From an uncultured Clostridium sp. (GTDB lineage Bacteria > Bacillota_I > Bacilli_A > RF39 > UBA660), in assembly GCA_946414595.1 (NCBI GenBank), contig CAMKPE010000001.1, forward strand, positions 1 through 64,000: 64,000 nucleotides of DNA, read 5' to 3'. Made by a program: the position numbers and the translations under genes. The notes below the pieces were generated by a model. The model saw nothing but the letters and a program-made list of their open reading frames with translations. It was not told where the DNA came from and did no database searches. Positions 1-64,000 of the stretch are shown in pieces (position 1 is the stretch's first letter; every line of letters begins with the position of its first letter).

Positions 1-2
1 AA

Positions 3-80
3 GAAGCTCTTGATAAACAAAAAGGTAGAGGAATGGTTAAAGCTAAAATATTTGAGCCAGGAAAAAAAGAAAGTGAATAA
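3..80 (+). CDS. C-terminal end of an unidentified protein (partial)
   Basis: The window opens inside a reading frame that gives the last 25 residues of a protein, ending ...KIFEPGKKESE, and stops with TAA at 78-80. A strong hairpin terminator overlaps the stop. The fragment is basic and too short to assign to a family. No start is visible because the gene begins upstream of the window. Confidence 0.55.
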   Translation, partial: EALDKQKGRGMVKAKIFEPGKKESE

Positions 81-91
81 CTTTCTTTTTT
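63..91 (+). terminator. Rho-independent terminator of the upstream gene
   Basis: An 11-base arm (63-73, A/G-rich) pairs with 81-91 (C/T-rich) around a seven-base loop. The 3' arm runs into a T tract. It overlaps the last codons of the partial gene and separates it from the Fic promoter. Confidence 0.75.
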
Positions 92-100
92 ATTCTAATA

Positions 101-131
101 TTCATATATTATACCATTTGCGGTATAATAT
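101..131 (+). promoter_or_regulatory. Promoter with perfect 10-bp palindrome ahead of fic
   Basis: TATAAT at 124-129 is a perfect -10 box, with a weak -35 (TTCATA, 101-106) at 17-bp spacing. ATATTATACC (106-115) and GGTATAATAT (122-131) form a perfect 10-bp inverted repeat with a six-base spacer. The palindrome covers the -10 box, so a bound dimer would block transcription. The helix-turn-helix at the N-terminus of the downstream Fic protein is an obvious candidate ligand (inference). Confidence 0.65.
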
Positions 132-146
132 ACATAGGTGATTATT

Positions 147-1058
147 ATGCAAATAAAAGAAGCAAGTATCAAATGGAATATAAGTGAAAGAAGAATAAGA
201 AAATTAATACAAGATAATAGAATAGAAAAAGTAGAAAAGATAGGTAATACATGGATTATCCCAGATGATGCAAGTAAACCAATAGATAAAAGAGTAAAAG
301 AAGATAATAAATATATTATTAATTTACCGAAAGATTATTTTAAAGAAGTAGATGATAAATTATCTTTATTAAATAAAAAAAGACCATTGTCTAAGAAAAC
401 AATTGAATCTATACAAAATGCTATAAATCTAGAATGGACTTATAATAGTAATGGTATTGAAGGTAATAGCTTAACTTTAAAAGAAACTAAAGTAGTATTA
501 GAAGGTATTACTATTGGAGGAAAAACAATTAAAGAACATTTAGAAGCTATTAACCATAATGAGGCAATAGAATTATTAAATGAATTATTAAAAAATGATA
601 AAACAATAAGTGAATGGAATATAAAAAATATTCATTCATTAATTCTTAAAGGTATTGATGATAATAATAGAGGTAAATATAGAGATCATAATGTAATAAT
701 AAAAGGAGCTAATCATATACCTCCTGATTATTTAAAAGTTCCTGAATTAATGGAAAAGTTAATAATAAGTTATTATACTTGGAATAATTATCATCCATTA
801 ATAAAAGCAGCATTGCTTCATGGAGAACTTGTTAAGATTCATCCATTTAGTGATGGTAATGGAAGAACTTCAAGATTAATCATGAATTTAGATTTAATGA
901 ATAGTGGGTATAATACAGTTGTTATAAAAAAAGAAGCTAAACTAAAATATTATGAAGCATTAGATAAGGCACATACTACAAATGATTATACAGATTTTGT
1001 TAAACTAATAACTGAATGTGAAATTGAAAGTTTAGATAAATATTTAAAGTTAATTTAA
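147..1058 (+). CDS. Fic-family AMP-transferase with N-terminal HTH
   Basis: Fic enzymes transfer AMP (or related nucleotide groups) from a nucleotide to a target hydroxyl. The active-site motif HPFSDGNGRTSR lies at residues 232-243, with catalytic His232 and the anion-binding GNGR intact. An inhibitory-helix motif SNGIEG (101-106) precedes the Fic core, which makes this a class II, self-inhibited Fic. Residues 1-45 read as a small helix-turn-helix of the MerR/excisionase type (SERRIRKLIQDNRI, GNTWIIP). I chose ATG 147 because AGGTGA sits five bases upstream; a GTG at 138 lies inside that site. The macro-domain gene follows after 10 bases, so the two are one operon. It could be a regulator that modifies a cellular target or a toxin kept in check by its own helix; the target is not readable from sequence. 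Confidence 0.9.
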   Translation: MQIKEASIKWNISERRIRKLIQDNRIEKVEKIGNTWIIPDDASKPIDKRVKEDNKYIINLPKDYFKEVDDKLSLLNKKRPLSKKTIESIQNAINLEWTYNSNGIEGNSLTLKETKVVLEGITIGGKTIKEHLEAINHNEAIELLNELLKNDKTISEWNIKNIHSLILKGIDDNNRGKYRDHNVIIKGANHIPPDYLKVPELMEKLIISYYTWNNYHPLIKAALLHGELVKIHPFSDGNGRTSRLIMNLDLMNSGYNTVVIKKEAKLKYYEALDKAHTTNDYTDFVKLITECEIESLDKYLKLI

Positions 1059-1068
1059 GGAGAATAAT

Positions 1069-1593
1069 ATGAGTAAGATTGAATTAATAAACGAGTCATG
1101 CGTTAATCAAATTGTTGATGCAATTGTTAATGCTGCTAATAGAGATTTGATAGCAGGAGCAGGTGTATGTGGTGCTATATTTAGTAAAGCAGGATATGAT
1201 GAATTAACACAAGCTTGTAGAGAAATAAAAACACCATTAAAAGATGGTGAAGTTGCCTTAACAAAAGCATTTAATATAACTAATACAAAGTACATAATAC
1301 ATGCAGTAGGACCTAATTTTTGTTTAACACCAGATGCCTTTGAAGAACTATATTATGCCTACTATAATTCTTTAAAAGTGTTAAAAGATAATAATTTACA
1401 TTCAATAGCATTTCCTCTAATAAGTTCAGGTATTTTTGGAGGAAATTTAGAGAATCCTGTTAGGGAGTCTGCTAAACAATGTTATAGAGCATTTAATAAA
1501 TTTGTTAACGAGAATATAGACTATGACATAGATGTTAAGTTATGTGCTTATACTAAACAAGAATATGATGAAGTAAAAAAAGAAAGAGTTTAA
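1069..1593 (+). CDS. Macro-domain protein (ADP-ribose binding/hydrolase-like)
   Basis: A single macro domain fills nearly all 174 residues. Visible motifs are NAAN (21-24), the phosphate loop GAGVCGAIF (30-38, corresponding to GGGVxGAI in MacroD/YmdB-type enzymes) and SSGIFGG (119-125). The family binds ADP-ribose and often removes it from proteins, nucleic acids or O-acetyl-ADP-ribose. The Cys in the phosphate loop replaces the usual Asp/Ala position, so activity is likely but not certain. The gene has AAGGAGAATAAT before its ATG and sits 10 bases after fic. The pairing suggests that it handles a nucleotide-type modification connected with Fic (inference). Confidence 0.88.
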   Translation: MSKIELINESCVNQIVDAIVNAANRDLIAGAGVCGAIFSKAGYDELTQACREIKTPLKDGEVALTKAFNITNTKYIIHAVGPNFCLTPDAFEELYYAYYNSLKVLKDNNLHSIAFPLISSGIFGGNLENPVRESAKQCYRAFNKFVNENIDYDIDVKLCAYTKQEYDEVKKERV

Positions 1594-1605
1594 CTCTTTC
1601 TTTTA
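1577..1605. terminator. Bidirectional terminator between convergent genes
   Basis: AGAAAGAGTT (1581-1590) and AACTCTTTCT (1592-1601) are complementary, with A-rich and T-rich flanks on either side. It serves the macro-domain gene on the plus strand and the unknown gene 1603-2754 on the minus strand. Confidence 0.75.
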
Positions 1606-2754
1606 TTTTCTTGGTCCTTCTAAACCTTCATCAGTAAATGCTTGAGAATGATTCATTTCGAAATCATTTAACTGAGCATCATACATTTCTTTTTCTCCAG
1701 GTTGTAATCTTAATTGTCCTAATTTATATTGCTTGTAGTCACCAGCTGACATACCTTGTAACTTTTCTATTTTCTCTGCTATTTTTCCCATAGCACCACT
1801 AAATACTTTTTCAACAAATGAACCTTTATCTTGGTTTCCAACAATTCCTCTTGCTACGCCATATTCATCATCATAGCATGTAGGATCAAATGTATTTGGA
1901 CCATCATCCATGCTTCCAAATAAAGCATCCATTCCTCTTGCCGACCTTCCGTTCTTTGTATTCATAGCAACTAAGTCGTCAAATGATATTGATGCACTTG
2001 AATGTCTATCTCTATCTTGTTGAGTAAGAGTTCCTTCAAATTCCTTACCCATTGCTGCTAAAGCTTCCCATATACCAATTGATCTTTCTCTTTCATCGTT
2101 TAATGTTTTATCATTTGAACGTTCAAGATGTGTATAATATGCACCTCTAACAGAAGAATTAATTCTCTTAATTACTTCAATAAATTTAGATACTAGATCT
2201 AAACCTTTCATTCCAAAAGCACCTTGTTTTTTACTTTCAAAATATTTATCGTAATCAGTAATTCTACCTTTTTTAGCATCATCAATGATTTGTTTTCTAG
2301 GATCTCCAAATTCAATGTCTTGTGATGCTTCTTGTACATCAGCATCGAATGAATCATAGAAACTTGCGATAGCTGCAGCCATAGTAGGATCATCAAATTC
2401 TTGTTGTTCTTCTACTTCTTCTTCACCCATAGCACCAGCATCGACAACATCACCATTTTCCATATTCATTTCAATATCTTGACCTTCAGTTAATTCTTCA
2501 GCATCTACTCCAAATGGATCTACAAAATCATTAAAATTATCTGGAATTGATGGTTGCATTTCTTGTTGTCTAGCATTTCTTCTTTGTTCTTCTAATAATC
2601 TTTCTTTTTCTTCTAAGAATGCTTTAATAACTTCCACGATTGCTTCTTCAAAAGGAATCTCTCTTTTTTCTGCTTCATCAATAGCAGTAGCAAATATAGC
2701 TTCTCTTTCATTATCAGTCAAGTTTTTTAATATATCTAAATATTCATAACCCAT
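1603..2754 (-). CDS. Acidic uncharacterised protein, 383 aa
   Basis: I do not recognise a family. The N-terminal 60 residues are helical and charged (LTDNEREAIFATAIDEAEKREIPFEEA). Residues about 65-140 form a very acidic, low-complexity stretch, and the C-terminal half is predicted globular. There is no signal peptide or membrane segment, so it is probably cytoplasmic. The C-terminal segment GMSAGDYKQYKLGQLRLQPGE resembles the end of the protein at 22083-22826 (AMSPSQYRNFKLAQMCLTEDE), suggesting a shared lineage-specific module. The start has GGGTGA six bases upstream. It is a single-gene unit, convergent with the fic/macro pair. Confidence 0.7.
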   Translation of the reverse strand: MGYEYLDILKNLTDNEREAIFATAIDEAEKREIPFEEAIVEVIKAFLEEKERLLEEQRRNARQQEMQPSIPDNFNDFVDPFGVDAEELTEGQDIEMNMENGDVVDAGAMGEEEVEEQQEFDDPTMAAAIASFYDSFDADVQEASQDIEFGDPRKQIIDDAKKGRITDYDKYFESKKQGAFGMKGLDLVSKFIEVIKRINSSVRGAYYTHLERSNDKTLNDERERSIGIWEALAAMGKEFEGTLTQQDRDRHSSASISFDDLVAMNTKNGRSARGMDALFGSMDDGPNTFDPTCYDDEYGVARGIVGNQDKGSFVEKVFSGAMGKIAEKIEKLQGMSAGDYKQYKLGQLRLQPGEKEMYDAQLNDFEMNHSQAFTDEGLEGPRK

Positions 2755-2875
2755 ATCTATTCACCCTAATATACTTATACCATACAAATGCATTACTTAT
2801 TATAAAAATACAAATTTTCATATATAAAGTGGTGTAAAGTAAAAAACTTGTTATGCTAGTTTTTTTTACTTATTT

Positions 2876-2892
2876 GTGCTATAATATAGCAC
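2876..2892 (+). promoter_or_regulatory. -10 box inside a 7-bp palindrome
   Basis: TATAAT (2880-2885) is flanked by GTGCTAT (2876-2882) and ATAGCAC (2886-2892), an inverted repeat with a three-base centre. It lies 18 bases before the start of the DUF3419-type gene. No good -35 box is visible. Confidence 0.5.
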
Positions 2893-2909
2893 TAATTAGG
2901 GATGATTAT

Positions 2910-3827
2910 ATGAGCGCAAAAATAGATATAGAATTAGCAAAAAAAGTTATAAAACAAGATAGTTACATAAGGGAAATACATACTGATAGTTCTCCTATTT
3001 ATAAATGCACTAATGAAAATATGAATGATTCTAATTACATAGAATTACTAAAGAATAATAAAAGTATTTTATCTGTTATAGGTAGTGGAGATCAAATACT
3101 TAATTCAATATTATTTGATTCATATGATATAGATGCTTTTGATATAAATAGATTTGCTAAATATTTTTTAGAATTTAAAATGGCAGCAGTAATGACATTA
3201 ACTTACGAAGAATATTTATCTTTCTTTTATGATAATAAAACATTTAAAAGAAAATTATTTGCCAAAGTAGTTGATAATTTGAATGGTGATGTTAAAGAGT
3301 TTTGGCAAAATATTGCTACTTACAAAGGTATTATTTTTGGCAAAGATAAATATAGTCCTAATGATATATATCATTCTAATTTATTCGTTACAGGAAATAT
3401 AAGTGAAGAAATGGCAACTACTAATAATCCATATTTAAGTAAAGTAAATTATTATTTATTAAGAAAGAAAATTAATGAAGCAAGAATTAGATACTTTAAA
3501 GGAGATATATTTGAAATAGCAAGTTCATTTGATAGAGATTATGATTTTATAAATTTATCTAATATATGCATGTATAAAAGAGATTTTTTATTGCCAGCAT
3601 TTAGTGATGAACCAAGAGAAAAATATAAAAACTTTGTGAGTAATTTAAGACTTAATCCTAATGGTAAAGTACTTAGCTATATAATGAGATATTTTAAAGG
3701 AAGTTTATCTCATATATATGTAGAAAAAGCACTTATAAATGATCCTAATTATGAAATACATATTGTTAAAAATAAAGATATTCCAGATGATGCTTTAGCA
3801 GTTTATAGAAAAAAATTGTCTTTATAA
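2910..3827 (+). CDS. DUF3419-family (BtaA-like) SAM-dependent transferase-like protein
   Basis: The segment SVIGSGDQILN (55-65) followed by DAFDIN (75-80) is a Rossmann SAM-binding signature. The run of helices after it (AKYFLEFKMAAVMTLTYEEYLSFF) fits the DUF3419 family, whose best-known member BtaA transfers the aminocarboxypropyl group of SAM to diacylglycerol. At 305 residues it is close to the family length. The substrate here is unknown. ATG 2910 follows AGGGATGATT; the open frame extends upstream to 2853 but without a ribosome site and across the promoter. It is probably cytoplasmic and monocistronic or loosely joined with the next gene, 40 bases away. Confidence 0.65.
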   Translation: MSAKIDIELAKKVIKQDSYIREIHTDSSPIYKCTNENMNDSNYIELLKNNKSILSVIGSGDQILNSILFDSYDIDAFDINRFAKYFLEFKMAAVMTLTYEEYLSFFYDNKTFKRKLFAKVVDNLNGDVKEFWQNIATYKGIIFGKDKYSPNDIYHSNLFVTGNISEEMATTNNPYLSKVNYYLLRKKINEARIRYFKGDIFEIASSFDRDYDFINLSNICMYKRDFLLPAFSDEPREKYKNFVSNLRLNPNGKVLSYIMRYFKGSLSHIYVEKALINDPNYEIHIVKNKDIPDDALAVYRKKLSL

Positions 3828-3867
3828 TATTAATGTGGTATATTATTTGAATTAAAGAGGTAATAAT

Positions 3868-4623
3868 ATGATAACTTTATTAAATAGATTTGATGATAAT
3901 TATGTAATAAAAAAAGAAGATGTTTTAGAAATAACAAGTAGATATGCTATAGATAATAATTTATCTTCTTACGTAAATGATATAGTATTCACAGATGATG
4001 GAAACACTTCGTATGATAGAGATAGACAAATAATAAGTTATGATTTAGAAAGTATTATGGAATCTAATAATAGATTGTTTCAAAAGTTAAAGGAAGAATT
4101 TCAAATAGATGATAAGTATACTTCATATTATTTAAATTATTATTATCTAAATTATATCTATAACGTTTTAGCGCATGTTAAACAAAAAGCTAGTTATGCA
4201 AATAGAGAAGATATTGTCGGGTACTTATATGATTTAAGTCAAAGATTAATAGTAGATCCGCAAAGCAAGCTATTAATACCTATGGAAAGAGAAGCAAGTA
4301 ATAATGGACTACTTACTGCATATACTTTGATGAACTATACAAAACTTCCTGGTAAAGAAGCACATGTAATGCAACTACAATATCTAAATGGTTTATTACT
4401 AAATTACAAAAGAAGAAATAACTTTCAAGTTACTTCTCCAATAGAAGTATTAAGTGACTTAGTACCAGATATAGATATTGATAGAATAAATGAATTATTA
4501 GATCAATCTAAACTATCTAGAGTAGATAGAATAAATCTAGGGCTTCCTATAACTCCAAAAGAATATGACGGAGTACAAAGCGAAGTAACAAAAAGATTAA
4601 TAAAAACAAATCATAATAGTTAA
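3868..4623 (+). CDS. Uncharacterised protein, 251 aa
   Basis: No family recognised with confidence. The protein is soluble, rich in Tyr, Asn and Asp, with helical segments (YLNYYYLNYIYNVLAHVKQK, residues about 91-110). The pattern LAHVKQ followed by PMEREASNNGLLTAYTLMNY recalls metallopeptidase folds in which HExxH precedes an ER-containing helix, but the His and Glu of the zinc motif are missing. If related, it would be inactive (weak inference). The ATG has AGAGGTAATAAT upstream. It lies 40 bases after the DUF3419 gene and ends at a strong terminator. Confidence 0.7.
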   Translation: MITLLNRFDDNYVIKKEDVLEITSRYAIDNNLSSYVNDIVFTDDGNTSYDRDRQIISYDLESIMESNNRLFQKLKEEFQIDDKYTSYYLNYYYLNYIYNVLAHVKQKASYANREDIVGYLYDLSQRLIVDPQSKLLIPMEREASNNGLLTAYTLMNYTKLPGKEAHVMQLQYLNGLLLNYKRRNNFQVTSPIEVLSDLVPDIDIDRINELLDQSKLSRVDRINLGLPITPKEYDGVQSEVTKRLIKTNHNS

Positions 4624-4649
4624 AAGCTTATCAAAAGATAAGCTTTTTT
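4622..4649 (+). terminator. Rho-independent terminator
   Basis: AAAAGCTTATC (4622-4632), loop AAAA, then GATAAGCTTTT (4637-4647) and further T residues. It ends the 3868-4623 gene. Confidence 0.9.
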
Positions 4650-4722
4650 AATTAAGAAAAATACTATACTATAAATCAAGAAAATATTATAATAAACATA
4701 TAAGATAAAAGTAGGTGATAAA

Positions 4723-7356
4723 ATGGTAAATAATAATAATTATAAAAATATTATTAAATATATATTACCATTTATATTTATTGTCTTGATATTTATAATT
4801 AGCTATTATTGGTTTGTAGTTAAATCAAATAGTTTTAATTTTAAAGACGATATTGAATTAAAAGTAGGAGATATTTATAAGATAAATGCAGTCTATGAAG
4901 CAAATAAAAATGCCAAAATAGAATATGCATCAGAAAATGATAAAGTTGCTACTGTTGATAGATACACTGGTGTTGTTACAGCAGTAGGTCCAGGAGAAAC
5001 AAAAATAATTATTTCTTTAGAAAATAATTATTCAATACAAACAAAATGTAGTGTTAGTGTGTCGGATGTTGATAAAATTACTGTCGATGACTCTCAAGTA
5101 AACATAGATTTAGGTGAATCTATAGAAATAGCTTTAAATGTCGAGCAAAATGCTACATTTGAAAGTAGTGACAACAGCGTTGTTATGGTAGATGAAAATG
5201 GTAAAATTACTGCTGTTGGGGAAGGAACAGCAGAAATAACTGTCAAAACAGATGATAAGGAGCATACAATAGAAGTTGTAGTTAATAATAGCAATATTGA
5301 AGAAGATAAGGTTGAAATAGAAAATATTTCTTTTGCAAATAATTCAACTACTATTTATGTAAATGAAACAAAAACACTTGAGCCAACTATTACTCCTGAA
5401 ACATCCTCATTTGATTCTCTTATTTGGGTAAGTAGCAATCAGTCAATTGTAATGGTTAGTCAAGATGGAATAATAAAGGGAGTTAGTAGTGGAACAGCTA
5501 TAATAACTATTAAATCAAAGAATAGTAATGCTTCAGCGCAAATAAGCGTTGAAGTAAAAGTAAAAGAGAACACAAATACAAACACAAATACAAATACAAA
5601 TACAAACACGAATACAACAACAAATACTAATACCAATACAAATACTAATACAAATACTAATACAAACACAACAACAAATACAACTACAAATACAACAACC
5701 AATACCAATACTAATACCAATACAAATACTAATACAGGAACAAGTACTAATCCAAACGCAAATACTAATACAAACACAAGTGTGCAAATAGAATATAGTG
5801 ATTTTTTAAAAACATCAGGAATTAGATTTGTTAAAGTTGGTAGTGGGGATGCTGTTTTATTAAGAGGATTTAATCTAGGAGAATGGTTGAGTAGAGCACT
5901 ATCTCTTATGCCAATTAGTAAAGCATATACAGCTAGTTCAGCATATGATAGAGAATATGCAGATAATAACCTACAAATCCTTTATGAACTTCAAACAAGA
6001 TTTGGAAAAGACAAAGCATTTGAACTTGATGAATTATACTATAGTAATTTCATAAGTAGTGAAGATATTACTACTTTAAAAAATATTGGAGTAAATGTAG
6101 TAAGAGTACCAGTAGAGTGGAGTTATTTTGTAGAAATAGATTTTATAATACCAACAAATCCTAGTGATCTAAATGGATATAAATATACTTATAAAATGCT
6201 TACAGGTAATAAGCTAGAAAGAAGATTAAGTCATTTAGACTGGATTGTATCTGAATGCAAGAAGAATGGAATATACGTAATATTTGATTTACATGTAGTT
6301 GATGGTGGTCAAAATAATGGTGGAATAAGAAGTAGAAGAGGTGGATACACTTTCTTTGAAGATAGTAAAGCACAATCAAATGCAATTGAAATATGGAAGA
6401 TAATTGCAAATAGATATATAGATAATCCTGGAGTTGCAGCATATGAGTTATTAAATGAACCAGGAAATAAAAATGTTAATGCATTAGTTAGTTTCTATAA
6501 GAATGCATACAATGCCATAAGAAATGTAGAAAAAAATGCAAAGAACAAACATATAATCATTATGGAAACGCCAATGTATAGTGCAACTGATCATTTAATG
6601 TCATATTTAAACAAACCATCTAGTTATGGATTTACTAATGTTGCATATTCTACACACGATTATTTCACAACTGATAATAATGTAATTCCAGCAACTGCTA
6701 CTTTAAAAAATAATATTAAAAATAAAGTTGATAAGAGTGTAGCAACAATGAAATCATATAATATTCCATTATTTGTAGGAGAAACAAACTTCTTATCACA
6801 AGATATAGAAGAAGTTTGGAAATATGCAATGTCACTATATGATAGTAATTTTATAAGTTATGCTTTCTGGTCATATAAAGTAGCGAAAGAACCTACATTT
6901 GGTGTTATCTATTATTTGAACTCAAAGAAATATCCTAATTCATTAACAAATATTGTTGATGATTCTTATGACAAAATAAAGAGTGTCTTTAGTTTAAAAA
7001 CAAATAATGGTAATTATATTACACAATCAAATAAATTTTATAATGTTATAAAAGGAAACTTTAATGATAAAAGTGGTAAACCGATAGTTGCAAGAAGTGA
7101 ATATACTTGTTCTCCAGGCCAAAAATTAGTTAGTACTATTAAGGTATATTCAAGAAAAGGGAATGTAAAAATTTTAAATAGTACGGTTGAAAATAGTAAT
7201 ATTGCAACAGTAAATTATATTAGTCCTACTGGACCAATATGTAGCGGAAGTGATTGCCAAACAATTGAAATTGTTTGTAAGAGTAAAGGAACAACTAAGT
7301 TTGTAACAACCTCAACTTCTGGTATAACTACAGTTGCAACGGTTAAAGTTAATTAA
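4723..7356 (+). CDS. Surface GH5-family glycoside hydrolase with Big2 domains
   Basis: Domain order: a short cytoplasmic tail and membrane anchor (residues about 12-32); three Ig-like Big2 domains (about 40-112, 115-187, 195-280), each with the VTAVGPGETKIII-type ending; an Asn-Thr linker (about 282-354); a glycoside hydrolase family 5 (cellulase-type) catalytic domain; and a short C-terminal Ig-like end. GH5 signatures seen are GVNVVRVPVEW, YELLNEPGN with the acid/base Glu579, and PLFVGETN with the nucleophile Glu687. The enzyme should retain the cell surface and hydrolyse a beta-linked glycan; the substrate cannot be told from sequence. No sorting motif is present at the C-terminus, so the N-terminal helix is the anchor. 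The ATG follows TAGGTGATAAA, and a terminator follows the stop. Confidence 0.88.
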   Translation: MVNNNNYKNIIKYILPFIFIVLIFIISYYWFVVKSNSFNFKDDIELKVGDIYKINAVYEANKNAKIEYASENDKVATVDRYTGVVTAVGPGETKIIISLENNYSIQTKCSVSVSDVDKITVDDSQVNIDLGESIEIALNVEQNATFESSDNSVVMVDENGKITAVGEGTAEITVKTDDKEHTIEVVVNNSNIEEDKVEIENISFANNSTTIYVNETKTLEPTITPETSSFDSLIWVSSNQSIVMVSQDGIIKGVSSGTAIITIKSKNSNASAQISVEVKVKENTNTNTNTNTNTNTNTTTNTNTNTNTNTNTNTNTTTNTTTNTTTNTNTNTNTNTNTGTSTNPNANTNTNTSVQIEYSDFLKTSGIRFVKVGSGDAVLLRGFNLGEWLSRALSLMPISKAYTASSAYDREYADNNLQILYELQTRFGKDKAFELDELYYSNFISSEDITTLKNIGVNVVRVPVEWSYFVEIDFIIPTNPSDLNGYKYTYKMLTGNKLERRLSHLDWIVSECKKNGIYVIFDLHVVDGGQNNGGIRSRRGGYTFFEDSKAQSNAIEIWKIIANRYIDNPGVAAYELLNEPGNKNVNALVSFYKNAYNAIRNVEKNAKNKHIIIMETPMYSATDHLMSYLNKPSSYGFTNVAYSTHDYFTTDNNVIPATATLKNNIKNKVDKSVATMKSYNIPLFVGETNFLSQDIEEVWKYAMSLYDSNFISYAFWSYKVAKEPTFGVIYYLNSKKYPNSLTNIVDDSYDKIKSVFSLKTNNGNYITQSNKFYNVIKGNFNDKSGKPIVARSEYTCSPGQKLVSTIKVYSRKGNVKILNSTVENSNIATVNYISPTGPICSGSDCQTIEIVCKSKGTTKFVTTSTSGITTVATVKVN
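5566..5781 (+). repeat. Degenerate AAT-ACN tandem repeat encoding Asn-Thr linker
   Basis: About 215 bases of near-tandem codons (AAT/AAC alternating with ACA/ACT/ACC) encode the NTNTNT linker of the GH5 protein. Synonymous codons are mixed, so the array is not a recent pure microsatellite. It produces long spurious antisense frames. Confidence 0.85.
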
Positions 7357-7357
7357 T

Positions 7358-7391
7358 AAAAAAGAACAATAATTATTATTGTTCTTTTTAT
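7358..7391 (+). terminator. Rho-independent terminator after GH5 gene
   Basis: AAAGAACAATAA (7361-7372) pairs with TTATTGTTCTTT (starting about 7376), followed by a T-rich run. It directly follows the stop codon. Confidence 0.85.
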
Positions 7392-7467
7392 TTTTATAAT
7401 CGCTTAATTCAGAATCAATTATAGTCATTTTTTATTTGTGATATATATTATTCAAGGAGGAAATTAT

Positions 7468-8481
7468 ATGTTTGAAATTTACAAATTTTTAAATGACGAT
7501 TCAAAAAAGTTCTTAATTGAAGAATTAGAAAAAAAGACAAATGATAAGTTTGTCTTAGAAAGGTGTTATAAAGAAATAGATATTTTATATAATTATAGTC
7601 TATTGCCGGTAATAGAATATTTATATATTTATAAAAATGATAATAAAAATATAAAAATGTTTATTACAGGTATGGCAGTTAATTTGCAGGTTCTATTTGT
7701 ACTGGGAATAAGTGAAGTAGATGCTATAAAGTATAATCTAGATTATAAGTTATATAATGGTGGAGAATTTGGTGTTTATTTTGTTAATGGCTATTGTGTT
7801 GATTTTTTAAATACGATGGAAGTAATGTGTCAAGAATATAGAATAATAGAAGGAGGATGCAGCAATACAGAAGAAAAATATAGAAATCATTATCTAATTA
7901 TGCCTAGTTATTACATCCCAACAGATTTATTATTTAGGTTAAATTTGATGGGGAAATTTGAAACAGTTGAAGACTATAGAAATTATGTAGATAAATATTT
8001 AATTATTAAAATTGGAGAGATTTGGCCATTTGTTAATATGGATGAAATAAGTTTAGATAATGTCTTTTATGAAGATGAAGAAAAAGAAGCATTTAATAAA
8101 TATAAACCAAAAGAATTCGATCAATATGTTAAAACAAAAAGTATAGTAAGAATGGTGATTAAAAAGAATCCATATTTAAAGCTTTATGAAAAAAATATCA
8201 AAAATATGATAAGCAATAAAGAAGATTTATATGAGTACTTAATTAAACATGAAATAGAAAAGAATACTGCAATAGATATTACAAATTTTATTGCAAATGG
8301 AAAAGCATGCAAGATAGATTATAATGATATTTGGACCAAATATGTAGAAATATTAAGAGATCATAAATGTGCTATAACACTTATTAAATATTTAAGTAAT
8401 ATTAAATATTTAGCAAGTAGAGGAGAGATAATAGAAGAGTGTTTATTATCGATAGATAAGGATGTTTATATAAATGAATAA
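7468..8481 (+). CDS. PolC-like protein lacking the catalytic motif (putative)
   Basis: The 337-residue protein has segments that line up in order with the C-terminal polymerase part of PolC-type DNA polymerase III. TGMAVNLQVLFVLGISEVDAI resembles the SRGSVGSSFVATMTEITEV region, YRNHYLIMPSYYI resembles HPGGIIVVPDYMEI, and a C-terminal block (NKEDLYEYLIKHEIEKNTAIDI, then a WxxYxxxLRxH-like segment and IKYLASRGE) resembles the CRDDIMVYL ... FKIMES ... IKYMFPKAHA region. The PDIDLNF catalytic aspartate motif is absent, as are the exonuclease and OB parts. It is therefore probably a non-catalytic relative. Start ATG 7468 follows an ideal AAGGAGG; the frame extends to GTG 7438 without a ribosome site. 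The comparison is from memory and needs a profile search. Confidence 0.5.
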   Translation: MFEIYKFLNDDSKKFLIEELEKKTNDKFVLERCYKEIDILYNYSLLPVIEYLYIYKNDNKNIKMFITGMAVNLQVLFVLGISEVDAIKYNLDYKLYNGGEFGVYFVNGYCVDFLNTMEVMCQEYRIIEGGCSNTEEKYRNHYLIMPSYYIPTDLLFRLNLMGKFETVEDYRNYVDKYLIIKIGEIWPFVNMDEISLDNVFYEDEEKEAFNKYKPKEFDQYVKTKSIVRMVIKKNPYLKLYEKNIKNMISNKEDLYEYLIKHEIEKNTAIDITNFIANGKACKIDYNDIWTKYVEILRDHKCAITLIKYLSNIKYLASRGEIIEECLLSIDKDVYINE

Positions 8482-8519
8482 TGATAATAGATATGATATA
8501 ATTATTGTGGGTGATATAT

Positions 8520-9383
8520 ATGAATAGAGCATATAGAATATCAATGGATTACAATGAATTCAGTTTCGAAGATTTAAGACAAGAATATAAAAATAAGAAA
8601 ACAGCAACTTGGTATATTAAAAGTGAAGATCCAGTAATAAAGTATGTTTTTAAAGAGTCTGGACCAGAAATCCTAGATGCTTACATTTATTGTTCAAACA
8701 TGCCAGATAAACTAAACAGATTTGTTTTTAAAGGAAAAATATTAGATGTTACTGAAAATAAACTTGAAAGTGAAGCAGATAAAAGAAATGCAGATTATAA
8801 ATATAAAATAGTAATAAATAATATTAAAGCGTTCGATAATAAAGATGCTTCAGCATTAGCAATTAGAAAAGATCCAGATAAAGGAATACAATTTAGACCT
8901 CAAGGTACTTATGGTGAATTAAATGAGAAAGTATTAGAGATACTTGAAAAGATTGAACCAACAGAAGACTTACAAGACTTTTTAGATAGATTCACTGGAT
9001 GTAATTGTGAATTAGAAGGTTTTAAGAATGATGAACTTATGCATTCATCATTTAAAAAAGAAAATGATGAAAAGTACGTTGAATTTCACCACTTAATATT
9101 CAGAAACTTTGGTTATGATGATAAAGAATTATTAAAGACTCTTGATGCTTTTCAAGATAATTATGCACAATTATGTCCAGCATGCCATAGAGCAATTCAC
9201 TATGGAAATAAAGAGTTAAGAAAAGAAATGTTAGATAAACTTATTAGAAATAGAAAAGGTAAGTTAGAAGAGTTATATAATAAATGTTTAGAGAATCAAA
9301 GTTTTAAAGAAAAAATCAGTAAATATAATCCAAAAGGTTTTAAAGACTTTATGTATAAAATATATGGAGTTATAGATTATTAA
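8520..9383 (+). CDS. HNH endonuclease with PUA/EVE-like N-terminal domain
   Basis: The C-terminal half holds an HNH nuclease: EFHHL with His190-His191, an Asn in the DNYAQL segment, then CPACHRAIHYG with Cys219, Cys222 and His227. The preceding CNC around residue 161 may supply the other zinc ligands. Residues 1-150 include a beta-rich block (TWYIKSEDP..KYVF, VFKGKILDVT) that could be an EVE/PUA-type base-reading domain, as in modification-dependent restriction enzymes; this is inference. ATG 8520 follows GGGTGATAT and a TATAAT box at 8497-8502. The gene stands 38 bases after the PolC-like gene and directly before the seven-gene defence-like operon, which suits a restriction role. Confidence 0.75.
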   Translation: MNRAYRISMDYNEFSFEDLRQEYKNKKTATWYIKSEDPVIKYVFKESGPEILDAYIYCSNMPDKLNRFVFKGKILDVTENKLESEADKRNADYKYKIVINNIKAFDNKDASALAIRKDPDKGIQFRPQGTYGELNEKVLEILEKIEPTEDLQDFLDRFTGCNCELEGFKNDELMHSSFKKENDEKYVEFHHLIFRNFGYDDKELLKTLDAFQDNYAQLCPACHRAIHYGNKELRKEMLDKLIRNRKGKLEELYNKCLENQSFKEKISKYNPKGFKDFMYKIYGVIDY

Positions 9384-9401
9384 TAGTTGATAACTGGAAG
9401 T

Positions 9402-9439
9402 AGAGTATGCTCTCTCCACCCGGAGGGTATACTCTTTTT
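9402..9439 (+). terminator. Long hairpin terminator after HNH gene
   Basis: Bases 9402-9415 pair with 9422-9435 in a 14-bp stem containing three G-T pairs, with a six-base C-rich loop and a T tract (9435-9439). It separates the HNH gene from the following operon. Confidence 0.85.
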
Positions 9440-9662
9440 ATTTTGATAAAAATCAACACCGACCTGCCATCTAAATTCACACAAAATTAGATTTTCCGTG
9501 AGTTTTTTGGAAAATAATTACTATAAATATAATAATTATCAATATTGTAGATAAAATTAGAAAAAAACGGGATAAAATGGACGCTTAATATCGAAAATTG
9601 TACTTAATTATGATATAATTTTTTCATACATATATGTGTACAAACATTATGGGAGGGATATT
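9440..9662 (+). promoter_or_regulatory. Upstream region and extended -10 promoter of the defence-like operon
   Basis: This AT-rich gap contains TGATATAAT (9611-9619), an extended -10 box, 44 bases before the methyltransferase start. No convincing -35 is visible. GGGAGGGA at 9651-9658 is the ribosome site. The rest (about 9440-9600) holds no gene or repeat that I can recognise. Confidence 0.55.
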
Positions 9663-10502
9663 ATGGTTAAAGGAAAGCCATTTGTTAAATGGGCTGGTGG
9701 CAAAAGACAAATTATGAATGAGTTATTAAAATATGTGCCAGCGAATTATAAAACATTCTATGAGCCATTTGTCGGAGGAGGGGCACTTTTCTTTGAATTA
9801 TTCGGATCCTATGGAAAAAAAGCAGTTATTAATGATTACAATAAAGAATTAATGAATGTATACAAATGTTTAAAAGACGAAGTATTATTTGAAAAAATGT
9901 TTAAGGAATTAAATACACATCAGACAAATCATTCTGAAGAATATTATTATGAGATCAGAAATATTGATAGAAATAAAATGAAATATAGTAAAATAGCTGA
10001 TTACAAAAGAGCAGCTAGAACTATTTATTTAAATAAAGCATGTTTTAATGGACTATATAGGGTGAATTCTAATGATGAATTTAACGTTCCGTTTGGGAAG
10101 AAAAGTAAAGTTAATATATATGATGGTCAAAATTTAGGTATAGTTCATTGCATATTAAATATTAATGATGTTGAGATTCTTTCAGTAGATTTTGAAGAAG
10201 CTGTTAAAAATGCTAAAAAGGGTGATTTTGTATATTTAGATCCACCATACGATTCTGATACAAAAACGTTTACTGATTATACTGAAAATGGTTTTGGTAG
10301 AGATGAGCAAATTAGGTTAGCAGAATTATTTAAAAATTTATCAGAAAGAGGATGTTATGTAATGCTTTCAAATCATAATACAAAATTAATCAAAGAGTTG
10401 TATAAAGATTTTAATAGGCATGTGATAAGAGCTCAAAGAAATATTAATGCTAATGGTCAAAAAAGAGGAAAAGTAGAAGAAGTAATTATTACAAATTATT
10501 AA
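9663..10502 (+). CDS. DNA adenine methyltransferase, D12/Dam class
   Basis: This enzyme methylates N6 of adenine in DNA using SAM. The N-terminal KPFVKWAGGKRQI (5-17) and FVGGGALFFEL (36-46) form the SAM pocket, and DPPY (193-196) is the catalytic motif. LNKACFNGLYRVN and GRDEQIRLAE are typical of the DpnM/Dam D12 class, so GATC is the probable target (inference). At 279 residues it is full length. ATG 9663 is preferred over the upstream GTG at 9636 because GGGAGGGA lies five bases ahead. It opens a seven-gene unit with gaps of 10, 11 and 1 bases and then overlaps, so it probably supplies the self/non-self mark for the nuclease/helicase proteins behind it. Confidence 0.93.
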   Translation: MVKGKPFVKWAGGKRQIMNELLKYVPANYKTFYEPFVGGGALFFELFGSYGKKAVINDYNKELMNVYKCLKDEVLFEKMFKELNTHQTNHSEEYYYEIRNIDRNKMKYSKIADYKRAARTIYLNKACFNGLYRVNSNDEFNVPFGKKSKVNIYDGQNLGIVHCILNINDVEILSVDFEEAVKNAKKGDFVYLDPPYDSDTKTFTDYTENGFGRDEQIRLAELFKNLSERGCYVMLSNHNTKLIKELYKDFNRHVIRAQRNINANGQKRGKVEEVIITNY

Positions 10503-10512
10503 GAGGTTTCAT

Positions 10513-11028
10513 ATGATTGATTTAATTGAAAAAAATAAAATTGTTACTAATATAAAATTAGTTGAAGATAATACTGATGACATTCCTTTTCCTCAAGCCA
10601 ATTCATTTGAAATAGTTATAAAAACTTTGGATTTATTATACTCAGATGTCAATACCGCTTCTTTAATATCTCAATGCATTGGATTTGCTGATAGAGAAGG
10701 AAAATACTATATCGATGCTTTAAGATATTTAGGTTTGGCGGAAAAATCAAAAAAAGACGGAAATTACTACTTGACAGAAGAAGGATTTGTGACATGTGCT
10801 AATTTTGAAAATCAAAGAAATAGAAAACTATTTATTAAAGTTGTAGAACATAAAGTGTTTAACAAAACTTTTAAAGAAGCATTAAAAATCAATGAAATTC
10901 CATCAATTGATTATATTTGCTCAGTTATGAAAGAAGATGGAATAGTTTTATCAGATGATACTTTAAAACGAAGAGCCAGTACTGTTAAAGGGTGGATACA
11001 ATGGCTATTGGATTGTAATATCTGCTAG
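10513..11028 (+). CDS. Winged-helix protein linked to the methyltransferase
   Basis: The 171-residue protein has a central winged-helix pattern: FADREGKYYIDALRYLGLAEKSKKDG...YYLTEEGF (residues about 56-95). This layout is common in DNA-binding or specificity-type proteins next to restriction and methylase genes. The tail contains a second helical part (DDTLKRRASTVKGWIQWLL). It probably reads DNA or mediates assembly of the complex. The gene starts 10 bases after the methyltransferase and ends 11 bases before the large protein. No catalytic motif is visible. Confidence 0.65.
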   Translation: MIDLIEKNKIVTNIKLVEDNTDDIPFPQANSFEIVIKTLDLLYSDVNTASLISQCIGFADREGKYYIDALRYLGLAEKSKKDGNYYLTEEGFVTCANFENQRNRKLFIKVVEHKVFNKTFKEALKINEIPSIDYICSVMKEDGIVLSDDTLKRRASTVKGWIQWLLDCNIC

Positions 11029-11039
11029 GAGGTAGTATT

Positions 11040-14000
11040 TTGGAAGAAGTAGTACTTAAACCAGGGTGGTCTTATTTTGATGTTGGAAATTCAAAAATAA
11101 TTTCTGATTTTTTTAACGTGGAAAAATTAGATAAGGATAATAAATCCATTCCTTTAAATGTTTTAAGAGAATATTATAGAAATGACAGGATCAACGGGTC
11201 TACTTTAATTGAAGAACTAGCTTTAAGAGGATATGTATTTAATACGAATAATGAATCTAACTTTTTGCCAAAAAGCTTTGATCCTAAAAAAAATATAAGA
11301 GTAAACAAAAATTTAAAAGAATGTTTCAAAAAAATCAATTTTAATATAATTGGACTAAGTGGCATTGTTCAAAGGTTTGATATAGTAGATGATTTATTTT
11401 TTGATTATGTTCCATTGGAGGGATTTTCAGTTTTAAATAAAAATATTTCTCTTGATATGGTAGAGAATGAGTTTAAGAATGCAGGATTCATTGTAGAAGA
11501 CATTAACAATAGTTTGGAATTAGATATTATTGATATTATTAAACTAAATAGACTTGATAAACTATCAGATATTTTTATCGATAGATCAATTCTTAAAATA
11601 GAAGATTTAAGTAAAAAATTTGATGATATAGTATCTACAATACCAAACTTGAACAAGTATGATATAAAAAAACTAAAGTTAATTACAGAATGGTTTGATG
11701 AGAATTATACTATAAAAGATTTAAGAAATATTTTGATTTCCGATTATTTTGATTTTAGGAATACTAAGTTTGAGCATTATTGTTTTAGAAAAAATTATAC
11801 TAAAGTAATTGATTTAATGTCTGACACTAATATATATAATCATGATAAAGAAGTTATTCTATATTATGAAACTTTTGTAGCTTATATTAAAACATATTAT
11901 TATTACAATATTGAACCAGAAATAGGTGATGTTGGAATAAACATTATTCCAAATATTGGCACTAAAAATACATTAGATATGCTATATAACAGTGGAGTTA
12001 GAACCATCAAAGATTTGCTAAAAACATCCCTTTACAATATAAGTGGTTTAGGAGTAGGTAAGATTATTAATATCGAAAATGCTTTGTTTAATTTCATAAG
12101 TAATCCAACTGAAGAAAAAGATAATTCTATACAGGAAAGTTTATATAATATAAAAATTGACGATTTATTTAAAGAATCAGGTCTTTCCAGTTTTACTAAT
12201 TACTGCGAAGAAAAGAATTATATCTATGTTCGCGATTTAGCTGATCAAGATTTATCCACTGTTTTGAAAAGTATAAAAATGTTGGGTTATACAAAATCTA
12301 ATGAAATTATTAAAAAATTAACTGATGAAAAGTATAATGTTTCTTCTACTTCTGAATTAGTGAAAATATTATATGATGAAGCTGTCGAAAATAATAAAGA
12401 ATTATATTCAATTATCGTTCAAAGAATAATCCATAATAAAACATTAGAAGAACTTGGAAATGAAAATAATGTTACAAGAGAAAGAATTAGACAACAAGAA
12501 GGAAAAGGATTAAGAATCATAAGGGCTATTGCGAGTATTCTGTACGATGTTGTCATAAAGAAAAATAATTATGTTTGTGTTGATGAATTTATACTTAATA
12601 ATATTTTTAATGATATCAATAAATCAAAAATAATGTTTAATATTTTAAAAAATGAAAGTGAGTTTTATCATAACGAATACCTTAATAAAATCTTTGTTAT
12701 AGAAAATTTTCCAGAGTGCAACATTTTCTTTTCTGAGATTGAATCAATTTTAAATGGTAGTGATGAAAATAGTAAAGATTTTACATGTTTAGATGAGATC
12801 AAGAATAAAATAGGTTTAGTGATTAAAAAATACGGATTAGAAACTCTTTTGACTAGCGAAGATTTTAATAAAATGATTGAAAATTGTAATTATAAACAAA
12901 TTGGTAAAGTGTTTATAAAAAAAGGAATTTATATCCATGATATTTTTTCAAACATTTTAAAAGAATATTTTCCAGACGGAATGACCTTCGATGAAAAAAA
13001 TTGTGAGTTGATGAAACAAAAATATTTTGAAATAACCGGTGAAAAATCAGATTTATCAGTTAGAAATTTAACTGCTAAACTACAAAGGGAAAAGGATGTA
13101 GTATTACGTGGTGCTAATACATATATTCATATCGATAATGTAAATATAGATAATAATTTATTAGAAGTAATACGCAAATACATTTTTCATTTATTTGAAC
13201 ATGAAGGACTTCCATCGGTGTATTCTGACAAAATATACAATGTATTTAAGGATGAATTAAATAGTTATGGTATTGATAATTACTCTTATATATATGGAGT
13301 ATTAAGATACTATTATCCAGATGATTTTGTTTACAATAATTTTTGGATAGCAAAAAATGGTAATAAGGGTGTTACAAGAGATCTAGCTTTAATTGATTAT
13401 TTAAAAAATGATACTAACTATAATGAAGGTGTGCCTAAAGAAAAAATAATATCTTTATTTGGATTATCAGGTCCATTCTTATTGAATTTATCTTCCAATT
13501 CTACGGAAATACAAGAATGTCATAATAAAGAAAATTTAATCTATTATGATAACTATAGACTATCTGATAAATTGATAGACAAAATTATGAACTATATTGA
13601 TAATAACATTGATTCTCAATATGGATATGTCAGTTTAAAACATTTATTAAACAAATTTAATATCTATTTAGAAGAGGAAAAAATAGTTGATGAAAATACA
13701 TTAGGGAACGCGTTAAAAAAATACTTAACAAAGTACTATATTTCAGGATTATATGTTTGCAAAGAAATTACGGATGCTTATTTAGACGAATACTTCTTCT
13801 TTGACTTATATTTAAAAAATAATAATATTATTACACGAAAAGGCTTTGAAACATTTGCAGAAGAAAAAGGAATTTACGCGAACCGTATATATGATGTATT
13901 AAAAAATAAATTTGATGATTTATACCAAATAAATATAACTGATTTTGTAGAAGAGATAAAAATATTGCCTGAAGATATTTCTAAAATCTACATCTTAATT

Positions 14001-14390
14001 GAAAAGAATCTTGAAGGAAAACAATATATTCCTTTATCAGAGTTGAAGAAAAATGGTGATTTATTTAGAATGCCGAATATCGAATACTCATGGAACGAAT
14101 ATTTACTAAGGTCGATACTAATCAAAAATCTAAATGATAAATATATTATGATTGATATACCTGGTCCAATGTTATATACAGAAAAGGGAATATTAGTTAG
14201 AAAAGAGTTAAATATTAATAATTATATAGATTTTTTAGTATATGTATATAACGAAAATAATTATTACTTAATTGATAATGTTAATCAGTTATATAAAGAA
14301 CTTCAGTCAAAAGGGCTAATTAGTGACACATTGCCAAATGATTTCAAAAGAATAGTTGTTGATGAATATGGAAGATTAAGGAGGTGCTAA
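11040..14390 (+). CDS. 1116-aa protein with alpha-CTD-like and sigma region-4-like modules
   Basis: Two transcription-type DNA-binding modules can be read in this soluble protein. Residues about 305-347 (NTLDMLYNSGVRTIKDLLKT...ISGLGVGKIINIENAL) match the helix-hairpin-helix C-terminal domain of RNA polymerase alpha. Residues about 460-497 (KTLEELGNENNVTRERIRQQEGKGLR) closely match the sigma-70 region 4 HTH. The rest, about 600 residues of helical sequence after the HTH, is unrecognised and may hold further winged helices. The start is TTG, supported by AGGAGGT at 11027-11033; no better ATG is near. It lies one base before the helicase gene. It is far too divergent to be a real sigma factor. 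I infer that it recognises DNA or RNA polymerase for the defence complex. Confidence 0.72.
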   Translation: MEEVVLKPGWSYFDVGNSKIISDFFNVEKLDKDNKSIPLNVLREYYRNDRINGSTLIEELALRGYVFNTNNESNFLPKSFDPKKNIRVNKNLKECFKKINFNIIGLSGIVQRFDIVDDLFFDYVPLEGFSVLNKNISLDMVENEFKNAGFIVEDINNSLELDIIDIIKLNRLDKLSDIFIDRSILKIEDLSKKFDDIVSTIPNLNKYDIKKLKLITEWFDENYTIKDLRNILISDYFDFRNTKFEHYCFRKNYTKVIDLMSDTNIYNHDKEVILYYETFVAYIKTYYYYNIEPEIGDVGINIIPNIGTKNTLDMLYNSGVRTIKDLLKTSLYNISGLGVGKIINIENALFNFISNPTEEKDNSIQESLYNIKIDDLFKESGLSSFTNYCEEKNYIYVRDLADQDLSTVLKSIKMLGYTKSNEIIKKLTDEKYNVSSTSELVKILYDEAVENNKELYSIIVQRIIHNKTLEELGNENNVTRERIRQQEGKGLRIIRAIASILYDVVIKKNNYVCVDEFILNNIFNDINKSKIMFNILKNESEFYHNEYLNKIFVIENFPECNIFFSEIESILNGSDENSKDFTCLDEIKNKIGLVIKKYGLETLLTSEDFNKMIENCNYKQIGKVFIKKGIYIHDIFSNILKEYFPDGMTFDEKNCELMKQKYFEITGEKSDLSVRNLTAKLQREKDVVLRGANTYIHIDNVNIDNNLLEVIRKYIFHLFEHEGLPSVYSDKIYNVFKDELNSYGIDNYSYIYGVLRYYYPDDFVYNNFWIAKNGNKGVTRDLALIDYLKNDTNYNEGVPKEKIISLFGLSGPFLLNLSSNSTEIQECHNKENLIYYDNYRLSDKLIDKIMNYIDNNIDSQYGYVSLKHLLNKFNIYLEEEKIVDENTLGNALKKYLTKYYISGLYVCKEITDAYLDEYFFFDLYLKNNNIITRKGFETFAEEKGIYANRIYDVLKNKFDDLYQINITDFVEEIKILPEDISKIYILIEKNLEGKQYIPLSELKKNGDLFRMPNIEYSWNEYLLRSILIKNLNDKYIMIDIPGPMLYTEKGILVRKELNINNYIDFLVYVYNENNYYLIDNVNQLYKELQSKGLISDTLPNDFKRIVVDEYGRLRRC

Positions 14391-14391
14391 T

Positions 14392-16500
14392 ATGGAAAGC
14401 TTTAAGGATTTAAAAATCGACTTAGTTTACGAAACGTCCACATCAAATATTAATAATAAATTAATGATACCATTATTGAGCAATTCAAAGTTATATAGAA
14501 GAGGTGTTGGTTACTTTTCTGCTTCGTGGATTCAACTTGTATCAAAAGGACTATATGGTATTGTTGAGAATGGTGGAAAAATTCAACTAATAACATCTCC
14601 AAAGATGAGTGATGAAGAATGGAATGCAATTAGGACAGGAACAATAGCACAAAAAGATGAGCTGCTCAAGTCCATTATTAAGAAAACGATTGACAGAGAA
14701 TTTCAAGTAGCCGATAGAAAAGAAGCATTAAATTTGTTTTCATGGCTTATAGCTGATGGAATTATTGAATTGAAGATCGCTATTTGTAAAGACAATAATG
14801 GTGATTATCATGATAAGCTGGCTATATTTGAAGATTTTGAGAATAATGTAGTAGTTTTACATGGTTCATTAAATGATTCTTTACAAGCAACTTTTAATGG
14901 TGAAGGCATAACGACTTTTAAGAGCTGGATTCCTGGACAAGATGATTATATATGCGAACATGTTAAAAGATTTGATGAAATGTGGAATCAAGAAAATGAT
15001 TTTTATGAGATCTTTCCTGCATCAGAAGCTATAACAAAACTATTTACTGATTACGCTTACTCGAATGAAAGACCATATAAAACACAGCAACAAAAGCAAA
15101 AGAAAAAAATTGAAAAAAGAGATTATCAAGAAGAGGCTATAAATAGTTTAAAAGAAAATAATTGGCGTGGAATATTTAGTATGGCAACAGGAACAGGTAA
15201 AACAATTACCAGTTTACTTGCTCTAAATGATATTTATGATGAAAACAAAAAATGTTTTGTTGTAATTTATGCTCCACTTACTCATTTAGTTGAACAATGG
15301 AGTAAAGAATTCGAGAATATGTTTGGATTTACACCGTTGTTATGCTATAACGCTAAAAGCAGCTGGGTTGATAAATTAAATAGGCAAATTAGAAACTATA
15401 ATAACAACATTAATAATACTAATTTTGTTGCTGTAATAACTACTTATGCAACTGGATCTATGGAAGAGTTTACTACGATGATTTCTAGAGTAAATAAAAA
15501 TTTATGTATGATAGCTGATGAATGTCATAACATTGGTTCAGGAGAATATAAGAAAGCAATGATTGAACAGTTTAAATATAGAATTGGATTATCTGCCACT
15601 CCAGTCAGATGGCTTGATCCAGAAGGAACGAAAATAATAATGGATTTCTTTGATAAAGTTGTATATGAATATTCATTAAAGAAAGCTATTGAAAATAACA
15701 AATTAGTTAAATATTTTTATTATCCACAGATAGTGTCACTTAACTATGATGAATATTACAGATATAATGAATTAACAAGCAAAATAGCTAAAATGTCTAC
15801 ATTTATTAACGAAGACTCAACAGATGATGAAAAGGAAAAGTTAAATAGAATAAGACAAGAAAGAGCTAAAATAATAGTATTGGCAGATTCTAAAAAGCAA
15901 TATACAGTTGATTTATTAAAAGAAAGAATTAGCACAGATGATAAGAGCCATATTTTAGTTTATTGTGGTGAAAAACAAATAGACGAGATGACTGTTCCGA
16001 TAAGCAGATTAGGTTATAAAACGCATAAGTTTGATAGCACTGTTTCGATTAAAGATAGAGAAGATATTCTAAAGGCATTTGATGATGGAAGATTAGAAGT
16101 ATTAGTTGCTATACGGTGCTTGGATGAAGGCGTAGATGTTCCTTCAACTAAGATAGCATATTTTATGGGGAGCAATTCTAATCCAAAACAATTTATTCAA
16201 AGGAGAGGAAGAATACTTAGAAAATGTGAAGGCAAGCAATATGCTGAGATCTACGATATGATTGTTATGCCAGATAAAAATATAAGTAGTAGATTTGAAA
16301 ATGGAGATGCCTTGGATTTAAGTATAATTAATAAAGAATTACCTAGATTATTAGAATTTGCTTCATGTGCGTCAAATGAAGTTGAAGCAATGAACATAGT
16401 AAAAAGAGAACTTGAACAATATGATCTGGATTATTTATTACATATTGATCCAGCTGAATTATATAAACAAGTTAAGGAAGGAGAAGAAGAGGATGAATAA
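14392..16500 (+). CDS. PLD-like nuclease fused to SF2 helicase
   Basis: Residues 1-200 form a phospholipase-D-like nuclease domain with one HKD-type motif: HDK at 140-142 and GSLN at 158-161. A DEAD/DEAH superfamily-2 helicase follows: KRDYQEEAI (Q-like motif), Walker A MATGTGKT (264-271), DECH (376-379), GLSATP (motif III), AIRCLDEGVDVP (motif V) and QFIQRRGRILR (motif VI). The acid after HxK is Glu-Asp rather than a single Asp at the canonical spacing. The protein would unwind or translocate on DNA and cut it. It follows the large gene by one base and overlaps the next small gene by eight bases, so it is translationally coupled within the operon. Confidence 0.88.
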   Translation: MESFKDLKIDLVYETSTSNINNKLMIPLLSNSKLYRRGVGYFSASWIQLVSKGLYGIVENGGKIQLITSPKMSDEEWNAIRTGTIAQKDELLKSIIKKTIDREFQVADRKEALNLFSWLIADGIIELKIAICKDNNGDYHDKLAIFEDFENNVVVLHGSLNDSLQATFNGEGITTFKSWIPGQDDYICEHVKRFDEMWNQENDFYEIFPASEAITKLFTDYAYSNERPYKTQQQKQKKKIEKRDYQEEAINSLKENNWRGIFSMATGTGKTITSLLALNDIYDENKKCFVVIYAPLTHLVEQWSKEFENMFGFTPLLCYNAKSSWVDKLNRQIRNYNNNINNTNFVAVITTYATGSMEEFTTMISRVNKNLCMIADECHNIGSGEYKKAMIEQFKYRIGLSATPVRWLDPEGTKIIMDFFDKVVYEYSLKKAIENNKLVKYFYYPQIVSLNYDEYYRYNELTSKIAKMSTFINEDSTDDEKEKLNRIRQERAKIIVLADSKKQYTVDLLKERISTDDKSHILVYCGEKQIDEMTVPISRLGYKTHKFDSTVSIKDREDILKAFDDGRLEVLVAIRCLDEGVDVPSTKIAYFMGSNSNPKQFIQRRGRILRKCEGKQYAEIYDMIVMPDKNISSRFENGDALDLSIINKELPRLLEFASCASNEVEAMNIVKRELEQYDLDYLLHIDPAELYKQVKEGEEEDE

Positions 16501-16690
16501 TATAAACATTTCTTTGGAAGATGAGATTAAAAAAAGTGAATTTAGTGAAGAAGTTAAAGAAGAAGCGTTAAAAATTCTTAATTCAATAACTAATAGTGAT
16601 TCGTCTGACGAGAAAATCAAAAACCAAATTCAAGATGATATCTATGAATTAATTGCTAAAGGAAAGGATAAAAAAGGTGACCAAGAATGA
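16493..16690 (+). CDS. Small acidic protein between helicase and ATPase
   Basis: A 65-residue, strongly charged helical protein (SLEDEIKKSEFSEEVKEEALKIL...). ATG 16493 overlaps the helicase end by eight bases and has AAGGAGAAG upstream. An upstream in-frame ATG at 16412 lies deep in the helicase gene and is unlikely. Its TGA overlaps the ATG of the ATPase gene (ATGA). It may be an adaptor or stoichiometry-controlled subunit; no known family is recognised. Confidence 0.7.
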   Translation: MNNINISLEDEIKKSEFSEEVKEEALKILNSITNSDSSDEKIKNQIQDDIYELIAKGKDKKGDQE

Positions 16691-18762
16691 TTTTAAAGAA
16701 AATAACACTAAACAATTTTAGACAATTCTATGGAAGCCAAAGTATAGAATTCTCAAATGAATCGAATAATAATATAACTGTTATTAAGGGAGAAAACGGG
16801 TGTGGAAAAACAGGTATCTATAGAGCAATGATATTTTGCTTGTATGGAGAAAAGAGTTTATCAAATGAAAAAAAGTCTCAAAATAATGGTGAATCAGAAC
16901 AAGTACATTTGATTAACTTTAATTATTTAGATGAAAACAAAGATAAAGTGGTTACTGCATCTGTTACATTAGAAATGAGTAACGGAAGAAAAAACTATAT
17001 TATTACTCGTTCAATAGATGGGAAAAAGAATAGTGTAAATGATGAAATAAAAGAAAATGATGAATTAGATGTAGAGATGCAAATAATTGATGATGCAGGT
17101 AACTATGCTCCTAATGTTATTAAAGACAAAAACGAAGTTAAAAAAATTATTAATGATATTTTAGACGATGGTTTAAAAGATTTCTTTTTCTTCGATGGTG
17201 AACAAATTGAAAGCCTATCAAAGACAGACAAAGAAATGAGAGAAGCTATTAAAAATGGAATTACAAAATTATTGCAAATAGACGACTTGGATAGAGCAAT
17301 AAAAGTAGTTGATTCTGCTGTTAGAGAACAACAAAGAACAATTAGAAATAACAATCCTTCATCAGAACTATCCCAAATCTTAGAAGAAATAGAATCATTA
17401 AAAATAAAATTAACTGAAAAACAATCTGAACTTGATGATGTTGGTCAAAAGATAGCTTCAGCAAATGAAGACATAAGTAGATATGAAGAAAAACTACAAA
17501 AGAATTCAAATATTAAAGCGATATATGAAAGTATCGATGTTCAAGAAGAATTAAAAAATTCTAAAAAAGAGAATCTACAACAAAACAGAGACCAATTACA
17601 GAAAATTCTTCAAGAAAATGGTAGTAATTTAATTTTGGATGGATACTTAATTAAAGCTCAATCATTATTGAATGGAGCAACAAGTACTAATGATGTAATT
17701 ATTTCAGTGGATAAATTAGATGAAATGCTAGCAGAACACAAATGCTTGTGTTGTGGACGTAATTTTAATGACAATGATATTGCACATACATATATAAGTC
17801 AATTGAAATTACTTCAAGAAAAAGTATCTGGCCAAAGTGATATATCTGCATTATCAAGTAGTTTAAAATCAAGTATTCAAAAAAGTAAAAATTATTTAGA
17901 AACAATTAATGATTATTTAGATAAAATTGAATCGAATAAATCAAGCATTGATTCGATCAAAATTCGTTTACAAGAACTAAATGCAGAAGTTTCTGATTCA
18001 AGTATGAAAGAAGATGACCTTAGAGGTTATCAAATGGCAAAGGATCAAAGAGTTAAAGATAAAGATGAATTGCTTAAAAAACATGGAGAAATTACCAATT
18101 CTATTTCTGATTTTGATTCTAGATTGCAAGACTTAGAATTGAAAGCTAAAGAATTAAAGAAAGCAGAACAAAGTCAAAATACAGAAATTAGAAAATCAGA
18201 GTATTTGGAAGAACTTTCGAGTCTATTAACTTCTATCAGAGAAAAGTATAGCTTGAAAATGAGAGAAAAACTCTCTTCTGAAGCTACCGAAACTTTTAGA
18301 GAGTTGATATCAGATAAGGATAAGAACTTAATTAACAAAATAGAAATTGGAGAAAAATATGAAATAATTGTTAGGGGATGGGATAATACATCTATATTAC
18401 AAGATATTTCATCAGGTCAAAGACAGATTGTTTCTTTAGCCGTAATCGTAGGCTTAGCCGAAATTGCATGTAATAATACTATAAATATTCCATTATTTAT
18501 GGATACTCCATTTGGAAGAGTATCTGGTGAAAACAGAAGCAAGATAATTAATTGTTTATCAAGAAGAGTAGGCCAATGGATCCTTCTTGTTACAGATACT
18601 GAAATGACGGAATTTGAATATAAAGAATTATTAAAGACAAATAAATGGGGAAAAATGTATATTCTAGATGATGGCGAGCAAAAAGGAAGAACTAAGCTTT
18701 CAGAAATTAATAAGAATTTATATGAACCAAATAAGAAAGGTGTAGGTGAGAATAATGCGTAA
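16687..18762 (+). CDS. DndD-like SMC/Rad50-type ATPase
   Basis: The 691-residue protein has the layout of DndD and RecF/SMC-like ATPases. Walker A GENGCGKT is at 35-42. A coiled coil (about 230-310) leads to a cysteine hook CLCCGRNF (353-360), followed by a second coiled coil (about 395-530). The signature SSGQRQIVSLAVI is near 576, and Walker B IPLFMDTPFGR near 602-612, followed by LLVTDTEM. DndD works in phosphorothioate (Dnd) systems as a DNA-dependent ATPase; no sulphur-transfer genes are present here, so only the ATPase type is shared. It probably senses or loads onto DNA together with the PLD/helicase protein. It overlaps both neighbours. Confidence 0.85.
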   Translation: MILKKITLNNFRQFYGSQSIEFSNESNNNITVIKGENGCGKTGIYRAMIFCLYGEKSLSNEKKSQNNGESEQVHLINFNYLDENKDKVVTASVTLEMSNGRKNYIITRSIDGKKNSVNDEIKENDELDVEMQIIDDAGNYAPNVIKDKNEVKKIINDILDDGLKDFFFFDGEQIESLSKTDKEMREAIKNGITKLLQIDDLDRAIKVVDSAVREQQRTIRNNNPSSELSQILEEIESLKIKLTEKQSELDDVGQKIASANEDISRYEEKLQKNSNIKAIYESIDVQEELKNSKKENLQQNRDQLQKILQENGSNLILDGYLIKAQSLLNGATSTNDVIISVDKLDEMLAEHKCLCCGRNFNDNDIAHTYISQLKLLQEKVSGQSDISALSSSLKSSIQKSKNYLETINDYLDKIESNKSSIDSIKIRLQELNAEVSDSSMKEDDLRGYQMAKDQRVKDKDELLKKHGEITNSISDFDSRLQDLELKAKELKKAEQSQNTEIRKSEYLEELSSLLTSIREKYSLKMREKLSSEATETFRELISDKDKNLINKIEIGEKYEIIVRGWDNTSILQDISSGQRQIVSLAVIVGLAEIACNNTINIPLFMDTPFGRVSGENRSKIINCLSRRVGQWILLVTDTEMTEFEYKELLKTNKWGKMYILDDGEQKGRTKLSEINKNLYEPNKKGVGENNA

Positions 18763-19219
18763 TTCTAAAGAAATATTTGGAATATTTGTTTTCAAAAGAG
18801 GAAAAAAATATAATGATATTTATGAAACATTAGTAAATAAAAAACGTTTATTTTCTAACATGCAAGAATTATTCTTCTTAGCCGCTTCAATTGGTTTTAA
18901 AAAGCATATGAAAGAAAGCTTTGAGCCAGGCTTGGATATGCACGCTGACTTCTTTACTTCAGATAGCACAAATATATTCTTTACTATTTATTTAAACGAT
19001 AAACAAGACGTTGATGCTATTAATAATCAGGATGAAATTAAAAGCTATTTAAAAAATGATGTTGTTGAATATGCTGAAGGCGGTATGAAATATTTGGTTG
19101 AAAAAGTATTTACAAATACATGGAATCCAAATACTTTAACTTTAAGAGAAGATTATGAAGATTATTTAGAAGATATAATGGCGTTTATTAAGTCAGAAAA
19201 TGAAGAAGATATATTCTAA
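18755..19219 (+). CDS. Dnd-system-associated-protein-4-like
   Basis: The pattern LFSNMQELFFLAASIGFKK (about residues 30-48) followed by EIKSYLKNDVVEYAEGGMKYLVE (near 90-112) matches what I remember of the small accessory family named dnd system-associated protein 4. The protein is 154 residues and soluble. ATG 18755 follows AGGTGAG and overlaps the ATPase end by eight bases. It closes the operon; a terminator follows at 19229. Its role in Dnd loci is not settled. Here its presence strengthens the link between this operon and Dnd-type defence. Confidence 0.6.
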   Translation: MRNSKEIFGIFVFKRGKKYNDIYETLVNKKRLFSNMQELFFLAASIGFKKHMKESFEPGLDMHADFFTSDSTNIFFTIYLNDKQDVDAINNQDEIKSYLKNDVVEYAEGGMKYLVEKVFTNTWNPNTLTLREDYEDYLEDIMAFIKSENEEDIF

Positions 19220-19228
19220 TATTATAAG

Positions 19229-19258
19229 AGCATTGATTATTTTCAATCAGTGCTTTTT
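19229..19258 (+). terminator. Terminator of the defence-like operon
   Basis: AGCATTGATT (19229-19238) pairs with AATCAGTGCT (19245-19254) with one G-T pair, loop of six bases, and a T tract. It marks the right end of the seven-gene unit. Confidence 0.85.
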
Positions 19259-19260
19259 AT

Positions 19261-19282
19261 TTTGCATACGATTTGCATACGA
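19261..19282. repeat. Perfect tandem duplication of an 11-bp unit
   Basis: TTTGCATACGA occurs twice head to tail (19261-19271 and 19272-19282), immediately after the operon terminator. GCATACG is unusual in this AT-rich setting. It may be a protein-binding or recombination site; no counterpart was seen at the left edge. Confidence 0.7.
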
Positions 19283-19470
19283 ATTTCATAAATAAAGATG
19301 GTAAATTACGAAAAAATCATCAATAAAATAGTACTTTATCATCAAAAATAACACATTTTAGACATAAAAAACATATATGCTCTCTTCCCCCTGAAGAGAG
19401 CAGATTCACATGAGCACAGAATGTGTTTATTTTTAATTTTAATAGTATTTATTAATAATATTTTTGTCAT
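19283..19470. other. Intergenic spacer with a non-terminator hairpin
   Basis: GCTCTCTTC (19379-19387) and GAAGAGAGC (19393-19401) form a perfect 9-bp stem with loop CCCCT, without a following T tract. The bases 19376-19391 match 14 of 16 positions with 9406-9421 at the left edge of the operon. No gene is visible in this stretch. Confidence 0.5.
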
Positions 19471-19472
19471 AA

Positions 19473-19497
19473 AAAAAGACACGTCTGTGTCTTTTTA
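19473..19497 (-). terminator. Terminator of the minus-strand surface protein gene
   Basis: AAAAAGACAC (19473-19482) pairs with GTGTCTTTTT (19487-19496). Read on the minus strand the stem is followed by a T tract, so it ends the gene 19495-20211, whose stop codon lies in the stem. Confidence 0.8.
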
Positions 19498-20211
19498 ATT
19501 TTGTGTTGCATCAATTGTTCTTGTACATTTTGTACCACTTAATGTGAATCCATTATCACATTTGTAGTACATCTCGTGTAATGGTAAACATTTTTCATAA
19601 TCTGGTTGACCAATACTTGTCATTGTAATAATTCCATACCCTGATGGGCAAGTCTCTTCTGTTGTATATCCTTCAGATAAATTAACACAATATTTGTTAT
19701 GTGGTATACCCATTCCTTCATCAGCATACTCATATGTGTTATCAGGGCACACATGTTGTGCATCTACAACCCTAGTACATTTTTTATCATTTAATGTATA
19801 ACCATCAGGACAAGTATATGTTATTGTTGGTGTTGTTGGTTGAGGTTGTGGCTGTGGCTGAGGTTGTGGTTGAGGCTGTGGTGTTGGAGAAGGAGTAGGT
19901 TTAGGAGTTGGCTTTTGCTCAGGCTTAGGTGTTGGAGTAGGTGTTGTTGGTTTTTGCTCAACCTTAGGTGTTTGCTCTTGTGGTTTATTATCTTCTTCCT
20001 TTTTTCCTTCTTCTTCTTTTGGCTTTTCAACTATATCCTCAACAGGTTCTTCTATTGGTTCTTCCTCAACTATTTCCTTTTTCTTTGTTTCAGTACTGTT
20101 AGTTTCTTCTTTTCTGCTTTCATTATTATTGATAATAACAATTGTAATAATAGTGAATAATAAGAGTAGGACAATAGATGATGCTATTATAATAATGTTC
20201 TTCTTATTCAT
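19495..20211 (-). CDS. Membrane-anchored surface protein with Pro-rich stalk and Cys-rich repeats
   Basis: Residues about 5-28 form an N-terminal membrane helix. An acidic then Pro/Thr/Gln-rich stalk follows (about 35-130, with PTPTPKPEQKP and PQPQPQP runs). The C-terminal 110 residues contain cysteine repeats: TCPDGYTLNDKKCTR, VCPDNTYEY, TCPSGYG and KCDNGFTLSGTKCTR. Paired cysteines suggest small disulphide-bonded modules outside the cell. The function is unknown; a wall-spanning binding or structural role is likely. The gene is monocistronic with its own terminator, next to the LysR gene on the same strand (42 bases away). Confidence 0.8.
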   Translation of the reverse strand: MNKKNIIIIASSIVLLLLFTIITIVIINNNESRKEETNSTETKKKEIVEEEPIEEPVEDIVEKPKEEEGKKEEDNKPQEQTPKVEQKPTTPTPTPKPEQKPTPKPTPSPTPQPQPQPQPQPQPQPTTPTITYTCPDGYTLNDKKCTRVVDAQHVCPDNTYEYADEGMGIPHNKYCVNLSEGYTTEETCPSGYGIITMTSIGQPDYEKCLPLHEMYYKCDNGFTLSGTKCTRTIDATQN

Positions 20212-20253
20212 ATTTTTACATCTTCTTTCTTTTTATTATATATAGTTATTATA

Positions 20254-21129
20254 TCATAACAATTCTAAAAACTTTTTAATTACCATATTATTTTTCCTAT
20301 TTGGCTCAATTAGACATACTAGATCTTTTTCTTCTATTTTGAATGATGTCTTTAATTCATATAATTCTTTATTATCTAATTTATTTTGAACATATTCTTT
20401 TACAACTAGACCAACACCTAAACCATTTAAAGCACAATCCTCTATTATTAAATCATTACCAATTTCCATTAATGGATTAATGACAATATTATTTTGTGCA
20501 CAGAACTTGTTGAAATTTTTTCTATTACTTGCTCGATATGGTAAAAGAATTAATGGAAGGTTACTTAAATCTTTCTTGTTAATAGTTTTATCAATATATT
20601 TGCTATCTTTATTAACTACAAGAATATCATGTAGTTTTTTTAATTTTATAGTTTCAAAATTATCAGGTATTGTATTTGGTAGGTGAGTAAATACTATATC
20701 AACAAGACCTAACTGTGCTCTTTTAATTAATTCTTCTGTTACTACTGTGTGTACTATTACATTTATATTTGGATATTTCTCATGAAATTCTTTTATATAT
20801 GGCATCAAATATCTCTGCATAATTGTATTACCTGCTCCAATGTTAATAGTACCCTGTTCCATGTTATTTAAACTATCAATATCTTCTTCTGCAGATATAA
20901 TTAATTGCATTGCTTCATTGATCTTATTAAATAATAATTCTCCTGCATTGTTAAGTGAAACACCATCTTTATTTCTATTGAATAATACAGTGTTTAAATC
21001 TCTTTCCAATACCTTAATTGACTTACTTACAGCTGGTTGCGAAACCATAAGTTCATTTGCTGCTTGAGTAATGTTTTTGTTCTTTGCAACATAATAAAAT
21101 ACCTTATATAATTCTAAATTTGTCTTCAT
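20254..21129 (-). CDS. LysR-family transcriptional regulator
   Basis: The N-terminal winged HTH is clear: LELYKVFYYVAKNKNITQAANELMVSQPAVSKSIKVLE, followed by the linker helix and a periplasmic-binding-type effector domain (NIGAGNTIMQRYLMPYIKEF...). At 291 residues it has the usual family length. ATG 21129 (MKTNLELY) is chosen because GGAGG sits six bases upstream; the frame extends four codons further. Two ATAA/TTAT-type inverted repeats lie directly upstream, so autoregulation and control of a divergent gene are likely. The effector is unknown. Confidence 0.92.
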   Translation of the reverse strand: MKTNLELYKVFYYVAKNKNITQAANELMVSQPAVSKSIKVLERDLNTVLFNRNKDGVSLNNAGELLFNKINEAMQLIISAEEDIDSLNNMEQGTINIGAGNTIMQRYLMPYIKEFHEKYPNINVIVHTVVTEELIKRAQLGLVDIVFTHLPNTIPDNFETIKLKKLHDILVVNKDSKYIDKTINKKDLSNLPLILLPYRASNRKNFNKFCAQNNIVINPLMEIGNDLIIEDCALNGLGVGLVVKEYVQNKLDNKELYELKTSFKIEEKDLVCLIEPNRKNNMVIKKFLELL

Positions 21130-21139
21130 ATAAACCTCC

Positions 21140-21189
21140 ATAACTAAAAGTTATAACTGGTATAAAAAATTTGTATTTTAATTATACCA
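21140..21189. promoter_or_regulatory. LysR-type operator region
   Basis: ATAACTAAAAGTTAT (21140-21154) is an ATAA-N7-TTAT palindrome of the LysR T-N11-A type. TTATAACTGGTATAA follows at 21151-21165. TGGTATAA (21158-21165) and TTATACCA (21182-21189) form another perfect 8-bp inverted repeat. All lie just upstream of the LysR start and before a TATAAT box (21200-21205) facing the divergent gene. Confidence 0.6.
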
Positions 21190-21260
21190 CACATTGCAAT
21201 ATAATACAAAACTGTTTGGAGGCCTAACAAACAAAAAACTATAGAAGGAGGGTTAAAGAG

Positions 21261-21947
21261 TTGGAACAAACACTATTAGAACAATTGCAAGATGCAAGAA
21301 AGTCTCAAGAAGTTACTTATATGAGTTTTTTAAACAATGGTAAAAAAGTAGAAGACAAATATTCAGCTAAAGAAAAAATGGAAAAATATTACTTAGAAGA
21401 TATGATAAGAGCAGTAAAGTATTCATTTGTTTCTACTGCTAGTAGTTTAGCTCGTAAAAGTGATTATGATAATGTTGCAATGTTTCTTGAAATGGGACTT
21501 GTTTATCCAAAAAGTGAGTTAAACGAAAAAGACCAAATATTAGTTGGTTCTGAACCAATTAAAGGAATTGCTCGTTGCTTCACTGGAACAGTAGTTAGTT
21601 ACTTAAATGGAGAAGAAGCTCATAAGTATACAGATGGTATTTATTCAAGAGATGGATTTGTTGATTATGAAAAGTTTGTAACAGCAATGAAGGAAAATGG
21701 AGTTCGCTTCACTGGACCTAAGACATATGAAGAATTCGAAAGAGCAATTCTATCTGGAGAAAAATTCGATGTAGCATTATTTGCAAACTTAAAACCAAAA
21801 AAAGAAGAAACAATCAAAGTTGTTTCTCCTGTAACACAAGAAATTGTTGAACAACCAGTTGCACCTGAAATAATAGAACAACCAGATGTTCAAACAAAAA
21901 AACCAGTAAGACGCTTAGCAAAGATTTTCTGTCCAAGAAAAAAATAA
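21261..21947 (+). CDS. Uncharacterised protein, 228 aa
   Basis: No family recognised. The protein is soluble: a helical N-terminal part (TLLEQLQDARKSQEVTYMSFLNNGKK), a central globular region with GLVYPKSELNEKDQILVGSEPIKG and RFTGPKTYEEFERAILSGEKFD, then a Pro/Val-rich tail ending in a basic RRLAKIFCPRKK. The start is TTG 21261, backed by GAAGGAGG at 21244-21251; no ATG lies nearby in frame. It is divergent from the LysR gene and may be its target, since the operator region lies between them (inference). Confidence 0.65.
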   Translation: MEQTLLEQLQDARKSQEVTYMSFLNNGKKVEDKYSAKEKMEKYYLEDMIRAVKYSFVSTASSLARKSDYDNVAMFLEMGLVYPKSELNEKDQILVGSEPIKGIARCFTGTVVSYLNGEEAHKYTDGIYSRDGFVDYEKFVTAMKENGVRFTGPKTYEEFERAILSGEKFDVALFANLKPKKEETIKVVSPVTQEIVEQPVAPEIIEQPDVQTKKPVRRLAKIFCPRKK

Positions 21948-21965
21948 TAGAACTAAACGCTTACA

Positions 21966-21993
21966 GGGCTAGTCTTTGACTAGCTCTTTTATT
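21966..21993 (+). terminator. Rho-independent terminator
   Basis: GCTAGTC (21968-21974), loop TTT, GACTAGC (21978-21984), with outer G-T and G-C pairs and a following T run. Confidence 0.85.
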
Positions 21994-22082
21994 TTACAAC
22001 AATTTTGTAAATTTGGATATTATTTTTTTTAATAAAATTATTCTTTACATTTATTGTGTTAAAATTATTATGGGTGATTATG

Positions 22083-22826
22083 ATGGGAGAATCATTTGAT
22101 TTAATTGGATTCATTAAAAATAGAAAAGAAGAAAAAGTAAGACTTCAATCTGAACTTGCTAATATGAATGCTGATTTTGGAGATAAGTCGGGTGACATCA
22201 AAAAAATACTTGATGGTGGAATAGTACTAGATGGATCAGTATTAACTGTTCTTGCTAATTCTATAATGTCTTTTGATAATGCTAGTGTAATAGGACTATT
22301 ACAAAGCATTAATGAAAAATCAAGAGAATCAGCATACGCATTTTATAAACATGCAGATGATAAGATGATTGAAAGTGATCAAATGCAATGTGTTGCAATG
22401 TATACACAACTAAAAAAACAGGGTGACGAAGCAAGGGCGTACTTTGAAGAACATGGATGGAATCATGACTTATATAATAATGATTTAGATATAATGATGA
22501 TTAGAAACTATGGAACAAATAAAAATATAGTAGGAGTTAAAGAAAGACCTACTTTAGATGAAATTGGATTTGATCCAACATCATTTGATATCTTATATGA
22601 CATAGCTAAACAAATATTAACAAAAGATAAAACACAAAATAGAAGAGTATTTAGTGAAGCAGATAGATCAGTAAAAGGAAGAATAGCTTCGTTAAAAGCA
22701 ATGAGTCCTTCACAATATAGAAACTTTAAATTAGCACAAATGTGCTTAACAGAAGATGAGAAAGTTTTATTTAAAAAACATATAGCAGAATTTGGAAAAG
22801 AAGAAGAAAAAAGAGTTGAACTTTAA
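22083..22826 (+). CDS. Uncharacterised protein sharing a C-terminal motif with 1603-2754
   Basis: A soluble, helical 247-residue protein with no recognised domain. Its C-terminal segment LKAMSPSQYRNFKLAQMCLTEDEKVLFKKHIAEF aligns in part with the end of the minus-strand protein at 1603-2754 (GMSAGDYKQYKLGQLRLQPGE), which implies a common module. ATG 22083 is chosen because GGGTGA is five bases upstream; ATG 22080 is the alternative. The gene is monocistronic and shares a bidirectional terminator with the next convergent gene. Confidence 0.65.
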   Translation: MGESFDLIGFIKNRKEEKVRLQSELANMNADFGDKSGDIKKILDGGIVLDGSVLTVLANSIMSFDNASVIGLLQSINEKSRESAYAFYKHADDKMIESDQMQCVAMYTQLKKQGDEARAYFEEHGWNHDLYNNDLDIMMIRNYGTNKNIVGVKERPTLDEIGFDPTSFDILYDIAKQILTKDKTQNRRVFSEADRSVKGRIASLKAMSPSQYRNFKLAQMCLTEDEKVLFKKHIAEFGKEEEKRVEL

Positions 22827-22838
22827 TTCAACTCTTTT
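22805..22838. terminator. Bidirectional terminator
   Basis: AAAAAGAGTTGAA (22806-22818) pairs with TTCAACTCTTTTT (22825-22837), loop of six. It lies between convergent genes ending at 22826 and 22840. Confidence 0.85.
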
Positions 22839-22839
22839 T

Positions 22840-23367
22840 TTAATGAATTTCTTTTACTTTCTTTTGTGGCACTTCAAGAGGAGTAAATCTTCCAAAGAAA
22901 ATATCTATATCTTTATCTTGTATAGATGATCTTATTTCATCTATATTAATTCTGTTAATTTCTTCTCCCTCTTCATTTTTTTCTACAGCATAATCTAAAT
23001 CATTTTTAACAATAATTCTTCTTGCAACATGGTAATCATCATCAACATGTTCTTCAGCACTTATAGATATTGTTTTTTCTGTATTACCACTTATCTTAAC
23101 GTATCTTTTAATATTTGGATCAACTTTCCATTTATATGTTAAAAAGTTTACTTTTTTTGTAGGATCATCTGTTTCGACTAAATAAAATACAAAGAAACTA
23201 TAATTTCTAAATGGGTTTCTTATTTCAGAAAGACACATATCATAAGTGCCATCTCTTTTAACTTTTGTATCTTGGCTATAACCATCTTTATTTTCTTCTT
23301 GATAAGAAAAATCTGATTCACTTGTAACTGCTAATATATCACTATATATGTTTGTTAAGTTACTCAT
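22840..23367 (-). CDS. Uncharacterised protein, 175 aa
   Basis: No family recognised. The sequence is charged and beta-rich (NYSFFVFYLVETDDPTKKVNFLTYKWKVDPNIKRYVKISGN), with no signal or membrane segment. The Met of MSNLTNIYSD at 23367 is taken as the start because AGAGGT lies seven bases upstream. The frame extends further to 23424, but that part overlaps the promoter region. It faces the small gene at 23457 divergently, with about 90 bases between. Confidence 0.6.
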   Translation of the reverse strand: MSNLTNIYSDILAVTSESDFSYQEENKDGYSQDTKVKRDGTYDMCLSEIRNPFRNYSFFVFYLVETDDPTKKVNFLTYKWKVDPNIKRYVKISGNTEKTISISAEEHVDDDYHVARRIIVKNDLDYAVEKNEEGEEINRINIDEIRSSIQDKDIDIFFGRFTPLEVPQKKVKEIH

Positions 23368-23456
23368 AAACATACCTCTTTTCGCATAGATTATTTTATT
23401 ATAAAATTGCATTTTTTTCAACATTTAAGTTATAATAAATCCGAAGGAGTCTTATT

Positions 23457-23648
23457 ATGGGTATTTTTGAAATATTCTTTGATGATGAAGATGAAAAAAA
23501 GAGAAGAAAAGAAAAAGAGTTGGAAGAGGAAATGGATGAACTTGGACTTGATGAATGGGAAAAAGATGAAGTTAAAAAAAACGGATGGAATCCAGAAGAC
23601 TTTAATGATGATGAGTTAGAAGATGGGGATTACTATTATGGGGAGTAG
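23457..23648 (+). CDS. Small highly acidic protein, 63 aa
   Basis: The protein is made of charged residues (FFDDEDEKKRRKEKELEEE..., NDDELEDGDYYYGE) and shows no known domain. A GAAGGAG ribosome site seven bases upstream and a TATAAT box at 23431-23436 support expression. A longer frame overlapping it in another phase (23407-23619) has no ribosome site and is rejected. The next gene starts eight bases after its stop, so they are probably cotranscribed. Confidence 0.65.
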   Translation: MGIFEIFFDDEDEKKRRKEKELEEEMDELGLDEWEKDEVKKNGWNPEDFNDDELEDGDYYYGE

Positions 23649-23656
23649 GTGGAATT

Positions 23657-24136
23657 ATGTCAGATTTTAAATATGTAGATTTTTTAGATTATCTTTGCTA
23701 TGCAAGTAACAGACCACAAGAACATATACTTGCAGGAGTTATAACAGATAAGCAATGTGTAGTAGATGTTAAACCCAAAAAAGAATATGATCATTGGAAT
23801 ATTATAGAAGAAATACATAAGAAAGTTTATCCTAATGAAACAGTTGAACAAGCTAATTTGTTTGAAGATGCTATTGTCTTATTTTCTGGTGGAAATGATT
23901 TAATTGTATCACTTCCAAACGAAGTAACTATGCCACAATTAGAATGTTTTCTTAGTTTCTTAAGGCAAGCAAGAATGTTTGAACAAGAAATAGGAGGTTT
24001 ACTGCATACTGTTTATTTATATAATGAACTAGCTGTTATGGCAAAAGATAAATTAGTAGATAAAAGAGAAAATGAAAAAGATGAAGTAATCATTGGAGAG
24101 GATATTAAAAAATATGTTAGAAAAAGAACTGAATAG
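23657..24136 (+). CDS. Uncharacterised protein, 159 aa
   Basis: No family recognised. It is a soluble alpha/beta-looking protein with FEDAIVLFSGGNDLIVSLPNEVTMPQLECFLSFLRQAR near the middle. GGTGG lies upstream of ATG 23657. It forms a two-gene unit with the acidic small protein and ends in a terminator that overlaps its last codons. Confidence 0.6.
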   Translation: MSDFKYVDFLDYLCYASNRPQEHILAGVITDKQCVVDVKPKKEYDHWNIIEEIHKKVYPNETVEQANLFEDAIVLFSGGNDLIVSLPNEVTMPQLECFLSFLRQARMFEQEIGGLLHTVYLYNELAVMAKDKLVDKRENEKDEVIIGEDIKKYVRKRTE

Positions 24137-24147
24137 TTCTTTTTTTA
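24121..24147 (+). terminator. Rho-independent terminator
   Basis: AAAAAGAACT (24121-24130), loop GAAT, AGTTCTTTTT (24135-24144). The 5' arm lies inside the final codons of the preceding gene. Confidence 0.85.
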
Positions 24148-24182
24148 AATAATTATTTTGTTATAATATATATGTGATTAGT

Positions 24183-24905
24183 ATGGATGATATTGAAAAA
24201 TTAAGACAAATGATTAAAGAATCAAATAACATAGTTGTATTCACTGGAGCTGGTGTTTCAACAGACAGTGGTATTAAGGACTTTAGGGGCCAAAATGGGC
24301 TTTCTCGCGAAACAAATATACCACTGGAGGTATTATTAAGCAGTGATTACTTTTATTCGAATACAGAGGATTTTTATAAGTTTTATAAAGAATATTTTTC
24401 ACCAGAAAGAATTAAACCTAATATAACTCATAAATATCTAAAAAAATTAGAAGATGAGCATAAACTAAAAGCAATAGTAACCCAAAATATTGATGGACTT
24501 CATTCTAAAGCAGGAAGTAAAACAGTATATGAAGTACATGGTACTACATATACAAATCACTGTATTAAATGTAATAAGAAATATGACTATGATTATGTAT
24601 TTAAAAAAGAAGGTGTTCCAAGGTGTTCTTGTGGAGGATTAATAAAACCAGATGTAGTATTATATGGAGAACAACTTCCTAAATTTGCTTTTGAAAATTC
24701 TATAAAAGCAATAAGCGATGCTGATATGCTTATGGTCTTAGGATCATCTTTAGTAGTATATCCAGCAGCAGGACTAATTAATTACTTTAATGGCAAAAAT
24801 TTTGTTATAATAAATAATGATGAAACTAGTTATGATAGAGATGCTACTTTAGTAATTAGAAGAAATCTATCAGAAGTATTTAATGAATTAGATAAAGGAG
24901 AATAA
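24183..24905 (+). CDS. cobB: NAD-dependent protein deacylase (sirtuin, Sir2/CobB family)
   Basis: Sirtuins remove acyl groups from lysines with NAD+ as cosubstrate. All signatures are present: GAGVS (22-26), DFRG (33-36), TQNIDGLH (100-107), the catalytic His in EVHG (119), four zinc cysteines (C127, C130, C148, C150) and GSSLVVYPAAG. The length of 240 residues is typical for bacterial CobB. ATG 24183 starts at MDDIEKLRQ; the upstream GTG at 24174 adds only three residues. A TATAAT box is just upstream. The following membrane protein gene starts two bases after the stop, so the sirtuin heads an operon with the ABC transporter. Confidence 0.93.
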   Translation: MDDIEKLRQMIKESNNIVVFTGAGVSTDSGIKDFRGQNGLSRETNIPLEVLLSSDYFYSNTEDFYKFYKEYFSPERIKPNITHKYLKKLEDEHKLKAIVTQNIDGLHSKAGSKTVYEVHGTTYTNHCIKCNKKYDYDYVFKKEGVPRCSCGGLIKPDVVLYGEQLPKFAFENSIKAISDADMLMVLGSSLVVYPAAGLINYFNGKNFVIINNDETSYDRDATLVIRRNLSEVFNELDKGE

Positions 24906-24907
24906 AT

Positions 24908-25873
24908 ATGGATAATAATATGCAAAACAATCAATATAATAATTTCAAAGAAAATGTGCAGAAGATAGGAAAGAAAAGCAAACTTCCAATTGCTTTAATA
25001 ACTATCTTTGCATTCCTAGTTATAATTGTAACTGTAATTCTTATATGGACTTCACGTGCAATAGATGAAAACAAAGATGAAGAGTTAGTTAAGAATATTA
25101 AATTAATAATGGATAATGCTAATGCAATGGTTACAGAAAACAAAGAAGCTTATAGTGATGAAAATACTACTTATTACATCTCTAATAAATGTATAAAAGG
25201 ATCAGAAAAGATTGTATCTCCTTATGGAGAATTTGATCCTGCTTATGTAGTAATTACTAAAGAAGGAGAAAATTATTCTTACTACTTTAATGGAAGAGAT
25301 ATTAAAGGAAAAGGATTCTTAACTATGAGTTTGCAAGACATCAATGTAGAAAACCTTGAAAAAGATCTTGATAAAGAAGATATAGTTACTAATAAAGGTC
25401 TTGGAGCAAGAACAAGAATTGTAGTAGTAGACTCTTCTTGTAAAGAAAAAGAATCATCATATTATAAAGTTAAAATTGAAAAAATTGAAAAGTATGAATT
25501 TGATGATAAGAAAGCAGTTAAGATTTATGCGTTTAGAGAAATCGAAGAAGAATATACTGTAACAAAAGTTGGTATTTATTATGCATCAAATTCTGGACTT
25601 GGATTCTATACAAATGATTCAACTGATTTAACTAAGGATCCAAATTATGATGTTGAAAAAATATTAAAGAATAATACAACAGGAAATGTTAGTGAAATAG
25701 TTGCCAAAAATCCTACTAACGCAGGAGATTATGCATTAATATACACAATAGTAAAAGAAGGAGATATGGTTTATGCTCTTCCTTACGTAGTAGCACAAGA
25801 TAAAGCAGGTAAGGAATATGTATTCTATGGACCAGCAATATCTACTTCATATGAACAAGCAAAAGAAGTTTAG
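24908..25873 (+). CDS. Single-pass membrane protein preceding ABC transporter
   Basis: A polar N-terminus (QNNQYNNFKENVQKIGKKSK) is followed by one membrane helix (about 27-48, LPIALITIFAFLVIIVTVILIW) and a 270-residue exposed domain with no recognised family. AAAGGAG precedes the ATG. It starts two bases after the sirtuin and ends nine bases before the ABC transporter gene. The context suggests an extracytoplasmic partner of that transporter. Confidence 0.75.
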   Translation: MDNNMQNNQYNNFKENVQKIGKKSKLPIALITIFAFLVIIVTVILIWTSRAIDENKDEELVKNIKLIMDNANAMVTENKEAYSDENTTYYISNKCIKGSEKIVSPYGEFDPAYVVITKEGENYSYYFNGRDIKGKGFLTMSLQDINVENLEKDLDKEDIVTNKGLGARTRIVVVDSSCKEKESSYYKVKIEKIEKYEFDDKKAVKIYAFREIEEEYTVTKVGIYYASNSGLGFYTNDSTDLTKDPNYDVEKILKNNTTGNVSEIVAKNPTNAGDYALIYTIVKEGDMVYALPYVVAQDKAGKEYVFYGPAISTSYEQAKEV

Positions 25874-25882
25874 GAGGATATT

Positions 25883-28303
25883 ATGCTAGAACTAAAAGAC
25901 ATTAGAAAATCATACAAAGTTGGAGGAAAAGAACAGGTAGTTCTTAAAGGAATAACAACTAAATTTAGAAAAAATGAATTCACATCTATTCTAGGTGCCA
26001 GTGGTAGTGGTAAAACAACATTATTAAATATCATTGGAGGATTAGACAAATACGATTATGGAGATCTTATAATCGATGGAAATTCAACAAGTGATTATAG
26101 AGATTCTGATTGGGATAGTTATAGAAACTATCGTGTTGGATTTATCTTCCAAAGCTATAATTTAATAATGCATCAATCAGTTTTATCAAACGTAGAAATG
26201 GCTCTTACTTTATCAGGTGTATCAAAATCTGAAAGAAAGAAAAGAGCAACTGAAGCATTAATAAAAGTTGGATTAAAAGATCATATTAACAAAAAACCAA
26301 ATCAATTATCTGGTGGACAAATGCAAAGAGTTGCAATAGCAAGAGCACTTGTTAATAATCCAGAAATAATCTTAGCAGATGAACCAACTGGAGCACTTGA
26401 TTCAGAAACTAGTGTTCAAATAATGGAATTAATTAAAGATATTGCAAAAGATAAATTAGTAATAATGGTTACACATAACCCAGAAATTGCTAAACAATAT
26501 TCAACAAGAATTGTTGAATTAAAAGATGGAGTAATTGTAAAAGATTCTAATCCAGTAAAAAATGATAAAGAAGAAAATGAAGATAAGAAAATAAAAAGAA
26601 CATCAATGTCTTTATTAACATCTCTTGCTTTATCATTTAATAACTTACTAACAAAAAAAGGAAGAACAATATTAACAGGTATTGCTGGATCAATTGGTAT
26701 TATAGGTATTGCACTTATAATTTCACTTACTAATGGAGTTAATAATTATGTATCTCAAATGGAAAGAGATTCATTATCAGATTTCCCTATAAGTGTTGAG
26801 AAAGAATCTGTAGATTTATCTAAATTATTTAGTGTTCCATCTGATTCAGAAGTAGAGTGTACTAAAGGAAAAGTATGTTCTGAAGATGATATTATGGCTC
26901 AATTAAATTATTTATTTAATGGTTTAATTAAAAAGAATAGATTAAAAGAATTTAAAGCATATATTGAAACTCATGATGAAATAAATGACTATGTTACTGA
27001 AATTAATTATGGATATAATTTAGATTTACAAATTTATTCTAGTAATTATGTTAAAGTAAATCCAAATAACTTTAATATATTTACTGGATCAGATGTAGAT
27101 ACTGATAGTGTATCTGACTATATTACATTAGATGGTGCAATGGGAAATGTTTTCTATGAATTACTAGATAATGAAGAAGTATTAAAGAGTAGATATGAAG
27201 TTTTAGCAGGAGATTTCCCTCATGAATATAATGAAGTAGTTATTATCGTATCAAAAGATGATATTATTCCTGATTCAGTATTATATTCACTAGATATTAA
27301 AGATAGAAGTGAAGTAGCAAAGAAATTTGCTAGTGGTAAATTAAAAGAAAGTCCTTCTACAAGTTATGACTATGATGAATTAATGAATAGAAGTTATAAG
27401 CTAGTATTAAATACTGATTATTATAAAAAAGAAAATGGAGTTTATATCGATTATTCAAATGATTATAACTATATGAAAAATGTAGTTAATAACGGATTAG
27501 ATATCAAAGTAGTAGGTATTTTAAGAAGCAAAGATACTGCTAAATCTGGTGTAGTCGGATATAAACAATCATTAACAAAATATGTTATTAATGAAATAAG
27601 TAAAACAAATATTTATAAAGAACAAACAAGTAATAAAGATATAAATGTATTAACTGGAACTAAGTTTGAAGGATCAGATACTAGTTATGATCAAGTTGCA
27701 AAAACTTTAGGTATTGCAGATTTAGATGATCCAAAATCAATTAATATTTATCCAAAAGATTTTGATTCAAAATCTAAAGTAATGGATTATATTGAAAAGT
27801 ATAATGATGAACAAAGAAAAGCAGGACACAAAGAAAATATAGTTCAATATACAGATGTTATTAAAACAGTTGTTAATGGAATTACTTCTGTAGTTAATAT
27901 CATTTCAATGGTATTAATTGGATTTGTTGCAATAAGTTTAATTGTATCAAGTATAATGATTTCAATTATTACTTATATTTCAGTTCTTGAAAGAACAAAA
28001 GAAATTGGTATCTTAAGAGCAATTGGTGCAAGTAAGAAAGATGTATCACGCGTATTTGTAGCTGAAACAATAATAGAAGGTTTCTTAGCAGGAGCTTTAG
28101 GTATCTTAGTAGCATTACTATTATGTATACCAATAAATGCTATAGTAAACAATTTATTAGATTACAGTGGTATAGCATCCCTTCCAATGGGAAGCGCTGT
28201 ATTCTTAATTACACTTAGTGTTTTACTAAACGTTTTAGCAGGATTAATACCAGCTAAGATGGCAGCTAAAAAAGACCCAGTAGAGGCATTAAGAAGTGAA
28301 TAA
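25883..28303 (+). CDS. ABC transporter, ATPase fused to FtsX/MacB-type permease
   Basis: Residues 1-230 form the ATPase: Walker A GASGSGKT (38-45), Q-loop FQSYNL, signature LSGGQMQRVAIARAL, Walker B IILADEPTGALD and the switch His in MVTHNPE. From about residue 245 the protein is a FtsX/MacB-like permease with one helix near 260-285, a large extracytoplasmic domain (about 285-640) and three C-terminal helices, ending with DPVEALRSE. Such fusions act in lipoprotein or peptide export, or in antimicrobial-peptide resistance. The substrate is unknown. AGGAGG precedes the ATG. Gene order with the membrane partner is conserved in style with MacA/MacB units. Confidence 0.92.
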   Translation: MLELKDIRKSYKVGGKEQVVLKGITTKFRKNEFTSILGASGSGKTTLLNIIGGLDKYDYGDLIIDGNSTSDYRDSDWDSYRNYRVGFIFQSYNLIMHQSVLSNVEMALTLSGVSKSERKKRATEALIKVGLKDHINKKPNQLSGGQMQRVAIARALVNNPEIILADEPTGALDSETSVQIMELIKDIAKDKLVIMVTHNPEIAKQYSTRIVELKDGVIVKDSNPVKNDKEENEDKKIKRTSMSLLTSLALSFNNLLTKKGRTILTGIAGSIGIIGIALIISLTNGVNNYVSQMERDSLSDFPISVEKESVDLSKLFSVPSDSEVECTKGKVCSEDDIMAQLNYLFNGLIKKNRLKEFKAYIETHDEINDYVTEINYGYNLDLQIYSSNYVKVNPNNFNIFTGSDVDTDSVSDYITLDGAMGNVFYELLDNEEVLKSRYEVLAGDFPHEYNEVVIIVSKDDIIPDSVLYSLDIKDRSEVAKKFASGKLKESPSTSYDYDELMNRSYKLVLNTDYYKKENGVYIDYSNDYNYMKNVVNNGLDIKVVGILRSKDTAKSGVVGYKQSLTKYVINEISKTNIYKEQTSNKDINVLTGTKFEGSDTSYDQVAKTLGIADLDDPKSINIYPKDFDSKSKVMDYIEKYNDEQRKAGHKENIVQYTDVIKTVVNGITSVVNIISMVLIGFVAISLIVSSIMISIITYISVLERTKEIGILRAIGASKKDVSRVFVAETIIEGFLAGALGILVALLLCIPINAIVNNLLDYSGIASLPMGSAVFLITLSVLLNVLAGLIPAKMAAKKDPVEALRSE

Positions 28304-28308
28304 AAAAA

Positions 28309-28334
28309 CATAAGGTATTACCTTATGCTTTTTT
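28309..28334 (+). terminator. Rho-independent terminator after ABC gene
   Basis: CATAAGGT (28309-28316), loop ATT, ACCTTATG (28320-28327), then C and six T residues. Confidence 0.9.
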
Positions 28335-28363
28335 AATGATATAATGAAACAAAGGAGGCTTTT

Positions 28364-28834
28364 ATGAAAGTATTAATTAGTTATTTTTCAGCAAGTGGAA
28401 TAACAAAAGCAGCTGCAGAAAGAATAGGAGAAAAAGTATCTGCAGATTTATTTGAAATCGAACCAACAGAGAAGTACACAAAAGAAGATTTAAATTGGAT
28501 GGATAAAAACTCTAGATCATCAATCGAAATGAATGATAAAAACTCAAGACCATCAATAAAAAGAAAAGTAGATAATATTGAACAATATGATAAGGTAGCT
28601 ATAGGATTTCCAATATGGTGGTATATAGCACCAACTATCATAAATACATTTATTGAAGAAAATAATTTAGAAGGAAAGGATATTTTAATCTTCGCAACAT
28701 CAGGTGGAAGCAGTCCTTCACAAAGTTATGAAAACTTGAAGGAACAATATCCAAATCTTAACTTTGTAGCATGCAAAAAGATTGCAGATTTACAAGATGA
28801 AGATGCATTTGTAAAGATGATAGAAAATATTTAG
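28364..28834 (+). CDS. Flavodoxin-family protein
   Basis: A 156-residue flavodoxin fold. The FMN phosphate loop is SYFSASGITK (5-14). IGFPIWWYIAPT contributes to the isoalloxazine pocket, and FATSGGSSPSQ follows in the usual place. These proteins carry electrons or act as NAD(P)H-linked reductases. AAAGGAGG precedes the ATG, and TGATATAAT (28337-28345) is an extended -10. A short internal near-duplication, MDKNSRSSIE / NDKNSRPSIK, lies at residues 46-67. The TAG stop is inside the CIRCE operator of the next gene. Confidence 0.9.
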   Translation: MKVLISYFSASGITKAAAERIGEKVSADLFEIEPTEKYTKEDLNWMDKNSRSSIEMNDKNSRPSIKRKVDNIEQYDKVAIGFPIWWYIAPTIINTFIEENNLEGKDILIFATSGGSSPSQSYENLKEQYPNLNFVACKKIADLQDEDAFVKMIENI

Positions 28835-28872
28835 CACTCTTACTTGACAAGTGCTAAAAAAAGTGCTATAAC
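28831..28872 (+). promoter_or_regulatory. CIRCE operator and sigma-A promoter of hsp20
   Basis: TTAGCACTC (28831-28839), nine bases, AAGTGCTAA (28849-28857) is the CIRCE inverted repeat (consensus TTAGCACTC-N9-GAGTGCTAA) with one mismatch. HrcA binds CIRCE in Gram-positive bacteria. TTGACA (28844-28849) lies between the arms and TATAAC (28867-28872) follows at exactly 17 bp, so repressor binding would cover the -35. The left arm overlaps the flavodoxin stop codon. Confidence 0.92.
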
Positions 28873-28939
28873 ATAGGTGTAATAAAGAAAGATTATTACG
28901 AGGTATGAAGTTGTATATTATGAAAGGAAGATGATTTAT

Positions 28940-29359
28940 ATGATGTTAGTACCAAGAAAAAATGATTTTGATTTATTTGACAATTTCTTTGATGATGGAT
29001 TTTTCCCTCCTAAAAAAGAAAGAAATCTTATGAAAACAGACATAAGAGAATTAAAAGATAAGTATGTAGTAGATGTTGATCTACCTGGATATGAAAAAGA
29101 AAATATTAAATTATCTGTTGAAAACGGATATCTAACAATATCTGCTAAAGTAGATAAAAAAGAAGATAACGAAGAGCATGGAAAATTTGTTCATCGTGAA
29201 AGATTCATGAGTGAATGTTCTCGTAGTTTCTATCTAGGAGAAGATATTAAAGAAGAAGATATCAAAGCAGAGTTTAAAAATGGTATCTTAATGATAGATA
29301 TTCCTAAGAAGGAAGAAGCAAAGAAATTGAACGAACCAAGACACATAGAAATTAAATAG
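28940..29359 (+). CDS. Hsp20/alpha-crystallin-family small heat shock protein
   Basis: The alpha-crystallin domain runs from about residue 32 to 130: MKTDIRELKDKYVVDVDLPGYEKENIKLSVENGYLTISA, then RSFYLGEDIKEEDIKAEFKNGILMIDIPK. The C-terminal IEI motif (RHIEIK) needed for oligomer contacts is present. It acts as an ATP-independent holdase. I start at ATG 28940 (MMLVPRKNDF), with GGAAGATGATT upstream. An ATG at 28931 sits only two bases after AGGAAG, and ATG 28943 is also possible. CIRCE upstream points to HrcA control and heat induction. Confidence 0.93.
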   Translation: MMLVPRKNDFDLFDNFFDDGFFPPKKERNLMKTDIRELKDKYVVDVDLPGYEKENIKLSVENGYLTISAKVDKKEDNEEHGKFVHRERFMSECSRSFYLGEDIKEEDIKAEFKNGILMIDIPKKEEAKKLNEPRHIEIK

Positions 29360-29365
29360 TACTAA

Positions 29366-29390
29366 AAAAAGACCATTGTTGGTCTTTTTC
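29366..29390 (+). terminator. Rho-independent terminator after hsp20
   Basis: AAAAAGACCA ending at 29375, loop TTGT, TGGTCTTTTT starting at 29380. Confidence 0.85.
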
Positions 29391-29425
29391 TATTATTGTG
29401 ATAAAATTATATTAGAGGTGAAAAT

Positions 29426-29938
29426 ATGAAAGATAAATTAATTAAAATTTTAGTATTGTTTGTAATGATGATTTTAGGAGTAAGTTTATTACTATGGAGT
29501 GATAAGGTAACAACTACTGTATCAATAGTATTTGGTATAACTCTTGCTCTTTATGGTTTGTTAAATGCTTATCAAGCATATAAAGGACCAGAAAAAGATT
29601 CAACAAAATTAGTAGCGGAAATAATAGTAGTTATAGTAGGAATGATACTTGTTATTAAGCCTAATTTCATTAGTGAAATTATTTCATTCGTAATAGGAAT
29701 TTATATTTTATTCTCAAGTTTAATTAGTTTAAGAACAGTACTTGATAATAAAGCTAGTAAGAAGTATAAAACAGGATTAATATTAAGCGTTTCAGGAGTA
29801 GCAATAGGAGTATTATGTATACTAGGAAAACTATTGGTCCCAAATATTATTTTAAGTGTTTTAGGAGCATTAATAGTTATCTATAGTATAATAGGAATTA
29901 TAAATGTAGTAATACTTCCAAATAGCAGTAAAAAATAG
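29426..29938 (+). CDS. HdeD/DUF308-like membrane protein
   Basis: Six closely spaced hydrophobic helices fill the 170 residues (LVLFVMMILGVSLLLW, VSIVFGITLALYGLL, AEIIVVIVGMILVI, ISFVIGIYILFSSLI, LILSVSGVAIGVLCILG, IILSVLGALIVIYSII). Short basic loops such as KASKKYKTG separate them. This arrangement and length match the HdeD/DUF308 family, linked to acid resistance in enterobacteria but without a firm role in Gram-positives. GAGGTGAAA precedes the ATG, and a terminator follows directly. Confidence 0.75.
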   Translation: MKDKLIKILVLFVMMILGVSLLLWSDKVTTTVSIVFGITLALYGLLNAYQAYKGPEKDSTKLVAEIIVVIVGMILVIKPNFISEIISFVIGIYILFSSLISLRTVLDNKASKKYKTGLILSVSGVAIGVLCILGKLLVPNIILSVLGALIVIYSIIGIINVVILPNSSKK

Positions 29939-29964
29939 AGATGGTTAAAACCATCTTTTTTTAT
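29939..29964 (+). terminator. Rho-independent terminator
   Basis: GATGGT (29940-29945), short loop, ACCATC (29950-29955), then a T run. Confidence 0.8.
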
Positions 29965-30019
29965 TGATAAAATAAGACTTATATGTTATAATAACAACAA
30001 TTTAATGGGGGTTGAGATT

Positions 30020-31018
30020 ATGAATGCTATGAATGCTTTATTAGAATTTCCAATTGTGGCAGGTAGTGTAGTATTACTAGATCAATTATTAGTAAAAGGT
30101 TTTTCTTTAAAAAGAGAAACTACTTTTAGATTAGGAAAAGTAGCGAGACCAATAAGAGAGAAAGATACTCCACTTAGTTATAAAGCAATTGAAGGTTATG
30201 AGTTTAGTGATTTATTAAAAGAATGTATTGATCATTTAGAAGATGTTTTAGACGGTAAAAATAAAACTTATTTTCATAAAAATATAAGTAATTTAAAGAT
30301 TAAGAAATTACCAGATAAAATTAAGGATGAAGCAGCATGTTACTCCCCATATAGAAATAGAATGGAACTTGGTAATTTTAAATGCAAAGGCGATATGTCT
30401 TGTGAATTGTTACATACTGCAAGTACTACTAAAAACTTTGGTCTTGTATTTACAGGATTCTGCCAACATAAGCATTTTAATGAATTTGGTAATGGTTTAA
30501 ATGAAGGATATACCCAAGTATTAAATAATAGATATTTTACAAATGAAAATGATAATTCACATTATATTGAACAAGTATTTGCAAAATGTATTGAAGCAAT
30601 GGTTGGACAAGATGAAATGGAAAGATACTATTTCATGGGAGAATTAAGTTTCTTATTAGAAGACTTAGAAGATTACATGAAAAGAGAAGATGCTGAAGCA
30701 TTAATCGTAAGTTTAGATATCATTGAGAAATATCTAAGAAAGAAAAATAAAACAAAAAGACAAGAAAGACTTGTTAAGAAAGCTTTAGTAACTGCTACTA
30801 AGACTACTAAAAAAGGTCTAGAAATCAAAGTGCAAAAGTCAGGATATGATCCAAGTGAAATAAACGCATACTATAATAGAGTTAATAAGATAACAGAAAT
30901 TATAGAACGTTATGGTGTAAGCGAAGACGATTTAACTAAAGACGATCTAGTTAAACTTCCTGAAACAAATTTCATGCAAATAGCAAATGAAATGAAGAAA
31001 AGAAAAGTAAGAGTATAA
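30020..31018 (+). CDS. Pseudo-metallopeptidase-like protein (CExxH in place of HExxH)
   Basis: The block CELLHTAST (128-136) followed by GLNEGYTQVLNNRYF (from about 159, with Glu162) has the layout of gluzincin metallopeptidases: HExxH, then a downstream NEGYT Glu ligand about 30 residues later. Here the first His of HExxH is Cys128, while Glu129 and His132 are kept. The enzyme may be inactive or use Cys as an unusual ligand. The C-terminal 120 residues are helical and basic. ATG 30020 follows GGGGGTTGAG; the frame extends five codons upstream over the ribosome site. It is monocistronic between two terminators. No signal peptide is evident. Confidence 0.65.
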   Translation: MNAMNALLEFPIVAGSVVLLDQLLVKGFSLKRETTFRLGKVARPIREKDTPLSYKAIEGYEFSDLLKECIDHLEDVLDGKNKTYFHKNISNLKIKKLPDKIKDEAACYSPYRNRMELGNFKCKGDMSCELLHTASTTKNFGLVFTGFCQHKHFNEFGNGLNEGYTQVLNNRYFTNENDNSHYIEQVFAKCIEAMVGQDEMERYYFMGELSFLLEDLEDYMKREDAEALIVSLDIIEKYLRKKNKTKRQERLVKKALVTATKTTKKGLEIKVQKSGYDPSEINAYYNRVNKITEIIERYGVSEDDLTKDDLVKLPETNFMQIANEMKKRKVRV

Positions 31019-31040
31019 AAACTGCATAATGCAGTTTTTA
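31017..31040 (+). terminator. Rho-independent terminator
   Basis: AAAAACTGCA (31017-31026), loop TAA, TGCAGTTTTT (31030-31039). It overlaps the stop codon of the preceding gene. Confidence 0.85.
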
Positions 31041-31067
31041 TTATGCTATAATAAAATTGGTGATAAT

Positions 31068-31652
31068 ATGAAATGCCCAAAGTGTAATACAGAGTACAAA
31101 ACAAATTTAAAATTTTGCCCTAAGTGTGGAGAAGTATTTGAATCAAATGATATTCAATTGTTTTCAGACATTTATAACTTAGACTTTTTAGAAATATATT
31201 ATCCCAATAAAGAAGAAAGAATTAAATCAACAAAATTTTCAAATAAGTATTTAGTATTTGGATTTGTTTATTCAATATATAAAAGAGCATATAAGGATGC
31301 TGCATTATCAATTATATCTTTAATTATTGGATTATTAATTTTATATAACCTAGAATTCTTAATTAAAGTATCCTTAGGTTTTAGTTTTTATTTCTTTTTC
31401 TTTATAATGATATTTCCAATTATATTTTATGTTTTTTATTTGTTTAATTTCGATCGTATTCTACTAGATAGAAGAAAACAAAAAATAAATAAAACAATTG
31501 TAACTAATAGAGACAAATCAAAAGAAGAATTAGAAAAAATATTTATTAAAGATAGTAAGAATAATAAAGTAGGTGCAATAATAACTGCAGTTATTACAAT
31601 TATTGCTTTAACTATATTTTTCATTTTATATTTTCGTAAAATCTTAAATTAA
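31068..31652 (+). CDS. Zinc-ribbon membrane protein, 194 aa
   Basis: An N-terminal zinc ribbon has Cys3, Cys6, Cys17 and Cys20 (CPKCNTEY...CPKCGE). Three hydrophobic helices follow (about 82-100, 103-127, 172-190), with a basic loop between the second and third. The function is unknown; such ribbon-plus-membrane proteins are common in Gram-positive bacteria. ATG 31068 follows GGTGATAAT, and the frame upstream to 31029 crosses the TATAAT box (31047-31052). The next ribbon protein begins 13 bases after the stop, so they form one unit. Confidence 0.75.
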   Translation: MKCPKCNTEYKTNLKFCPKCGEVFESNDIQLFSDIYNLDFLEIYYPNKEERIKSTKFSNKYLVFGFVYSIYKRAYKDAALSIISLIIGLLILYNLEFLIKVSLGFSFYFFFFIMIFPIIFYVFYLFNFDRILLDRRKQKINKTIVTNRDKSKEELEKIFIKDSKNNKVGAIITAVITIIALTIFFILYFRKILN

Positions 31653-31665
31653 AGGAAGTGAATTT

Positions 31666-32577
31666 ATGTCATTATTAATTTGTAGTGAATGTGGAAAAGA
31701 ATTTAGTACTAATGCTAGTGAATGTCCAAATTGTAGTTGTCCAACAGATATTGTTAAAAAAACATATTATGAAGAAGCTTGCAGTAAACTAAAAAAAGTT
31801 GATGATGATACACCACTTGCAGTACTTGATGAAATTGAATATTCTTTAAAACCTCTTGGTGACTATGAAAATACAGAAGAACTATTAAAGATAATAGATG
31901 ATAAAAAGAAAAATAATTTATATGTTCAATCAAAAGAAAGATTTGCAGAATGTATAAGTTCTGATTATTTTGAACAATTATGTATTTTAAAAGATAATTT
32001 TAAATTCTTAAATAATTATAAAGATTCAAAAAAATATTATGATAAAACTTGTGATCTTTTAGAAAAATATTCAGAAGAAATACAAGAAACAAGAACTAAA
32101 GATAATAATAGAATTAAATATGGGATAATATTATTAGTTGTTACTATAGTCGCTGTTATTATTTCAGTTACAATGACTATAGTAAATATTTCATTTACTG
32201 ATAATAGTTTATATGAAAAAGTAGATGGATTATATTCTATTGATGGAACTAATTTATCAAGCGGCGTTACTTTTGATAAAGAATCAAAGACTGCTACTAT
32301 AACGCATAGGTTTATACCTTATAGCAAGTCAGAGAACAATAACTATTGTATTCAATCTGGTTACAGTCATTGTGATTCTAAATCAATCGTATATGAATTT
32401 GAAGTTAATAAAGATTCATATGGTAATATAATTATTACATTTGGAGATAAATACGATAAATATAATTGTTATTTCAAATCAGAACGTAAGAAAGCATATA
32501 TAACATGTGATAAAAATGTACTTGATAATTTCAACAACGCTGGAAGTGTTAGATCATTTATGAGATTAGATAATTAA
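31666..32577 (+). CDS. Zinc-ribbon, single-pass membrane protein, 303 aa
   Basis: The zinc ribbon uses Cys6, Cys9, Cys20 and Cys23 (CSECGKEF...CPNC). A helical cytoplasmic domain (about 30-145) precedes one membrane helix (about 148-172, KYGIILLVVTIVAVIISVTMTI). The outer domain of about 130 residues contains four or five Cys and beta-rich sequence (TATITHRF, SIVYEFEVN, NIIITFGDKYDKYNCYF). It resembles a membrane sensor or a lipoprotein-like receptor without a known ligand. AAAGGAAGTG precedes the ATG. It is cotranscribed with the upstream ribbon protein and ends at a strong terminator. Confidence 0.72.
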   Translation: MSLLICSECGKEFSTNASECPNCSCPTDIVKKTYYEEACSKLKKVDDDTPLAVLDEIEYSLKPLGDYENTEELLKIIDDKKKNNLYVQSKERFAECISSDYFEQLCILKDNFKFLNNYKDSKKYYDKTCDLLEKYSEEIQETRTKDNNRIKYGIILLVVTIVAVIISVTMTIVNISFTDNSLYEKVDGLYSIDGTNLSSGVTFDKESKTATITHRFIPYSKSENNNYCIQSGYSHCDSKSIVYEFEVNKDSYGNIIITFGDKYDKYNCYFKSERKKAYITCDKNVLDNFNNAGSVRSFMRLDN

Positions 32578-32608
32578 AAAAGAACTAATAAATAGTTCTT
32601 TTTTTTTC
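32576..32608 (+). terminator. Rho-independent terminator
   Basis: AAAAAAGAACTA (32576-32587), loop ATAAA, TAGTTCTTTTTT (32593-32604). Confidence 0.88.
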
Positions 32609-32698
32609 ACATTTGTTTCTAATTCATATGCTAACTATTCAACCTCACCTAAAATGTAAATTTTAGGAAGTAAACAATTGTAGTTACTTAACGAATAA

Positions 32699-32728
32699 AT
32701 GACAATTATATTTTTAATATGTTATACT
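32699..32728 (+). promoter_or_regulatory. Sigma-A-type promoter
   Basis: ATGACA (32699-32704) and TATACT (32723-32728) are spaced by 18 bp, ahead of the exported protein gene at 32753 with its AGGAGG site. Confidence 0.6.
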
Positions 32729-32752
32729 ATTTTTGTATTGTAGGAGGATCGT

Positions 32753-33820
32753 ATGAAAAAAGTTGGAATTATTTTTATGCTAATTGGTATATGTTTTATT
32801 TCTGCATCATTTTTTATTGAATCACCATCTAATGAAAACAAATTATGTAATGACGTATGGGTTACTGACTATAGTGGTGAATTAAGAAAAGATTATTATA
32901 TTAAGGATCTTAATCTAAATTCTAAAATGAAGGTATCATATCCTTCTATATTTGAAGAAGGTATGGGATGTAATGGTGGTAGTGAATTCGATGGTTCTTG
33001 TACAGGGCAAGAATATTATTTAACTATGCACGTTACAGAAGAATATGGTATTGATCATTTTATTAAGACCACATTTGAGAACTATGATAAAGAGCTATAT
33101 TCCTATGTTAAGGAAGTAGATTGTATTGAAGGAGCTAGATGTTTTTTAAAAGAACAAAAAGATAAAGGAAATACCAAATATAAACTTATTGAGTTTGTTA
33201 TATATATTAAAGGTATTGATAACACTGTATTTGAAGCAGAATATACTTTTTTTAATCCTAAATTAGTTGATAAGATAGATTATATTTTAAAAAATATTAA
33301 AGTTACTAATGATGCTAATTATAGAATAGGAACAGAAAAAGATGGCAAATTATTTATTAAATTTAAATCAGATACTAGTAATAATCCTTACGCTTATATA
33401 GATCTATATTTAGATAGTAAATATACTGAAGTTGAAAAAGGAACTAATAGTAATATTAGAACGGTAGTAAAAACAAATACTAGTGATAAAATTGAGCTAT
33501 ATTTTTCTGTAAATAATAATCATGCATATGATATTGAACCTGGCTTTTATGTACCACTATATAAAGATTCATATCACTTTACTTTGTTTAGATTGACAAA
33601 AGAAGATATAGAGAAATCTTATAATGTAACAACTATTGATAATAAAACTATATACGCTGATAAGAGAAGAGAAGGATACTATAATATTGATTTTGGAGGA
33701 GAAGTATTATTAACGGTTAAATTTAATAACAAAAAAGATGAAAGTTTAATAAATGATTTTATTAATTACACTGGAGAATATTTAGATAATTATACTAAAA
33801 AGACATATTGTTATACATAG
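32753..33820 (+). CDS. Membrane-anchored or secreted protein, 355 aa
   Basis: Residues 4-22 (VGIIFMLIGICFISASFFI) form a membrane helix or signal sequence without a lipobox. The exterior part has no recognised domain. It contains a CNGGSEFDGSC segment near residue 80, further cysteines (DCIEGARC) and beta-rich sequence toward the C-terminus. The pattern suggests a disulphide-bonded extracellular domain. The ATG follows TAGGAGGATC. It is monocistronic, between a good promoter and a weaker terminator. Confidence 0.7.
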   Translation: MKKVGIIFMLIGICFISASFFIESPSNENKLCNDVWVTDYSGELRKDYYIKDLNLNSKMKVSYPSIFEEGMGCNGGSEFDGSCTGQEYYLTMHVTEEYGIDHFIKTTFENYDKELYSYVKEVDCIEGARCFLKEQKDKGNTKYKLIEFVIYIKGIDNTVFEAEYTFFNPKLVDKIDYILKNIKVTNDANYRIGTEKDGKLFIKFKSDTSNNPYAYIDLYLDSKYTEVEKGTNSNIRTVVKTNTSDKIELYFSVNNNHAYDIEPGFYVPLYKDSYHFTLFRLTKEDIEKSYNVTTIDNKTIYADKRREGYYNIDFGGEVLLTVKFNNKKDESLINDFINYTGEYLDNYTKKTYCYT

Positions 33821-33858
33821 TCATTTAAGTTTATTGTAATAATGAATTATTTATAATT

Positions 33859-33888
33859 AAAGGCACTCTTGGGAGTTCTTTTTTTTAC
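33859..33888 (+). terminator. Imperfect terminator
   Basis: ACTC (33865-33868), loop TTGG, GAGT (33873-33876), with one mismatch and further A-T and G-T pairs outward, followed by a long T run. It is weaker than the other terminators here. Confidence 0.5.
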
Positions 33889-33958
33889 ATTACAATAAAA
33901 ATTATATTTTTGATTAACAATATTGGTAGAGTTTCATACACTAATATAGGTGATTATA

Positions 33959-35185
33959 ATGAATGAAAAGAATAAAAGGGTAGTTGTGGATGCAGGTCAT
34001 GGCGGAACAGATCCAGGGGCAGTTTATGGAAATAAAAAAGAAAAAGATTTTAATCTACAAGCAGCCAATTATATATATGAAAGATTAAATGAATTAGGAG
34101 TTCCTGTAGCAATCACAAGAATTGATGATGAGGATATAGGAAGAAATGAAAGATTAAGAAGAATGCTTAATTCATTTGGAAATGATTCCGATGTAATAAT
34201 ACTTTCTAATCATATCAATGCTGGTGGAGGAGAAGGAGCAGAGGTTGTATATTCATTAAGAAATGATGATACCCTTTCTAAAATGATTCTTGATGAAATA
34301 GGTAATAAAGGACAAATAGAAAGAAGAGTATATCAAAGAAGATTACCTGAAAATCCTTCAAAAGATTATTACTATATTATGAGGGAAACACCTAATACAG
34401 AAGCAGTGTTAATTGAATATGGATTTATTGATAATCCAAAAGATTTATATAAACTAGAAAATAATTTATATGATTATGCTGAAGGAGTAGTAAAAGCAGT
34501 TGCTAATTATATAGGAGTGCCTTATATTCCTAAAGAAGAAACAATTGTAGATACTGACACTTATATTGTTAAAAAAGGAGATACTCTATATTCAATAGCA
34601 AGAGCATTTGATACTACTGTTGATGAATTAAAAAGAATTAATAAATTATCAAATAATGTATTATCAATTGGTCAAAATTTATTGATACCAAATAACGAGG
34701 AAGAATTACAAGAAGACTATACTATTAATACAGTTAAAAGTGGTGATACATTATATTCAATTGCTAAAAACTTTGGTGTTACAGTAGATGAAATAATAAC
34801 CCTTAATAGGTTAAATAGCATTGGTCTTTCTATTGGTCAACAACTATTAATACCAGAAAATGGTATTCAAATAATTGGAGTAATAGATTATATAATTAAA
34901 CCAGGTGATAGTTTATGGAAGATTGCAACTAAGTGTGGTGCAACTGTTGATGATATAGTTAAACTAAATAACTTAGATTCCACTGTAATATATCCAGGTC
35001 AGATAATTAAGTTATCAGAACCATGCGCATTAAAACAAAATGAAGATAATGAAGTTTATATTGTTAAAAAAGGCGATACATTGTACTCAATAGCAAGACT
35101 TTTCAATACAACTGTTGATAAAATAATTGAAAATAATAATTTGACATCTAATATATTAGCCATAGGACAAAAGTTAATAATATAA
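33959..35185 (+). CDS. N-acetylmuramoyl-L-alanine amidase with four LysM domains
   Basis: Residues 1-185 are an Amidase_3 domain that cleaves the amide bond between MurNAc and the stem peptide. Zinc and catalytic residues are His14 (DAGHGGTD), Glu28, His85 (SNHINAG) and Glu153 (VLIEYGF). Four LysM peptidoglycan-binding repeats follow (about 199-245, 257-304, 312-357, 366-408), each with the (V/I)KxGDxLxxIA pattern. There is no signal peptide, so export must occur by another route or during lysis; this resembles endolysin-like or spore enzymes. ATG 33959 follows AGGTGATT. The family assignment is firm; the physiological role (autolysin or germination) is not. Confidence 0.93.
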   Translation: MNEKNKRVVVDAGHGGTDPGAVYGNKKEKDFNLQAANYIYERLNELGVPVAITRIDDEDIGRNERLRRMLNSFGNDSDVIILSNHINAGGGEGAEVVYSLRNDDTLSKMILDEIGNKGQIERRVYQRRLPENPSKDYYYIMRETPNTEAVLIEYGFIDNPKDLYKLENNLYDYAEGVVKAVANYIGVPYIPKEETIVDTDTYIVKKGDTLYSIARAFDTTVDELKRINKLSNNVLSIGQNLLIPNNEEELQEDYTINTVKSGDTLYSIAKNFGVTVDEIITLNRLNSIGLSIGQQLLIPENGIQIIGVIDYIIKPGDSLWKIATKCGATVDDIVKLNNLDSTVIYPGQIIKLSEPCALKQNEDNEVYIVKKGDTLYSIARLFNTTVDKIIENNNLTSNILAIGQKLII

Positions 35186-35222
35186 TAAAAAAATATGTTA
35201 TAATGATTATCGAGGTGTAATC

Positions 35223-35543
35223 ATGAAGAAAAACACATTAAAAGCAGGAATAATAGCTTTAGCAATTAATGTAATAGGACTTTTAATAAACTTATTTTCA
35301 GCGTTATGTGCAAATACATTGCTTTTAGCTTTTCCGTTTCATGGAGGAGAGATAAGTGAATATAGTGGATTTGGTCTTACATTAACAAAATATTATCCGC
35401 TAGCACTTGAGGGTGAATCAAAAACAACATCTGAGCTTAGTTTTGATTTCCGAACTTTTTTAATCACATTTGTTATATTATTTGCAATTATTCTTATTGC
35501 ATTAATAATTGACGATAAACTTATTAAGAAAAACAAGAAATAA
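35223..35543 (+). CDS. Two-helix membrane protein, 106 aa
   Basis: Hydrophobic segments at about residues 9-38 and 78-97 (FLITFVILFAIILIALII) flank an external loop with FPFHGGEISEYSGFGL. No family is recognised. GAGGTG lies before the ATG and TATAAT just upstream. The gene is separate from the amidase and ends in a terminator. Confidence 0.65.
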   Translation: MKKNTLKAGIIALAINVIGLLINLFSALCANTLLLAFPFHGGEISEYSGFGLTLTKYYPLALEGESKTTSELSFDFRTFLITFVILFAIILIALIIDDKLIKKNKK

Positions 35544-35560
35544 TAATATTAATTAAAAAT

Positions 35561-35585
35561 AGTGTATTAAAAATACACTTTTTTT
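35561..35585 (+). terminator. Rho-independent terminator
   Basis: AGTGTATT (35561-35568), loop AAA, AATACACT (35572-35579), then T tract. Confidence 0.88.
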
Positions 35586-35619
35586 AATTTATATCGACTT
35601 AACATATTCAATTTATGTC

Positions 35620-35648
35620 TTGAATTAATTGCTATCAAGTGATAAAAT
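35620..35648 (+). promoter_or_regulatory. Promoter of tRNA-Trp
   Basis: TTGAAT (35620-35625) and TAAAAT (35643-35648) with 17-bp spacing, 14 bases before the tRNA. Confidence 0.65.
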
Positions 35649-35661
35649 ATCAATATGACTT

Positions 35662-35735
35662 AGGGGATTAGTTAAATGGTATAATAATGGTCTCCAAAAC
35701 CACTGTTGGGAGTTCGATTCTCTCATCCCCTGCCA
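35662..35735 (+). tRNA. tRNA-Trp (CCA anticodon)
   Basis: A full 74-base cloverleaf. Acceptor arms AGGGGAT and ATCCCCT pair perfectly, the discriminator is G, and the CCA end is encoded. The anticodon loop CTCCAAA gives anticodon CCA, which reads UGG. The T arm GGGAG-TTCGATT-CTCTC has the conserved TTCGA. The 3' end is followed by TTTAGA, and TGCCATTTAGA recurs 474 bases downstream. Confidence 0.95.
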
Positions 35736-35741
35736 TTTAGA
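35731..35741 (+). repeat. Left copy of 11-bp direct repeat at tRNA-Trp 3' end
   Basis: TGCCATTTAGA covers the discriminator, CCA end and six following bases. An identical copy lies at 36205-36215. The stretch between holds one minus-strand gene, so the pair looks like insertion-site duplication (inference). Confidence 0.6.
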
Positions 35742-35748
35742 ATATTAA

Positions 35749-35778
35749 AACACTAACTACTTAGTTAGTGTTTTTTTG
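35749..35778. terminator. Terminator between tRNA-Trp and convergent gene
   Basis: AACACTAACT (35749-35758), loop ACTT, AGTTAGTGTT (35763-35772), T tract. On the minus strand it also ends the gene 35761-36147. Confidence 0.85.
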
Positions 35779-36147
35779 TTTATAAATACTTATTGTATAT
35801 AATTCTAAACTTCTATTATCTTTATCAAATAATACATTATCTATAATTGTTACCATATGATAAAAGTCTTTCTTATCATAACAAAATACAATATATGATC
35901 CTTTACTAAGTGATAAATCTTTTATTTTTATATCACTACCATACTCTATCTTATCTATACCATTTTTATTCATATAAGTCTCAAATACTTCGATATCGTT
36001 ATAAGAACTACAATTTAATTCGTTTTGTATATTACATAACTCATTATATACTCGGTCATATTCCTTATTAAAAAGCTTGCAAAAACTTCTAATTAGACAA
36101 TTACTTTTTCCTTCAGAGTTTTCTATATAGAATTCATTAAACTTCAT
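35761..36147 (-). CDS. Papain-like cysteine-peptidase-fold protein (putative), 128 aa
   Basis: The order SNCLIRSFCKLFNKEYDRVYNEL, then KGSYIVFCYDKKDFYHMVTIIDNVLFDKD, fits small papain-like/NlpC-type domains common in phage and mobile DNA. In these a Cys starts the first helix and a His-containing strand precedes an Asp. The likely catalytic pair is Cys17 and the His in YHMV. ATG 36147 follows AGGATGTGATT; a TTG at 36150 is the alternative. It lies between two 11-bp direct repeats derived from the tRNA-Trp 3' end, so it may have arrived as a small insertion. Confidence 0.55.
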   Translation of the reverse strand: MKFNEFYIENSEGKSNCLIRSFCKLFNKEYDRVYNELCNIQNELNCSSYNDIEVFETYMNKNGIDKIEYGSDIKIKDLSLSKGSYIVFCYDKKDFYHMVTIIDNVLFDKDNRSLELYTISIYKQKNTN

Positions 36148-36204
36148 CAAATCACATCCTAGTTTTATTATATCATATCTTGTTTTAACCCCTTATGATA
36201 TACG

Positions 36205-36215
36205 TGCCATTTAGA
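36205..36215 (+). repeat. Right copy of 11-bp direct repeat
   Basis: TGCCATTTAGA matches the tRNA-Trp 3' end and flank at 35731-35741 and is followed by an orphan terminator at 36219. Confidence 0.6.
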
Positions 36216-36218
36216 TTG

Positions 36219-36243
36219 AAAAGTAGCAACGCTACTTTTTTTC
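36219..36243 (+). terminator. Orphan terminator, possibly the original tRNA-Trp terminator
   Basis: AAAGTAGC ending at 36227, loop AAC, GCTACTTT starting at 36231, then a T tract. No plus-strand gene lies directly upstream except the tRNA 480 bases away, which suggests that it was displaced by an insertion. Confidence 0.7.
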
Positions 36244-36269
36244 ATGTTATAATAATTATGGTGAAGAAT

Positions 36270-36965
36270 ATGGCTGAAGTAGAAAACATATATAATGAAG
36301 GAAAATTATTAGTTAGAGCAATGGATTATCCACAACTTCAAATGGGAAATAGTGGGCCTGAATATGATTGCAGCGTGCGGGCTAATGAATTTTGTAGGTT
36401 AATGAATGGAAAGTTAACTAGTGCATCATCTACATTAATATTTCCTGGCGTTGGTGTTTCAACATACAAAAATATTGGTTTTTTAATCGATTCAGATAAG
36501 GCCGATTGTCATCATATTTCAAAATCAGATAGTAGCAGTAGTGGTAATATTAGTGATGGTGATTTCCTTGCAAATAATGCTGATTATCAAACAATAGAGG
36601 AATTAGCTAATTATATTAGAACAAGTCAAGATACTACTATGAATGAAGTAAACATTAATGCTTCTGTTGACAGCGTAGTTGGATTATTCTTAAATGAATG
36701 TCCAAAGCAAGCATTTTTACTACAAATGCTTTATGTTGCTAAAGAATGTATTAAGAATATTACAGGAGTAGATTATCCTATTTATTCTTATGATTCAAAT
36801 AATGGCAGATTAAATAGAATTGTTTTGACCGATGAATTAGAACATTTAGTCACTCAAGGTTTACAAAGTAATCAATTGTTTTATTGGCCAGATGAATATG
36901 AAGAACCAGTAGTGAAGAAATTTGGGTATGATGATCAACAAGTATCGCTTAATCATACTAAGTAG
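36270..36965 (+). CDS. Uncharacterised protein, 231 aa
   Basis: No family recognised. The soluble protein starts MAEVENIYNEGKLLVRAMDYPQL and contains CSVRANEFCRLMNGK, a Ser-rich loop (SKSDSSSSGN) and a helical C-terminal half (QAFLLQMLYVAKECIKN). ATG 36270 has GGTGAAG upstream and TATAAT at 36248-36253. The frame extending to 36195 runs across the promoter and terminator and is rejected. Confidence 0.65.
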   Translation: MAEVENIYNEGKLLVRAMDYPQLQMGNSGPEYDCSVRANEFCRLMNGKLTSASSTLIFPGVGVSTYKNIGFLIDSDKADCHHISKSDSSSSGNISDGDFLANNADYQTIEELANYIRTSQDTTMNEVNINASVDSVVGLFLNECPKQAFLLQMLYVAKECIKNITGVDYPIYSYDSNNGRLNRIVLTDELEHLVTQGLQSNQLFYWPDEYEEPVVKKFGYDDQQVSLNHTK

Positions 36966-36985
36966 TCAATTTATTTAGATAATAG

Positions 36986-37013
36986 AACACTAACTCATAT
37001 TAGTGTTTTTTTG
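36986..37013 (+). terminator. Rho-independent terminator
   Basis: AACACTAA (36986-36993), six-base loop, TTAGTGTT (37000-37007), T tract. Its arms resemble those of the 35749, 38070 and 42543 terminators. Confidence 0.85.
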
Positions 37014-37039
37014 ATATAATTAAACTTGGAGGAGATCAT

Positions 37040-37597
37040 ATGCCTAAATACTTAAAAGTAATGTTTGGCAACAAAGGTGCTAACTTTGAATACAAAATAG
37101 ATGAAGAAAATGTTACAGATCATTGGAACACATCTAGTAATGATCCACAAGAAATGGGTGGCTTTAACTTTTCTATTGAAGACAAAATCTTAAGGTGGCT
37201 TATTCGTGGTGATACTCTATATGATGTAATAATACCAGAGGGTAGTGAAGTAATCGAATGTGAAAGTACTTCAGCTCCTCATGGAGTATTTAGAAGTAAT
37301 AGAATTATAATTACTAATCCAAGAAAAATGACTGATGAACTTGCAATGTATTTTTATTTAAAGTCCGATTTACCTGAATTGTCATATTATAAATCACTTG
37401 CAGGAGCAGCAATTAGAGGATATAGAAATACATGTTTTAAAATAATAGAAGATAAAGTAAATAAAGATAATATTGATCTTGTGTTAAGTGAAATAAATGA
37501 CTTTGTTAAACCACACCAGAGCAGTGGTTTAGCAAGTAATGGAATAGAAGTATATAATGAAGTGATGGAAATACTTCAAGAGATAAAAAACAAATAA
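37040..37597 (+). CDS. Uncharacterised protein, 185 aa
   Basis: A recognisable but unnamed pattern is GFNFSIEDKILRWLIRGDTLYDVIIPEGSEVIECESTSAPHGVFRSNRIIITNPR (residues about 41-95), which looks like a small beta-rich domain seen in gut Firmicutes and phage. It may be related to ADP-ribosyltransferase-like folds, but no catalytic triad can be assigned. The C-terminal half is helical. AGGAGATC precedes the ATG, and TGATATAAT (37012-37020) is an extended -10. Monocistronic. Confidence 0.65.
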   Translation: MPKYLKVMFGNKGANFEYKIDEENVTDHWNTSSNDPQEMGGFNFSIEDKILRWLIRGDTLYDVIIPEGSEVIECESTSAPHGVFRSNRIIITNPRKMTDELAMYFYLKSDLPELSYYKSLAGAAIRGYRNTCFKIIEDKVNKDNIDLVLSEINDFVKPHQSSGLASNGIEVYNEVMEILQEIKNK

Positions 37598-37675
37598 TTC
37601 TTTCTTTACACATGTTTATATATTTTTTTAACAATAATCAATTATATTATGATAAAATAAAAATAGGAGGAAGAT

Positions 37676-38062
37676 ATGACTGAGTTAAAATTTTTAAGCG
37701 AAGATGAAGCACGTTTATTGCATTCATTAGATGAAAAATATTATGCATCACATACAACTGAACAAGAATCAAAAACTTTTGAAGAATTATCTAGTAGAGA
37801 AAGAAAAATAGAAAAAACATATTTAGATTTATGTAAGAAAAGAGAAAAAACAGAAGCTGAAAAGGGTATAGAAACTGAATGCTATGATAACCTTTTACAA
37901 TCATATCATATTGAAATTGAAAAAAATTCAACACCATTTTTGAAAACTGATTTAGAAAGACTTCAAAAAGCAGGAGAAATAGGACCTCTTCAATTTATAG
38001 CAATTGCGGCTATTACAAAAGAATTAGATAAGAGAGCACAAAATCAAAAAGTATTTAATTAA
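37676..38062 (+). CDS. Small helical protein, 128 aa
   Basis: The sequence is almost entirely charged helix (SSRERKIEKTYLDLCKKREKTEAEKG), likely coiled coil at residues 35-75. The more hydrophobic end is IGPLQFIAIAAITKELDK. No family is recognised and there is no signal or membrane segment. AATAGGAGGAAG precedes the ATG. It is monocistronic with a terminator. Confidence 0.65.
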   Translation: MTELKFLSEDEARLLHSLDEKYYASHTTEQESKTFEELSSRERKIEKTYLDLCKKREKTEAEKGIETECYDNLLQSYHIEIEKNSTPFLKTDLERLQKAGEIGPLQFIAIAAITKELDKRAQNQKVFN

Positions 38063-38069
38063 AAAAAAT

Positions 38070-38096
38070 ACGCTAACAAATGTTAGTGTTTTTTTA
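38070..38096. terminator. Bidirectional terminator
   Basis: ACGCTAAC (38070-38077), loop AAAT, GTTAGTGT (38082-38089) with one G-T pair and a T tract. It lies between convergent genes. Confidence 0.82.
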
Positions 38097-38097
38097 T

Positions 38098-38757
38098 TTA
38101 ATAATTTGCATTCCATTCATCTAGGAATTCTTTAACAAATACTTTCATGAATTCAACTCTTTTATCTGCTAATTCTTTAGCTGTTTTTGTATTCATGTTA
38201 TCTCCTAATTTAAATAATTTATGATAGAAGTGATGTATTGTAGATGCATCATATCCCCCTTCTTCTTTGAAGTCATTATTTTCATTTAATGGTACAGAAT
38301 CATCATACATTAATACTTTATGTGCTCCACTAAAAATAAATGTTCTTCCAATTCCTATTGCTCCAATTGCATCAAGATTATCAGCATCTTGTACTATTAA
38401 AGCATTTATATCATCAACATTATTACCATTCCAGTTATAATCTTCATGATGTTCTATACAAAAGCAAATCTTTTCTTTTTGCTCTTCTGTTAAAACTATT
38501 TTAGATAATATTTCTTTTACTTTAGGAATTGAATCAATTGGTAATACAACTTTGCTACTACTTCCTTGCAATATTCTATGTATATCATGCAAGAATGCAG
38601 CAATACCAATTACAATTCTATCTCCACCTTCTTTTTCTTGAAGATACAAAGCAGTATTCATAGTTCTTACTAAATGACCAATATCATGACCACTTGAATC
38701 ATCTTTAAATAATTGATCTACATATGGTTTTAATTCTTCAATATATTTTTCTATCAT
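38098..38757 (-). CDS. HD-domain phosphohydrolase
   Basis: HD-superfamily metal ligands are visible: His24 or His28 in SGHDIGH, His57-Asp58 in AAFLHDIH, His103-His104 in IEHHEDYNWNG, and Asp in VQDADNLDAIGAIGIGR. This order matches the YedJ/YpgQ type of metal-dependent phosphohydrolases, which act on nucleotides or related phosphates. At 219 residues it is full length. GGATGTGA precedes its ATG. It is the last gene of a three-gene minus-strand unit (39838 to 38098) with gaps of 9 to 13 bases. Confidence 0.88.
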   Translation of the reverse strand: MIEKYIEELKPYVDQLFKDDSSGHDIGHLVRTMNTALYLQEKEGGDRIVIGIAAFLHDIHRILQGSSSKVVLPIDSIPKVKEILSKIVLTEEQKEKICFCIEHHEDYNWNGNNVDDINALIVQDADNLDAIGAIGIGRTFIFSGAHKVLMYDDSVPLNENNDFKEEGGYDASTIHHFYHKLFKLGDNMNTKTAKELADKRVEFMKVFVKEFLDEWNANY

Positions 38758-38770
38758 AAAGTCACATCCT

Positions 38771-39301
38771 TTATTTTTTTATCCAATATCTTCTTGTTAA
38801 GAATTTTTCACCGGCATCTTCATTAGGCACTTTGTTTTCCAACTTTCCACCATTTGCTTCAATAATTTTATATGAACCAATGTTATCATCATCACAAGTT
38901 ATTAATATGTTATCTTCGACAATTAAGTCTTTAGCCTTTTCTAGCCCAAGTTTTAATATTTTTGTTCCATATCCTTTTTTCCAATATAGTGGATTAACTG
39001 CATACCCAATATGACCACCATAGTTCATTAAAGCATCAGTTAGTTGTACTCTTATATGAATAATTCCTACAAGTTTTTCATCATCTACAGCAAAATAATC
39101 ATAAGAAGGAACATAAGTAGGAGGTAATTTGGCTTTATCCCTATTGTCATTAAAAAATTCTACAACATCTTTTTCATCTGGATTAATAAACATCATATTA
39201 TGTTTTTTTATATTTCCTAGCTCCATTTGTTTTTTGGCTTCTATATAAGCCTCTTTATATTGCTCAACATATTTATGTTCTGCATCAATTAACTTTATCA
39301 T
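38771..39301 (-). CDS. GNAT-family N-acetyltransferase
   Basis: The core GNAT signature YAVNPLYWKKGYGTKILKLGLEKAK is present, with the acetyl-CoA loop KKGYGT, preceded by strands DYFAVDDEKLVGIIHIRV. The end, GSYKIIEANGGKLE, is the usual last helix-strand. The acceptor is unknown. It is the middle gene of a three-gene unit; TTAGGTATT lies upstream of the ATG, and the HD gene follows after 13 bases. Confidence 0.88.
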   Translation of the reverse strand: MIKLIDAEHKYVEQYKEAYIEAKKQMELGNIKKHNMMFINPDEKDVVEFFNDNRDKAKLPPTYVPSYDYFAVDDEKLVGIIHIRVQLTDALMNYGGHIGYAVNPLYWKKGYGTKILKLGLEKAKDLIVEDNILITCDDDNIGSYKIIEANGGKLENKVPNEDAGEKFLTRRYWIKK

Positions 39302-39310
39302 ATGTAATAC

Positions 39311-39838
39311 CTAAAAATTTCTTTCTTTTCCTATTTCATCTCTAACACCAAGAGTTTGTGCTAATAAATCAGCAATTATTTTAAATATGGCATCAGATTG
39401 TTCTTTTGTTAATTCTTTTCCATCTAAGAAATAATCTATATCATATCTTATTTGACCATCTCTTGTTTCTCTACATAAATGATCAAGTTGTGGTAATAAT
39501 TCTTTAACTTTTTGATGAAGTTCTAACATTGCTTCTCTAGGTCCAATAAATCCAACATGTAAAGACATTGGTGGTTTATCATGATATTCTCTAATACCAG
39601 AACATGGCCCAGTAATAGCAATACATTTATCCCAACACATAAGCGCAATTCTTTTTAATTCATCTGATCCTTCAGATATAATTTCTGCAAGAAGTTCTTT
39701 ATCTTCTTTTGATGTTTCACTGGTTGGTACAGCGTATTTCCCATTTTTCATGAAATAAGGTCTTTGCGATTCACTTTCTAAACTGAAATCCCAACCATTT
39801 CTTCTAGCAAGTGCTTCATATGTTTCTTTTTTATTCAT
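39311..39838 (-). CDS. Uncharacterised protein, 175 aa
   Basis: No family recognised. The sequence starts MNKKETYEALARRNGWDFS and has a long helical middle (EDKELLAEIISEGSDELKRIALMCWDKCIAI) and a possible beta region (PPMSLHVGFIGPREAM). GGGTGATTT precedes the ATG. It heads the minus-strand unit with the GNAT and HD genes, which hints at a shared small-molecule or nucleotide-related job (inference). Confidence 0.65.
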   Translation of the reverse strand: MNKKETYEALARRNGWDFSLESESQRPYFMKNGKYAVPTSETSKEDKELLAEIISEGSDELKRIALMCWDKCIAITGPCSGIREYHDKPPMSLHVGFIGPREAMLELHQKVKELLPQLDHLCRETRDGQIRYDIDYFLDGKELTKEQSDAIFKIIADLLAQTLGVRDEIGKERNF

Positions 39839-39917
39839 TTAAATCACCCATATTAATTATATCATATTTTAAAAAATGTACTTATATGTTATATTATAGG
39901 GGAAATGAGGACATATT

Positions 39918-41195
39918 ATGGAAAAGAAATTAAGGATATTAGATTATGATGAAGTACTTGAAGAATTAGATAGAATTACTTTAAATAATGGATTTGTTAA
40001 ACAACCTTCTGAACATACTGAATGTGATAATATTGAGATTCCTTACTATACTTTAGGAACAGGAGATAATCATATTGTTATATGTGGTGGTACACATGGT
40101 TCTGAAATAATTTCTGTTGATTTTGTTTTAAGAATGATGGATGCTTTAAGCAAGAAAGAACCACCTTTTGAAAACGTTGATTTAAATGAATATACATTCC
40201 ATTTTATTCCAGTACAAAATCCAGAAGGATATATCATTTCAACTTCTGCAATTAGAACTATTTTAGGACGAGATGCAACAGAAGAGGAAATTGAAAGAGT
40301 ATCTAAAGAATACTTTAGTGCATTTAGACGTGATGATATACATGCAAGAGAAAATCCAGAAGATAAATCACAAAAAGAACATCAAAAGATGTTTGAACAT
40401 GTAACTTATGAATGTATTCCAGAGAAATATCCACAGTTAAGGGAAAGTGTTAGAAGAATATATTCTAATCCTGAAGTACCAAAAGGAAGTATTGTTGTTC
40501 ATAGAGGAAATGGTTTAGGAGGAGAAACAAATAGATCTCCACTTTATAGAGCCTTAAACAATGAAGGTGAAAATGTTTATGGACCTAATAGATACAATAA
40601 CATTAATCAAACAATACCTGGACCTTTAGGAGTACCTCCAGAAAGAGAAGATGTAAGAGAAAATAAATTCTTAAGAGGTTTAATAGATAGACTTTATAAA
40701 GAAGGTAAGTATTGTGGAACACTTATTTATCATGGTACTGGTGGAATGATTTATTCTAAGTTAAGTAATGATGATGAAATACTTGTAGATGAAGATTTAA
40801 GTCCAGAGTATCAAAGAGATAAATATATTAAAAGTGTTATCAATAGAGCTTTATCAAGAAAGTATAGAGAAGATACAGCATACATTGCACCAGATGGAAG
40901 TCAAAAGACAGGATATAGAATTGTTAAAACACCAAGCTTAAAAGATTTTGATGAAAGATTAAGACTTGATTATCCAGCTGTATTATTAATTGAATTATCT
41001 TATATGGGTGGAAATCCACTTGGACCTTTAGGAGACAAAAACAATAACTATGTACCTACAATGGAGCATAATTTAGAAGCAGCAAGTCACTTTATTACAA
41101 GAGCAAAATCACTAAAAGATGCTATGTATGATAAGGTAGATTTAGTAGATCAAGAAGTAACTGATGAGTGGATTGAAGAGCATAAGTTAATATAA
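39918..41195 (+). CDS. M14-family zinc carboxypeptidase-like protein
   Basis: Metal ligands HxxE appear as GGTHGSEI (His60, Glu63), PVQNPEGYI follows in the substrate-binding position, His272 in LIYHGTGG is the third ligand, and Glu359 in LLIELSYMGG is the catalytic base. The length of 425 residues fits an extended M14 enzyme with an inserted region (about 110-260). No signal peptide is visible, so it probably acts on peptides in the cytoplasm. A possible GAGGA site lies upstream. It is monocistronic. Confidence 0.85.
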   Translation: MEKKLRILDYDEVLEELDRITLNNGFVKQPSEHTECDNIEIPYYTLGTGDNHIVICGGTHGSEIISVDFVLRMMDALSKKEPPFENVDLNEYTFHFIPVQNPEGYIISTSAIRTILGRDATEEEIERVSKEYFSAFRRDDIHARENPEDKSQKEHQKMFEHVTYECIPEKYPQLRESVRRIYSNPEVPKGSIVVHRGNGLGGETNRSPLYRALNNEGENVYGPNRYNNINQTIPGPLGVPPEREDVRENKFLRGLIDRLYKEGKYCGTLIYHGTGGMIYSKLSNDDEILVDEDLSPEYQRDKYIKSVINRALSRKYREDTAYIAPDGSQKTGYRIVKTPSLKDFDERLRLDYPAVLLIELSYMGGNPLGPLGDKNNNYVPTMEHNLEAASHFITRAKSLKDAMYDKVDLVDQEVTDEWIEEHKLI

Positions 41196-41218
41196 AGAGC
41201 TAATGCTCTTTTTTTATT
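41194..41218 (+). terminator. Rho-independent terminator
   Basis: AAAGAGC (41194-41200), loop TAAT, GCTCTTT (41205-41211), T tract. Confidence 0.88.
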
Positions 41219-41269
41219 TACTTATTATATTAATTTATTATAAAATAATAATAGAGAGATGGTGTTAAT

Positions 41270-42542
41270 ATGGGAACAAAAAGTGGGGATAATGAACAAA
41301 ATATAAAAGGACAGCAACATTTAGTAACTATTATAACTGCAGTTGTTATGGCATTAGGTTTAGCAATACTTTTAAGTACATCAATTCCTAATAGAGAAGT
41401 CTTAGCAAATACTGTTATTAATAAAAGATTAGAAATGAATGTAGGAGATGAAGTAAACATTCTTGAAGAATTTGATTCAAGCATTGATCCGTCAACAATT
41501 TCTTATAAAGTAAGTGATGAAAATGTTGTATCAATAGATAGAGGAACTGGACAAATTGAAGCAAAAGCTGATGGAAAAGTAATTGTTACAATTAAATCTA
41601 CTGAAAAGAAGTTTGAAAAGAATGTTGAAATTAGTGTAACAACACAAGATGCATGGACTAAATTTGATAAAGAAAACTATTCTTGTAAAGTTGGAGAATC
41701 ATTTGACGTAATGATTTCAACTGGTGGAAATGGAGTACCAATTTTAGAAGGATATTGGAGTAATAATAAAGATATTGCTACAATTGAGACTGGATCATTA
41801 GCTGGAGATCAATTAAACTGTGTTGATTGTGCACTAGCTCATGTAACATGTATTAAAGAAGGAATAGCAACTTTAGAAGCAAAGGGAGCAAATGAATCAA
41901 GTGCCAAAGCAACTGTTAAAGTAAGAAGCAATGATACAAGCGATGCATGGACAAAGTTTGATAAAGAAAGTTATTCATGCAGCGTTGGTGATACATTTGA
42001 TGTATTAGTAAAAACAGGAGGAAGCGGTGATCCATTCCTTGAAGGTTACTATAGTAATGATAATGAAATAGCAACTATTTCATCTGGAACAATGAGTGGA
42101 AACGAAATAGATTGTATTGATTGTGCATTAGCTCAGCGTTAAATGCTTAAAAGAAGGAACAACAACTTTAGAAGCTACATCTGCAAATGGATCAAGTGCT
42201 AAAGCGACATTAACAGTAAAAGAGAAAAAAGCAGTAGTTGTGTTTAGCAATGGTTGGATAAAGTTTGATAAAGATGGTTATACTTGTGAAGTAGGTAAAA
42301 CTATTGATGTAATAATTAAAACAGGAGGTTTGGATACTCCTTCAACAATAAAAACATACGCTAGTAAAGATCCAAGTATAGCAACTTTAGAATATGGAAC
42401 TACAAATAATGCAGCACTTGAATGTGTTGATTGTATGGCAGCACACATTACTTGTAAAAGAGTAGGTACAACAAGTGTTACAGCAACATCATCATCTGGT
42501 GCAACAACTTCATCTTCAGTAACAGTAAAAGAGAAAAAATAA
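41270..42542 (+). pseudogene. Frameshifted surface protein with three Cys-rich Big2-like repeats
   Basis: A membrane helix (about residues 20-42) and a Big2-like domain (about 50-120) are followed by three copies of a roughly 92-residue repeat beginning WTKFDKExYSC and ending in TLEAxxANxSSAKATxxV. The frame breaks in copy two: GCTCAGCGTT (42131-42140) holds one extra base compared with the copy-one equivalent, giving a premature TAA after ALAQR. Dropping one base near 42136 restores the frame through the third copy to the stop at 42540-42542. Each copy has a conserved Cys near its start and CxDC plus Cys near the middle, likely disulphides. A sequencing error, a recent mutation or phase variation could explain the break. 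GGTG lies before the ATG. Confidence 0.8.
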
Positions 42543-42568
42543 AACGCTAACAAAAGTTAGTGTTTTTT
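42543..42568. terminator. Bidirectional terminator
   Basis: AAACGCTAAC, loop AAAA, GTTAGTGTTT with a T tract, between the frameshifted gene and the convergent methyltransferase gene. Almost identical to the 38070 terminator. Confidence 0.82.
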
Positions 42569-42572
42569 AACG

Positions 42573-43343
42573 TTATTTTTTTCTAGCTGTTATTCCGTAA
42601 TATCTTCTTATTAATCTTATCTTACCATCATAAGTGTTTTCACTTATGTATTGATCTAACAAATCATCTTCTATTTCATGTTTTTCAACATTTTGTGATA
42701 AATCTTCTTCACTAAAATCATCTATTATAGGAACCTTCATTAAGAATGCTTTGAATAGTTCTCTATTTTTAAAATATTCTCTTTGGTGTAATGGTACTAA
42801 TTCTACATCTTTAAAACCAGCATTTACTACATTTTCATAATCTATTATGCTTATTGGTCTTTTATCTTTATACCCTTGTCCTCTTCCAAATACCATTTTA
42901 AGACCCCAACAGTCATCTTTGTCCACACCTCTTATTAATAAGTATCCTCCAGGTTTTAAACATCTTATTATTTGTTTTGGATCAGTTACTGTGTGTCTTG
43001 CTACAACTATGTCAAAGTATTCTTCAGGTACATCCATTGCTAAATTGTCCATAACTCTAAAAGTTATGTTTTTTCTTCCACTTTCTAATAAATTTTGATT
43101 AGCAGTCTTTATCATTTCTTGTGATAAATCAGTTCCAAGTATTTCTTGGCATTCAGGAAATGTTCTTAAAACTTTTTCACCACCACCTGTTCCTAAATCT
43201 AGTATTTTAGAATCTTTATTAGATAACTTTTTTAATATTTCAGTCAAATCCCAATTAGTAAGATCTTCAGTTTCTATTTCAAACATGTCAAAATCCCAGT
43301 TTTTTATTTCATCATAACGTTTTATTTCATTTTCTCTTTTCAT
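42573..43343 (-). CDS. Class I SAM-dependent methyltransferase behind an attenuator
   Basis: Motif I ILDLGTGGGEKVL, acidic motif II near EILGTDLSQ, and FDIVVARHTVTDPKQIIRCLKPGGYLLIRG define a class I methyltransferase of 256 residues. The substrate is unknown. ATG 43343 (MKRENEIKR) is chosen because AGAAGGATAATT lies upstream; the frame extends 37 codons further, through structured leader RNA. A sigma-A promoter sits 195 bases upstream and the leader contains a probable ribosome-controlled terminator. This suggests induction by a translation stress such as an antibiotic (inference). The upstream neighbour on the same strand is a double acetyltransferase with an AAC(6')-like domain. Confidence 0.85.
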   Translation of the reverse strand: MKRENEIKRYDEIKNWDFDMFEIETEDLTNWDLTEILKKLSNKDSKILDLGTGGGEKVLRTFPECQEILGTDLSQEMIKTANQNLLESGRKNITFRVMDNLAMDVPEEYFDIVVARHTVTDPKQIIRCLKPGGYLLIRGVDKDDCWGLKMVFGRGQGYKDKRPISIIDYENVVNAGFKDVELVPLHQREYFKNRELFKAFLMKVPIIDDFSEEDLSQNVEKHEIEDDLLDQYISENTYDGKIRLIRRYYGITARKK

Positions 43344-43573
43344 AATTATCCTTCTTTCATTATTTTTCTTGTGTGGTATTAAAAAAGAACCTCCTTTCAT
43401 GAACAGCAAAAATCTACCACAAATTTTTTCTGCGATATTTTTTTTGTCATTCATGATGAGATTCTTAGGTTCTTATCATTATTAACCCCACATTAAGTGT
43501 CATGGTAATAAAACGCGAATAACTAATTGATTTATTACGCCATTAATATAACAAAAAAATTATTCTTTGTCAA
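43344..43573 (-). promoter_or_regulatory. Sigma-A promoter and structured leader with candidate transcription attenuator
   Basis: Read on the minus strand: TTGACA (43573-43568), 17 bp, TATATT (43550-43545) is a near-consensus promoter within the 3' end of the acetyltransferase gene. The leader of about 195 bases holds a short frame MTLNVGLIMIRT (43503-43465) and within it MIRT from ATG 43479, preceded by TGTGGGG at six bases. AAGAACCT (43474-43467), the end of that frame, pairs with AGGTTCTT (43392-43385). TCATGAA (43456-43450) pairs with TTCATGA (43403-43397) inside it. A T tract follows (43386-43381). A ribosome on the short frame would disrupt the 5' arm and prevent termination. TACCACA (43415-43421, plus strand) and TGTGGTA (43372-43378) offer a competing pairing. 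Confidence 0.6.
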
Positions 43574-44579
43574 TTTTAGGACTATTTATCATTACTACTA
43601 TTTCTTCATCATTATCTAAAGTATCTTTTCCAAGATACTCATTTATTATTTTAAAATTATTATTTTGATAACATTTTATTGCTCTTATATTTCTCTTAAA
43701 TGGTCTTAATATTATGGCATCACTTTTATAATCTTTATATATTTTTTCATTAATTTTTTTTATTATTAGTGATCCAATTCCTTTAGATAAATATTCTTCT
43801 TCTCCAATAAAAATATCATATTCATAAATGTTTTTATAGTCATCAATTTTTGTATCATCATACTTATAAATTTGAACAAGTCCAATATCTTTTTCATCAC
43901 ATTTGATTATAAAAATATCTTGATTATTTTCTTCTAATTTTTTCTTATATTTTTTTGTTATTTCTTCTAAAGATAATTGTCTTTGTTCAAACCATTCATA
44001 TACATTTTTATTACTGCACCATTTATATAATATTTCATATTCTTCTATATTGTCTTCTAGTTTTCTAAACTTAATATCGTAGAATAATTTTTTTATATAA
44101 ATATTTCTAATTCCTCTTTTAAATTCTTTTGTTTTTGTTAATTGAAAATTATCTTTTAATAAATTATTTATTGAATAAATATTATCAGGATGTATTGTTC
44201 CAACTGCATATTTGTATCCTAAAGATAAAGAGTAATTATCTATTTCTTTTAGCATTTGATATTGTAATTTATTTCCAACATATTTTGGATTAACAAACAT
44301 AGGACCATAGTCCACAACAATACTACTATCTAAATCTATTTCAAACTTTTCTAAATCTTTTTTTCTTGATGGAATTAGCATCATTGAACATATTGGTTCA
44401 TTATCTAAATAATAGATCCAAATCTTAGAATTATTCTTTAACATTTCTTCTAATTCTCCGCGTGAAAAATCTCCAAGCCACTCCGGATGTTCCATATTCT
44501 GTTTAACAATTTCTCTAAATTTTATGTATGAATCTAAATCAATATTTTCGTTAACGTTTTTTAATTCTTTTAGGTTCAT
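43560..44579 (-). CDS. Double GNAT acetyltransferase with AAC(6')-like C-terminal domain
   Basis: Two GNAT domains fill 339 residues. The first (about 1-165) has the strand-loop YGPMFVNPKYVGNKLQYQML. The second (about 170-330) has YEWFEQRQLSLEEITKKY, IYEYDIFIGEEEYLSKGIGSLII, and AIILRPFKRNIRAIKCYQNNNFKII. These are close in pattern to aminoglycoside 6'-N-acetyltransferases of the AAC(6')-Ie type and to siderophore acetyltransferases. Drug acetylation is possible but unproven. GAGGTG precedes the ATG. It lies upstream of the methyltransferase gene, whose promoter is inside its 3' end. Confidence 0.82.
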   Translation of the reverse strand: MNLKELKNVNENIDLDSYIKFREIVKQNMEHPEWLGDFSRGELEEMLKNNSKIWIYYLDNEPICSMMLIPSRKKDLEKFEIDLDSSIVVDYGPMFVNPKYVGNKLQYQMLKEIDNYSLSLGYKYAVGTIHPDNIYSINNLLKDNFQLTKTKEFKRGIRNIYIKKLFYDIKFRKLEDNIEEYEILYKWCSNKNVYEWFEQRQLSLEEITKKYKKKLEENNQDIFIIKCDEKDIGLVQIYKYDDTKIDDYKNIYEYDIFIGEEEYLSKGIGSLIIKKINEKIYKDYKSDAIILRPFKRNIRAIKCYQNNNFKIINEYLGKDTLDNDEEIVVMINSPKIDKE

Positions 44580-44638
44580 TTTAACACCTCATTTACTAAT
44601 ATCATTATAACATGTTAAGCACGTATATGTGATTTTTC

Positions 44639-44667
44639 TTGATTTTTTAAGGGTTTTGTGGTATAAT
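44639..44667 (+). promoter_or_regulatory. Promoter of the riboswitch transcript
   Basis: TTGATT (44639-44644) and TATAAT (44662-44667) with exact 17-bp spacing, just before the aptamer. Confidence 0.75.
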
Positions 44668-44676
44668 ATAGAACTT

Positions 44677-44769
44677 GTAAACGGGAGTAGTCCTTCAATG
44701 CAATACATCGACTATAAGTTTAACAATTACCGGTGTATTGGGGTAGCATATACTTGGACAAGACTTTAC
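44677..44769 (+). ncRNA. yybP-ykoY-type (Mn2+) riboswitch aptamer
   Basis: The conserved CGGGAGTAG near the 5' end, the perfect stem CAATACA / TGTATTG enclosing ATCGAC and ACCGG loops, and the 3' block ending GGACAAGACTTTA all fall in the order and spacing of the yybP-ykoY family. I compared it from memory with the Lactococcus structure-model RNA. P1 can form between GTAAA and TTTAC. The family binds Mn2+ (and Mg2+) and usually switches Mn exporters on. Here the downstream gene is not a transporter. Confidence 0.85.
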
Positions 44770-44790
44770 TATAAAGGTCTTGTCTTTTTT
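44757..44790 (+). terminator. Riboswitch-controlled terminator
   Basis: GACAAGAC (44757-44764) extends to TTTA, pairs with GGTCTTGTC (44776-44784) with a short loop, then six T residues. Its 5' arm overlaps the 3' strand of the aptamer (P1), so ligand-stabilised P1 and the terminator exclude each other. This predicts an on-switch. Confidence 0.85.
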
Positions 44791-44855
44791 GTACCTAAAA
44801 ATTACTTTTTTTCAAGGCCTTTATAAAAATTATTTTTTATGAAAGGGTGATGTAA

Positions 44856-45287
44856 ATGAAAAAAGTAACAGTATTCCTAGGAGGAACTTGTGCAGGTTCT
44901 AAATGGAGAGAGGAGTTATTACCAAAACTAGATTCTGAAAGAGTTGAAACTTACAATCCAGTTGTTCCTAATTGGACACCTGAATGTCAGGCTATTGAAG
45001 ATTTCCATAGAGAAACTGATGATGTATGTTTATATGTAATAACTCCAGAAGGAGAAGGTGACTATAGTTTCGTTGAAGTAACAGACGACAGTCATAAAAG
45101 ACCAGATAGTACAATCTTATGTGTCATTTATGAAGTTAATGGTGTAACATTCTCAAAACATAGAAAATCAACTGCTGAGAAGACATCTGACCTTGTACAA
45201 AAAAATGGTGTAGCTGTTGTAAAAGACTTAGACGAAGTAGCTTCTTTAATCAATAACTATTACGTTAAAAAATTAGAGAAGAAATAA
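44856..45287 (+). CDS. Nucleoside 2-deoxyribosyltransferase-like protein under riboswitch
   Basis: The 143-residue protein begins VTVFLGGTCAGSKWREELLPKLDSERVETYNPVVPNW and continues DDVCLYVITPEGEGDYSFVEVTDDSHKRPD. This matches the nucleoside 2-deoxyribosyltransferase-like family (GGTC...WR, NPVV, ITPE, SxxEVxxDS), which exchanges or cleaves the base of deoxynucleosides. The candidate nucleophile Glu is in FVEV. AAAGGGTGATG precedes the ATG. The Mn2+-type riboswitch ahead of it implies expression at high Mn2+, an unusual partner for that RNA. The exact substrate is unknown. Confidence 0.78.
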   Translation: MKKVTVFLGGTCAGSKWREELLPKLDSERVETYNPVVPNWTPECQAIEDFHRETDDVCLYVITPEGEGDYSFVEVTDDSHKRPDSTILCVIYEVNGVTFSKHRKSTAEKTSDLVQKNGVAVVKDLDEVASLINNYYVKKLEKK

Positions 45288-45292
45288 CCGAG

Positions 45293-45323
45293 AAACTCTA
45301 ACGAAAGTTAGAGTTTTTTCTTT
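45293..45323 (+). terminator. Rho-independent terminator
   Basis: AAACTCTAAC (45293-45302), loop GAAA, GTTAGAGTTT (45307-45316), T tract. Confidence 0.88.
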
Positions 45324-45342
45324 GCATAAAAAAAGAAATGTT

Positions 45343-45978
45343 TTACCATCTCTTTCCATTATATACTTCACAATCTTGTTGGTCGACTTTATCTCTTTCG
45401 TCAAATGAATCATCTTTTTGTCCAGTTAATATTGTTTCAATTTCATCACCATCTGGACCACCATCGCCTCCACCATCATCATCGCCATCACCATCTTGCT
45501 GTTGTTGTTGACTAGAAGAATTTAAAAGCTTTTCAATTTCATTATAGAAGTTTTGTGCATCTTGGTTTTTACCTTTATTATCTTTTGTTGCACAATTATG
45601 ATCTAGAAGTATTTCTTGAATCTTTTTTAAGTCTCTTACAATAGTATCTTTATTATCCATATCTACTAATTGGAACTTTGCAAAAGATAGGTTAACTATT
45701 ACTTTGCATCGTCTATCACCTGATACAGTTTTTAATGCTTCTTGATATTCGCTAACTGCTTCTTCATATTTTTCTTCTTGATATAAACTGTTTCCTTTAT
45801 TGTAGTGAACTACGTAGCTTTGAGGGAAATTAAGTACATGTAAGACATCAACTATATTATTGTTATAAATTCCATTATTATACTTACTGATATATACTTC
45901 ATTTAAGAAATATCTTATTGTTAAATGAAGACTAAATACAAATAAGAAAATGTATATTCCATAAATCCATTTTTTCAT
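45343..45978 (-). CDS. TPR membrane protein of the Bat operon
   Basis: An N-terminal membrane helix (4-24) precedes a tetratricopeptide repeat pair (VVHYNKGNSLYQEEKYEEAVSEYQEALK, about 56-84). A Gln/Asp/Gly-rich, acidic tail follows (SSSQQQQQDGDGDDDGGGDGG). This is the BatC-like member of MoxR/VWA operons. Its start overlaps the VWA gene upstream by four bases (ATGA), with GGAGG before it. It is the last gene of the six-gene minus-strand unit. The function of such operons is not settled; membrane or envelope stress has been proposed. Confidence 0.8.
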   Translation of the reverse strand: MKKWIYGIYIFLFVFSLHLTIRYFLNEVYISKYNNGIYNNNIVDVLHVLNFPQSYVVHYNKGNSLYQEEKYEEAVSEYQEALKTVSGDRRCKVIVNLSFAKFQLVDMDNKDTIVRDLKKIQEILLDHNCATKDNKGKNQDAQNFYNEIEKLLNSSSQQQQQDGDGDDDGGGDGGPDGDEIETILTGQKDDSFDERDKVDQQDCEVYNGKRW

Positions 45979-46922
45979 TGATACATCCTCCTATCTATTC
46001 CTAATTCTACTAAGAATAATGCAATTAATAGAGGAGTAAAGTAATAATAAATATCTTTATATGCTTGTTCTTTATCTTGATCATTAAAATCTCTCATATC
46101 TAATATTTGCTTTAATTTAGATTTAACATTACTTTGTTTATCCATATGAATGTAATCAATTCCTAAATCATTTGCCATTTGTTTTAAGTTCTTTTCATCA
46201 ATTTTTGATATTGCGTCGGTATATGGATAATTTGTTTTATCTTGCAAGTATTCATATTTACCACTTTGATAATATGTTTCAACTTTCATTCGTCCGCCTT
46301 CTTCAGTTCCATATCCTAAAACGGCACCATTATCAACATAGTCTCTTAAATCACTTAATGATTGAACTTCTTCATCTGTTGTATTTTCACCATCAGTTAT
46401 TATGAATACAATCCTTTGTCTATCTTCTTTCTTTCTAGAAGATTCAAGTACTTTTTTTAAATCTTCTTTGAACATTGTTATTGTACTACCTTTAGCAGTA
46501 CATTGCTCTGGTGTTTTTAATGATTTAACAGATGCCATTATAGTTTTACTATCTTTTGTAAGTGGCATCTTTATTTGTGAATATATATCGAATGCAATAA
46601 CTGAATAAGTAGATCCACTTAATTCGTCTACGATATATTGAACATCTTTTTTAACTGCATCTAATCTTTTTGTGCCACCCTCATAATCTAAGGCATCCAT
46701 TGAAATTGTTTTATCAATAACAAATATTACATCTAAGTTACTTTTTAATACTTCTACTTCACCATCAGGTATTCTAAATCTTAAGTTAGTTACAAATAAT
46801 AGAGCAATTATTAATAGTCTTATAATTAGTTTTGCTTTCTTTGTATATATTATTGTATAAACTGTTAATCCAATTGCTATTGGTAGTATAAGCCATATAG
46901 GTATTATTGGAGATATTATCAT
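45975..46922 (-). CDS. Membrane VWA-domain protein (BatA/BatB-like)
   Basis: Two N-terminal helices (about 8-25 and 32-46) precede a von Willebrand A domain with the MIDAS-type DKTIS at 70-74, a conserved Thr-region at IAFDIYSQIKMPLT, and FIITDGENT. A C-terminal helix lies near 293-308. The first MIDAS Ser is Thr, which may still bind metal. It overlaps both neighbours (ATGA junctions). It belongs to the MoxR-DUF58-VWA unit and probably acts in a MoxR-assembled membrane complex. Confidence 0.85.
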   Translation of the reverse strand: MIISPIIPIWLILPIAIGLTVYTIIYTKKAKLIIRLLIIALLFVTNLRFRIPDGEVEVLKSNLDVIFVIDKTISMDALDYEGGTKRLDAVKKDVQYIVDELSGSTYSVIAFDIYSQIKMPLTKDSKTIMASVKSLKTPEQCTAKGSTITMFKEDLKKVLESSRKKEDRQRIVFIITDGENTTDEEVQSLSDLRDYVDNGAVLGYGTEEGGRMKVETYYQSGKYEYLQDKTNYPYTDAISKIDEKNLKQMANDLGIDYIHMDKQSNVKSKLKQILDMRDFNDQDKEQAYKDIYYYFTPLLIALFLVELGIDRRMYQ

Positions 46923-47923
46923 GATAACACCACCTTATCTACCACTATTAAACCTGCAAAGCCTAATATTAAGAATACAAATGCAACTTCTGGGTGATCT
47001 GTAGATATAGTCTTTTTACCACCTTCAAGGATTGATTTTTCTTGTGATTCTATACCACTTACTATTTCATTAATAGTTGATCCTTTACCTTGTACAAAGT
47101 AGCTACCACCAGTTGATTCAGTAGCTTCTTTTAAAGTAGTTCCAAAGTTTATTGCAGTTTCTTTTGGTGCAACTGAATATACTACTATTCCTTTTTTCTT
47201 AGCTAGTTTAGCAGCATCAGTAACATTTATATATTCTTTACCTTGAACATCGTTATCTGTTGAAAAAACAATTATTCTTGATCTTTCTTCATCTAAATCA
47301 GGAAAATCAAAAATACATGAAGCAAGACCATCTCCAACTAGAGAACTACCTCTTGTATTGTTTCCTACTAAAGTACCATATAGTAAGTATCTATTGTAAT
47401 ATAAATACTCTTCACCATGGTGATCAGTTGTATTATTGTTTAAAGCTTCAGATAAAGTGTTTAAATTATCTGCTATATAATCATAATCTTCTGTTAAAGG
47501 AACTAAAGTATACGAAGAAGTATTGAATATTGAAATACCAAATCTTTCTCCATTTAATGAGTTAACAACTTCTTTATAAGTATCAACTAGTTCTTTATTT
47601 AAGTCATTAACAGATGTTGATATATCCATACATAGAATAATATCTCTATTGTATACCGCATTATCTTCTGTTCTTGTTTTAACAACTCTAGAAGTCATTA
47701 TTGATGAAGTAAGAACACATATAAATACAACTGCATAAATACCATAAAGACCCATTCTATATTTTTTAATAATATCTTTATAAATATTTGATTTTTTAAT
47801 TATTGAAGTATTTGCAACTTTCTTTTTATTTTTCTTGCTTCCTTTTCTTGATAATGCCAAAAACATAACAAGAACAAATGCTATAATACTAACAATAATT
47901 ATCCAAGGGGCTTTTATTTCCAT
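46919..47923 (-). CDS. Membrane VWA-domain protein, second copy
   Basis: An N-terminal helix (5-25), a second (57-73) and a C-terminal helix (about 313-332) flank a VWA domain. The MIDAS motif DISTS (100-104) is canonical, followed by GISIFNTSSYTLVPLT and IIVFSTDNDVQG. This copy keeps the full DxSxS motif. GGGAGGTAATAG lies before ATG 47923. It overlaps the DUF4381-like gene by ten bases and the next VWA gene by four. Confidence 0.86.
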   Translation of the reverse strand: MEIKAPWIIIVSIIAFVLVMFLALSRKGSKKNKKKVANTSIIKKSNIYKDIIKKYRMGLYGIYAVVFICVLTSSIMTSRVVKTRTEDNAVYNRDIILCMDISTSVNDLNKELVDTYKEVVNSLNGERFGISIFNTSSYTLVPLTEDYDYIADNLNTLSEALNNNTTDHHGEEYLYYNRYLLYGTLVGNNTRGSSLVGDGLASCIFDFPDLDEERSRIIVFSTDNDVQGKEYINVTDAAKLAKKKGIVVYSVAPKETAINFGTTLKEATESTGGSYFVQGKGSTINEIVSGIESQEKSILEGGKKTISTDHPEVAFVFLILGFAGLIVVDKVVLS

Positions 47924-48378
47924 TTTTCTATTACCTCCCTTGTTCTATCTATTGATGCAAGAATATCTCCAGTTCCTTCTCTTGAGAATTCTGGTTCATA
48001 ATATTCTTCAACTAACTTTGTTAAATTATCCATCTTTAATGTTTTAATTTCGCTTAAAGTATATTTCATAACATCTATACTTGTAGCTTCATTAACAAAT
48101 GATCTTATTATTGAACTTAATTCATTATAAGCTTTTCTTTGACTAAGCTTCTTATTATTAACTTGTTTCTTTAAACTATCTATTTTAGATAAATAACTAT
48201 GTTTAATTAAGAAAACATTCTTAGGTCTATAATTAATTACTATCTTTGGTGCATCTTTCTTCTTAATTACAAGTATATAGACTAAGTAAGCTACTAAAAT
48301 GACAATTAAAAGAACTAGGAGTATGACTCCTAGGATTGAATAACTAAATGGTTCTTGAAACTTAACGTCTGACTGCAT
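47914..48378 (-). CDS. DUF4381-like membrane protein of the MoxR operon
   Basis: A single membrane helix (about residues 12-38, YSILGVILLVLLIVILVAYLVYILVI) is followed by a basic helical cytoplasmic domain of about 110 residues. Its pattern SQRKAYNELSSIIRSFVNEATSIDVMKYTLSEI is typical of the small protein between DUF58 and VWA genes in MoxR operons. It overlaps the DUF58 gene by 17 bases and the VWA gene by ten. The role is unknown. Confidence 0.65.
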   Translation of the reverse strand: MQSDVKFQEPFSYSILGVILLVLLIVILVAYLVYILVIKKKDAPKIVINYRPKNVFLIKHSYLSKIDSLKKQVNNKKLSQRKAYNELSSIIRSFVNEATSIDVMKYTLSEIKTLKMDNLTKLVEEYYEPEFSREGTGDILASIDRTREVIEKWK

Positions 48379-49237
48379 TGTTATGCCTCTCTAATAATTC
48401 GATTAATTTAGAAACAATTTCACTTTTAGAGTTTATATCTTCAACAGTTATTCTATATTTCTTTAAAAGTGCTGTTTTCTCTTCGACTATTTTATTTCTT
48501 TCTATGTCTTCTATTTCTTTTATTTTTTCATTTTTAGTTATAAATGATGGTAAATCTCTTCTTTCATCGATATCAAACATTCCAGATCCGAATAAAGAAG
48601 CATCACTTATATTTACAAATAATAAGTCATGAGCTAAAGTTGCTTTTTTAATTATATTTTCTTCAATTGAATTAAGTCCTGCTATATCTGATATTACTAC
48701 AAATATCATTCTTCTTTTTGAATGGTTAAGTGCATAATCAATTAGTTCATTTATTGTATGAGTATTCTCATCTTCTAAATGTTTTTCTAAATCAACTAAA
48801 TTTATTTCTAAGTTAGTTAATCCACTTTTAAATGGACTCATATATAATGTGTTATTTTTACTGAAAACACATGATACTTCATCTTCATTTTTATTAACTA
48901 GATATGCAAGTGTTCCAAATGTATATAAAGCAGTTTCTGCTTTTTTTTCATCGTTTTTGTTAAAACCACTCATCTTAACGCCTGAATCCATAATGAAAAC
49001 AATATTATGTCTTTTAAATGCGACATAACGTCTTACCAGTAAGGACCCATGTCTTATAGAAGATTTCCAGTCAATGTCTTTACTATCGTCACCTAAAACG
49101 TAATCTCTTAAGTCATCGAAATCTAGACTTCTTCCTTTAAATATTGACCTATATAAACCATCTAACAAGTTTGCTGTTTTTTTACTTGCACTAATGCTTA
49201 TATTTGCCCTTATTTTGTCTACATTATGTAGCATCAT
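48362..49237 (-). CDS. DUF58-domain protein
   Basis: The DUF58 core is plain: GRSLDFDDLRDYVLGDDSKDIDWKSSIRHGSLLVRRY (36-72), followed by a VWA-like half, HNIVFIMDSGVKMSG. There are no membrane helices. DUF58 proteins are constant partners of MoxR ATPases. Here the start overlaps the MoxR stop (49234-49236), so translation is coupled. The molecular role is unknown. Confidence 0.88.
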   Translation of the reverse strand: MMLHNVDKIRANISISASKKTANLLDGLYRSIFKGRSLDFDDLRDYVLGDDSKDIDWKSSIRHGSLLVRRYVAFKRHNIVFIMDSGVKMSGFNKNDEKKAETALYTFGTLAYLVNKNEDEVSCVFSKNNTLYMSPFKSGLTNLEINLVDLEKHLEDENTHTINELIDYALNHSKRRMIFVVISDIAGLNSIEENIIKKATLAHDLLFVNISDASLFGSGMFDIDERRDLPSFITKNEKIKEIEDIERNKIVEEKTALLKKYRITVEDINSKSEIVSKLIELLERHNNAVRR

Positions 49238-50226
49238 GGTGTATCTACTGCTCCTAAGATAGCATCGATAACTTTTTCAACATTTATTCCATCTGCAACA
49301 GCAGCATAGTTTAAAGTAACTCTGTGTCTTAAGATACTGTAAATTAAAGCTTTGCAATCATCTGGAGTAACATAGTTTCTTCCATTTAATACTGCAACTG
49401 CTTTTGCTACATTCATTATTGCTATAGTTCCACGTGGACTTGATCCCATTTCAACATATTTAGCAATGTTTTTAGGAAGCATAGTAGCTGCATTTCTTGT
49501 TGTATAAATGATTCTTGCAATGTATCTTTTTATTTCTTCATCTACATAAACTCTTCTTGTAACATCTTGTAAGAATAGAATTGAATTGATATCCAATATA
49601 GCTGGATTATTATCAATAATTCCTGATTCCATTCTGTTTAAGATTTCCATTTCTTCTCCAACACTTGGATAATCAATGATTTCTTTTAATAAGAATCTGT
49701 CTAATTGAGCTTCTGCAAGTAGGTAAGTTCCTTCTTGTTCAATTGGGTTTTGTGTTGCAATTACAATGAATGGTTTCATCATTTCATAAGTAACACCTGC
49801 AATACTTAATTTACGCTCCTGCATAACCTCTAGCATGGCACTTTGTGTTTTAGCACTTGATCTGTTTACCTCATCTAGCAAAACGAAATTGGCATAAACT
49901 GGTCCAATTTTAGTTTCGAATTGGTTAGTAGAATAATTAAAGATCTGAGTACCAACAATGTCACTTGGAAGTAAGTCTGGAGTACATTGAATCTTTGCAA
50001 ATTTACCTGCTAAAGCATCTGTTAATACTTTAGCTGCAGTAGTTTTAGCAAGTCCCGGTACAGATTCAAGAAGAATATGCCCATTTGCCATAAAAGCTAC
50101 TAAAAGTGCAGTTTTTAAATTCTTTTGCCCAACTATTCTTTCTTCATAATAATTAGATAATGTATCAATTATCTTTTTTGCTTGTTCCATTTCTTCAACG
50201 GAAATATTTTTTAATTCACTATTCAT
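49234..50226 (-). CDS. MoxR-family AAA+ ATPase
   Basis: Walker A is ESVPGLAKT (54-62), Walker B VLLDEVNRS (115-123), and QNPIEQEGTYLLAEAQLDRF (sensor 1 and the MoxR insert) follows. MoxR proteins are AAA+ chaperones that help insert cofactors or assemble complexes, often with VWA proteins. At 330 residues it is standard. Its ATG is preceded by AGGTGTGA, and it is the first gene of the minus-strand unit reaching 45343. The region upstream faces the SipW operon. Confidence 0.93.
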   Translation of the reverse strand: MNSELKNISVEEMEQAKKIIDTLSNYYEERIVGQKNLKTALLVAFMANGHILLESVPGLAKTTAAKVLTDALAGKFAKIQCTPDLLPSDIVGTQIFNYSTNQFETKIGPVYANFVLLDEVNRSSAKTQSAMLEVMQERKLSIAGVTYEMMKPFIVIATQNPIEQEGTYLLAEAQLDRFLLKEIIDYPSVGEEMEILNRMESGIIDNNPAILDINSILFLQDVTRRVYVDEEIKRYIARIIYTTRNAATMLPKNIAKYVEMGSSPRGTIAIMNVAKAVAVLNGRNYVTPDDCKALIYSILRHRVTLNYAAVADGINVEKVIDAILGAVDTP

Positions 50227-50516
50227 ATCACACCTATTTTCTTTAGTATAACAAAAATATTCGACAAAATAAATATTTTGCCAATCAATTTATGTATTTA
50301 TACATAAAATTGTCGCATACTAATTAATGTAAGAAAAAAAGATGAAATTAATACAATTCCACCCTCTTATAAAAAATTATAACAGGCATATAAGATATAA
50401 ACATAAAAAAAATAAAAAAAAATGACGAAAAATGTAGAAATGTGTAAATTGTTGTTATATAATTTTATTATAAATAGAATAGTAAAGTAGGTCTATTAGA
50501 ATAGGAGGACGGAAAG
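50227..50516. other. Divergent intergenic region between MoxR and SipW operons
   Basis: The 290-bp region holds a perfect palindrome TATGTAT-TT-ATACATA (50291-50306) and an AAAATATT/AATATTTT inverted repeat near 50253-50278. Several A-tracts follow (about 50400-50425). The promoters of both operons must lie here; no unambiguous -35/-10 pair is visible. No gene is seen. Confidence 0.5.
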
Positions 50517-51083
50517 ATGAAAAAGAAAGACTATTTATTAATTATTTTATTATTACTAGTTGGAATCACTGGTATCTATGTAGGAAGCACTTACGCTAAA
50601 TATGTAGAACAACTAGATGAAAAAACTGGTGATGCTGTTATAGCTAAATGGAACTTTAGTGGAGATAACGAAAACGTATCTATGGATATTGATTTCACTA
50701 ATACATATGATCCTGATACATTAGTAGCACAAAGAATTGCTCCAGGAACTGAAGGAGAATTTGTTATTGAATTATTCAATACATCAAGCGAAGTTGGTAT
50801 TGACTATGAAATAGCATTTGGAACTGCAACTGGTAAAGCTGCAAGTTTAACATTCTATGATGCAAATGATCAAGAAATCGACATCACAAGCGATACATTA
50901 TCAGGAAATCTTGCTGTTGGTGAAAATGCAGAAATTAGAATTAAATGGGCATGGGCATATGATGTTAGTGCTGAACAAGATGCAGCTGATACAGCATTAG
51001 GAACTGCTGGTGGAGAAAGTGGAACTAAATTATCAATTCCTATAACTATCACTGGTACTCAAACACAACCTGTAGAACAATAA
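50517..51083 (+). CDS. Camelysin/TasA-like secreted protein with SipW-type signal
   Basis: The N-terminal helix (4-24) ends in GSTYAKY, the cleavage-site pattern of SipW-dependent precursors. The following beta-rich domain (NVSMDIDFTNTYDPDTLVAQRIAPGTEGEFVIELFNTSSEVGIDYEIAFG) matches the TasA/camelysin fold: A-PGxxGxF...NxxSxxxxxY. It should be processed by the SipW homologue encoded at 51874 and may form surface fibres. AGGAGGACGG precedes the ATG. Tandem hairpins after the gene probably attenuate transcription into the rest of the operon, so this gene is likely the most expressed. Confidence 0.85.
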   Translation: MKKKDYLLIILLLLVGITGIYVGSTYAKYVEQLDEKTGDAVIAKWNFSGDNENVSMDIDFTNTYDPDTLVAQRIAPGTEGEFVIELFNTSSEVGIDYEIAFGTATGKAASLTFYDANDQEIDITSDTLSGNLAVGENAEIRIKWAWAYDVSAEQDAADTALGTAGGESGTKLSIPITITGTQTQPVEQ

Positions 51084-51110
51084 TAAACAAAAGATAAAAA
51101 GGGGAATAAA

Positions 51111-51160
51111 TGGAAGTTTTTTAACTTCCATAAGTGAAATAGCCAAAAGCTATTTCTTTT
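51111..51160 (+). terminator. Tandem hairpins (partial terminator) inside SipW operon
   Basis: TGGAAGTT (51111-51118) pairs with AACTTCCA (51123-51130). GAAATAGC (51136-51143) pairs with GCTATTTC (51149-51156), followed by TTTT. Both lie between the first substrate gene and the next gene. They could set a strong-first, weak-rest expression ratio or protect the first mRNA from 3' decay (inference). Confidence 0.6.
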
Positions 51161-51187
51161 ATGGAAACTAAAAAGAAAGGACATCAT

Positions 51188-51874
51188 ATGAAAGATTTTT
51201 TTAAAGATGTAAAATCATGGCTAATTATTTTACTACTTATAATCTTAATTATATTGTTACTTATCCCTAGTTGTACAAAAAAAGAAGAGGGAAATGGTGC
51301 AATGCCAACAGGTAACTTTGACATATTTGAAATAGGATTAGATTGTTACCCTCGTGGAAAAGATCCAGACGGTAAAGAAATAGATGTTGATATAGAAGAT
51401 TTACCTGTCTTTGATGAGGTAGAAGATAAGTATGTTTTAAATAAAATATATGTTGATGATAAAAATGGAGATTATATCTATCAACAAAACTTAGAGATAT
51501 TCAATAATGCAGCATATGAATATACAAACAAAATTGCACCAGGAGTATCAAACGTATATAACTTTGTAGTACACAATAGTTCAAATGGTACTGCAGCATA
51601 CAGATTCTTGATGTATGAAAATACAGAATATTCAGTAAATTTAAAATATAGATTAAAGAAAAATGGTTCATATATAATAGGAAATGAGAATAATTGGGTA
51701 AGTGCAGATGAATTAAATGTTGGATTAAGTAACCTAGCAAAAGATTCAAGAGATAAATATGCACTTGAATGGAAATGGTTTGATGACGATGAAAACGATA
51801 CAATAGCAGGAAAGAATATGACTAGTGCTTATAAACTAAATATTAGATTCTACATAGAATATACTAAAGTATAA
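51188..51874 (+). CDS. Membrane-anchored protein of the SipW operon
   Basis: A membrane segment (about 12-28, WLIILLLIILIILLLIP) ends at SCTKKEEG; the Cys after LLLIPS could be a lipobox-like site, though imperfect. The exterior domain contains ITNKIAPGVSNVYNFVVHNSSNGTAAYRF, which has the camelysin-like APGxxxxFxxxNSS pattern, so it may be another member of the fibre family. I take ATG 51188 because AAAGGACATC lies upstream; the earlier ATG at 51161 has no ribosome site and follows a hairpin. The stop overlaps the sipW start. Confidence 0.72.
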   Translation: MKDFFKDVKSWLIILLLIILIILLLIPSCTKKEEGNGAMPTGNFDIFEIGLDCYPRGKDPDGKEIDVDIEDLPVFDEVEDKYVLNKIYVDDKNGDYIYQQNLEIFNNAAYEYTNKIAPGVSNVYNFVVHNSSNGTAAYRFLMYENTEYSVNLKYRLKKNGSYIIGNENNWVSADELNVGLSNLAKDSRDKYALEWKWFDDDENDTIAGKNMTSAYKLNIRFYIEYTKV

Positions 51875-52326
51875 TGAAAAAAATAGTTTGGATAGTTATA
51901 TCAGTTATAATCGTTATATTTATCTTGCTAAACATATTTTCAATCACTAATACATCTTTATTTGGTTATAGGATATATAAAGTTGGTTCAGGAAGTATGG
52001 AGCCAACTTTAAAAGTAAATGACCTAATAATTGTAAAAGCCTGTGATGAATATAAAGAACAAGATATCGTCACATATGAAGTAAACAAACAAATAGTAAC
52101 TCATAGAATAATTTCTATTAATGATGAATTTGTAACAACTCAAGGAGATAATAATAAAGTAGAAGATTTACCTTTTAAAAAAGATTTTATTATAGGTAAG
52201 ATGGTATTAAAATTAAGTCTTTTACCAATGATTATGGCATTTATATTTAATCCTCTTGTATGGGGATCAGTTATAGTATGCGCAATATTATATATTATTA
52301 ATGATAGTAGAAAAGCAAAACATTAG
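51874..52326 (+). CDS. sipW: SipW-type signal peptidase I
   Basis: An N-terminal membrane helix (4-24), catalytic Ser41 in GSGSMEPTL, His77 in VTHRII, and a C-terminal double hydrophobic region (about 112-143) are present. The His replaces the Lys of standard bacterial signal peptidases, as in the ER-type SipW group, which matures TasA-like precursors. The neighbours on both sides encode such precursors. The start overlaps the previous stop by one base (TAATG). Length is 150 residues, compact for the family. Confidence 0.88.
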   Translation: MKKIVWIVISVIIVIFILLNIFSITNTSLFGYRIYKVGSGSMEPTLKVNDLIIVKACDEYKEQDIVTYEVNKQIVTHRIISINDEFVTTQGDNNKVEDLPFKKDFIIGKMVLKLSLLPMIMAFIFNPLVWGSVIVCAILYIINDSRKAKH

Positions 52327-52341
52327 AAAGGAGTTAATAAT

Positions 52342-52821
52342 ATGGAAAAATTATTAAGAAATAACATTATTGTATTAATAGTTTTGGCGGTATTAACGTC
52401 CTTTTTTTCAGTTGCAACATTTGCAAAATTTAGAGAAGCTATTAATTCTAGTTCAAGTGATGTAACAATTGCTAAATGGAACGTACAAACAAGTAATGAT
52501 GAAAATAAAAATGTTAGTGTTATTGCAGGTGAAGATGGATCAACTTTTACTGTAAGAGTTAAAAGTGAATCTGAAGTTGCATCAACTTATTCAATCGTTG
52601 TTTCTAATATACCAGCAAACGTTGAAGTTAAGTTAGATGATGGAACAAAAGAAAGTTCAGAAACAGGTACATTAACATTTGATGATATTAGAACAATTAG
52701 TGTTGGAGATACGACTACTTATGAACATACTTTAACATTTAGCACAAGTTTGAGTTCGGAAGAAATATCTAATCAAGAAGTAACAGTAGATGTAATATTT
52801 ACTCAAGCAACTTTGTCGTAA
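52342..52821 (+). CDS. Second camelysin/TasA-like secreted protein
   Basis: A signal helix (8-26) followed by VATFAKFREA gives the SipW-type cleavage pattern. The 120-residue mature part is beta-rich (VSVIAGEDGSTFTVRVKSESEVASTYSIVVSNIPANVEVKLDDG) and carries the family's extended N-x-x-S style. It differs clearly from the first substrate, so the two are not recent duplicates. GAAAGGAG precedes the ATG, 15 bases after sipW. Confidence 0.82.
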   Translation: MEKLLRNNIIVLIVLAVLTSFFSVATFAKFREAINSSSSDVTIAKWNVQTSNDENKNVSVIAGEDGSTFTVRVKSESEVASTYSIVVSNIPANVEVKLDDGTKESSETGTLTFDDIRTISVGDTTTYEHTLTFSTSLSSEEISNQEVTVDVIFTQATLS

Positions 52822-52856
52822 TTAAATAAAAAATTAAAAGAAAGAGGGTGCATAAT

Positions 52857-55715
52857 ATGAAAAAAGCAAAGACAATGTTATTAATTAGTATTGTTGTTTT
52901 TTCATTTGCGTACATTTTAAGTGCAGTTGTACCAACTTTCAGTAAATATAATTCAAGAATTACAGACACAATTAATTTAACTATATCAAAGCCACAATAT
53001 AAAATTAGTTTTGATGCTAATGGTGGTACTGGAACAATGCCTGACATGACAGTTAAATATGGTGATACAGTTAACTTAGATGGAAATGAATATACAAGAG
53101 ACTTATACACATTTAATGGATGGAATACAACAAGAGAAGGAACGGGAGTTCCTTATGCAGATGGGGCAAGCGTTAGTAACTTATCATCAGTTAATAATGC
53201 AATAATTACTTTATATGCACAATGGGATCCAGTCCCAGTTAAATATACAGTTAAACATATGTTGATGAATTTAGATGGTACAACATATGAAGAAGGAGAT
53301 ACTATTGAGGCATATGAAAAACATGGATCGACAGTATATCCAGAAACAAGAGAATATACTGGATTTATTACTCCTCAAGTTCAAAGCTTAGTAGTAAACA
53401 GTAATGGGCAAAGCGTTCTTACATATTACTATGCAAGAGAACAACATCGCCTAACAGTAGGGCATGAAGAATTATTAGATAGTAATGAATCAAACTTAAC
53501 GGGTGACTATTACTATGGCGCTACTTTAAAACTAAAGTGGCAAGGTGATGATGGTTACGAGTTTATAAAATGGAGTAACGGAGAAACAACTGAAGAAATA
53601 GAATTAACAATGGGAACTTCTGATATATTTATTGAACCAATATATACTTCAGGAACAGCAGTATTCAAAAGTTATGATGGAGATAATAACTTATTAGGAT
53701 TCAGTAAATCAGGTATTACAAGTTTCCAAAGAAATAAGACTCTTGATTTAGAAGAAGTTTTAGCAAAAGACGGAGTAACATTAATTAGTAATACAGTTAA
53801 TGATGGATATAAGAGTGAAAAAGCAGTGTATGGATGGATTGAAGATAATGTCTTATATTGGTGGAGTGAAGCTACTACTGTATACTTCCATCCAGAGACA
53901 ATAAAAGGATTCTATAATATTAGTACTCTTGAAACAATTTACTTAACTGGAACAAGCACAAGCTTAGTTCAAAACTTCAGTCGTTGGTTTGGAAATAACA
54001 ATGCATTAACACATATTTATGGTAAGATTAATACTTCAGGATTAGTACTAGATTATGGAACATTCGATTATGCAAATGATACGGTTGAAACTACATGTAG
54101 TAATATGGGAATGTCATTCATGTTTAACGATGACAGAAATCTTCAAAGTATTGATCTAAGTGAATTTGATACTAGAAATGCTGCAGATATGAAGAGAATG
54201 TTTGCCGGATGTAACAGTTTAACAAGTCTAGATTTATCTGGATTTGATACATCAAATGTTAAATCAATGTTCTGGATGTTTAGAAAAACAACATCTATGA
54301 CTGAAATAGATTTGAGTAGCTTTAATACAGAAAAAGTTGAAAATATGTTAGGAATGTTTACTCAATCAACTGCTTATAAAACAATAAAACTTGGAAATTC
54401 ATTTGATACAACAAACGTTCAGAACATGAAATACATGTTCTATGGAATGAATAAACTAGAAACAATTTATGCTGGATCAGATTTCGTAAGACAACCTGGA
54501 ATAGACAGTACTCAAATGTTCTATAATGACACTAAATTAATAGGTGCTAAAGATGAAACATATGAAACAAAATTCACAGCAGTAAAAGCAGCAGTAACTG
54601 CAATTGATCCTAATGATACATCATATATGGAAAATGATTATGCACAAATTGCTAATGAATTCCAACAAGGATACTTCACATTATATAGTGGAGATACAGT
54701 TTATACAATTACATATAACTTAGATGGTGGAAGCGCTACAAACCCTCCAACATATACCGTTAATACTCCAACATTTACACTTAATAATCCTACAAAAGTT
54801 GGATATAACTTCACTGGATGGACAGAAGGAGATAGCCAAACATTTCTAGAAACAGTTACTATTGAAACTGGTAGTGTAGGTCACAAAGAGTTCACAGCAC
54901 ACTATACACCAAAACAATATCAAATAATATTTAATGCAAATGGTGGAACTGGAACAATGGATAATCAAACAATGACATACGGTCAAGCAACACAATTAAC
55001 TCCAAATGCTTATACATTTGAAGGTAAAGTATTTGATAGTTGGAACGATAGAGCAGATGGATTAGGAAATAGATATACTAATGAACAAAGCGTGACAAGC
55101 TTATCTACAGGAGCTCCTGTAACATTATATGCTCAATGGGTTGATGATCCATTCCCAGTAGTATTCTCAATGAATGGAACATGTCACTTCAATGGAGCAG
55201 ATGGAAACATCACTGGAGATAACTGTGGAGATTACTCAGATAAGAATTATATTCCAACTGGATTGAATTTATTCGATACAGATACATTTGATAAAGACTT
55301 TGAAATTTATGTTGAAATTTCTAACTATACACCTAACCAACAACAAAGTGGAGTAGGACAACAAACATTTATCAATTCATTCCAAGAGGGACAATCAAGA
55401 AACTTAGGAATAGTTCTAAGAAGATCTGGAGATAAGATTGAATTAAAAGCAAGATCTCAAAACTCAGAGAAAGCTGTAAACTTCAACTATGGTACAGTTC
55501 AAAATATTAGAATTATAAGGAAAGATCATGTAATTTACTACAGTTTAAATGGTGGAGCTTTAACTGAATTAATAAGCTTCAAGAATACAACTACTAGATT
55601 TGATCTTGAAACATGGTTTGGAGCCGCTCAAGACTCTACTGGAGCAGTTTGGCGTATGGTTAAATGTGATATGAGTAACATTACTATTAAACTTGGAACA
55701 ATTCCAGATGAGTAA
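52857..55715 (+). CDS. Large InlB-repeat / BspA (DUF285)-repeat adhesin with SipW-type leader
   Basis: The N-terminal helix ends at VVPTFSKYNS, again a SipW-type cleavage motif. InlB/Listeria-Bacteroides repeats follow: ISFDANGGTGTMPDM...FNGWNTTREG...LYAQW (about 45-120), and later two more (ITYNLDGG, IIFNANGGTGTM, about 615-765). Between them lie BspA-like DUF285 leucine-rich repeats: MFAGCNSLTSLDLSGFDTSNVKSMFWMF. The last 190 residues (FSMNGTCHFNGADGN...) look like a concanavalin/LamG lectin domain. It should be secreted and bind host or biofilm ligands. No LPXTG motif is visible, so attachment is probably via the fibres. ATG 52857 follows AAGAGGGTG. Confidence 0.85.
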   Translation: MKKAKTMLLISIVVFSFAYILSAVVPTFSKYNSRITDTINLTISKPQYKISFDANGGTGTMPDMTVKYGDTVNLDGNEYTRDLYTFNGWNTTREGTGVPYADGASVSNLSSVNNAIITLYAQWDPVPVKYTVKHMLMNLDGTTYEEGDTIEAYEKHGSTVYPETREYTGFITPQVQSLVVNSNGQSVLTYYYAREQHRLTVGHEELLDSNESNLTGDYYYGATLKLKWQGDDGYEFIKWSNGETTEEIELTMGTSDIFIEPIYTSGTAVFKSYDGDNNLLGFSKSGITSFQRNKTLDLEEVLAKDGVTLISNTVNDGYKSEKAVYGWIEDNVLYWWSEATTVYFHPETIKGFYNISTLETIYLTGTSTSLVQNFSRWFGNNNALTHIYGKINTSGLVLDYGTFDYANDTVETTCSNMGMSFMFNDDRNLQSIDLSEFDTRNAADMKRMFAGCNSLTSLDLSGFDTSNVKSMFWMFRKTTSMTEIDLSSFNTEKVENMLGMFTQSTAYKTIKLGNSFDTTNVQNMKYMFYGMNKLETIYAGSDFVRQPGIDSTQMFYNDTKLIGAKDETYETKFTAVKAAVTAIDPNDTSYMENDYAQIANEFQQGYFTLYSGDTVYTITYNLDGGSATNPPTYTVNTPTFTLNNPTKVGYNFTGWTEGDSQTFLETVTIETGSVGHKEFTAHYTPKQYQIIFNANGGTGTMDNQTMTYGQATQLTPNAYTFEGKVFDSWNDRADGLGNRYTNEQSVTSLSTGAPVTLYAQWVDDPFPVVFSMNGTCHFNGADGNITGDNCGDYSDKNYIPTGLNLFDTDTFDKDFEIYVEISNYTPNQQQSGVGQQTFINSFQEGQSRNLGIVLRRSGDKIELKARSQNSEKAVNFNYGTVQNIRIIRKDHVIYYSLNGGALTELISFKNTTTRFDLETWFGAAQDSTGAVWRMVKCDMSNITIKLGTIPDE

Positions 55716-55729
55716 AAAGAGGTGCTAAG

Positions 55730-56614
55730 ATGTTTTGCCAAAAATGCGGTAAAAAGATAGATGGAAACAACAAATTCTGCGATGGATGCGGTACAAAAAT
55801 AGAAGCAGTTAATACTGCTTCTAGTACTGAATCTATTAATGAAAATGAAGTGCCTGTATATCAATACCAATATGAAAAACCAAAAGGTAACACAGGATTA
55901 AAAATAGTGATAATAATGATGTCTATTATTATTCTTGCAGGTTTAGGATTTGGATTATGGTACTTTGTCATTAGAAGTGATGAATCAAATAGTAATAATA
56001 CAAATACTAACAGTAACGCTAATACGAACGAAAACACTAATACAAATACTAATACAACACCACAATATATAGAAGATGATAACTTTGCTTATCAGTTGGC
56101 AACAACTGAAAGAGGGAGATTAATACTAATATCTAAGAATAAAACGGATAAAGTTTTAGATGTTAAAATAGAAATAGAATTCTATGATAAGAATGGTACT
56201 ATATTAGGAAGCGATAGTGATTATGTATTTGGTTATGCACCAGGGCAAGAAATAGTATCATCATTCTATTCAGCTCCAGAAAAATATGATTCCTATAAAA
56301 TATATTTTGATGCAGAAGATAGTTTCTATACACCAAGATATAAAGATATAGAAATTATAACAAACGATAATAAAGAAACAGAAAAAATAATAATACAATT
56401 TAAAAATACTTCAGACACTGAAATAAAAAGTGTTGAAGCAGGTGTAGTATTCTATAAGAACGGAAAAATAATTGGATATGATAGTGACTATGATACAACT
56501 ATTAAAGTTGGAAGATCAGCTAATTTATCTATTAGGTATCCATATGATAGATATTATGACACTATAGAATTTGATGAATATAGAGTATTTATAAATAGTG
56601 CTTATTCATATTAA
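55730..56614 (+). CDS. Zinc-ribbon membrane protein with Asn-Thr linker
   Basis: The zinc ribbon is CQKCGKKIDGNNKFCDGCG (Cys3, Cys6, Cys18, Cys21). One membrane helix (about 59-82) leads to an NTNTN linker (about 90-115) like that of the GH5 protein. Two beta-rich outer domains follow, with the LISKNKTDKVLDVKIEIEFYDKNGTILG and IIIQFKNTSDTEIKSVEAGVVFYKNGKIIG patterns (FxLYD-like). GAGGTGCTAAG precedes the ATG, 14 bases after the adhesin gene, so it is likely the last operon gene. It ends in a terminator. Confidence 0.78.
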   Translation: MFCQKCGKKIDGNNKFCDGCGTKIEAVNTASSTESINENEVPVYQYQYEKPKGNTGLKIVIIMMSIIILAGLGFGLWYFVIRSDESNSNNTNTNSNANTNENTNTNTNTTPQYIEDDNFAYQLATTERGRLILISKNKTDKVLDVKIEIEFYDKNGTILGSDSDYVFGYAPGQEIVSSFYSAPEKYDSYKIYFDAEDSFYTPRYKDIEIITNDNKETEKIIIQFKNTSDTEIKSVEAGVVFYKNGKIIGYDSDYDTTIKVGRSANLSIRYPYDRYYDTIEFDEYRVFINSAYSY

Positions 56615-56650
56615 AAAAGGTTGTGTAATAAATACACAACCTTTTAAAAT
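56614..56650. terminator. Bidirectional terminator
   Basis: AAAAGGTTGTGT pairs with ACACAACCTTTT around a seven-base loop, between the SipW operon and the convergent membrane gene. Confidence 0.88.
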
Positions 56651-56652
56651 GC

Positions 56653-57003
56653 TTATTTCTTTTTTGGAATTAATAATATTGCCAGTAATAATAAATAAAC
56701 GATTATTAAAGCGATATTAAATACTACTAAAGTTTTTATTGTAGTTATTGTAAATACATAGTTAATGAAAAAACTTGCTATTGCATATAACACTCCTGCA
56801 GCAATTACATCACCATTTTTATTTCTCATAAATCCTGCTACTAAAACAGAAATATAAATAACAGCTAATGCTCCAAGTATGAATCCAAATGCAACTAATT
56901 GAATATCTGTTTTATCACTATCACCTAGTCCAAAAAACAATAAACATACTAGCGCTGTAACAAGTACGTAAGCAACGGTACTAAACAACCAATTAGATTT
57001 CAT
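56653..57003 (-). CDS. Four-helix membrane protein, 116 aa
   Basis: Helices lie at about 8-26, 36-56, 66-90 and 92-112, with a short polar loop GDSDKTDIQ and a basic end (IPKKK). No family is recognised. AGGAGG precedes the ATG. The gene sits 57 bases after the minus-strand gene 57061-58644 ends and has its own ribosome site, so it may be separate. Confidence 0.65.
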   Translation of the reverse strand: MKSNWLFSTVAYVLVTALVCLLFFGLGDSDKTDIQLVAFGFILGALAVIYISVLVAGFMRNKNGDVIAAGVLYAIASFFINYVFTITTIKTLVVFNIALIIVYLLLLAILLIPKKK

Positions 57004-57037
57004 ATAATTCCTCCTAAGTTGATTATACTATAAAAAT

Positions 57038-57068
57038 AAAAAAAGAACACTTAATGTGTTCTATTTTT
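57038..57068 (-). terminator. Terminator of the WG-repeat-like gene
   Basis: AAAGAACAC and GTGTTCT pair around TTAAT; on the minus strand the stem is followed by a T tract. The stop codon of the gene 57061-58644 lies in the arm. Confidence 0.75.
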
Positions 57069-58644
57069 TAATTATTAGGTTCTTATTGTGTAAACTTAAT
57101 ATAAAGTATTCTTTAGTTAATTTAATACCATTGTTATCACTCTTTAAGAAAGTAGTTACATCAATATTTTCTAATCTTCCTATTTCTTTATCTTCAAGAC
57201 TAACAACTGCATTAGCACCTTTATCAGTGAAATTAATTACTATCATATATCCTTGATAAGATCTTGAAAGTGAATTAACAGAGTATTTAAATTTACCTGT
57301 ACTTAATTCAAATAATTGTCTTCCATTTATAATGAAATTATTATTTAAATATATTGCAGCACTATTTAAATCACTATCTTTTCTTTGAGTATTATAATCT
57401 GCAATCTTTTTCATATTAGAGTCATACATTGTTACAACAGTACTATTACCTTTAGTAGTTATTAAATAGTTACCATATACAACATATTTATTAAAGTCAT
57501 ATTGAGTCATTTTACCATCTTTATCAATAATAATACTTACATCTCCATAAGTTATTATTGCTTTATCTTTAAATGCTCCTAAAGTGAATGGATTTACTCT
57601 TCCACAACATGGGTTATAAGAGAATTCACTATAATTTGATATTTTTACTTCTGATCCATTTACTTCAAACTTAGAATTTAGCACATGTAAAGCTTCTTCA
57701 TATCCTACAATGTACCACCCATTAGAATATGTAACAAAGTCATAATCATAATCTGTTAATTCTTTGTTGCTAGCATCAATTACTCCATGTTTATCATTTT
57801 TAACTGCTACAAATTTATCATCATATAAGTATTCAAGACCATCATATGTTGGTTCAATTAACATCTTATCATCTTTGATATCATATATTCCATACTTTGA
57901 ATTATTAATAATAATAGCATATCTAGAATTATATATTTTTTTAGGTTCTCCTTGTGCAACAGAGAATGTATAAATCATACTTTTTCCTAAATCAATCTCT
58001 TTAGAAACATTATTAGCAATAATATATAGTTTAGTACCATTTTTGTCATATACTCCAACTATATTTCCTTTTTCATCCAATATGTAAGCACTTTCTGCAG
58101 CGTTTTCAGTTTCTAATTTTATTACATCAATTACTCTATCTTTATCAAACTTTTTAATTACATAGTTCTTTCCATCTGATTTAGCAAAGTAATTAGAACT
58201 TCCTTTTAATATTTCATATTGACCATCTAGTTTTAAAACAACTTCTCCATCTAGATTAGTAATATAACTATTCTTATCACTTGTAACTAATAAATAATTA
58301 TCAGCAACGAAATAAGATTCTAATGATGATACTTCCAATATTTCATTTTTAGTATCATCGTCATCTTCAATTGGTGTTACATCTTCACTATCTGGTTCTT
58401 TATCTTCTAGGTTTTCAGATTTACTTCCACCTAAAACACCAGTAATAAATAAAACAATAATTAATAATAAGATTGCTATAATTACACAACAAATAACTAT
58501 TATTTGTTTGCTCTTATCATTACCATTATTATCACTTTTCTTTGTCCCGTTTTCTTCTTCAATTATTTCTTCATCTTCATCACTGTTGTTAAACTCAACA
58601 TTCTTAAGATTTTCTTTTGCTTTTTTTAAATCTTCTTCATTCAT
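57061..58644 (-). CDS. Membrane protein with WG/beta-propeller-like exterior, 527 aa
   Basis: An acidic N-terminal tail (1-47) leads to one membrane helix (about 48-69), an acidic stalk (73-100) and a 420-residue exterior. The exterior holds repeated short strands of the WG/KWG type: KYGIYDIKDDKMLIEPTYDGLEYLYDDKFVAVKNDKHGVIDASNKELTDYDYD (near 245-300). Similar strand patterns recur at SYITNLDGEVVLKLDGQYEI and SIIIDKDGKMTQYDFNKYVVYGNYLIT. This suggests a beta-propeller. Ligand unknown. GGAGTG precedes the ATG. It has its own terminator. Confidence 0.75.
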   Translation of the reverse strand: MNEEDLKKAKENLKNVEFNNSDEDEEIIEEENGTKKSDNNGNDKSKQIIVICCVIIAILLLIIVLFITGVLGGSKSENLEDKEPDSEDVTPIEDDDDTKNEILEVSSLESYFVADNYLLVTSDKNSYITNLDGEVVLKLDGQYEILKGSSNYFAKSDGKNYVIKKFDKDRVIDVIKLETENAAESAYILDEKGNIVGVYDKNGTKLYIIANNVSKEIDLGKSMIYTFSVAQGEPKKIYNSRYAIIINNSKYGIYDIKDDKMLIEPTYDGLEYLYDDKFVAVKNDKHGVIDASNKELTDYDYDFVTYSNGWYIVGYEEALHVLNSKFEVNGSEVKISNYSEFSYNPCCGRVNPFTLGAFKDKAIITYGDVSIIIDKDGKMTQYDFNKYVVYGNYLITTKGNSTVVTMYDSNMKKIADYNTQRKDSDLNSAAIYLNNNFIINGRQLFELSTGKFKYSVNSLSRSYQGYMIVINFTDKGANAVVSLEDKEIGRLENIDVTTFLKSDNNGIKLTKEYFILSLHNKNLIIKK

Positions 58645-58683
58645 AAGTACACTCCTACTACGATTTAATCATATCACAATCTT

Positions 58684-58712
58684 TTGACTATTAAAAGATG
58701 CTATGATATAAT
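58684..58712 (+). promoter_or_regulatory. Strong sigma-A promoter
   Basis: TTGACT (58684-58689), 17 bp, TATAAT (58707-58712), with TG one base before the -10. It drives the 58735 gene. Confidence 0.8.
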
Positions 58713-58734
58713 AACCGCCTGTAAGGAGATACTT

Positions 58735-59412
58735 ATGGAAGCAACTTTGAATAAAAAATTATATGATTATTTTGCTAAATATGGTACTGGTTATTCAGAG
58801 TATTGCACTGAATTTATTACTTCAAATATGCATCAATACTTAGAAAGTGGAGAACCAGTTGATGTTATTACTCAAGTAGCTTTTGCAATAGGGGAAAAGC
58901 CAAAAGTAGGTAGAAGCCCTTATGATAGTTTTTTTGATTATTTAAAAGAAAAACATGACTTAGGAAGAGATATATTAGAAGTATCTTGTGGAAAGTATCC
59001 AGCACTATCAGTCATGGTAGATAAATATCAACAAGAAATAAAAGAAGGATCAATTACTGCATATGACCCACAACTTGTGACAACTAAATTAGGTAATATT
59101 AAATTACATAGAAGTTTCTTTAATATGGATACAGATGTGTCAAAGTATTCTTTATTAATGGGATTCTTCCCTTGTAGCAGTACAATAGATATTATTAAAA
59201 AATCTAATGAAGAAGATAAAGATTTTGTTATAGGTTTATGTGGATGTATGCATAATACTGATGATATAGACTTTCCATTTGAACTAACATATGATAGATG
59301 GGTAGATCATATTTATCATCAAGCATATACTTCTGCAAGATGCGGAAGAAAAGTAGATTTAGAACATGTTAAAGGGCTTAGATACCCAGTAATTTCAAGT
59401 GTTAGAAAATAA
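58735..59412 (+). CDS. Uncharacterised Rossmann-like protein, 225 aa
   Basis: The middle reads DLGRDILEVSCGKYPALSVMVDKYQ...SITAYDPQL (about 71-112), which has the beta-loop-alpha and acidic-strand layout of a SAM-binding fold, although the glycine loop is SCGKYP. The C-terminal half contains several Cys and His (GLCGCMHNT, DRWVDHIYHQAY). It may be a methyltransferase relative; that is inference. GTAAGGAG precedes ATG 58735; the longer frame from 58684 covers the promoter. Confidence 0.6.
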   Translation: MEATLNKKLYDYFAKYGTGYSEYCTEFITSNMHQYLESGEPVDVITQVAFAIGEKPKVGRSPYDSFFDYLKEKHDLGRDILEVSCGKYPALSVMVDKYQQEIKEGSITAYDPQLVTTKLGNIKLHRSFFNMDTDVSKYSLLMGFFPCSSTIDIIKKSNEEDKDFVIGLCGCMHNTDDIDFPFELTYDRWVDHIYHQAYTSARCGRKVDLEHVKGLRYPVISSVRK

Positions 59413-59474
59413 TGAAAATAAGTAATTACAAATATAAAATGAGATGATATAATAATCTCAAGTAGGAGGATTTT

Positions 59475-60026
59475 ATGGATTACGAAAAACTAAAAGGAAC
59501 AAAAACAGAGGAGAATTTAAAGGCAGCTTTTGCAGGTGAAAGCCAAGCAAGAAACAAGTACACATACTTTGCATCAAAAGCTAAGAAAGATGGATATGAG
59601 CAAATCGCATCAATTTTTGAAGAGACTGCTAATAACGAAAAAGAACATGCAAAAATGTGGTTTAAATATTTAAATGGCGGAGAAGTACCAAAAACTGCTG
59701 AAAACTTAAAAGCAGCTGCAGATGGTGAAAACTATGAATGGACAGATATGTATGAAGACTTTGCTAAAACAGCAGAAAAAGAAGGATTCAAAGAATTAGC
59801 TACAAAATTCAGAATGGTTGGAGAAATTGAAAAACATCATGAAGAAAGATATAGAAAATTACTTCAAAATATCGAAGATGAAGTTGTATTTTCTAAAGAT
59901 GAAGAAAAGATTTGGATTTGTAGAAACTGTGGTCATATAGTTATTGGTAAAAAAGCACCTGGAGTATGTCCTGTATGTGCTCACCCACAAAGCTTCTTTG
60001 AAGTTAAAGCAGAAAATTATTTATAA
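59475..60026 (+). CDS. rbr: Rubrerythrin
   Basis: Rubrerythrin reduces hydrogen peroxide with a diiron centre and a rubredoxin-type iron site in anaerobes. Diiron ligands lie in [12 protein letters not shown] (first Glu), [11 protein letters not shown], and [10 protein letters not shown]. The C-terminal rubredoxin domain has [10 protein letters not shown] and [12 protein letters not shown]. The length, 183 residues, is typical. AGTAGGAGG lies before the ATG, and TGATATAAT before it. It fits an oxygen-sensitive organism. Monocistronic with a terminator. Confidence 0.95.
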
Positions 60027-60031
60027 GAAAA

Positions 60032-60061
60032 TAAAAATAGTCGTTTGACTATTTTTTTTAT
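60032..60061 (+). terminator. Rho-independent terminator after rbr
   Basis: AAATAGTC, loop GTTT, GACTATTT, followed by a T tract, starting six bases after the stop. Confidence 0.88.
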
Positions 60062-60114
60062 TTTTATTTTAACTATTATCATGCTATAATTAAAAGAGGA
60101 AAGATGGTGGTGTG

Positions 60115-60873
60115 ATGCAAAACTTTTTTATTTTGGCAAATGAGTCAAGTGATTGGCTTTCCAATGAATTTGCCCCATTAATGTTAAACTTATTAATTGC
60201 TATAATACCTTCAATTCTATTGTGTACTTATGTATATAAAAAGGATGTAATTGAAAAAGAACCAATGATAATGTTAATTAAACTTTTTTGTTTAGGTATC
60301 TTAATAACTATTCCAGCATCATTTATGGAAAAATCGTTATTAACAGGGCTTAATCTAAAAGAAAATGGTTTATTTGAATGTTTCATAATAGCGTTCTTAG
60401 TAGTAGGTCTTGTAGAGGAAGGTTATAAATATATAATTACATATTTTGGATGTTGGCATAACAAAAACTTCGATCATGTATTTGATGGAATAGTATATGC
60501 AACATTTGTATCTTTAGGATTTGCAATGCTTGAAAACATCCTATATGTAATGGAAAATGGAACACAAACTGCTTTATTAAGAGCATTTATATCTGTTCCA
60601 GCACATGGGTTCTATGCAGTAGCGTGTGGTTACTATCTGGGACTTTCAAAACTAAACTATTCAATTGGTAATATTAAGAAAGCAAGATTATATAAATTCT
60701 TTAGTATATTTATACCAGTAGTATTACATGGATTATTCGATTTCTTATTATTAACAAATAGTAATGATTTCATATGGATCTTCTTTGCTTTCGTAGCAAT
60801 TTTATATATAGTATCATTCTTTAATATAAGAAAGCTATCGACAGTACAGATGACATCAAGCTTACAGAAATAG
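60115..60873 (+). CDS. PrsW-family intramembrane metalloprotease
   Basis: Several membrane helices (about 20-40, 54-70, 85-108, 125-150, 165-185, 205-222, 222-245). The PrsW motifs are present: GLVEEGYKYI (EExxK), FDGIVYATFVSLGFAMLEN, SVPAHGFYAV and VLHGLFDFLLL. PrsW cleaves the anti-sigma factor RsiW in Bacillus at site 1; here the substrate is unknown and no anti-sigma gene is in the window. ATG 60115 follows GGTGG. An extended -10 TGCTATAAT (60082-60090) lies upstream. The LtaS-type gene follows 11 bases later, so both are likely cotranscribed. Confidence 0.85.
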   Translation: MQNFFILANESSDWLSNEFAPLMLNLLIAIIPSILLCTYVYKKDVIEKEPMIMLIKLFCLGILITIPASFMEKSLLTGLNLKENGLFECFIIAFLVVGLVEEGYKYIITYFGCWHNKNFDHVFDGIVYATFVSLGFAMLENILYVMENGTQTALLRAFISVPAHGFYAVACGYYLGLSKLNYSIGNIKKARLYKFFSIFIPVVLHGLFDFLLLTNSNDFIWIFFAFVAILYIVSFFNIRKLSTVQMTSSLQK

Positions 60874-60884
60874 AGGTGAACATA

Positions 60885-63053
60885 GTGAAAGAAGTATTTG
60901 AAAAAAATGATAAATTATATTTATTTTCATTAGTATTATTTTTAATTACTTCAATAATATTTAAAATAATACCAAGTGATATAGTAAATGTATTAACGTA
61001 TATTGTTTTCCCAATATATTTTTTCATATTAGTATTCTTTCATTCAAAAAATAATAAGATTAATTGGAATGTTCCAATTATAATCACAATTATTTATACT
61101 TTGGTTGGATACACATGTATTGGTGGAAATATAAGTGCTAAGAAAATAGTAGTAGCTTATATCTTTGGATTAATTCCATTAATAATTAAAAAATTTACAG
61201 ATAAGAAAAAGAAAAATAAAAAAGAAAAAATTAAAGAATTTTCTGAACAAGAAAAAAGAATTATTGCTTATGCAATGCCTGCAGTTACAATGGTTGTTTT
61301 AGAGTGGTATTACACTGTATGCACATTTAATACTTTGACAATTAATATAGAACCACAGGCTATGTTAGTAGGGCTAATATTAACATATTCAATTTATTTA
61401 GTTCTATTAGCTATATTTAGAAGAACAAGTGTAACAACAAAGACTTTTGCAATATTATTTTTTATAATATTTATAATAAATGAATTAAGAATTTATTATA
61501 CAAGTGATACAGTACAAATTACTGATATCTTATTCTTACAAAATACTGGCGAGATAGTAGCGTTCGCTGATGTTACTATGATGAATGCAATTAATTTCAT
61601 CTTATGGCCAACAATATTAACAGTTATTATGTTTGTATTAATATTTAATGTTGCAAAAAGAAGTAACATTAAATTAACTAGTAAAAAAGAAATACTTGTT
61701 AAAGGATTAACTTCTTTAGCAGTACTAGTACTTATGTTTTTCCCAATTAAATCATTTAATAAGTTTATGACTAATAATGTATTTAATATCAATGATGGAA
61801 AAGATTATGCAATAACAGCAAGTAACACAAGATATTATAAAAAATATGGAGTATTACCAGGACTTTATGGTAAGTTAATTGAAACAAGAAGATATGAACC
61901 AGATGGTTATAATGAAAAAGAATTAACAGCAATGTTAAATGAAGCAAGTGTCACAAATAATTCTTGGAAAAAACCAAACATAATAGTAATATTCTCAGAA
62001 TCATTCTGGGATGTATCAAAACTAGATAAGATTAAGTTTGATACAGATGTAACACCAAACTTTAATAGAATAAAAGAAGAACAAAAATCAATACAAATGA
62101 TTTCTCCAGCATATGGTGGAATAAGTTCAAATGTTGAATTTGAAATATTAACTGGAGGAAGTTTAAATTATTTCAGTAAAGGTTATACTCCTTATATGCA
62201 ATTATTTAAAAAAGGAGTAAGTGATAATAATCCATCTATTATTCAAGAATTAAAGAATAATGGATATAAAACAAAAATATTAAATTCATCTGGAGCAGCA
62301 ATGTTTAATTGTGATTATATCTATGACATTTATGGAGTAGATGAAAGAAATCACTTATATGATGAAATAGATCTTGGTGGAGATTATGTTACTGATGAAT
62401 ATTTAACTGATCAAATAATTGAATATTTTGATAATAAAGATAAAGATGAAAAGATATTCTTCTTTACAATAACTATGGGTGGACATATGCCTTATTATGA
62501 AGGAAGATATGAAAACTATGATGTTAATATTGTAGAAAGCCCATATAGTAAAGATGTTAATGAAGTAGTTCATTCTTATGCCCAAGGAATTTATTTAGCA
62601 GATCAACAATTAGGAAGGTTATATGATTATATTCAAACACTAGATGAAGATACTGTAGTAATATTCTTTGGAGATCACTTACCACACCTAGCAACACCAG
62701 ATGGAAATGATGCATTATTTAAAACTGGATACTTAAGTGATGATTATGACCTTGAAAGTGTTTATAATCAATTTAATACAACAGCATTAATAATGAGTAA
62801 TTATGACATAGAATATGATGATACTAAATACTTAAGTCCTGATTTATTAATGACTTATGTATTAGGTAATATGGATTTAGAATTATCTAGTTTCTACCAA
62901 TGGTTATTTACAACAATGGATACATTACCATCATCTAACTTTGTAGTATCTCAAGATAAAGATGGTAATAAGTTCTTTACTTTAGCACTTGATGGTAAAA
63001 TGAAAGAAATGTATGAACTAAGAAAAAAAGTTCAATATATGTTGTTTAAATAG
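60885..63053 (+). CDS. Lipoteichoic acid synthase-like sulfatase-superfamily protein
   Basis: Several N-terminal membrane helices (within about 1-300) are followed by an extracellular alkaline-phosphatase-fold domain. LtaS enzymes polymerise glycerol phosphate from phosphatidylglycerol. Seen: PNIIVIFSESFWD (metal Glu372), PAYGGISSNVEFEILTG (nucleophile position Ser414), TMGGHMPYYEGRY and FFGDHLPHL (Asp597, His598). The usual nucleophile is Thr; Ser would be a conservative change. The start is GTG 60885, chosen because AGAGGTGA is five bases upstream; GTG 60876 lies inside that site. A terminator follows the gene. Confidence 0.88.
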   Translation: MKEVFEKNDKLYLFSLVLFLITSIIFKIIPSDIVNVLTYIVFPIYFFILVFFHSKNNKINWNVPIIITIIYTLVGYTCIGGNISAKKIVVAYIFGLIPLIIKKFTDKKKKNKKEKIKEFSEQEKRIIAYAMPAVTMVVLEWYYTVCTFNTLTINIEPQAMLVGLILTYSIYLVLLAIFRRTSVTTKTFAILFFIIFIINELRIYYTSDTVQITDILFLQNTGEIVAFADVTMMNAINFILWPTILTVIMFVLIFNVAKRSNIKLTSKKEILVKGLTSLAVLVLMFFPIKSFNKFMTNNVFNINDGKDYAITASNTRYYKKYGVLPGLYGKLIETRRYEPDGYNEKELTAMLNEASVTNNSWKKPNIIVIFSESFWDVSKLDKIKFDTDVTPNFNRIKEEQKSIQMISPAYGGISSNVEFEILTGGSLNYFSKGYTPYMQLFKKGVSDNNPSIIQELKNNGYKTKILNSSGAAMFNCDYIYDIYGVDERNHLYDEIDLGGDYVTDEYLTDQIIEYFDNKDKDEKIFFFTITMGGHMPYYEGRYENYDVNIVESPYSKDVNEVVHSYAQGIYLADQQLGRLYDYIQTLDEDTVVIFFGDHLPHLATPDGNDALFKTGYLSDDYDLESVYNQFNTTALIMSNYDIEYDDTKYLSPDLLMTYVLGNMDLELSSFYQWLFTTMDTLPSSNFVVSQDKDGNKFFTLALDGKMKEMYELRKKVQYMLFK

Positions 63054-63077
63054 GAGATTACATCTCCTTTTTTTTGT
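63051..63077 (+). terminator. Rho-independent terminator
   Basis: AGGAGA pairs with TCTCCT around TTACA with a long T tract; it overlaps the stop codon of the LtaS-type gene. Confidence 0.85.
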
Positions 63078-63115
63078 GCTATAATAAAGTGCACGTACAA
63101 ATATTAGGTGATTAT

Positions 63116-64000
63116 ATGATATTAGAGAAAATTGAAAAACCTAGTGATGTTCAAAAGTTAAAAATAAAAGAGAAAAAGATACTTGCAGAAGAAATAAGAG
63201 AATTCTTAATAGACAGTGTATCTAAAACTGGTGGACATCTCGCATCAAATTTAGGTGTAGTAGAAATTACTATAGCTCTTTTGTCATGTCTTGACTTAGA
63301 AAAAGATAAAGTAATATTCGATGTAGGACATCAAAGCTATGTTTACAAAATGTTAACTGGAAGAAAAGATCAGTTTGATAAATTAAGAAAGTATAAAGGT
63401 TTAAGAGGATTTCCATATAGAAAAGAAAGTAAATATGATTTCTTTGATACAGGGCATAGTAGTACTTCCATTTCTGCTGGTCTTGGAATGGCAAGAGCAA
63501 GAGACATAAAGAAGGAAGACTATAATATTGTATCTGTTATTGGAGATGGATCAATTTGTAGTGGAGAAAGTCTTGAAGCAATAAATGATTTAGGATTTAA
63601 TAAAACTAAAATGATAATAATTTTAAATGACAATGGAATGAGTATCTCATCAAATGTTGGAGGTATATCAAGTTATTTAAGTAGAATAAGTATTAATACA
63701 AGATACTTGAAAGTAAAAAATAAAATAAAACATAGTCTTGATGGAACTAAATTTGGAAGTGTTCCTGCAAAATATTTATCAAGAATTAAAGATGGTTTAA
63801 GAACTTTCTTAGTACCTTCTAAATATTTTGAGACTATGGGTCTTACTTATATCGGACCAGTTGATGGTCATGATTTAAAATTATTAACAAAAGTTATTAA
63901 TCAAGCTAAAAGGCTAGAAAAGCCAATTATAATACATGCAGTTACTAAAAAAGGATATGGATATCAAGATGCCATGGATAATCCTGACAAATATCATGGA
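63116..64000 (+). CDS. dxs: 1-deoxy-D-xylulose-5-phosphate synthase (partial, 5' part)
   Basis: The first 295 codons of DXS, which condenses pyruvate and glyceraldehyde 3-phosphate (thiamine diphosphate enzyme) at the entry of the MEP isoprenoid pathway. Visible: GGHLASNLGVVE, FDVGHQSYVYKMLTGR, the TPP motif GDGSICSGESLEAINDLG...NDNGMSIS, GPVDGHD and the DKYHG end. ATG 63116 follows AGGTGATT; TATAAT is at 63080-63085. The window ends in the reading frame, before the pyrimidine-binding half. Full proteins have about 580-640 residues, so roughly half is missing. Confidence 0.95.
   Translation, partial: MILEKIEKPSDVQKLKIKEKKILAEEIREFLIDSVSKTGGHLASNLGVVEITIALLSCLDLEKDKVIFDVGHQSYVYKMLTGRKDQFDKLRKYKGLRGFPYRKESKYDFFDTGHSSTSISAGLGMARARDIKKEDYNIVSVIGDGSICSGESLEAINDLGFNKTKMIIILNDNGMSISSNVGGISSYLSRISINTRYLKVKNKIKHSLDGTKFGSVPAKYLSRIKDGLRTFLVPSKYFETMGLTYIGPVDGHDLKLLTKVINQAKRLEKPIIIHAVTKKGYGYQDAMDNPDKYHG

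Follow-up and report, generated by a model that had tools for sequence, protein, structure and literature searches.

A yybP-ykoY-type leader with a replaced discriminator base precedes a PF15891 gene in an uncultured RF39 bacterium

Results

Organization of the locus

The window analysed in this work comprises 64,000 nt of contig CAMKPE010000001.1 (assembly GCA_946414595.1), from an uncultured Clostridium sp. (Bacillota_I; Bacilli_A; RF39; UBA660). In positions 44639–45287, a promoter is followed by a ~180-nt leader and a 143-codon ORF. The features recognized at this locus are the following:

44639–44667, plus strand: promoter TTGATT-17-TATAAT with an extended −10 TG (signal scan and position in the orthologues)
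44677–44683, plus strand: 5′ strand of P1.1, the switch helix (GUAAA plus G44683), partner 44765–44769 plus C44764 (covariation in alignment A2)
44683–44689, plus strand: 5′ strand of L1, GGGAGUA, the yybP-ykoY signature (near-invariant in alignments A2 and A4)
44690–44693, plus strand: 5′ strand of P1.2, GUCC, pairing with GGAC at 44756–44759 (GUUC/GAAC in relatives)
44694–44700, plus strand: 7-nt linker at the usual site of P2 (P2-less, three-way-junction form)
44701–44740, plus strand: P3, formed by P3.1 (44701–44710/44731–44740) and P3.2 (44718–44719/44729–44730) (A2 helices 3 and 4, and folding)
44711–44717, plus strand: metal-sensing loop L3, ACUAUAA (UCAAUUC in L. lactis), with U44713 at the position of the Mn-sensing A41
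44741–44755, plus strand: P4 hairpin, GGGUA-GCAUA-UACUU
44756–44790, plus strand: intrinsic terminator, 5′ arm 44756–44767, loop 44768–44773, 3′ arm 44774–44785 and U-tract to 44790 (scan)
44760–44764, plus strand: 3′ strand of L1, AAGA(C), conserved as C[A/G]AGAC (near-invariant in A2 and A4)
44813–44825, plus strand: segment after the terminator, CAAGGCCUUUAUA, able to form 13 bp with 44770–44782
44841–44849, plus strand: Shine-Dalgarno region GAAAGGGUG (read from the sequence)
44856–45287, plus strand: regulated gene (ORF 44856–45284 plus stop) for a 143-aa PF15891 (Nuc_deoxyri_tr2) protein with an NDT/YtoQ-like fold
45294–45320, plus strand: probable terminator 3′ of the gene, CTCTAACGAAAGTTAGAG followed by a T-run (by eye; absent from the scan output)

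Given the probable terminator at 45294–45320, the PF15891 gene is probably transcribed alone, as a single-gene transcript. The minus strand of the adjacent region (45343–50226) carries a cluster that includes a TPR protein, identified with Pfam; by eye, two vWA-like proteins, a DUF58-like protein and a MoxR-like ATPase were also recognized in it, in a BatA/BatB-type layout. A TasA/SipW-like cluster of secreted-protein and signal-peptidase genes was likewise recognized by eye at 50517–52326.

The arrangement given in the original prediction, in which a promoter leads into a folded aptamer and then into a terminator incompatible with it, all before the gene, was confirmed. Taken alone, the promoter of the window is at chance level (7 sites found vs. 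4.3 expected in the region); the orthologues carry a TTGACA-17/18-TATAAT-like promoter at the same position. The leader (44668–44800) folds with z = −3.3, none of 200 dinucleotide shuffles being equally stable, and its only terminator, a 12-bp stem (44756–44785) followed by a T-run, compares with 0.3 expected by chance. The 5′ arm of this terminator takes in the whole 3′ strand of P1.2 and the greater part of that of P1.1. Since these strands lie within the arm or at its edge, the aptamer fold and the terminator are mutually exclusive.

The leader is a homologue of the yybP-ykoY family

The window leader has L1 (GGGAGUAG with CAAGAC), an L3 placed between P3.1 and P3.2, and helices P1.1, P1.2, P3 and P4, which are the features used to recognize members of this RNA family. 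L1 is near-invariant among the relatives (GGGAGUAG with C[A/G]AGAC), and their L3 starts with UCA or ACA. In the orthologues, L3 also sits between P3.1 and P3.2, and the 3′ strand of P3.2 runs straight into P3.1. In the window copy, P3.2 is weak, with two pairs, and P3.1 shows compensated (paired) changes. The P2 helix and the four-way junction are absent, the 7-nt linker forming no hairpin; none of the seven PF15891 leaders has a P2, and each carries a 7-nt linker in its place. Linkers of at most 9 nt also occur outside the bacterial family of the window, in 28 of 66 relatives, many of them 5′ of P-type ATPases, and because they are common in the class, P2 was not treated as defining. A joint loss of P2 and P4 was considered as a novelty and discarded, since the window retains P4 and members lacking P2 are common in the class.

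The search with the yybP-ykoY covariance model of Rfam, RF00080, was formally negative, but this model performs poorly in the class. It gave no match over the cut-off in the window, none at E ≤ 10 when run against just the leader and none in the source genome, and it left the orthologous leaders unscored. Across 149 class genomes it reached the cut-off in none and E ≤ 0.001 in six; the loci found below the cut-off include ones located before MntP and exchanger genes (L015 and L018), with scores of 24–34 bits. Since RF00080 misses typical members in the class, its negative result is uninformative for the window leader.

Only seven leaders of the PF15891 gene, and no Rfam input, went into model R1; its match on the window leader spans 44671–44771. 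R1 recognized loci detected by RF00080 (L018 and L022, E = 1.8e-6; L015, 2.8e-4), as well as L021 (3.8e-4) and L020 (9.5e-4), and found matches in 23 of the 386 genomes of the window's bacterial family. Model R2, a refined version built from the 34-sequence alignment A2, matched seven RF00080-detected loci with E-values from 1e-14 to 5.5e-7, and 106 of 395 class genomes were positive. Paired cells make up 96.2% of A2; the corresponding figure is 75.4% for shuffles and does not exceed 49.1% for slid structures. Double-sided changes number 144, vs. 44 in shuffles. A2 was fitted to the model and so favours the structure; both kinds of control nevertheless fall far short of it. Double changes affect five of the six pairs of P1.1 (helix 1 in A2), and the P1.2 pair at columns 24–134 is changed on both sides in 14 sequences.

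The first downstream genes of 67 loci matched by R2, all outside the window's family except L079, were sorted by motif into 30 P-type ATPase-like, 12 CaCA-exchanger-like, 5 MntP-like and 20 other genes; the last set includes further P-type ATPases, CNNM/CorC and SPFH genes. In L079, from the window's own family, the leader lies 5′ of a CaCA exchanger. Pfam searches with ten representative downstream genes confirmed Na_Ca_ex, Mntp, E1-E2_ATPase and CNNM/CorC, among others. The cross-detection of known-type Mn loci by R1 and R2 and the transporter contexts across the class firmly establish that the window leader is a genuine homologue of the yybP-ykoY family, lying below Rfam detection. The yybP-ykoY-type aptamer with a terminator platform that had been proposed is supported.

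The discriminator base is replaced in the window copy

L3 reads UCA41AU43UC in L. lactis and ACA48U49ACU52 in X. oryzae; its adenosine (A41 and A48, respectively) is described as invariable and gives Mn2+ a selective N7 contact (PMC6754395). At the matching site the orthologues have UCACUAC, UCAACAC, ACAAUUC and ACAUUUC, and the discriminator is an A in L007 and L024. Position 41 was scored in 106 aligned members (A in 102, U in 3 and G in 1). The three U-bearing members, the window (ACUAUAA) and the sister sequences L036 and L038 (ACUAUAU), represent two lineages; the L036/L038 leader precedes a lipoprotein-like gene, which in L038 has no Pfam match. A pattern search of the 386 family genomes gave no further U-type member supported by the model. 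Another L3 variation was observed in L044, L046 and L050 (AUAACAC/AUGACAC), where C40 is replaced by U and, in L050, A41 also by G.

The switch had been described as Mn2+-type, an attribution that is not supported for the window copy, where U44713 takes the place of the Mn-sensing A. The window copy lacks two features of the Mn2+-specific class, the discriminator A and a Mn export or transport target, and given the U at the discriminator we do not file it as a Mn2+-specific sensor. Mn2+ is most likely the ligand of the orthologues; judging from its loop, the window copy probably has a weaker, less selective or altered metal response.

The ACUAUA loops of the window and L036/L038 may define a specificity variant, which, instead of Mn2+, would sense another divalent ion or any of them, or would respond at a different set point. 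The hexamer is present in two unrelated contexts (the PF15891 gene and the lipoprotein-like gene), and specificity variants of yybP RNAs were expected by Sherlock and Breaker (PMC7266159); the literature searched, mostly without subscription papers, contained no published specificity variant of yybP-ykoY. The small number of sequences and lineages, and the outcome of the pattern search, weigh on the other side. That the window copy is an ordinary Mn2+ riboswitch, in which the U is tolerated and Mn2+ is sensed as in the orthologues, seems rather unlikely to us. It would agree with the retention of all the other core features, with the paired changes in P3.1, which indicate selection on the structure here as well, and with the L. 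lactis A41U variant, studied by experiment and simulation, whose simulated RNA still holds the metal at the site (PMC9190785). However, in X. oryzae the A48U change abolished the stably docked state with Mn2+ (PMC6754395), and the A is conserved in nearly all the aligned relatives. Decay of the riboswitch, with the sensor lost and the gene mostly off or constitutively attenuated, is improbable: the discriminator has changed and P3.2 is reduced to two pairs, but the promoter, L1, P1, P4, the terminator, the post-terminator complement and the reading frame are intact, and P3.1 is maintained by paired changes. A new riboswitch class that resembles yybP-ykoY by coincidence, to which the lack of an Rfam match and the unusual target genes could point, is hardly credible and was rejected, since the independent model reaches known-type Mn loci with E-values down to 1e-14 and the transporter contexts extend across the class.

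Predicted switching mechanism

The leader (44668–44790) is a three-way-junction member of the yybP-ykoY family that very likely acts, by analogy with the characterized RNAs, as a transcriptional ON switch. L1 and L3 would dock around a divalent metal and stabilize the P1.1/P1.2 helix, which would withhold the 5′ arm of the terminator and let the RNA polymerase continue into the PF15891 gene; when no ligand is bound, the 12-bp terminator would form. Readthrough would free the 3′ arm of the terminator to pair with 44813–44825, and this pairing may lock the ON fold and shield the ribosome-binding site from the arm. The mutually exclusive pairings are present in the leader; we infer that a metal drives antitermination from the characterized yybP-ykoY RNAs, such as that of L. 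lactis, in which Mn2+ binding leads to the formation of P1.1 and the terminator is prevented (PMC11087558). Energy rules that include neither tertiary contacts nor the ligand favour the OFF fold of the window leader by ~13 kcal/mol, and an OFF fold preferred without ligand fits what a ligand-dependent ON switch requires. Against the ON-switch model we weighed the failure of RF00080 to detect the leader, the discriminator change, the weak P3.2, this same OFF bias, the non-metal target, the finding that mntP of the source genome has no leader of this type, and Shine-Dalgarno masking by the post-terminator segment that does not exceed that in shuffled spacers.

A post-terminator segment complements the terminator arm

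The segment at 44813–44825, situated between the U-tract and the Shine-Dalgarno sequence, is complementary to the loop and the 3′ arm of the terminator (44770–44782). Of the 38 family leaders, 21 show complementarity to their own terminator at p ≤ 0.05, and 15 reach p ≤ 0.01; in other families, 7 of 60 do so at p ≤ 0.05 (Mann–Whitney p = 3e-7, an optimistic value since the sequences are related). The segments of the family leaders differ in sequence, each matching its own terminator arm. Because it is transcribed after the termination decision, the segment cannot decide termination. A role as an anti-Shine-Dalgarno element was rejected, the accessibility of the Shine-Dalgarno sequence without the terminator arm being 0.50, vs. 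0.49 in shuffled spacers. Modelling gives modest support to a family-wide role in keeping the freed terminator arm off the Shine-Dalgarno sequence (vs. shuffles, p = 1.8e-4 in the window's family and 0.72 elsewhere); for the window leader virtually no change is predicted (0.02).

The regulated gene and its product

The ORF matches Pfam PF15891 (Nuc_deoxyri_tr2) over the cut-off (E = 3.4e-8). Its AlphaFold model is confident (pLDDT 90) and finds as best structural match 4MCJ, a putative nucleoside deoxyribosyltransferase (Z 13.1, rmsd 2.4, 120 aligned, 14% identity), followed by YtoQ (8OF6, Z 12.8); small GTPases reach Z 10 against the model, on the same common fold. The Pfam hit and the 4MCJ fold match uphold the expectation of a nucleoside-deoxyribosyltransferase-like gene downstream of the leader. 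The window protein has E74 (SxxE motif), the putative catalytic residue and putative counterpart of the usual NDT nucleophile; in two of 11 homologues (L014 and L098) it is replaced. Searches with the protein against PDB sequences, NCBIfam and PHROGs returned nothing useful. Our best guess from the model is that the protein may be a nucleotide- or nucleoside-handling enzyme. The link between Mn2+ and deoxynucleoside handling that had been drawn from this gene is unproven, PF15891 being a fold-level assignment in which the putative nucleophile is not invariant.

Among 59 relatives, protein and leader coincide in one other genome: it alone encodes the protein (62% identity), and it alone carries the leader DNA (76%). 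Six further loci with both parts (L005–L007 and L009–L011) came from genome contigs. The RNA-gene pair is present in at least six distinct lineages, counting the window and G029. PF15891 homologues with no detected leader are mostly distant (L012–L014, L097–L099), yet L008 and L095 are close homologues that also have none detected. Eleven other genomes of the window's genus have neither the leader nor the protein; hence, the pair is patchy. Viral contigs yielded no relative of the protein; the RNA pattern matched them seven times, and on visual inspection these matches were put down to chance.

Targets of related leaders in the bacterial family

The statement that yybP-ykoY RNAs normally control Mn transporters holds for the whole class and fails for the window's bacterial family, in which most of the targets found are non-transporter genes. 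The model matches in this family precede lipoprotein-like genes, an AdoMet-decarboxylase-like gene (L037), an SPFH gene (L046), an NfeD-like gene (L039, by eye) and several genes for proteins with no Pfam match. One genome of ~1.1 Mb (G468) has six yybP-type leaders, each at a different gene, lipoprotein-like and SPFH-like genes among them (loci L033, L049, L051, L053 and L068 are those named). The source genome has one leader copy, and its mntP is not preceded by a leader of the yybP type; an R2 match near mntP (E = 0.0017, filters off) falls within the neighbouring coding sequence, not before mntP, and was judged to be due to chance.

SPFH/Band_7-type genes are a recurrent target in the class, lying 3′ of such leaders in several of its families (L046, L068, L104, L120 and L130; Pfam-confirmed only for L046 and L104). 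S-adenosylmethionine-decarboxylase-like targets, which were unexpected, occur at L037 (PF02675) and L041 (by eye).

Discussion

Our analysis goes beyond the original prediction in three respects: U44713 at the discriminator, the mostly non-transporter targets in the window's family, and the terminator-complementary segment in many family leaders. It is conceivable, although we offer it as a speculation, that this bacterial family turned the yybP-ykoY aptamer into a general regulator of non-transport genes, with up to six copies per genome, some of them, the window copy included, retuned in the ion they sense by natural replacement of the discriminator, and many provided with a second complementary segment that captures the freed terminator arm ahead of the ribosome-binding site.

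At the window locus the discriminator base has been replaced naturally, and close orthologues with the A form lie before the same gene. Given that the Rfam model misses this RNA in much of the class, the known regulon is underestimated. In addition, for several protein families outside the reach of Pfam, the predicted metal-linked regulation offers an initial hint at function.

The protein shares its predicted fold with the nucleoside 2-deoxyribosyltransferase superfamily (4MCJ, YtoQ 8OF6, PF15891) and differs from it in the low identity (14% with 4MCJ) and in the putative glutamate, which is not invariant among the homologues of the window protein. With regard to the RNA, the P2-less members of the class (e.g., L071 and L073, located 5′ of P-type ATPases) likewise have a short linker at the site of P2, a P4 and the same L1; in contrast to the window copy, they combine an A at the discriminator with a metal-transporter target. 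Compared with the RF00080 aptamers of L. lactis yoaB and X. oryzae, the window leader has the same L1 (GGGAGUAG with CAAGAC), P1.1/P1.2 and P4, the same P3 with a seven-nucleotide L3 followed directly by P3.2, and a P1.1 that overlaps the terminator. It differs from them in lacking P2, in falling below Rfam detection, in its PF15891 target, in having a U in place of the Mn-sensing A, and in carrying, after the terminator, an additional segment able to pair with its arm.
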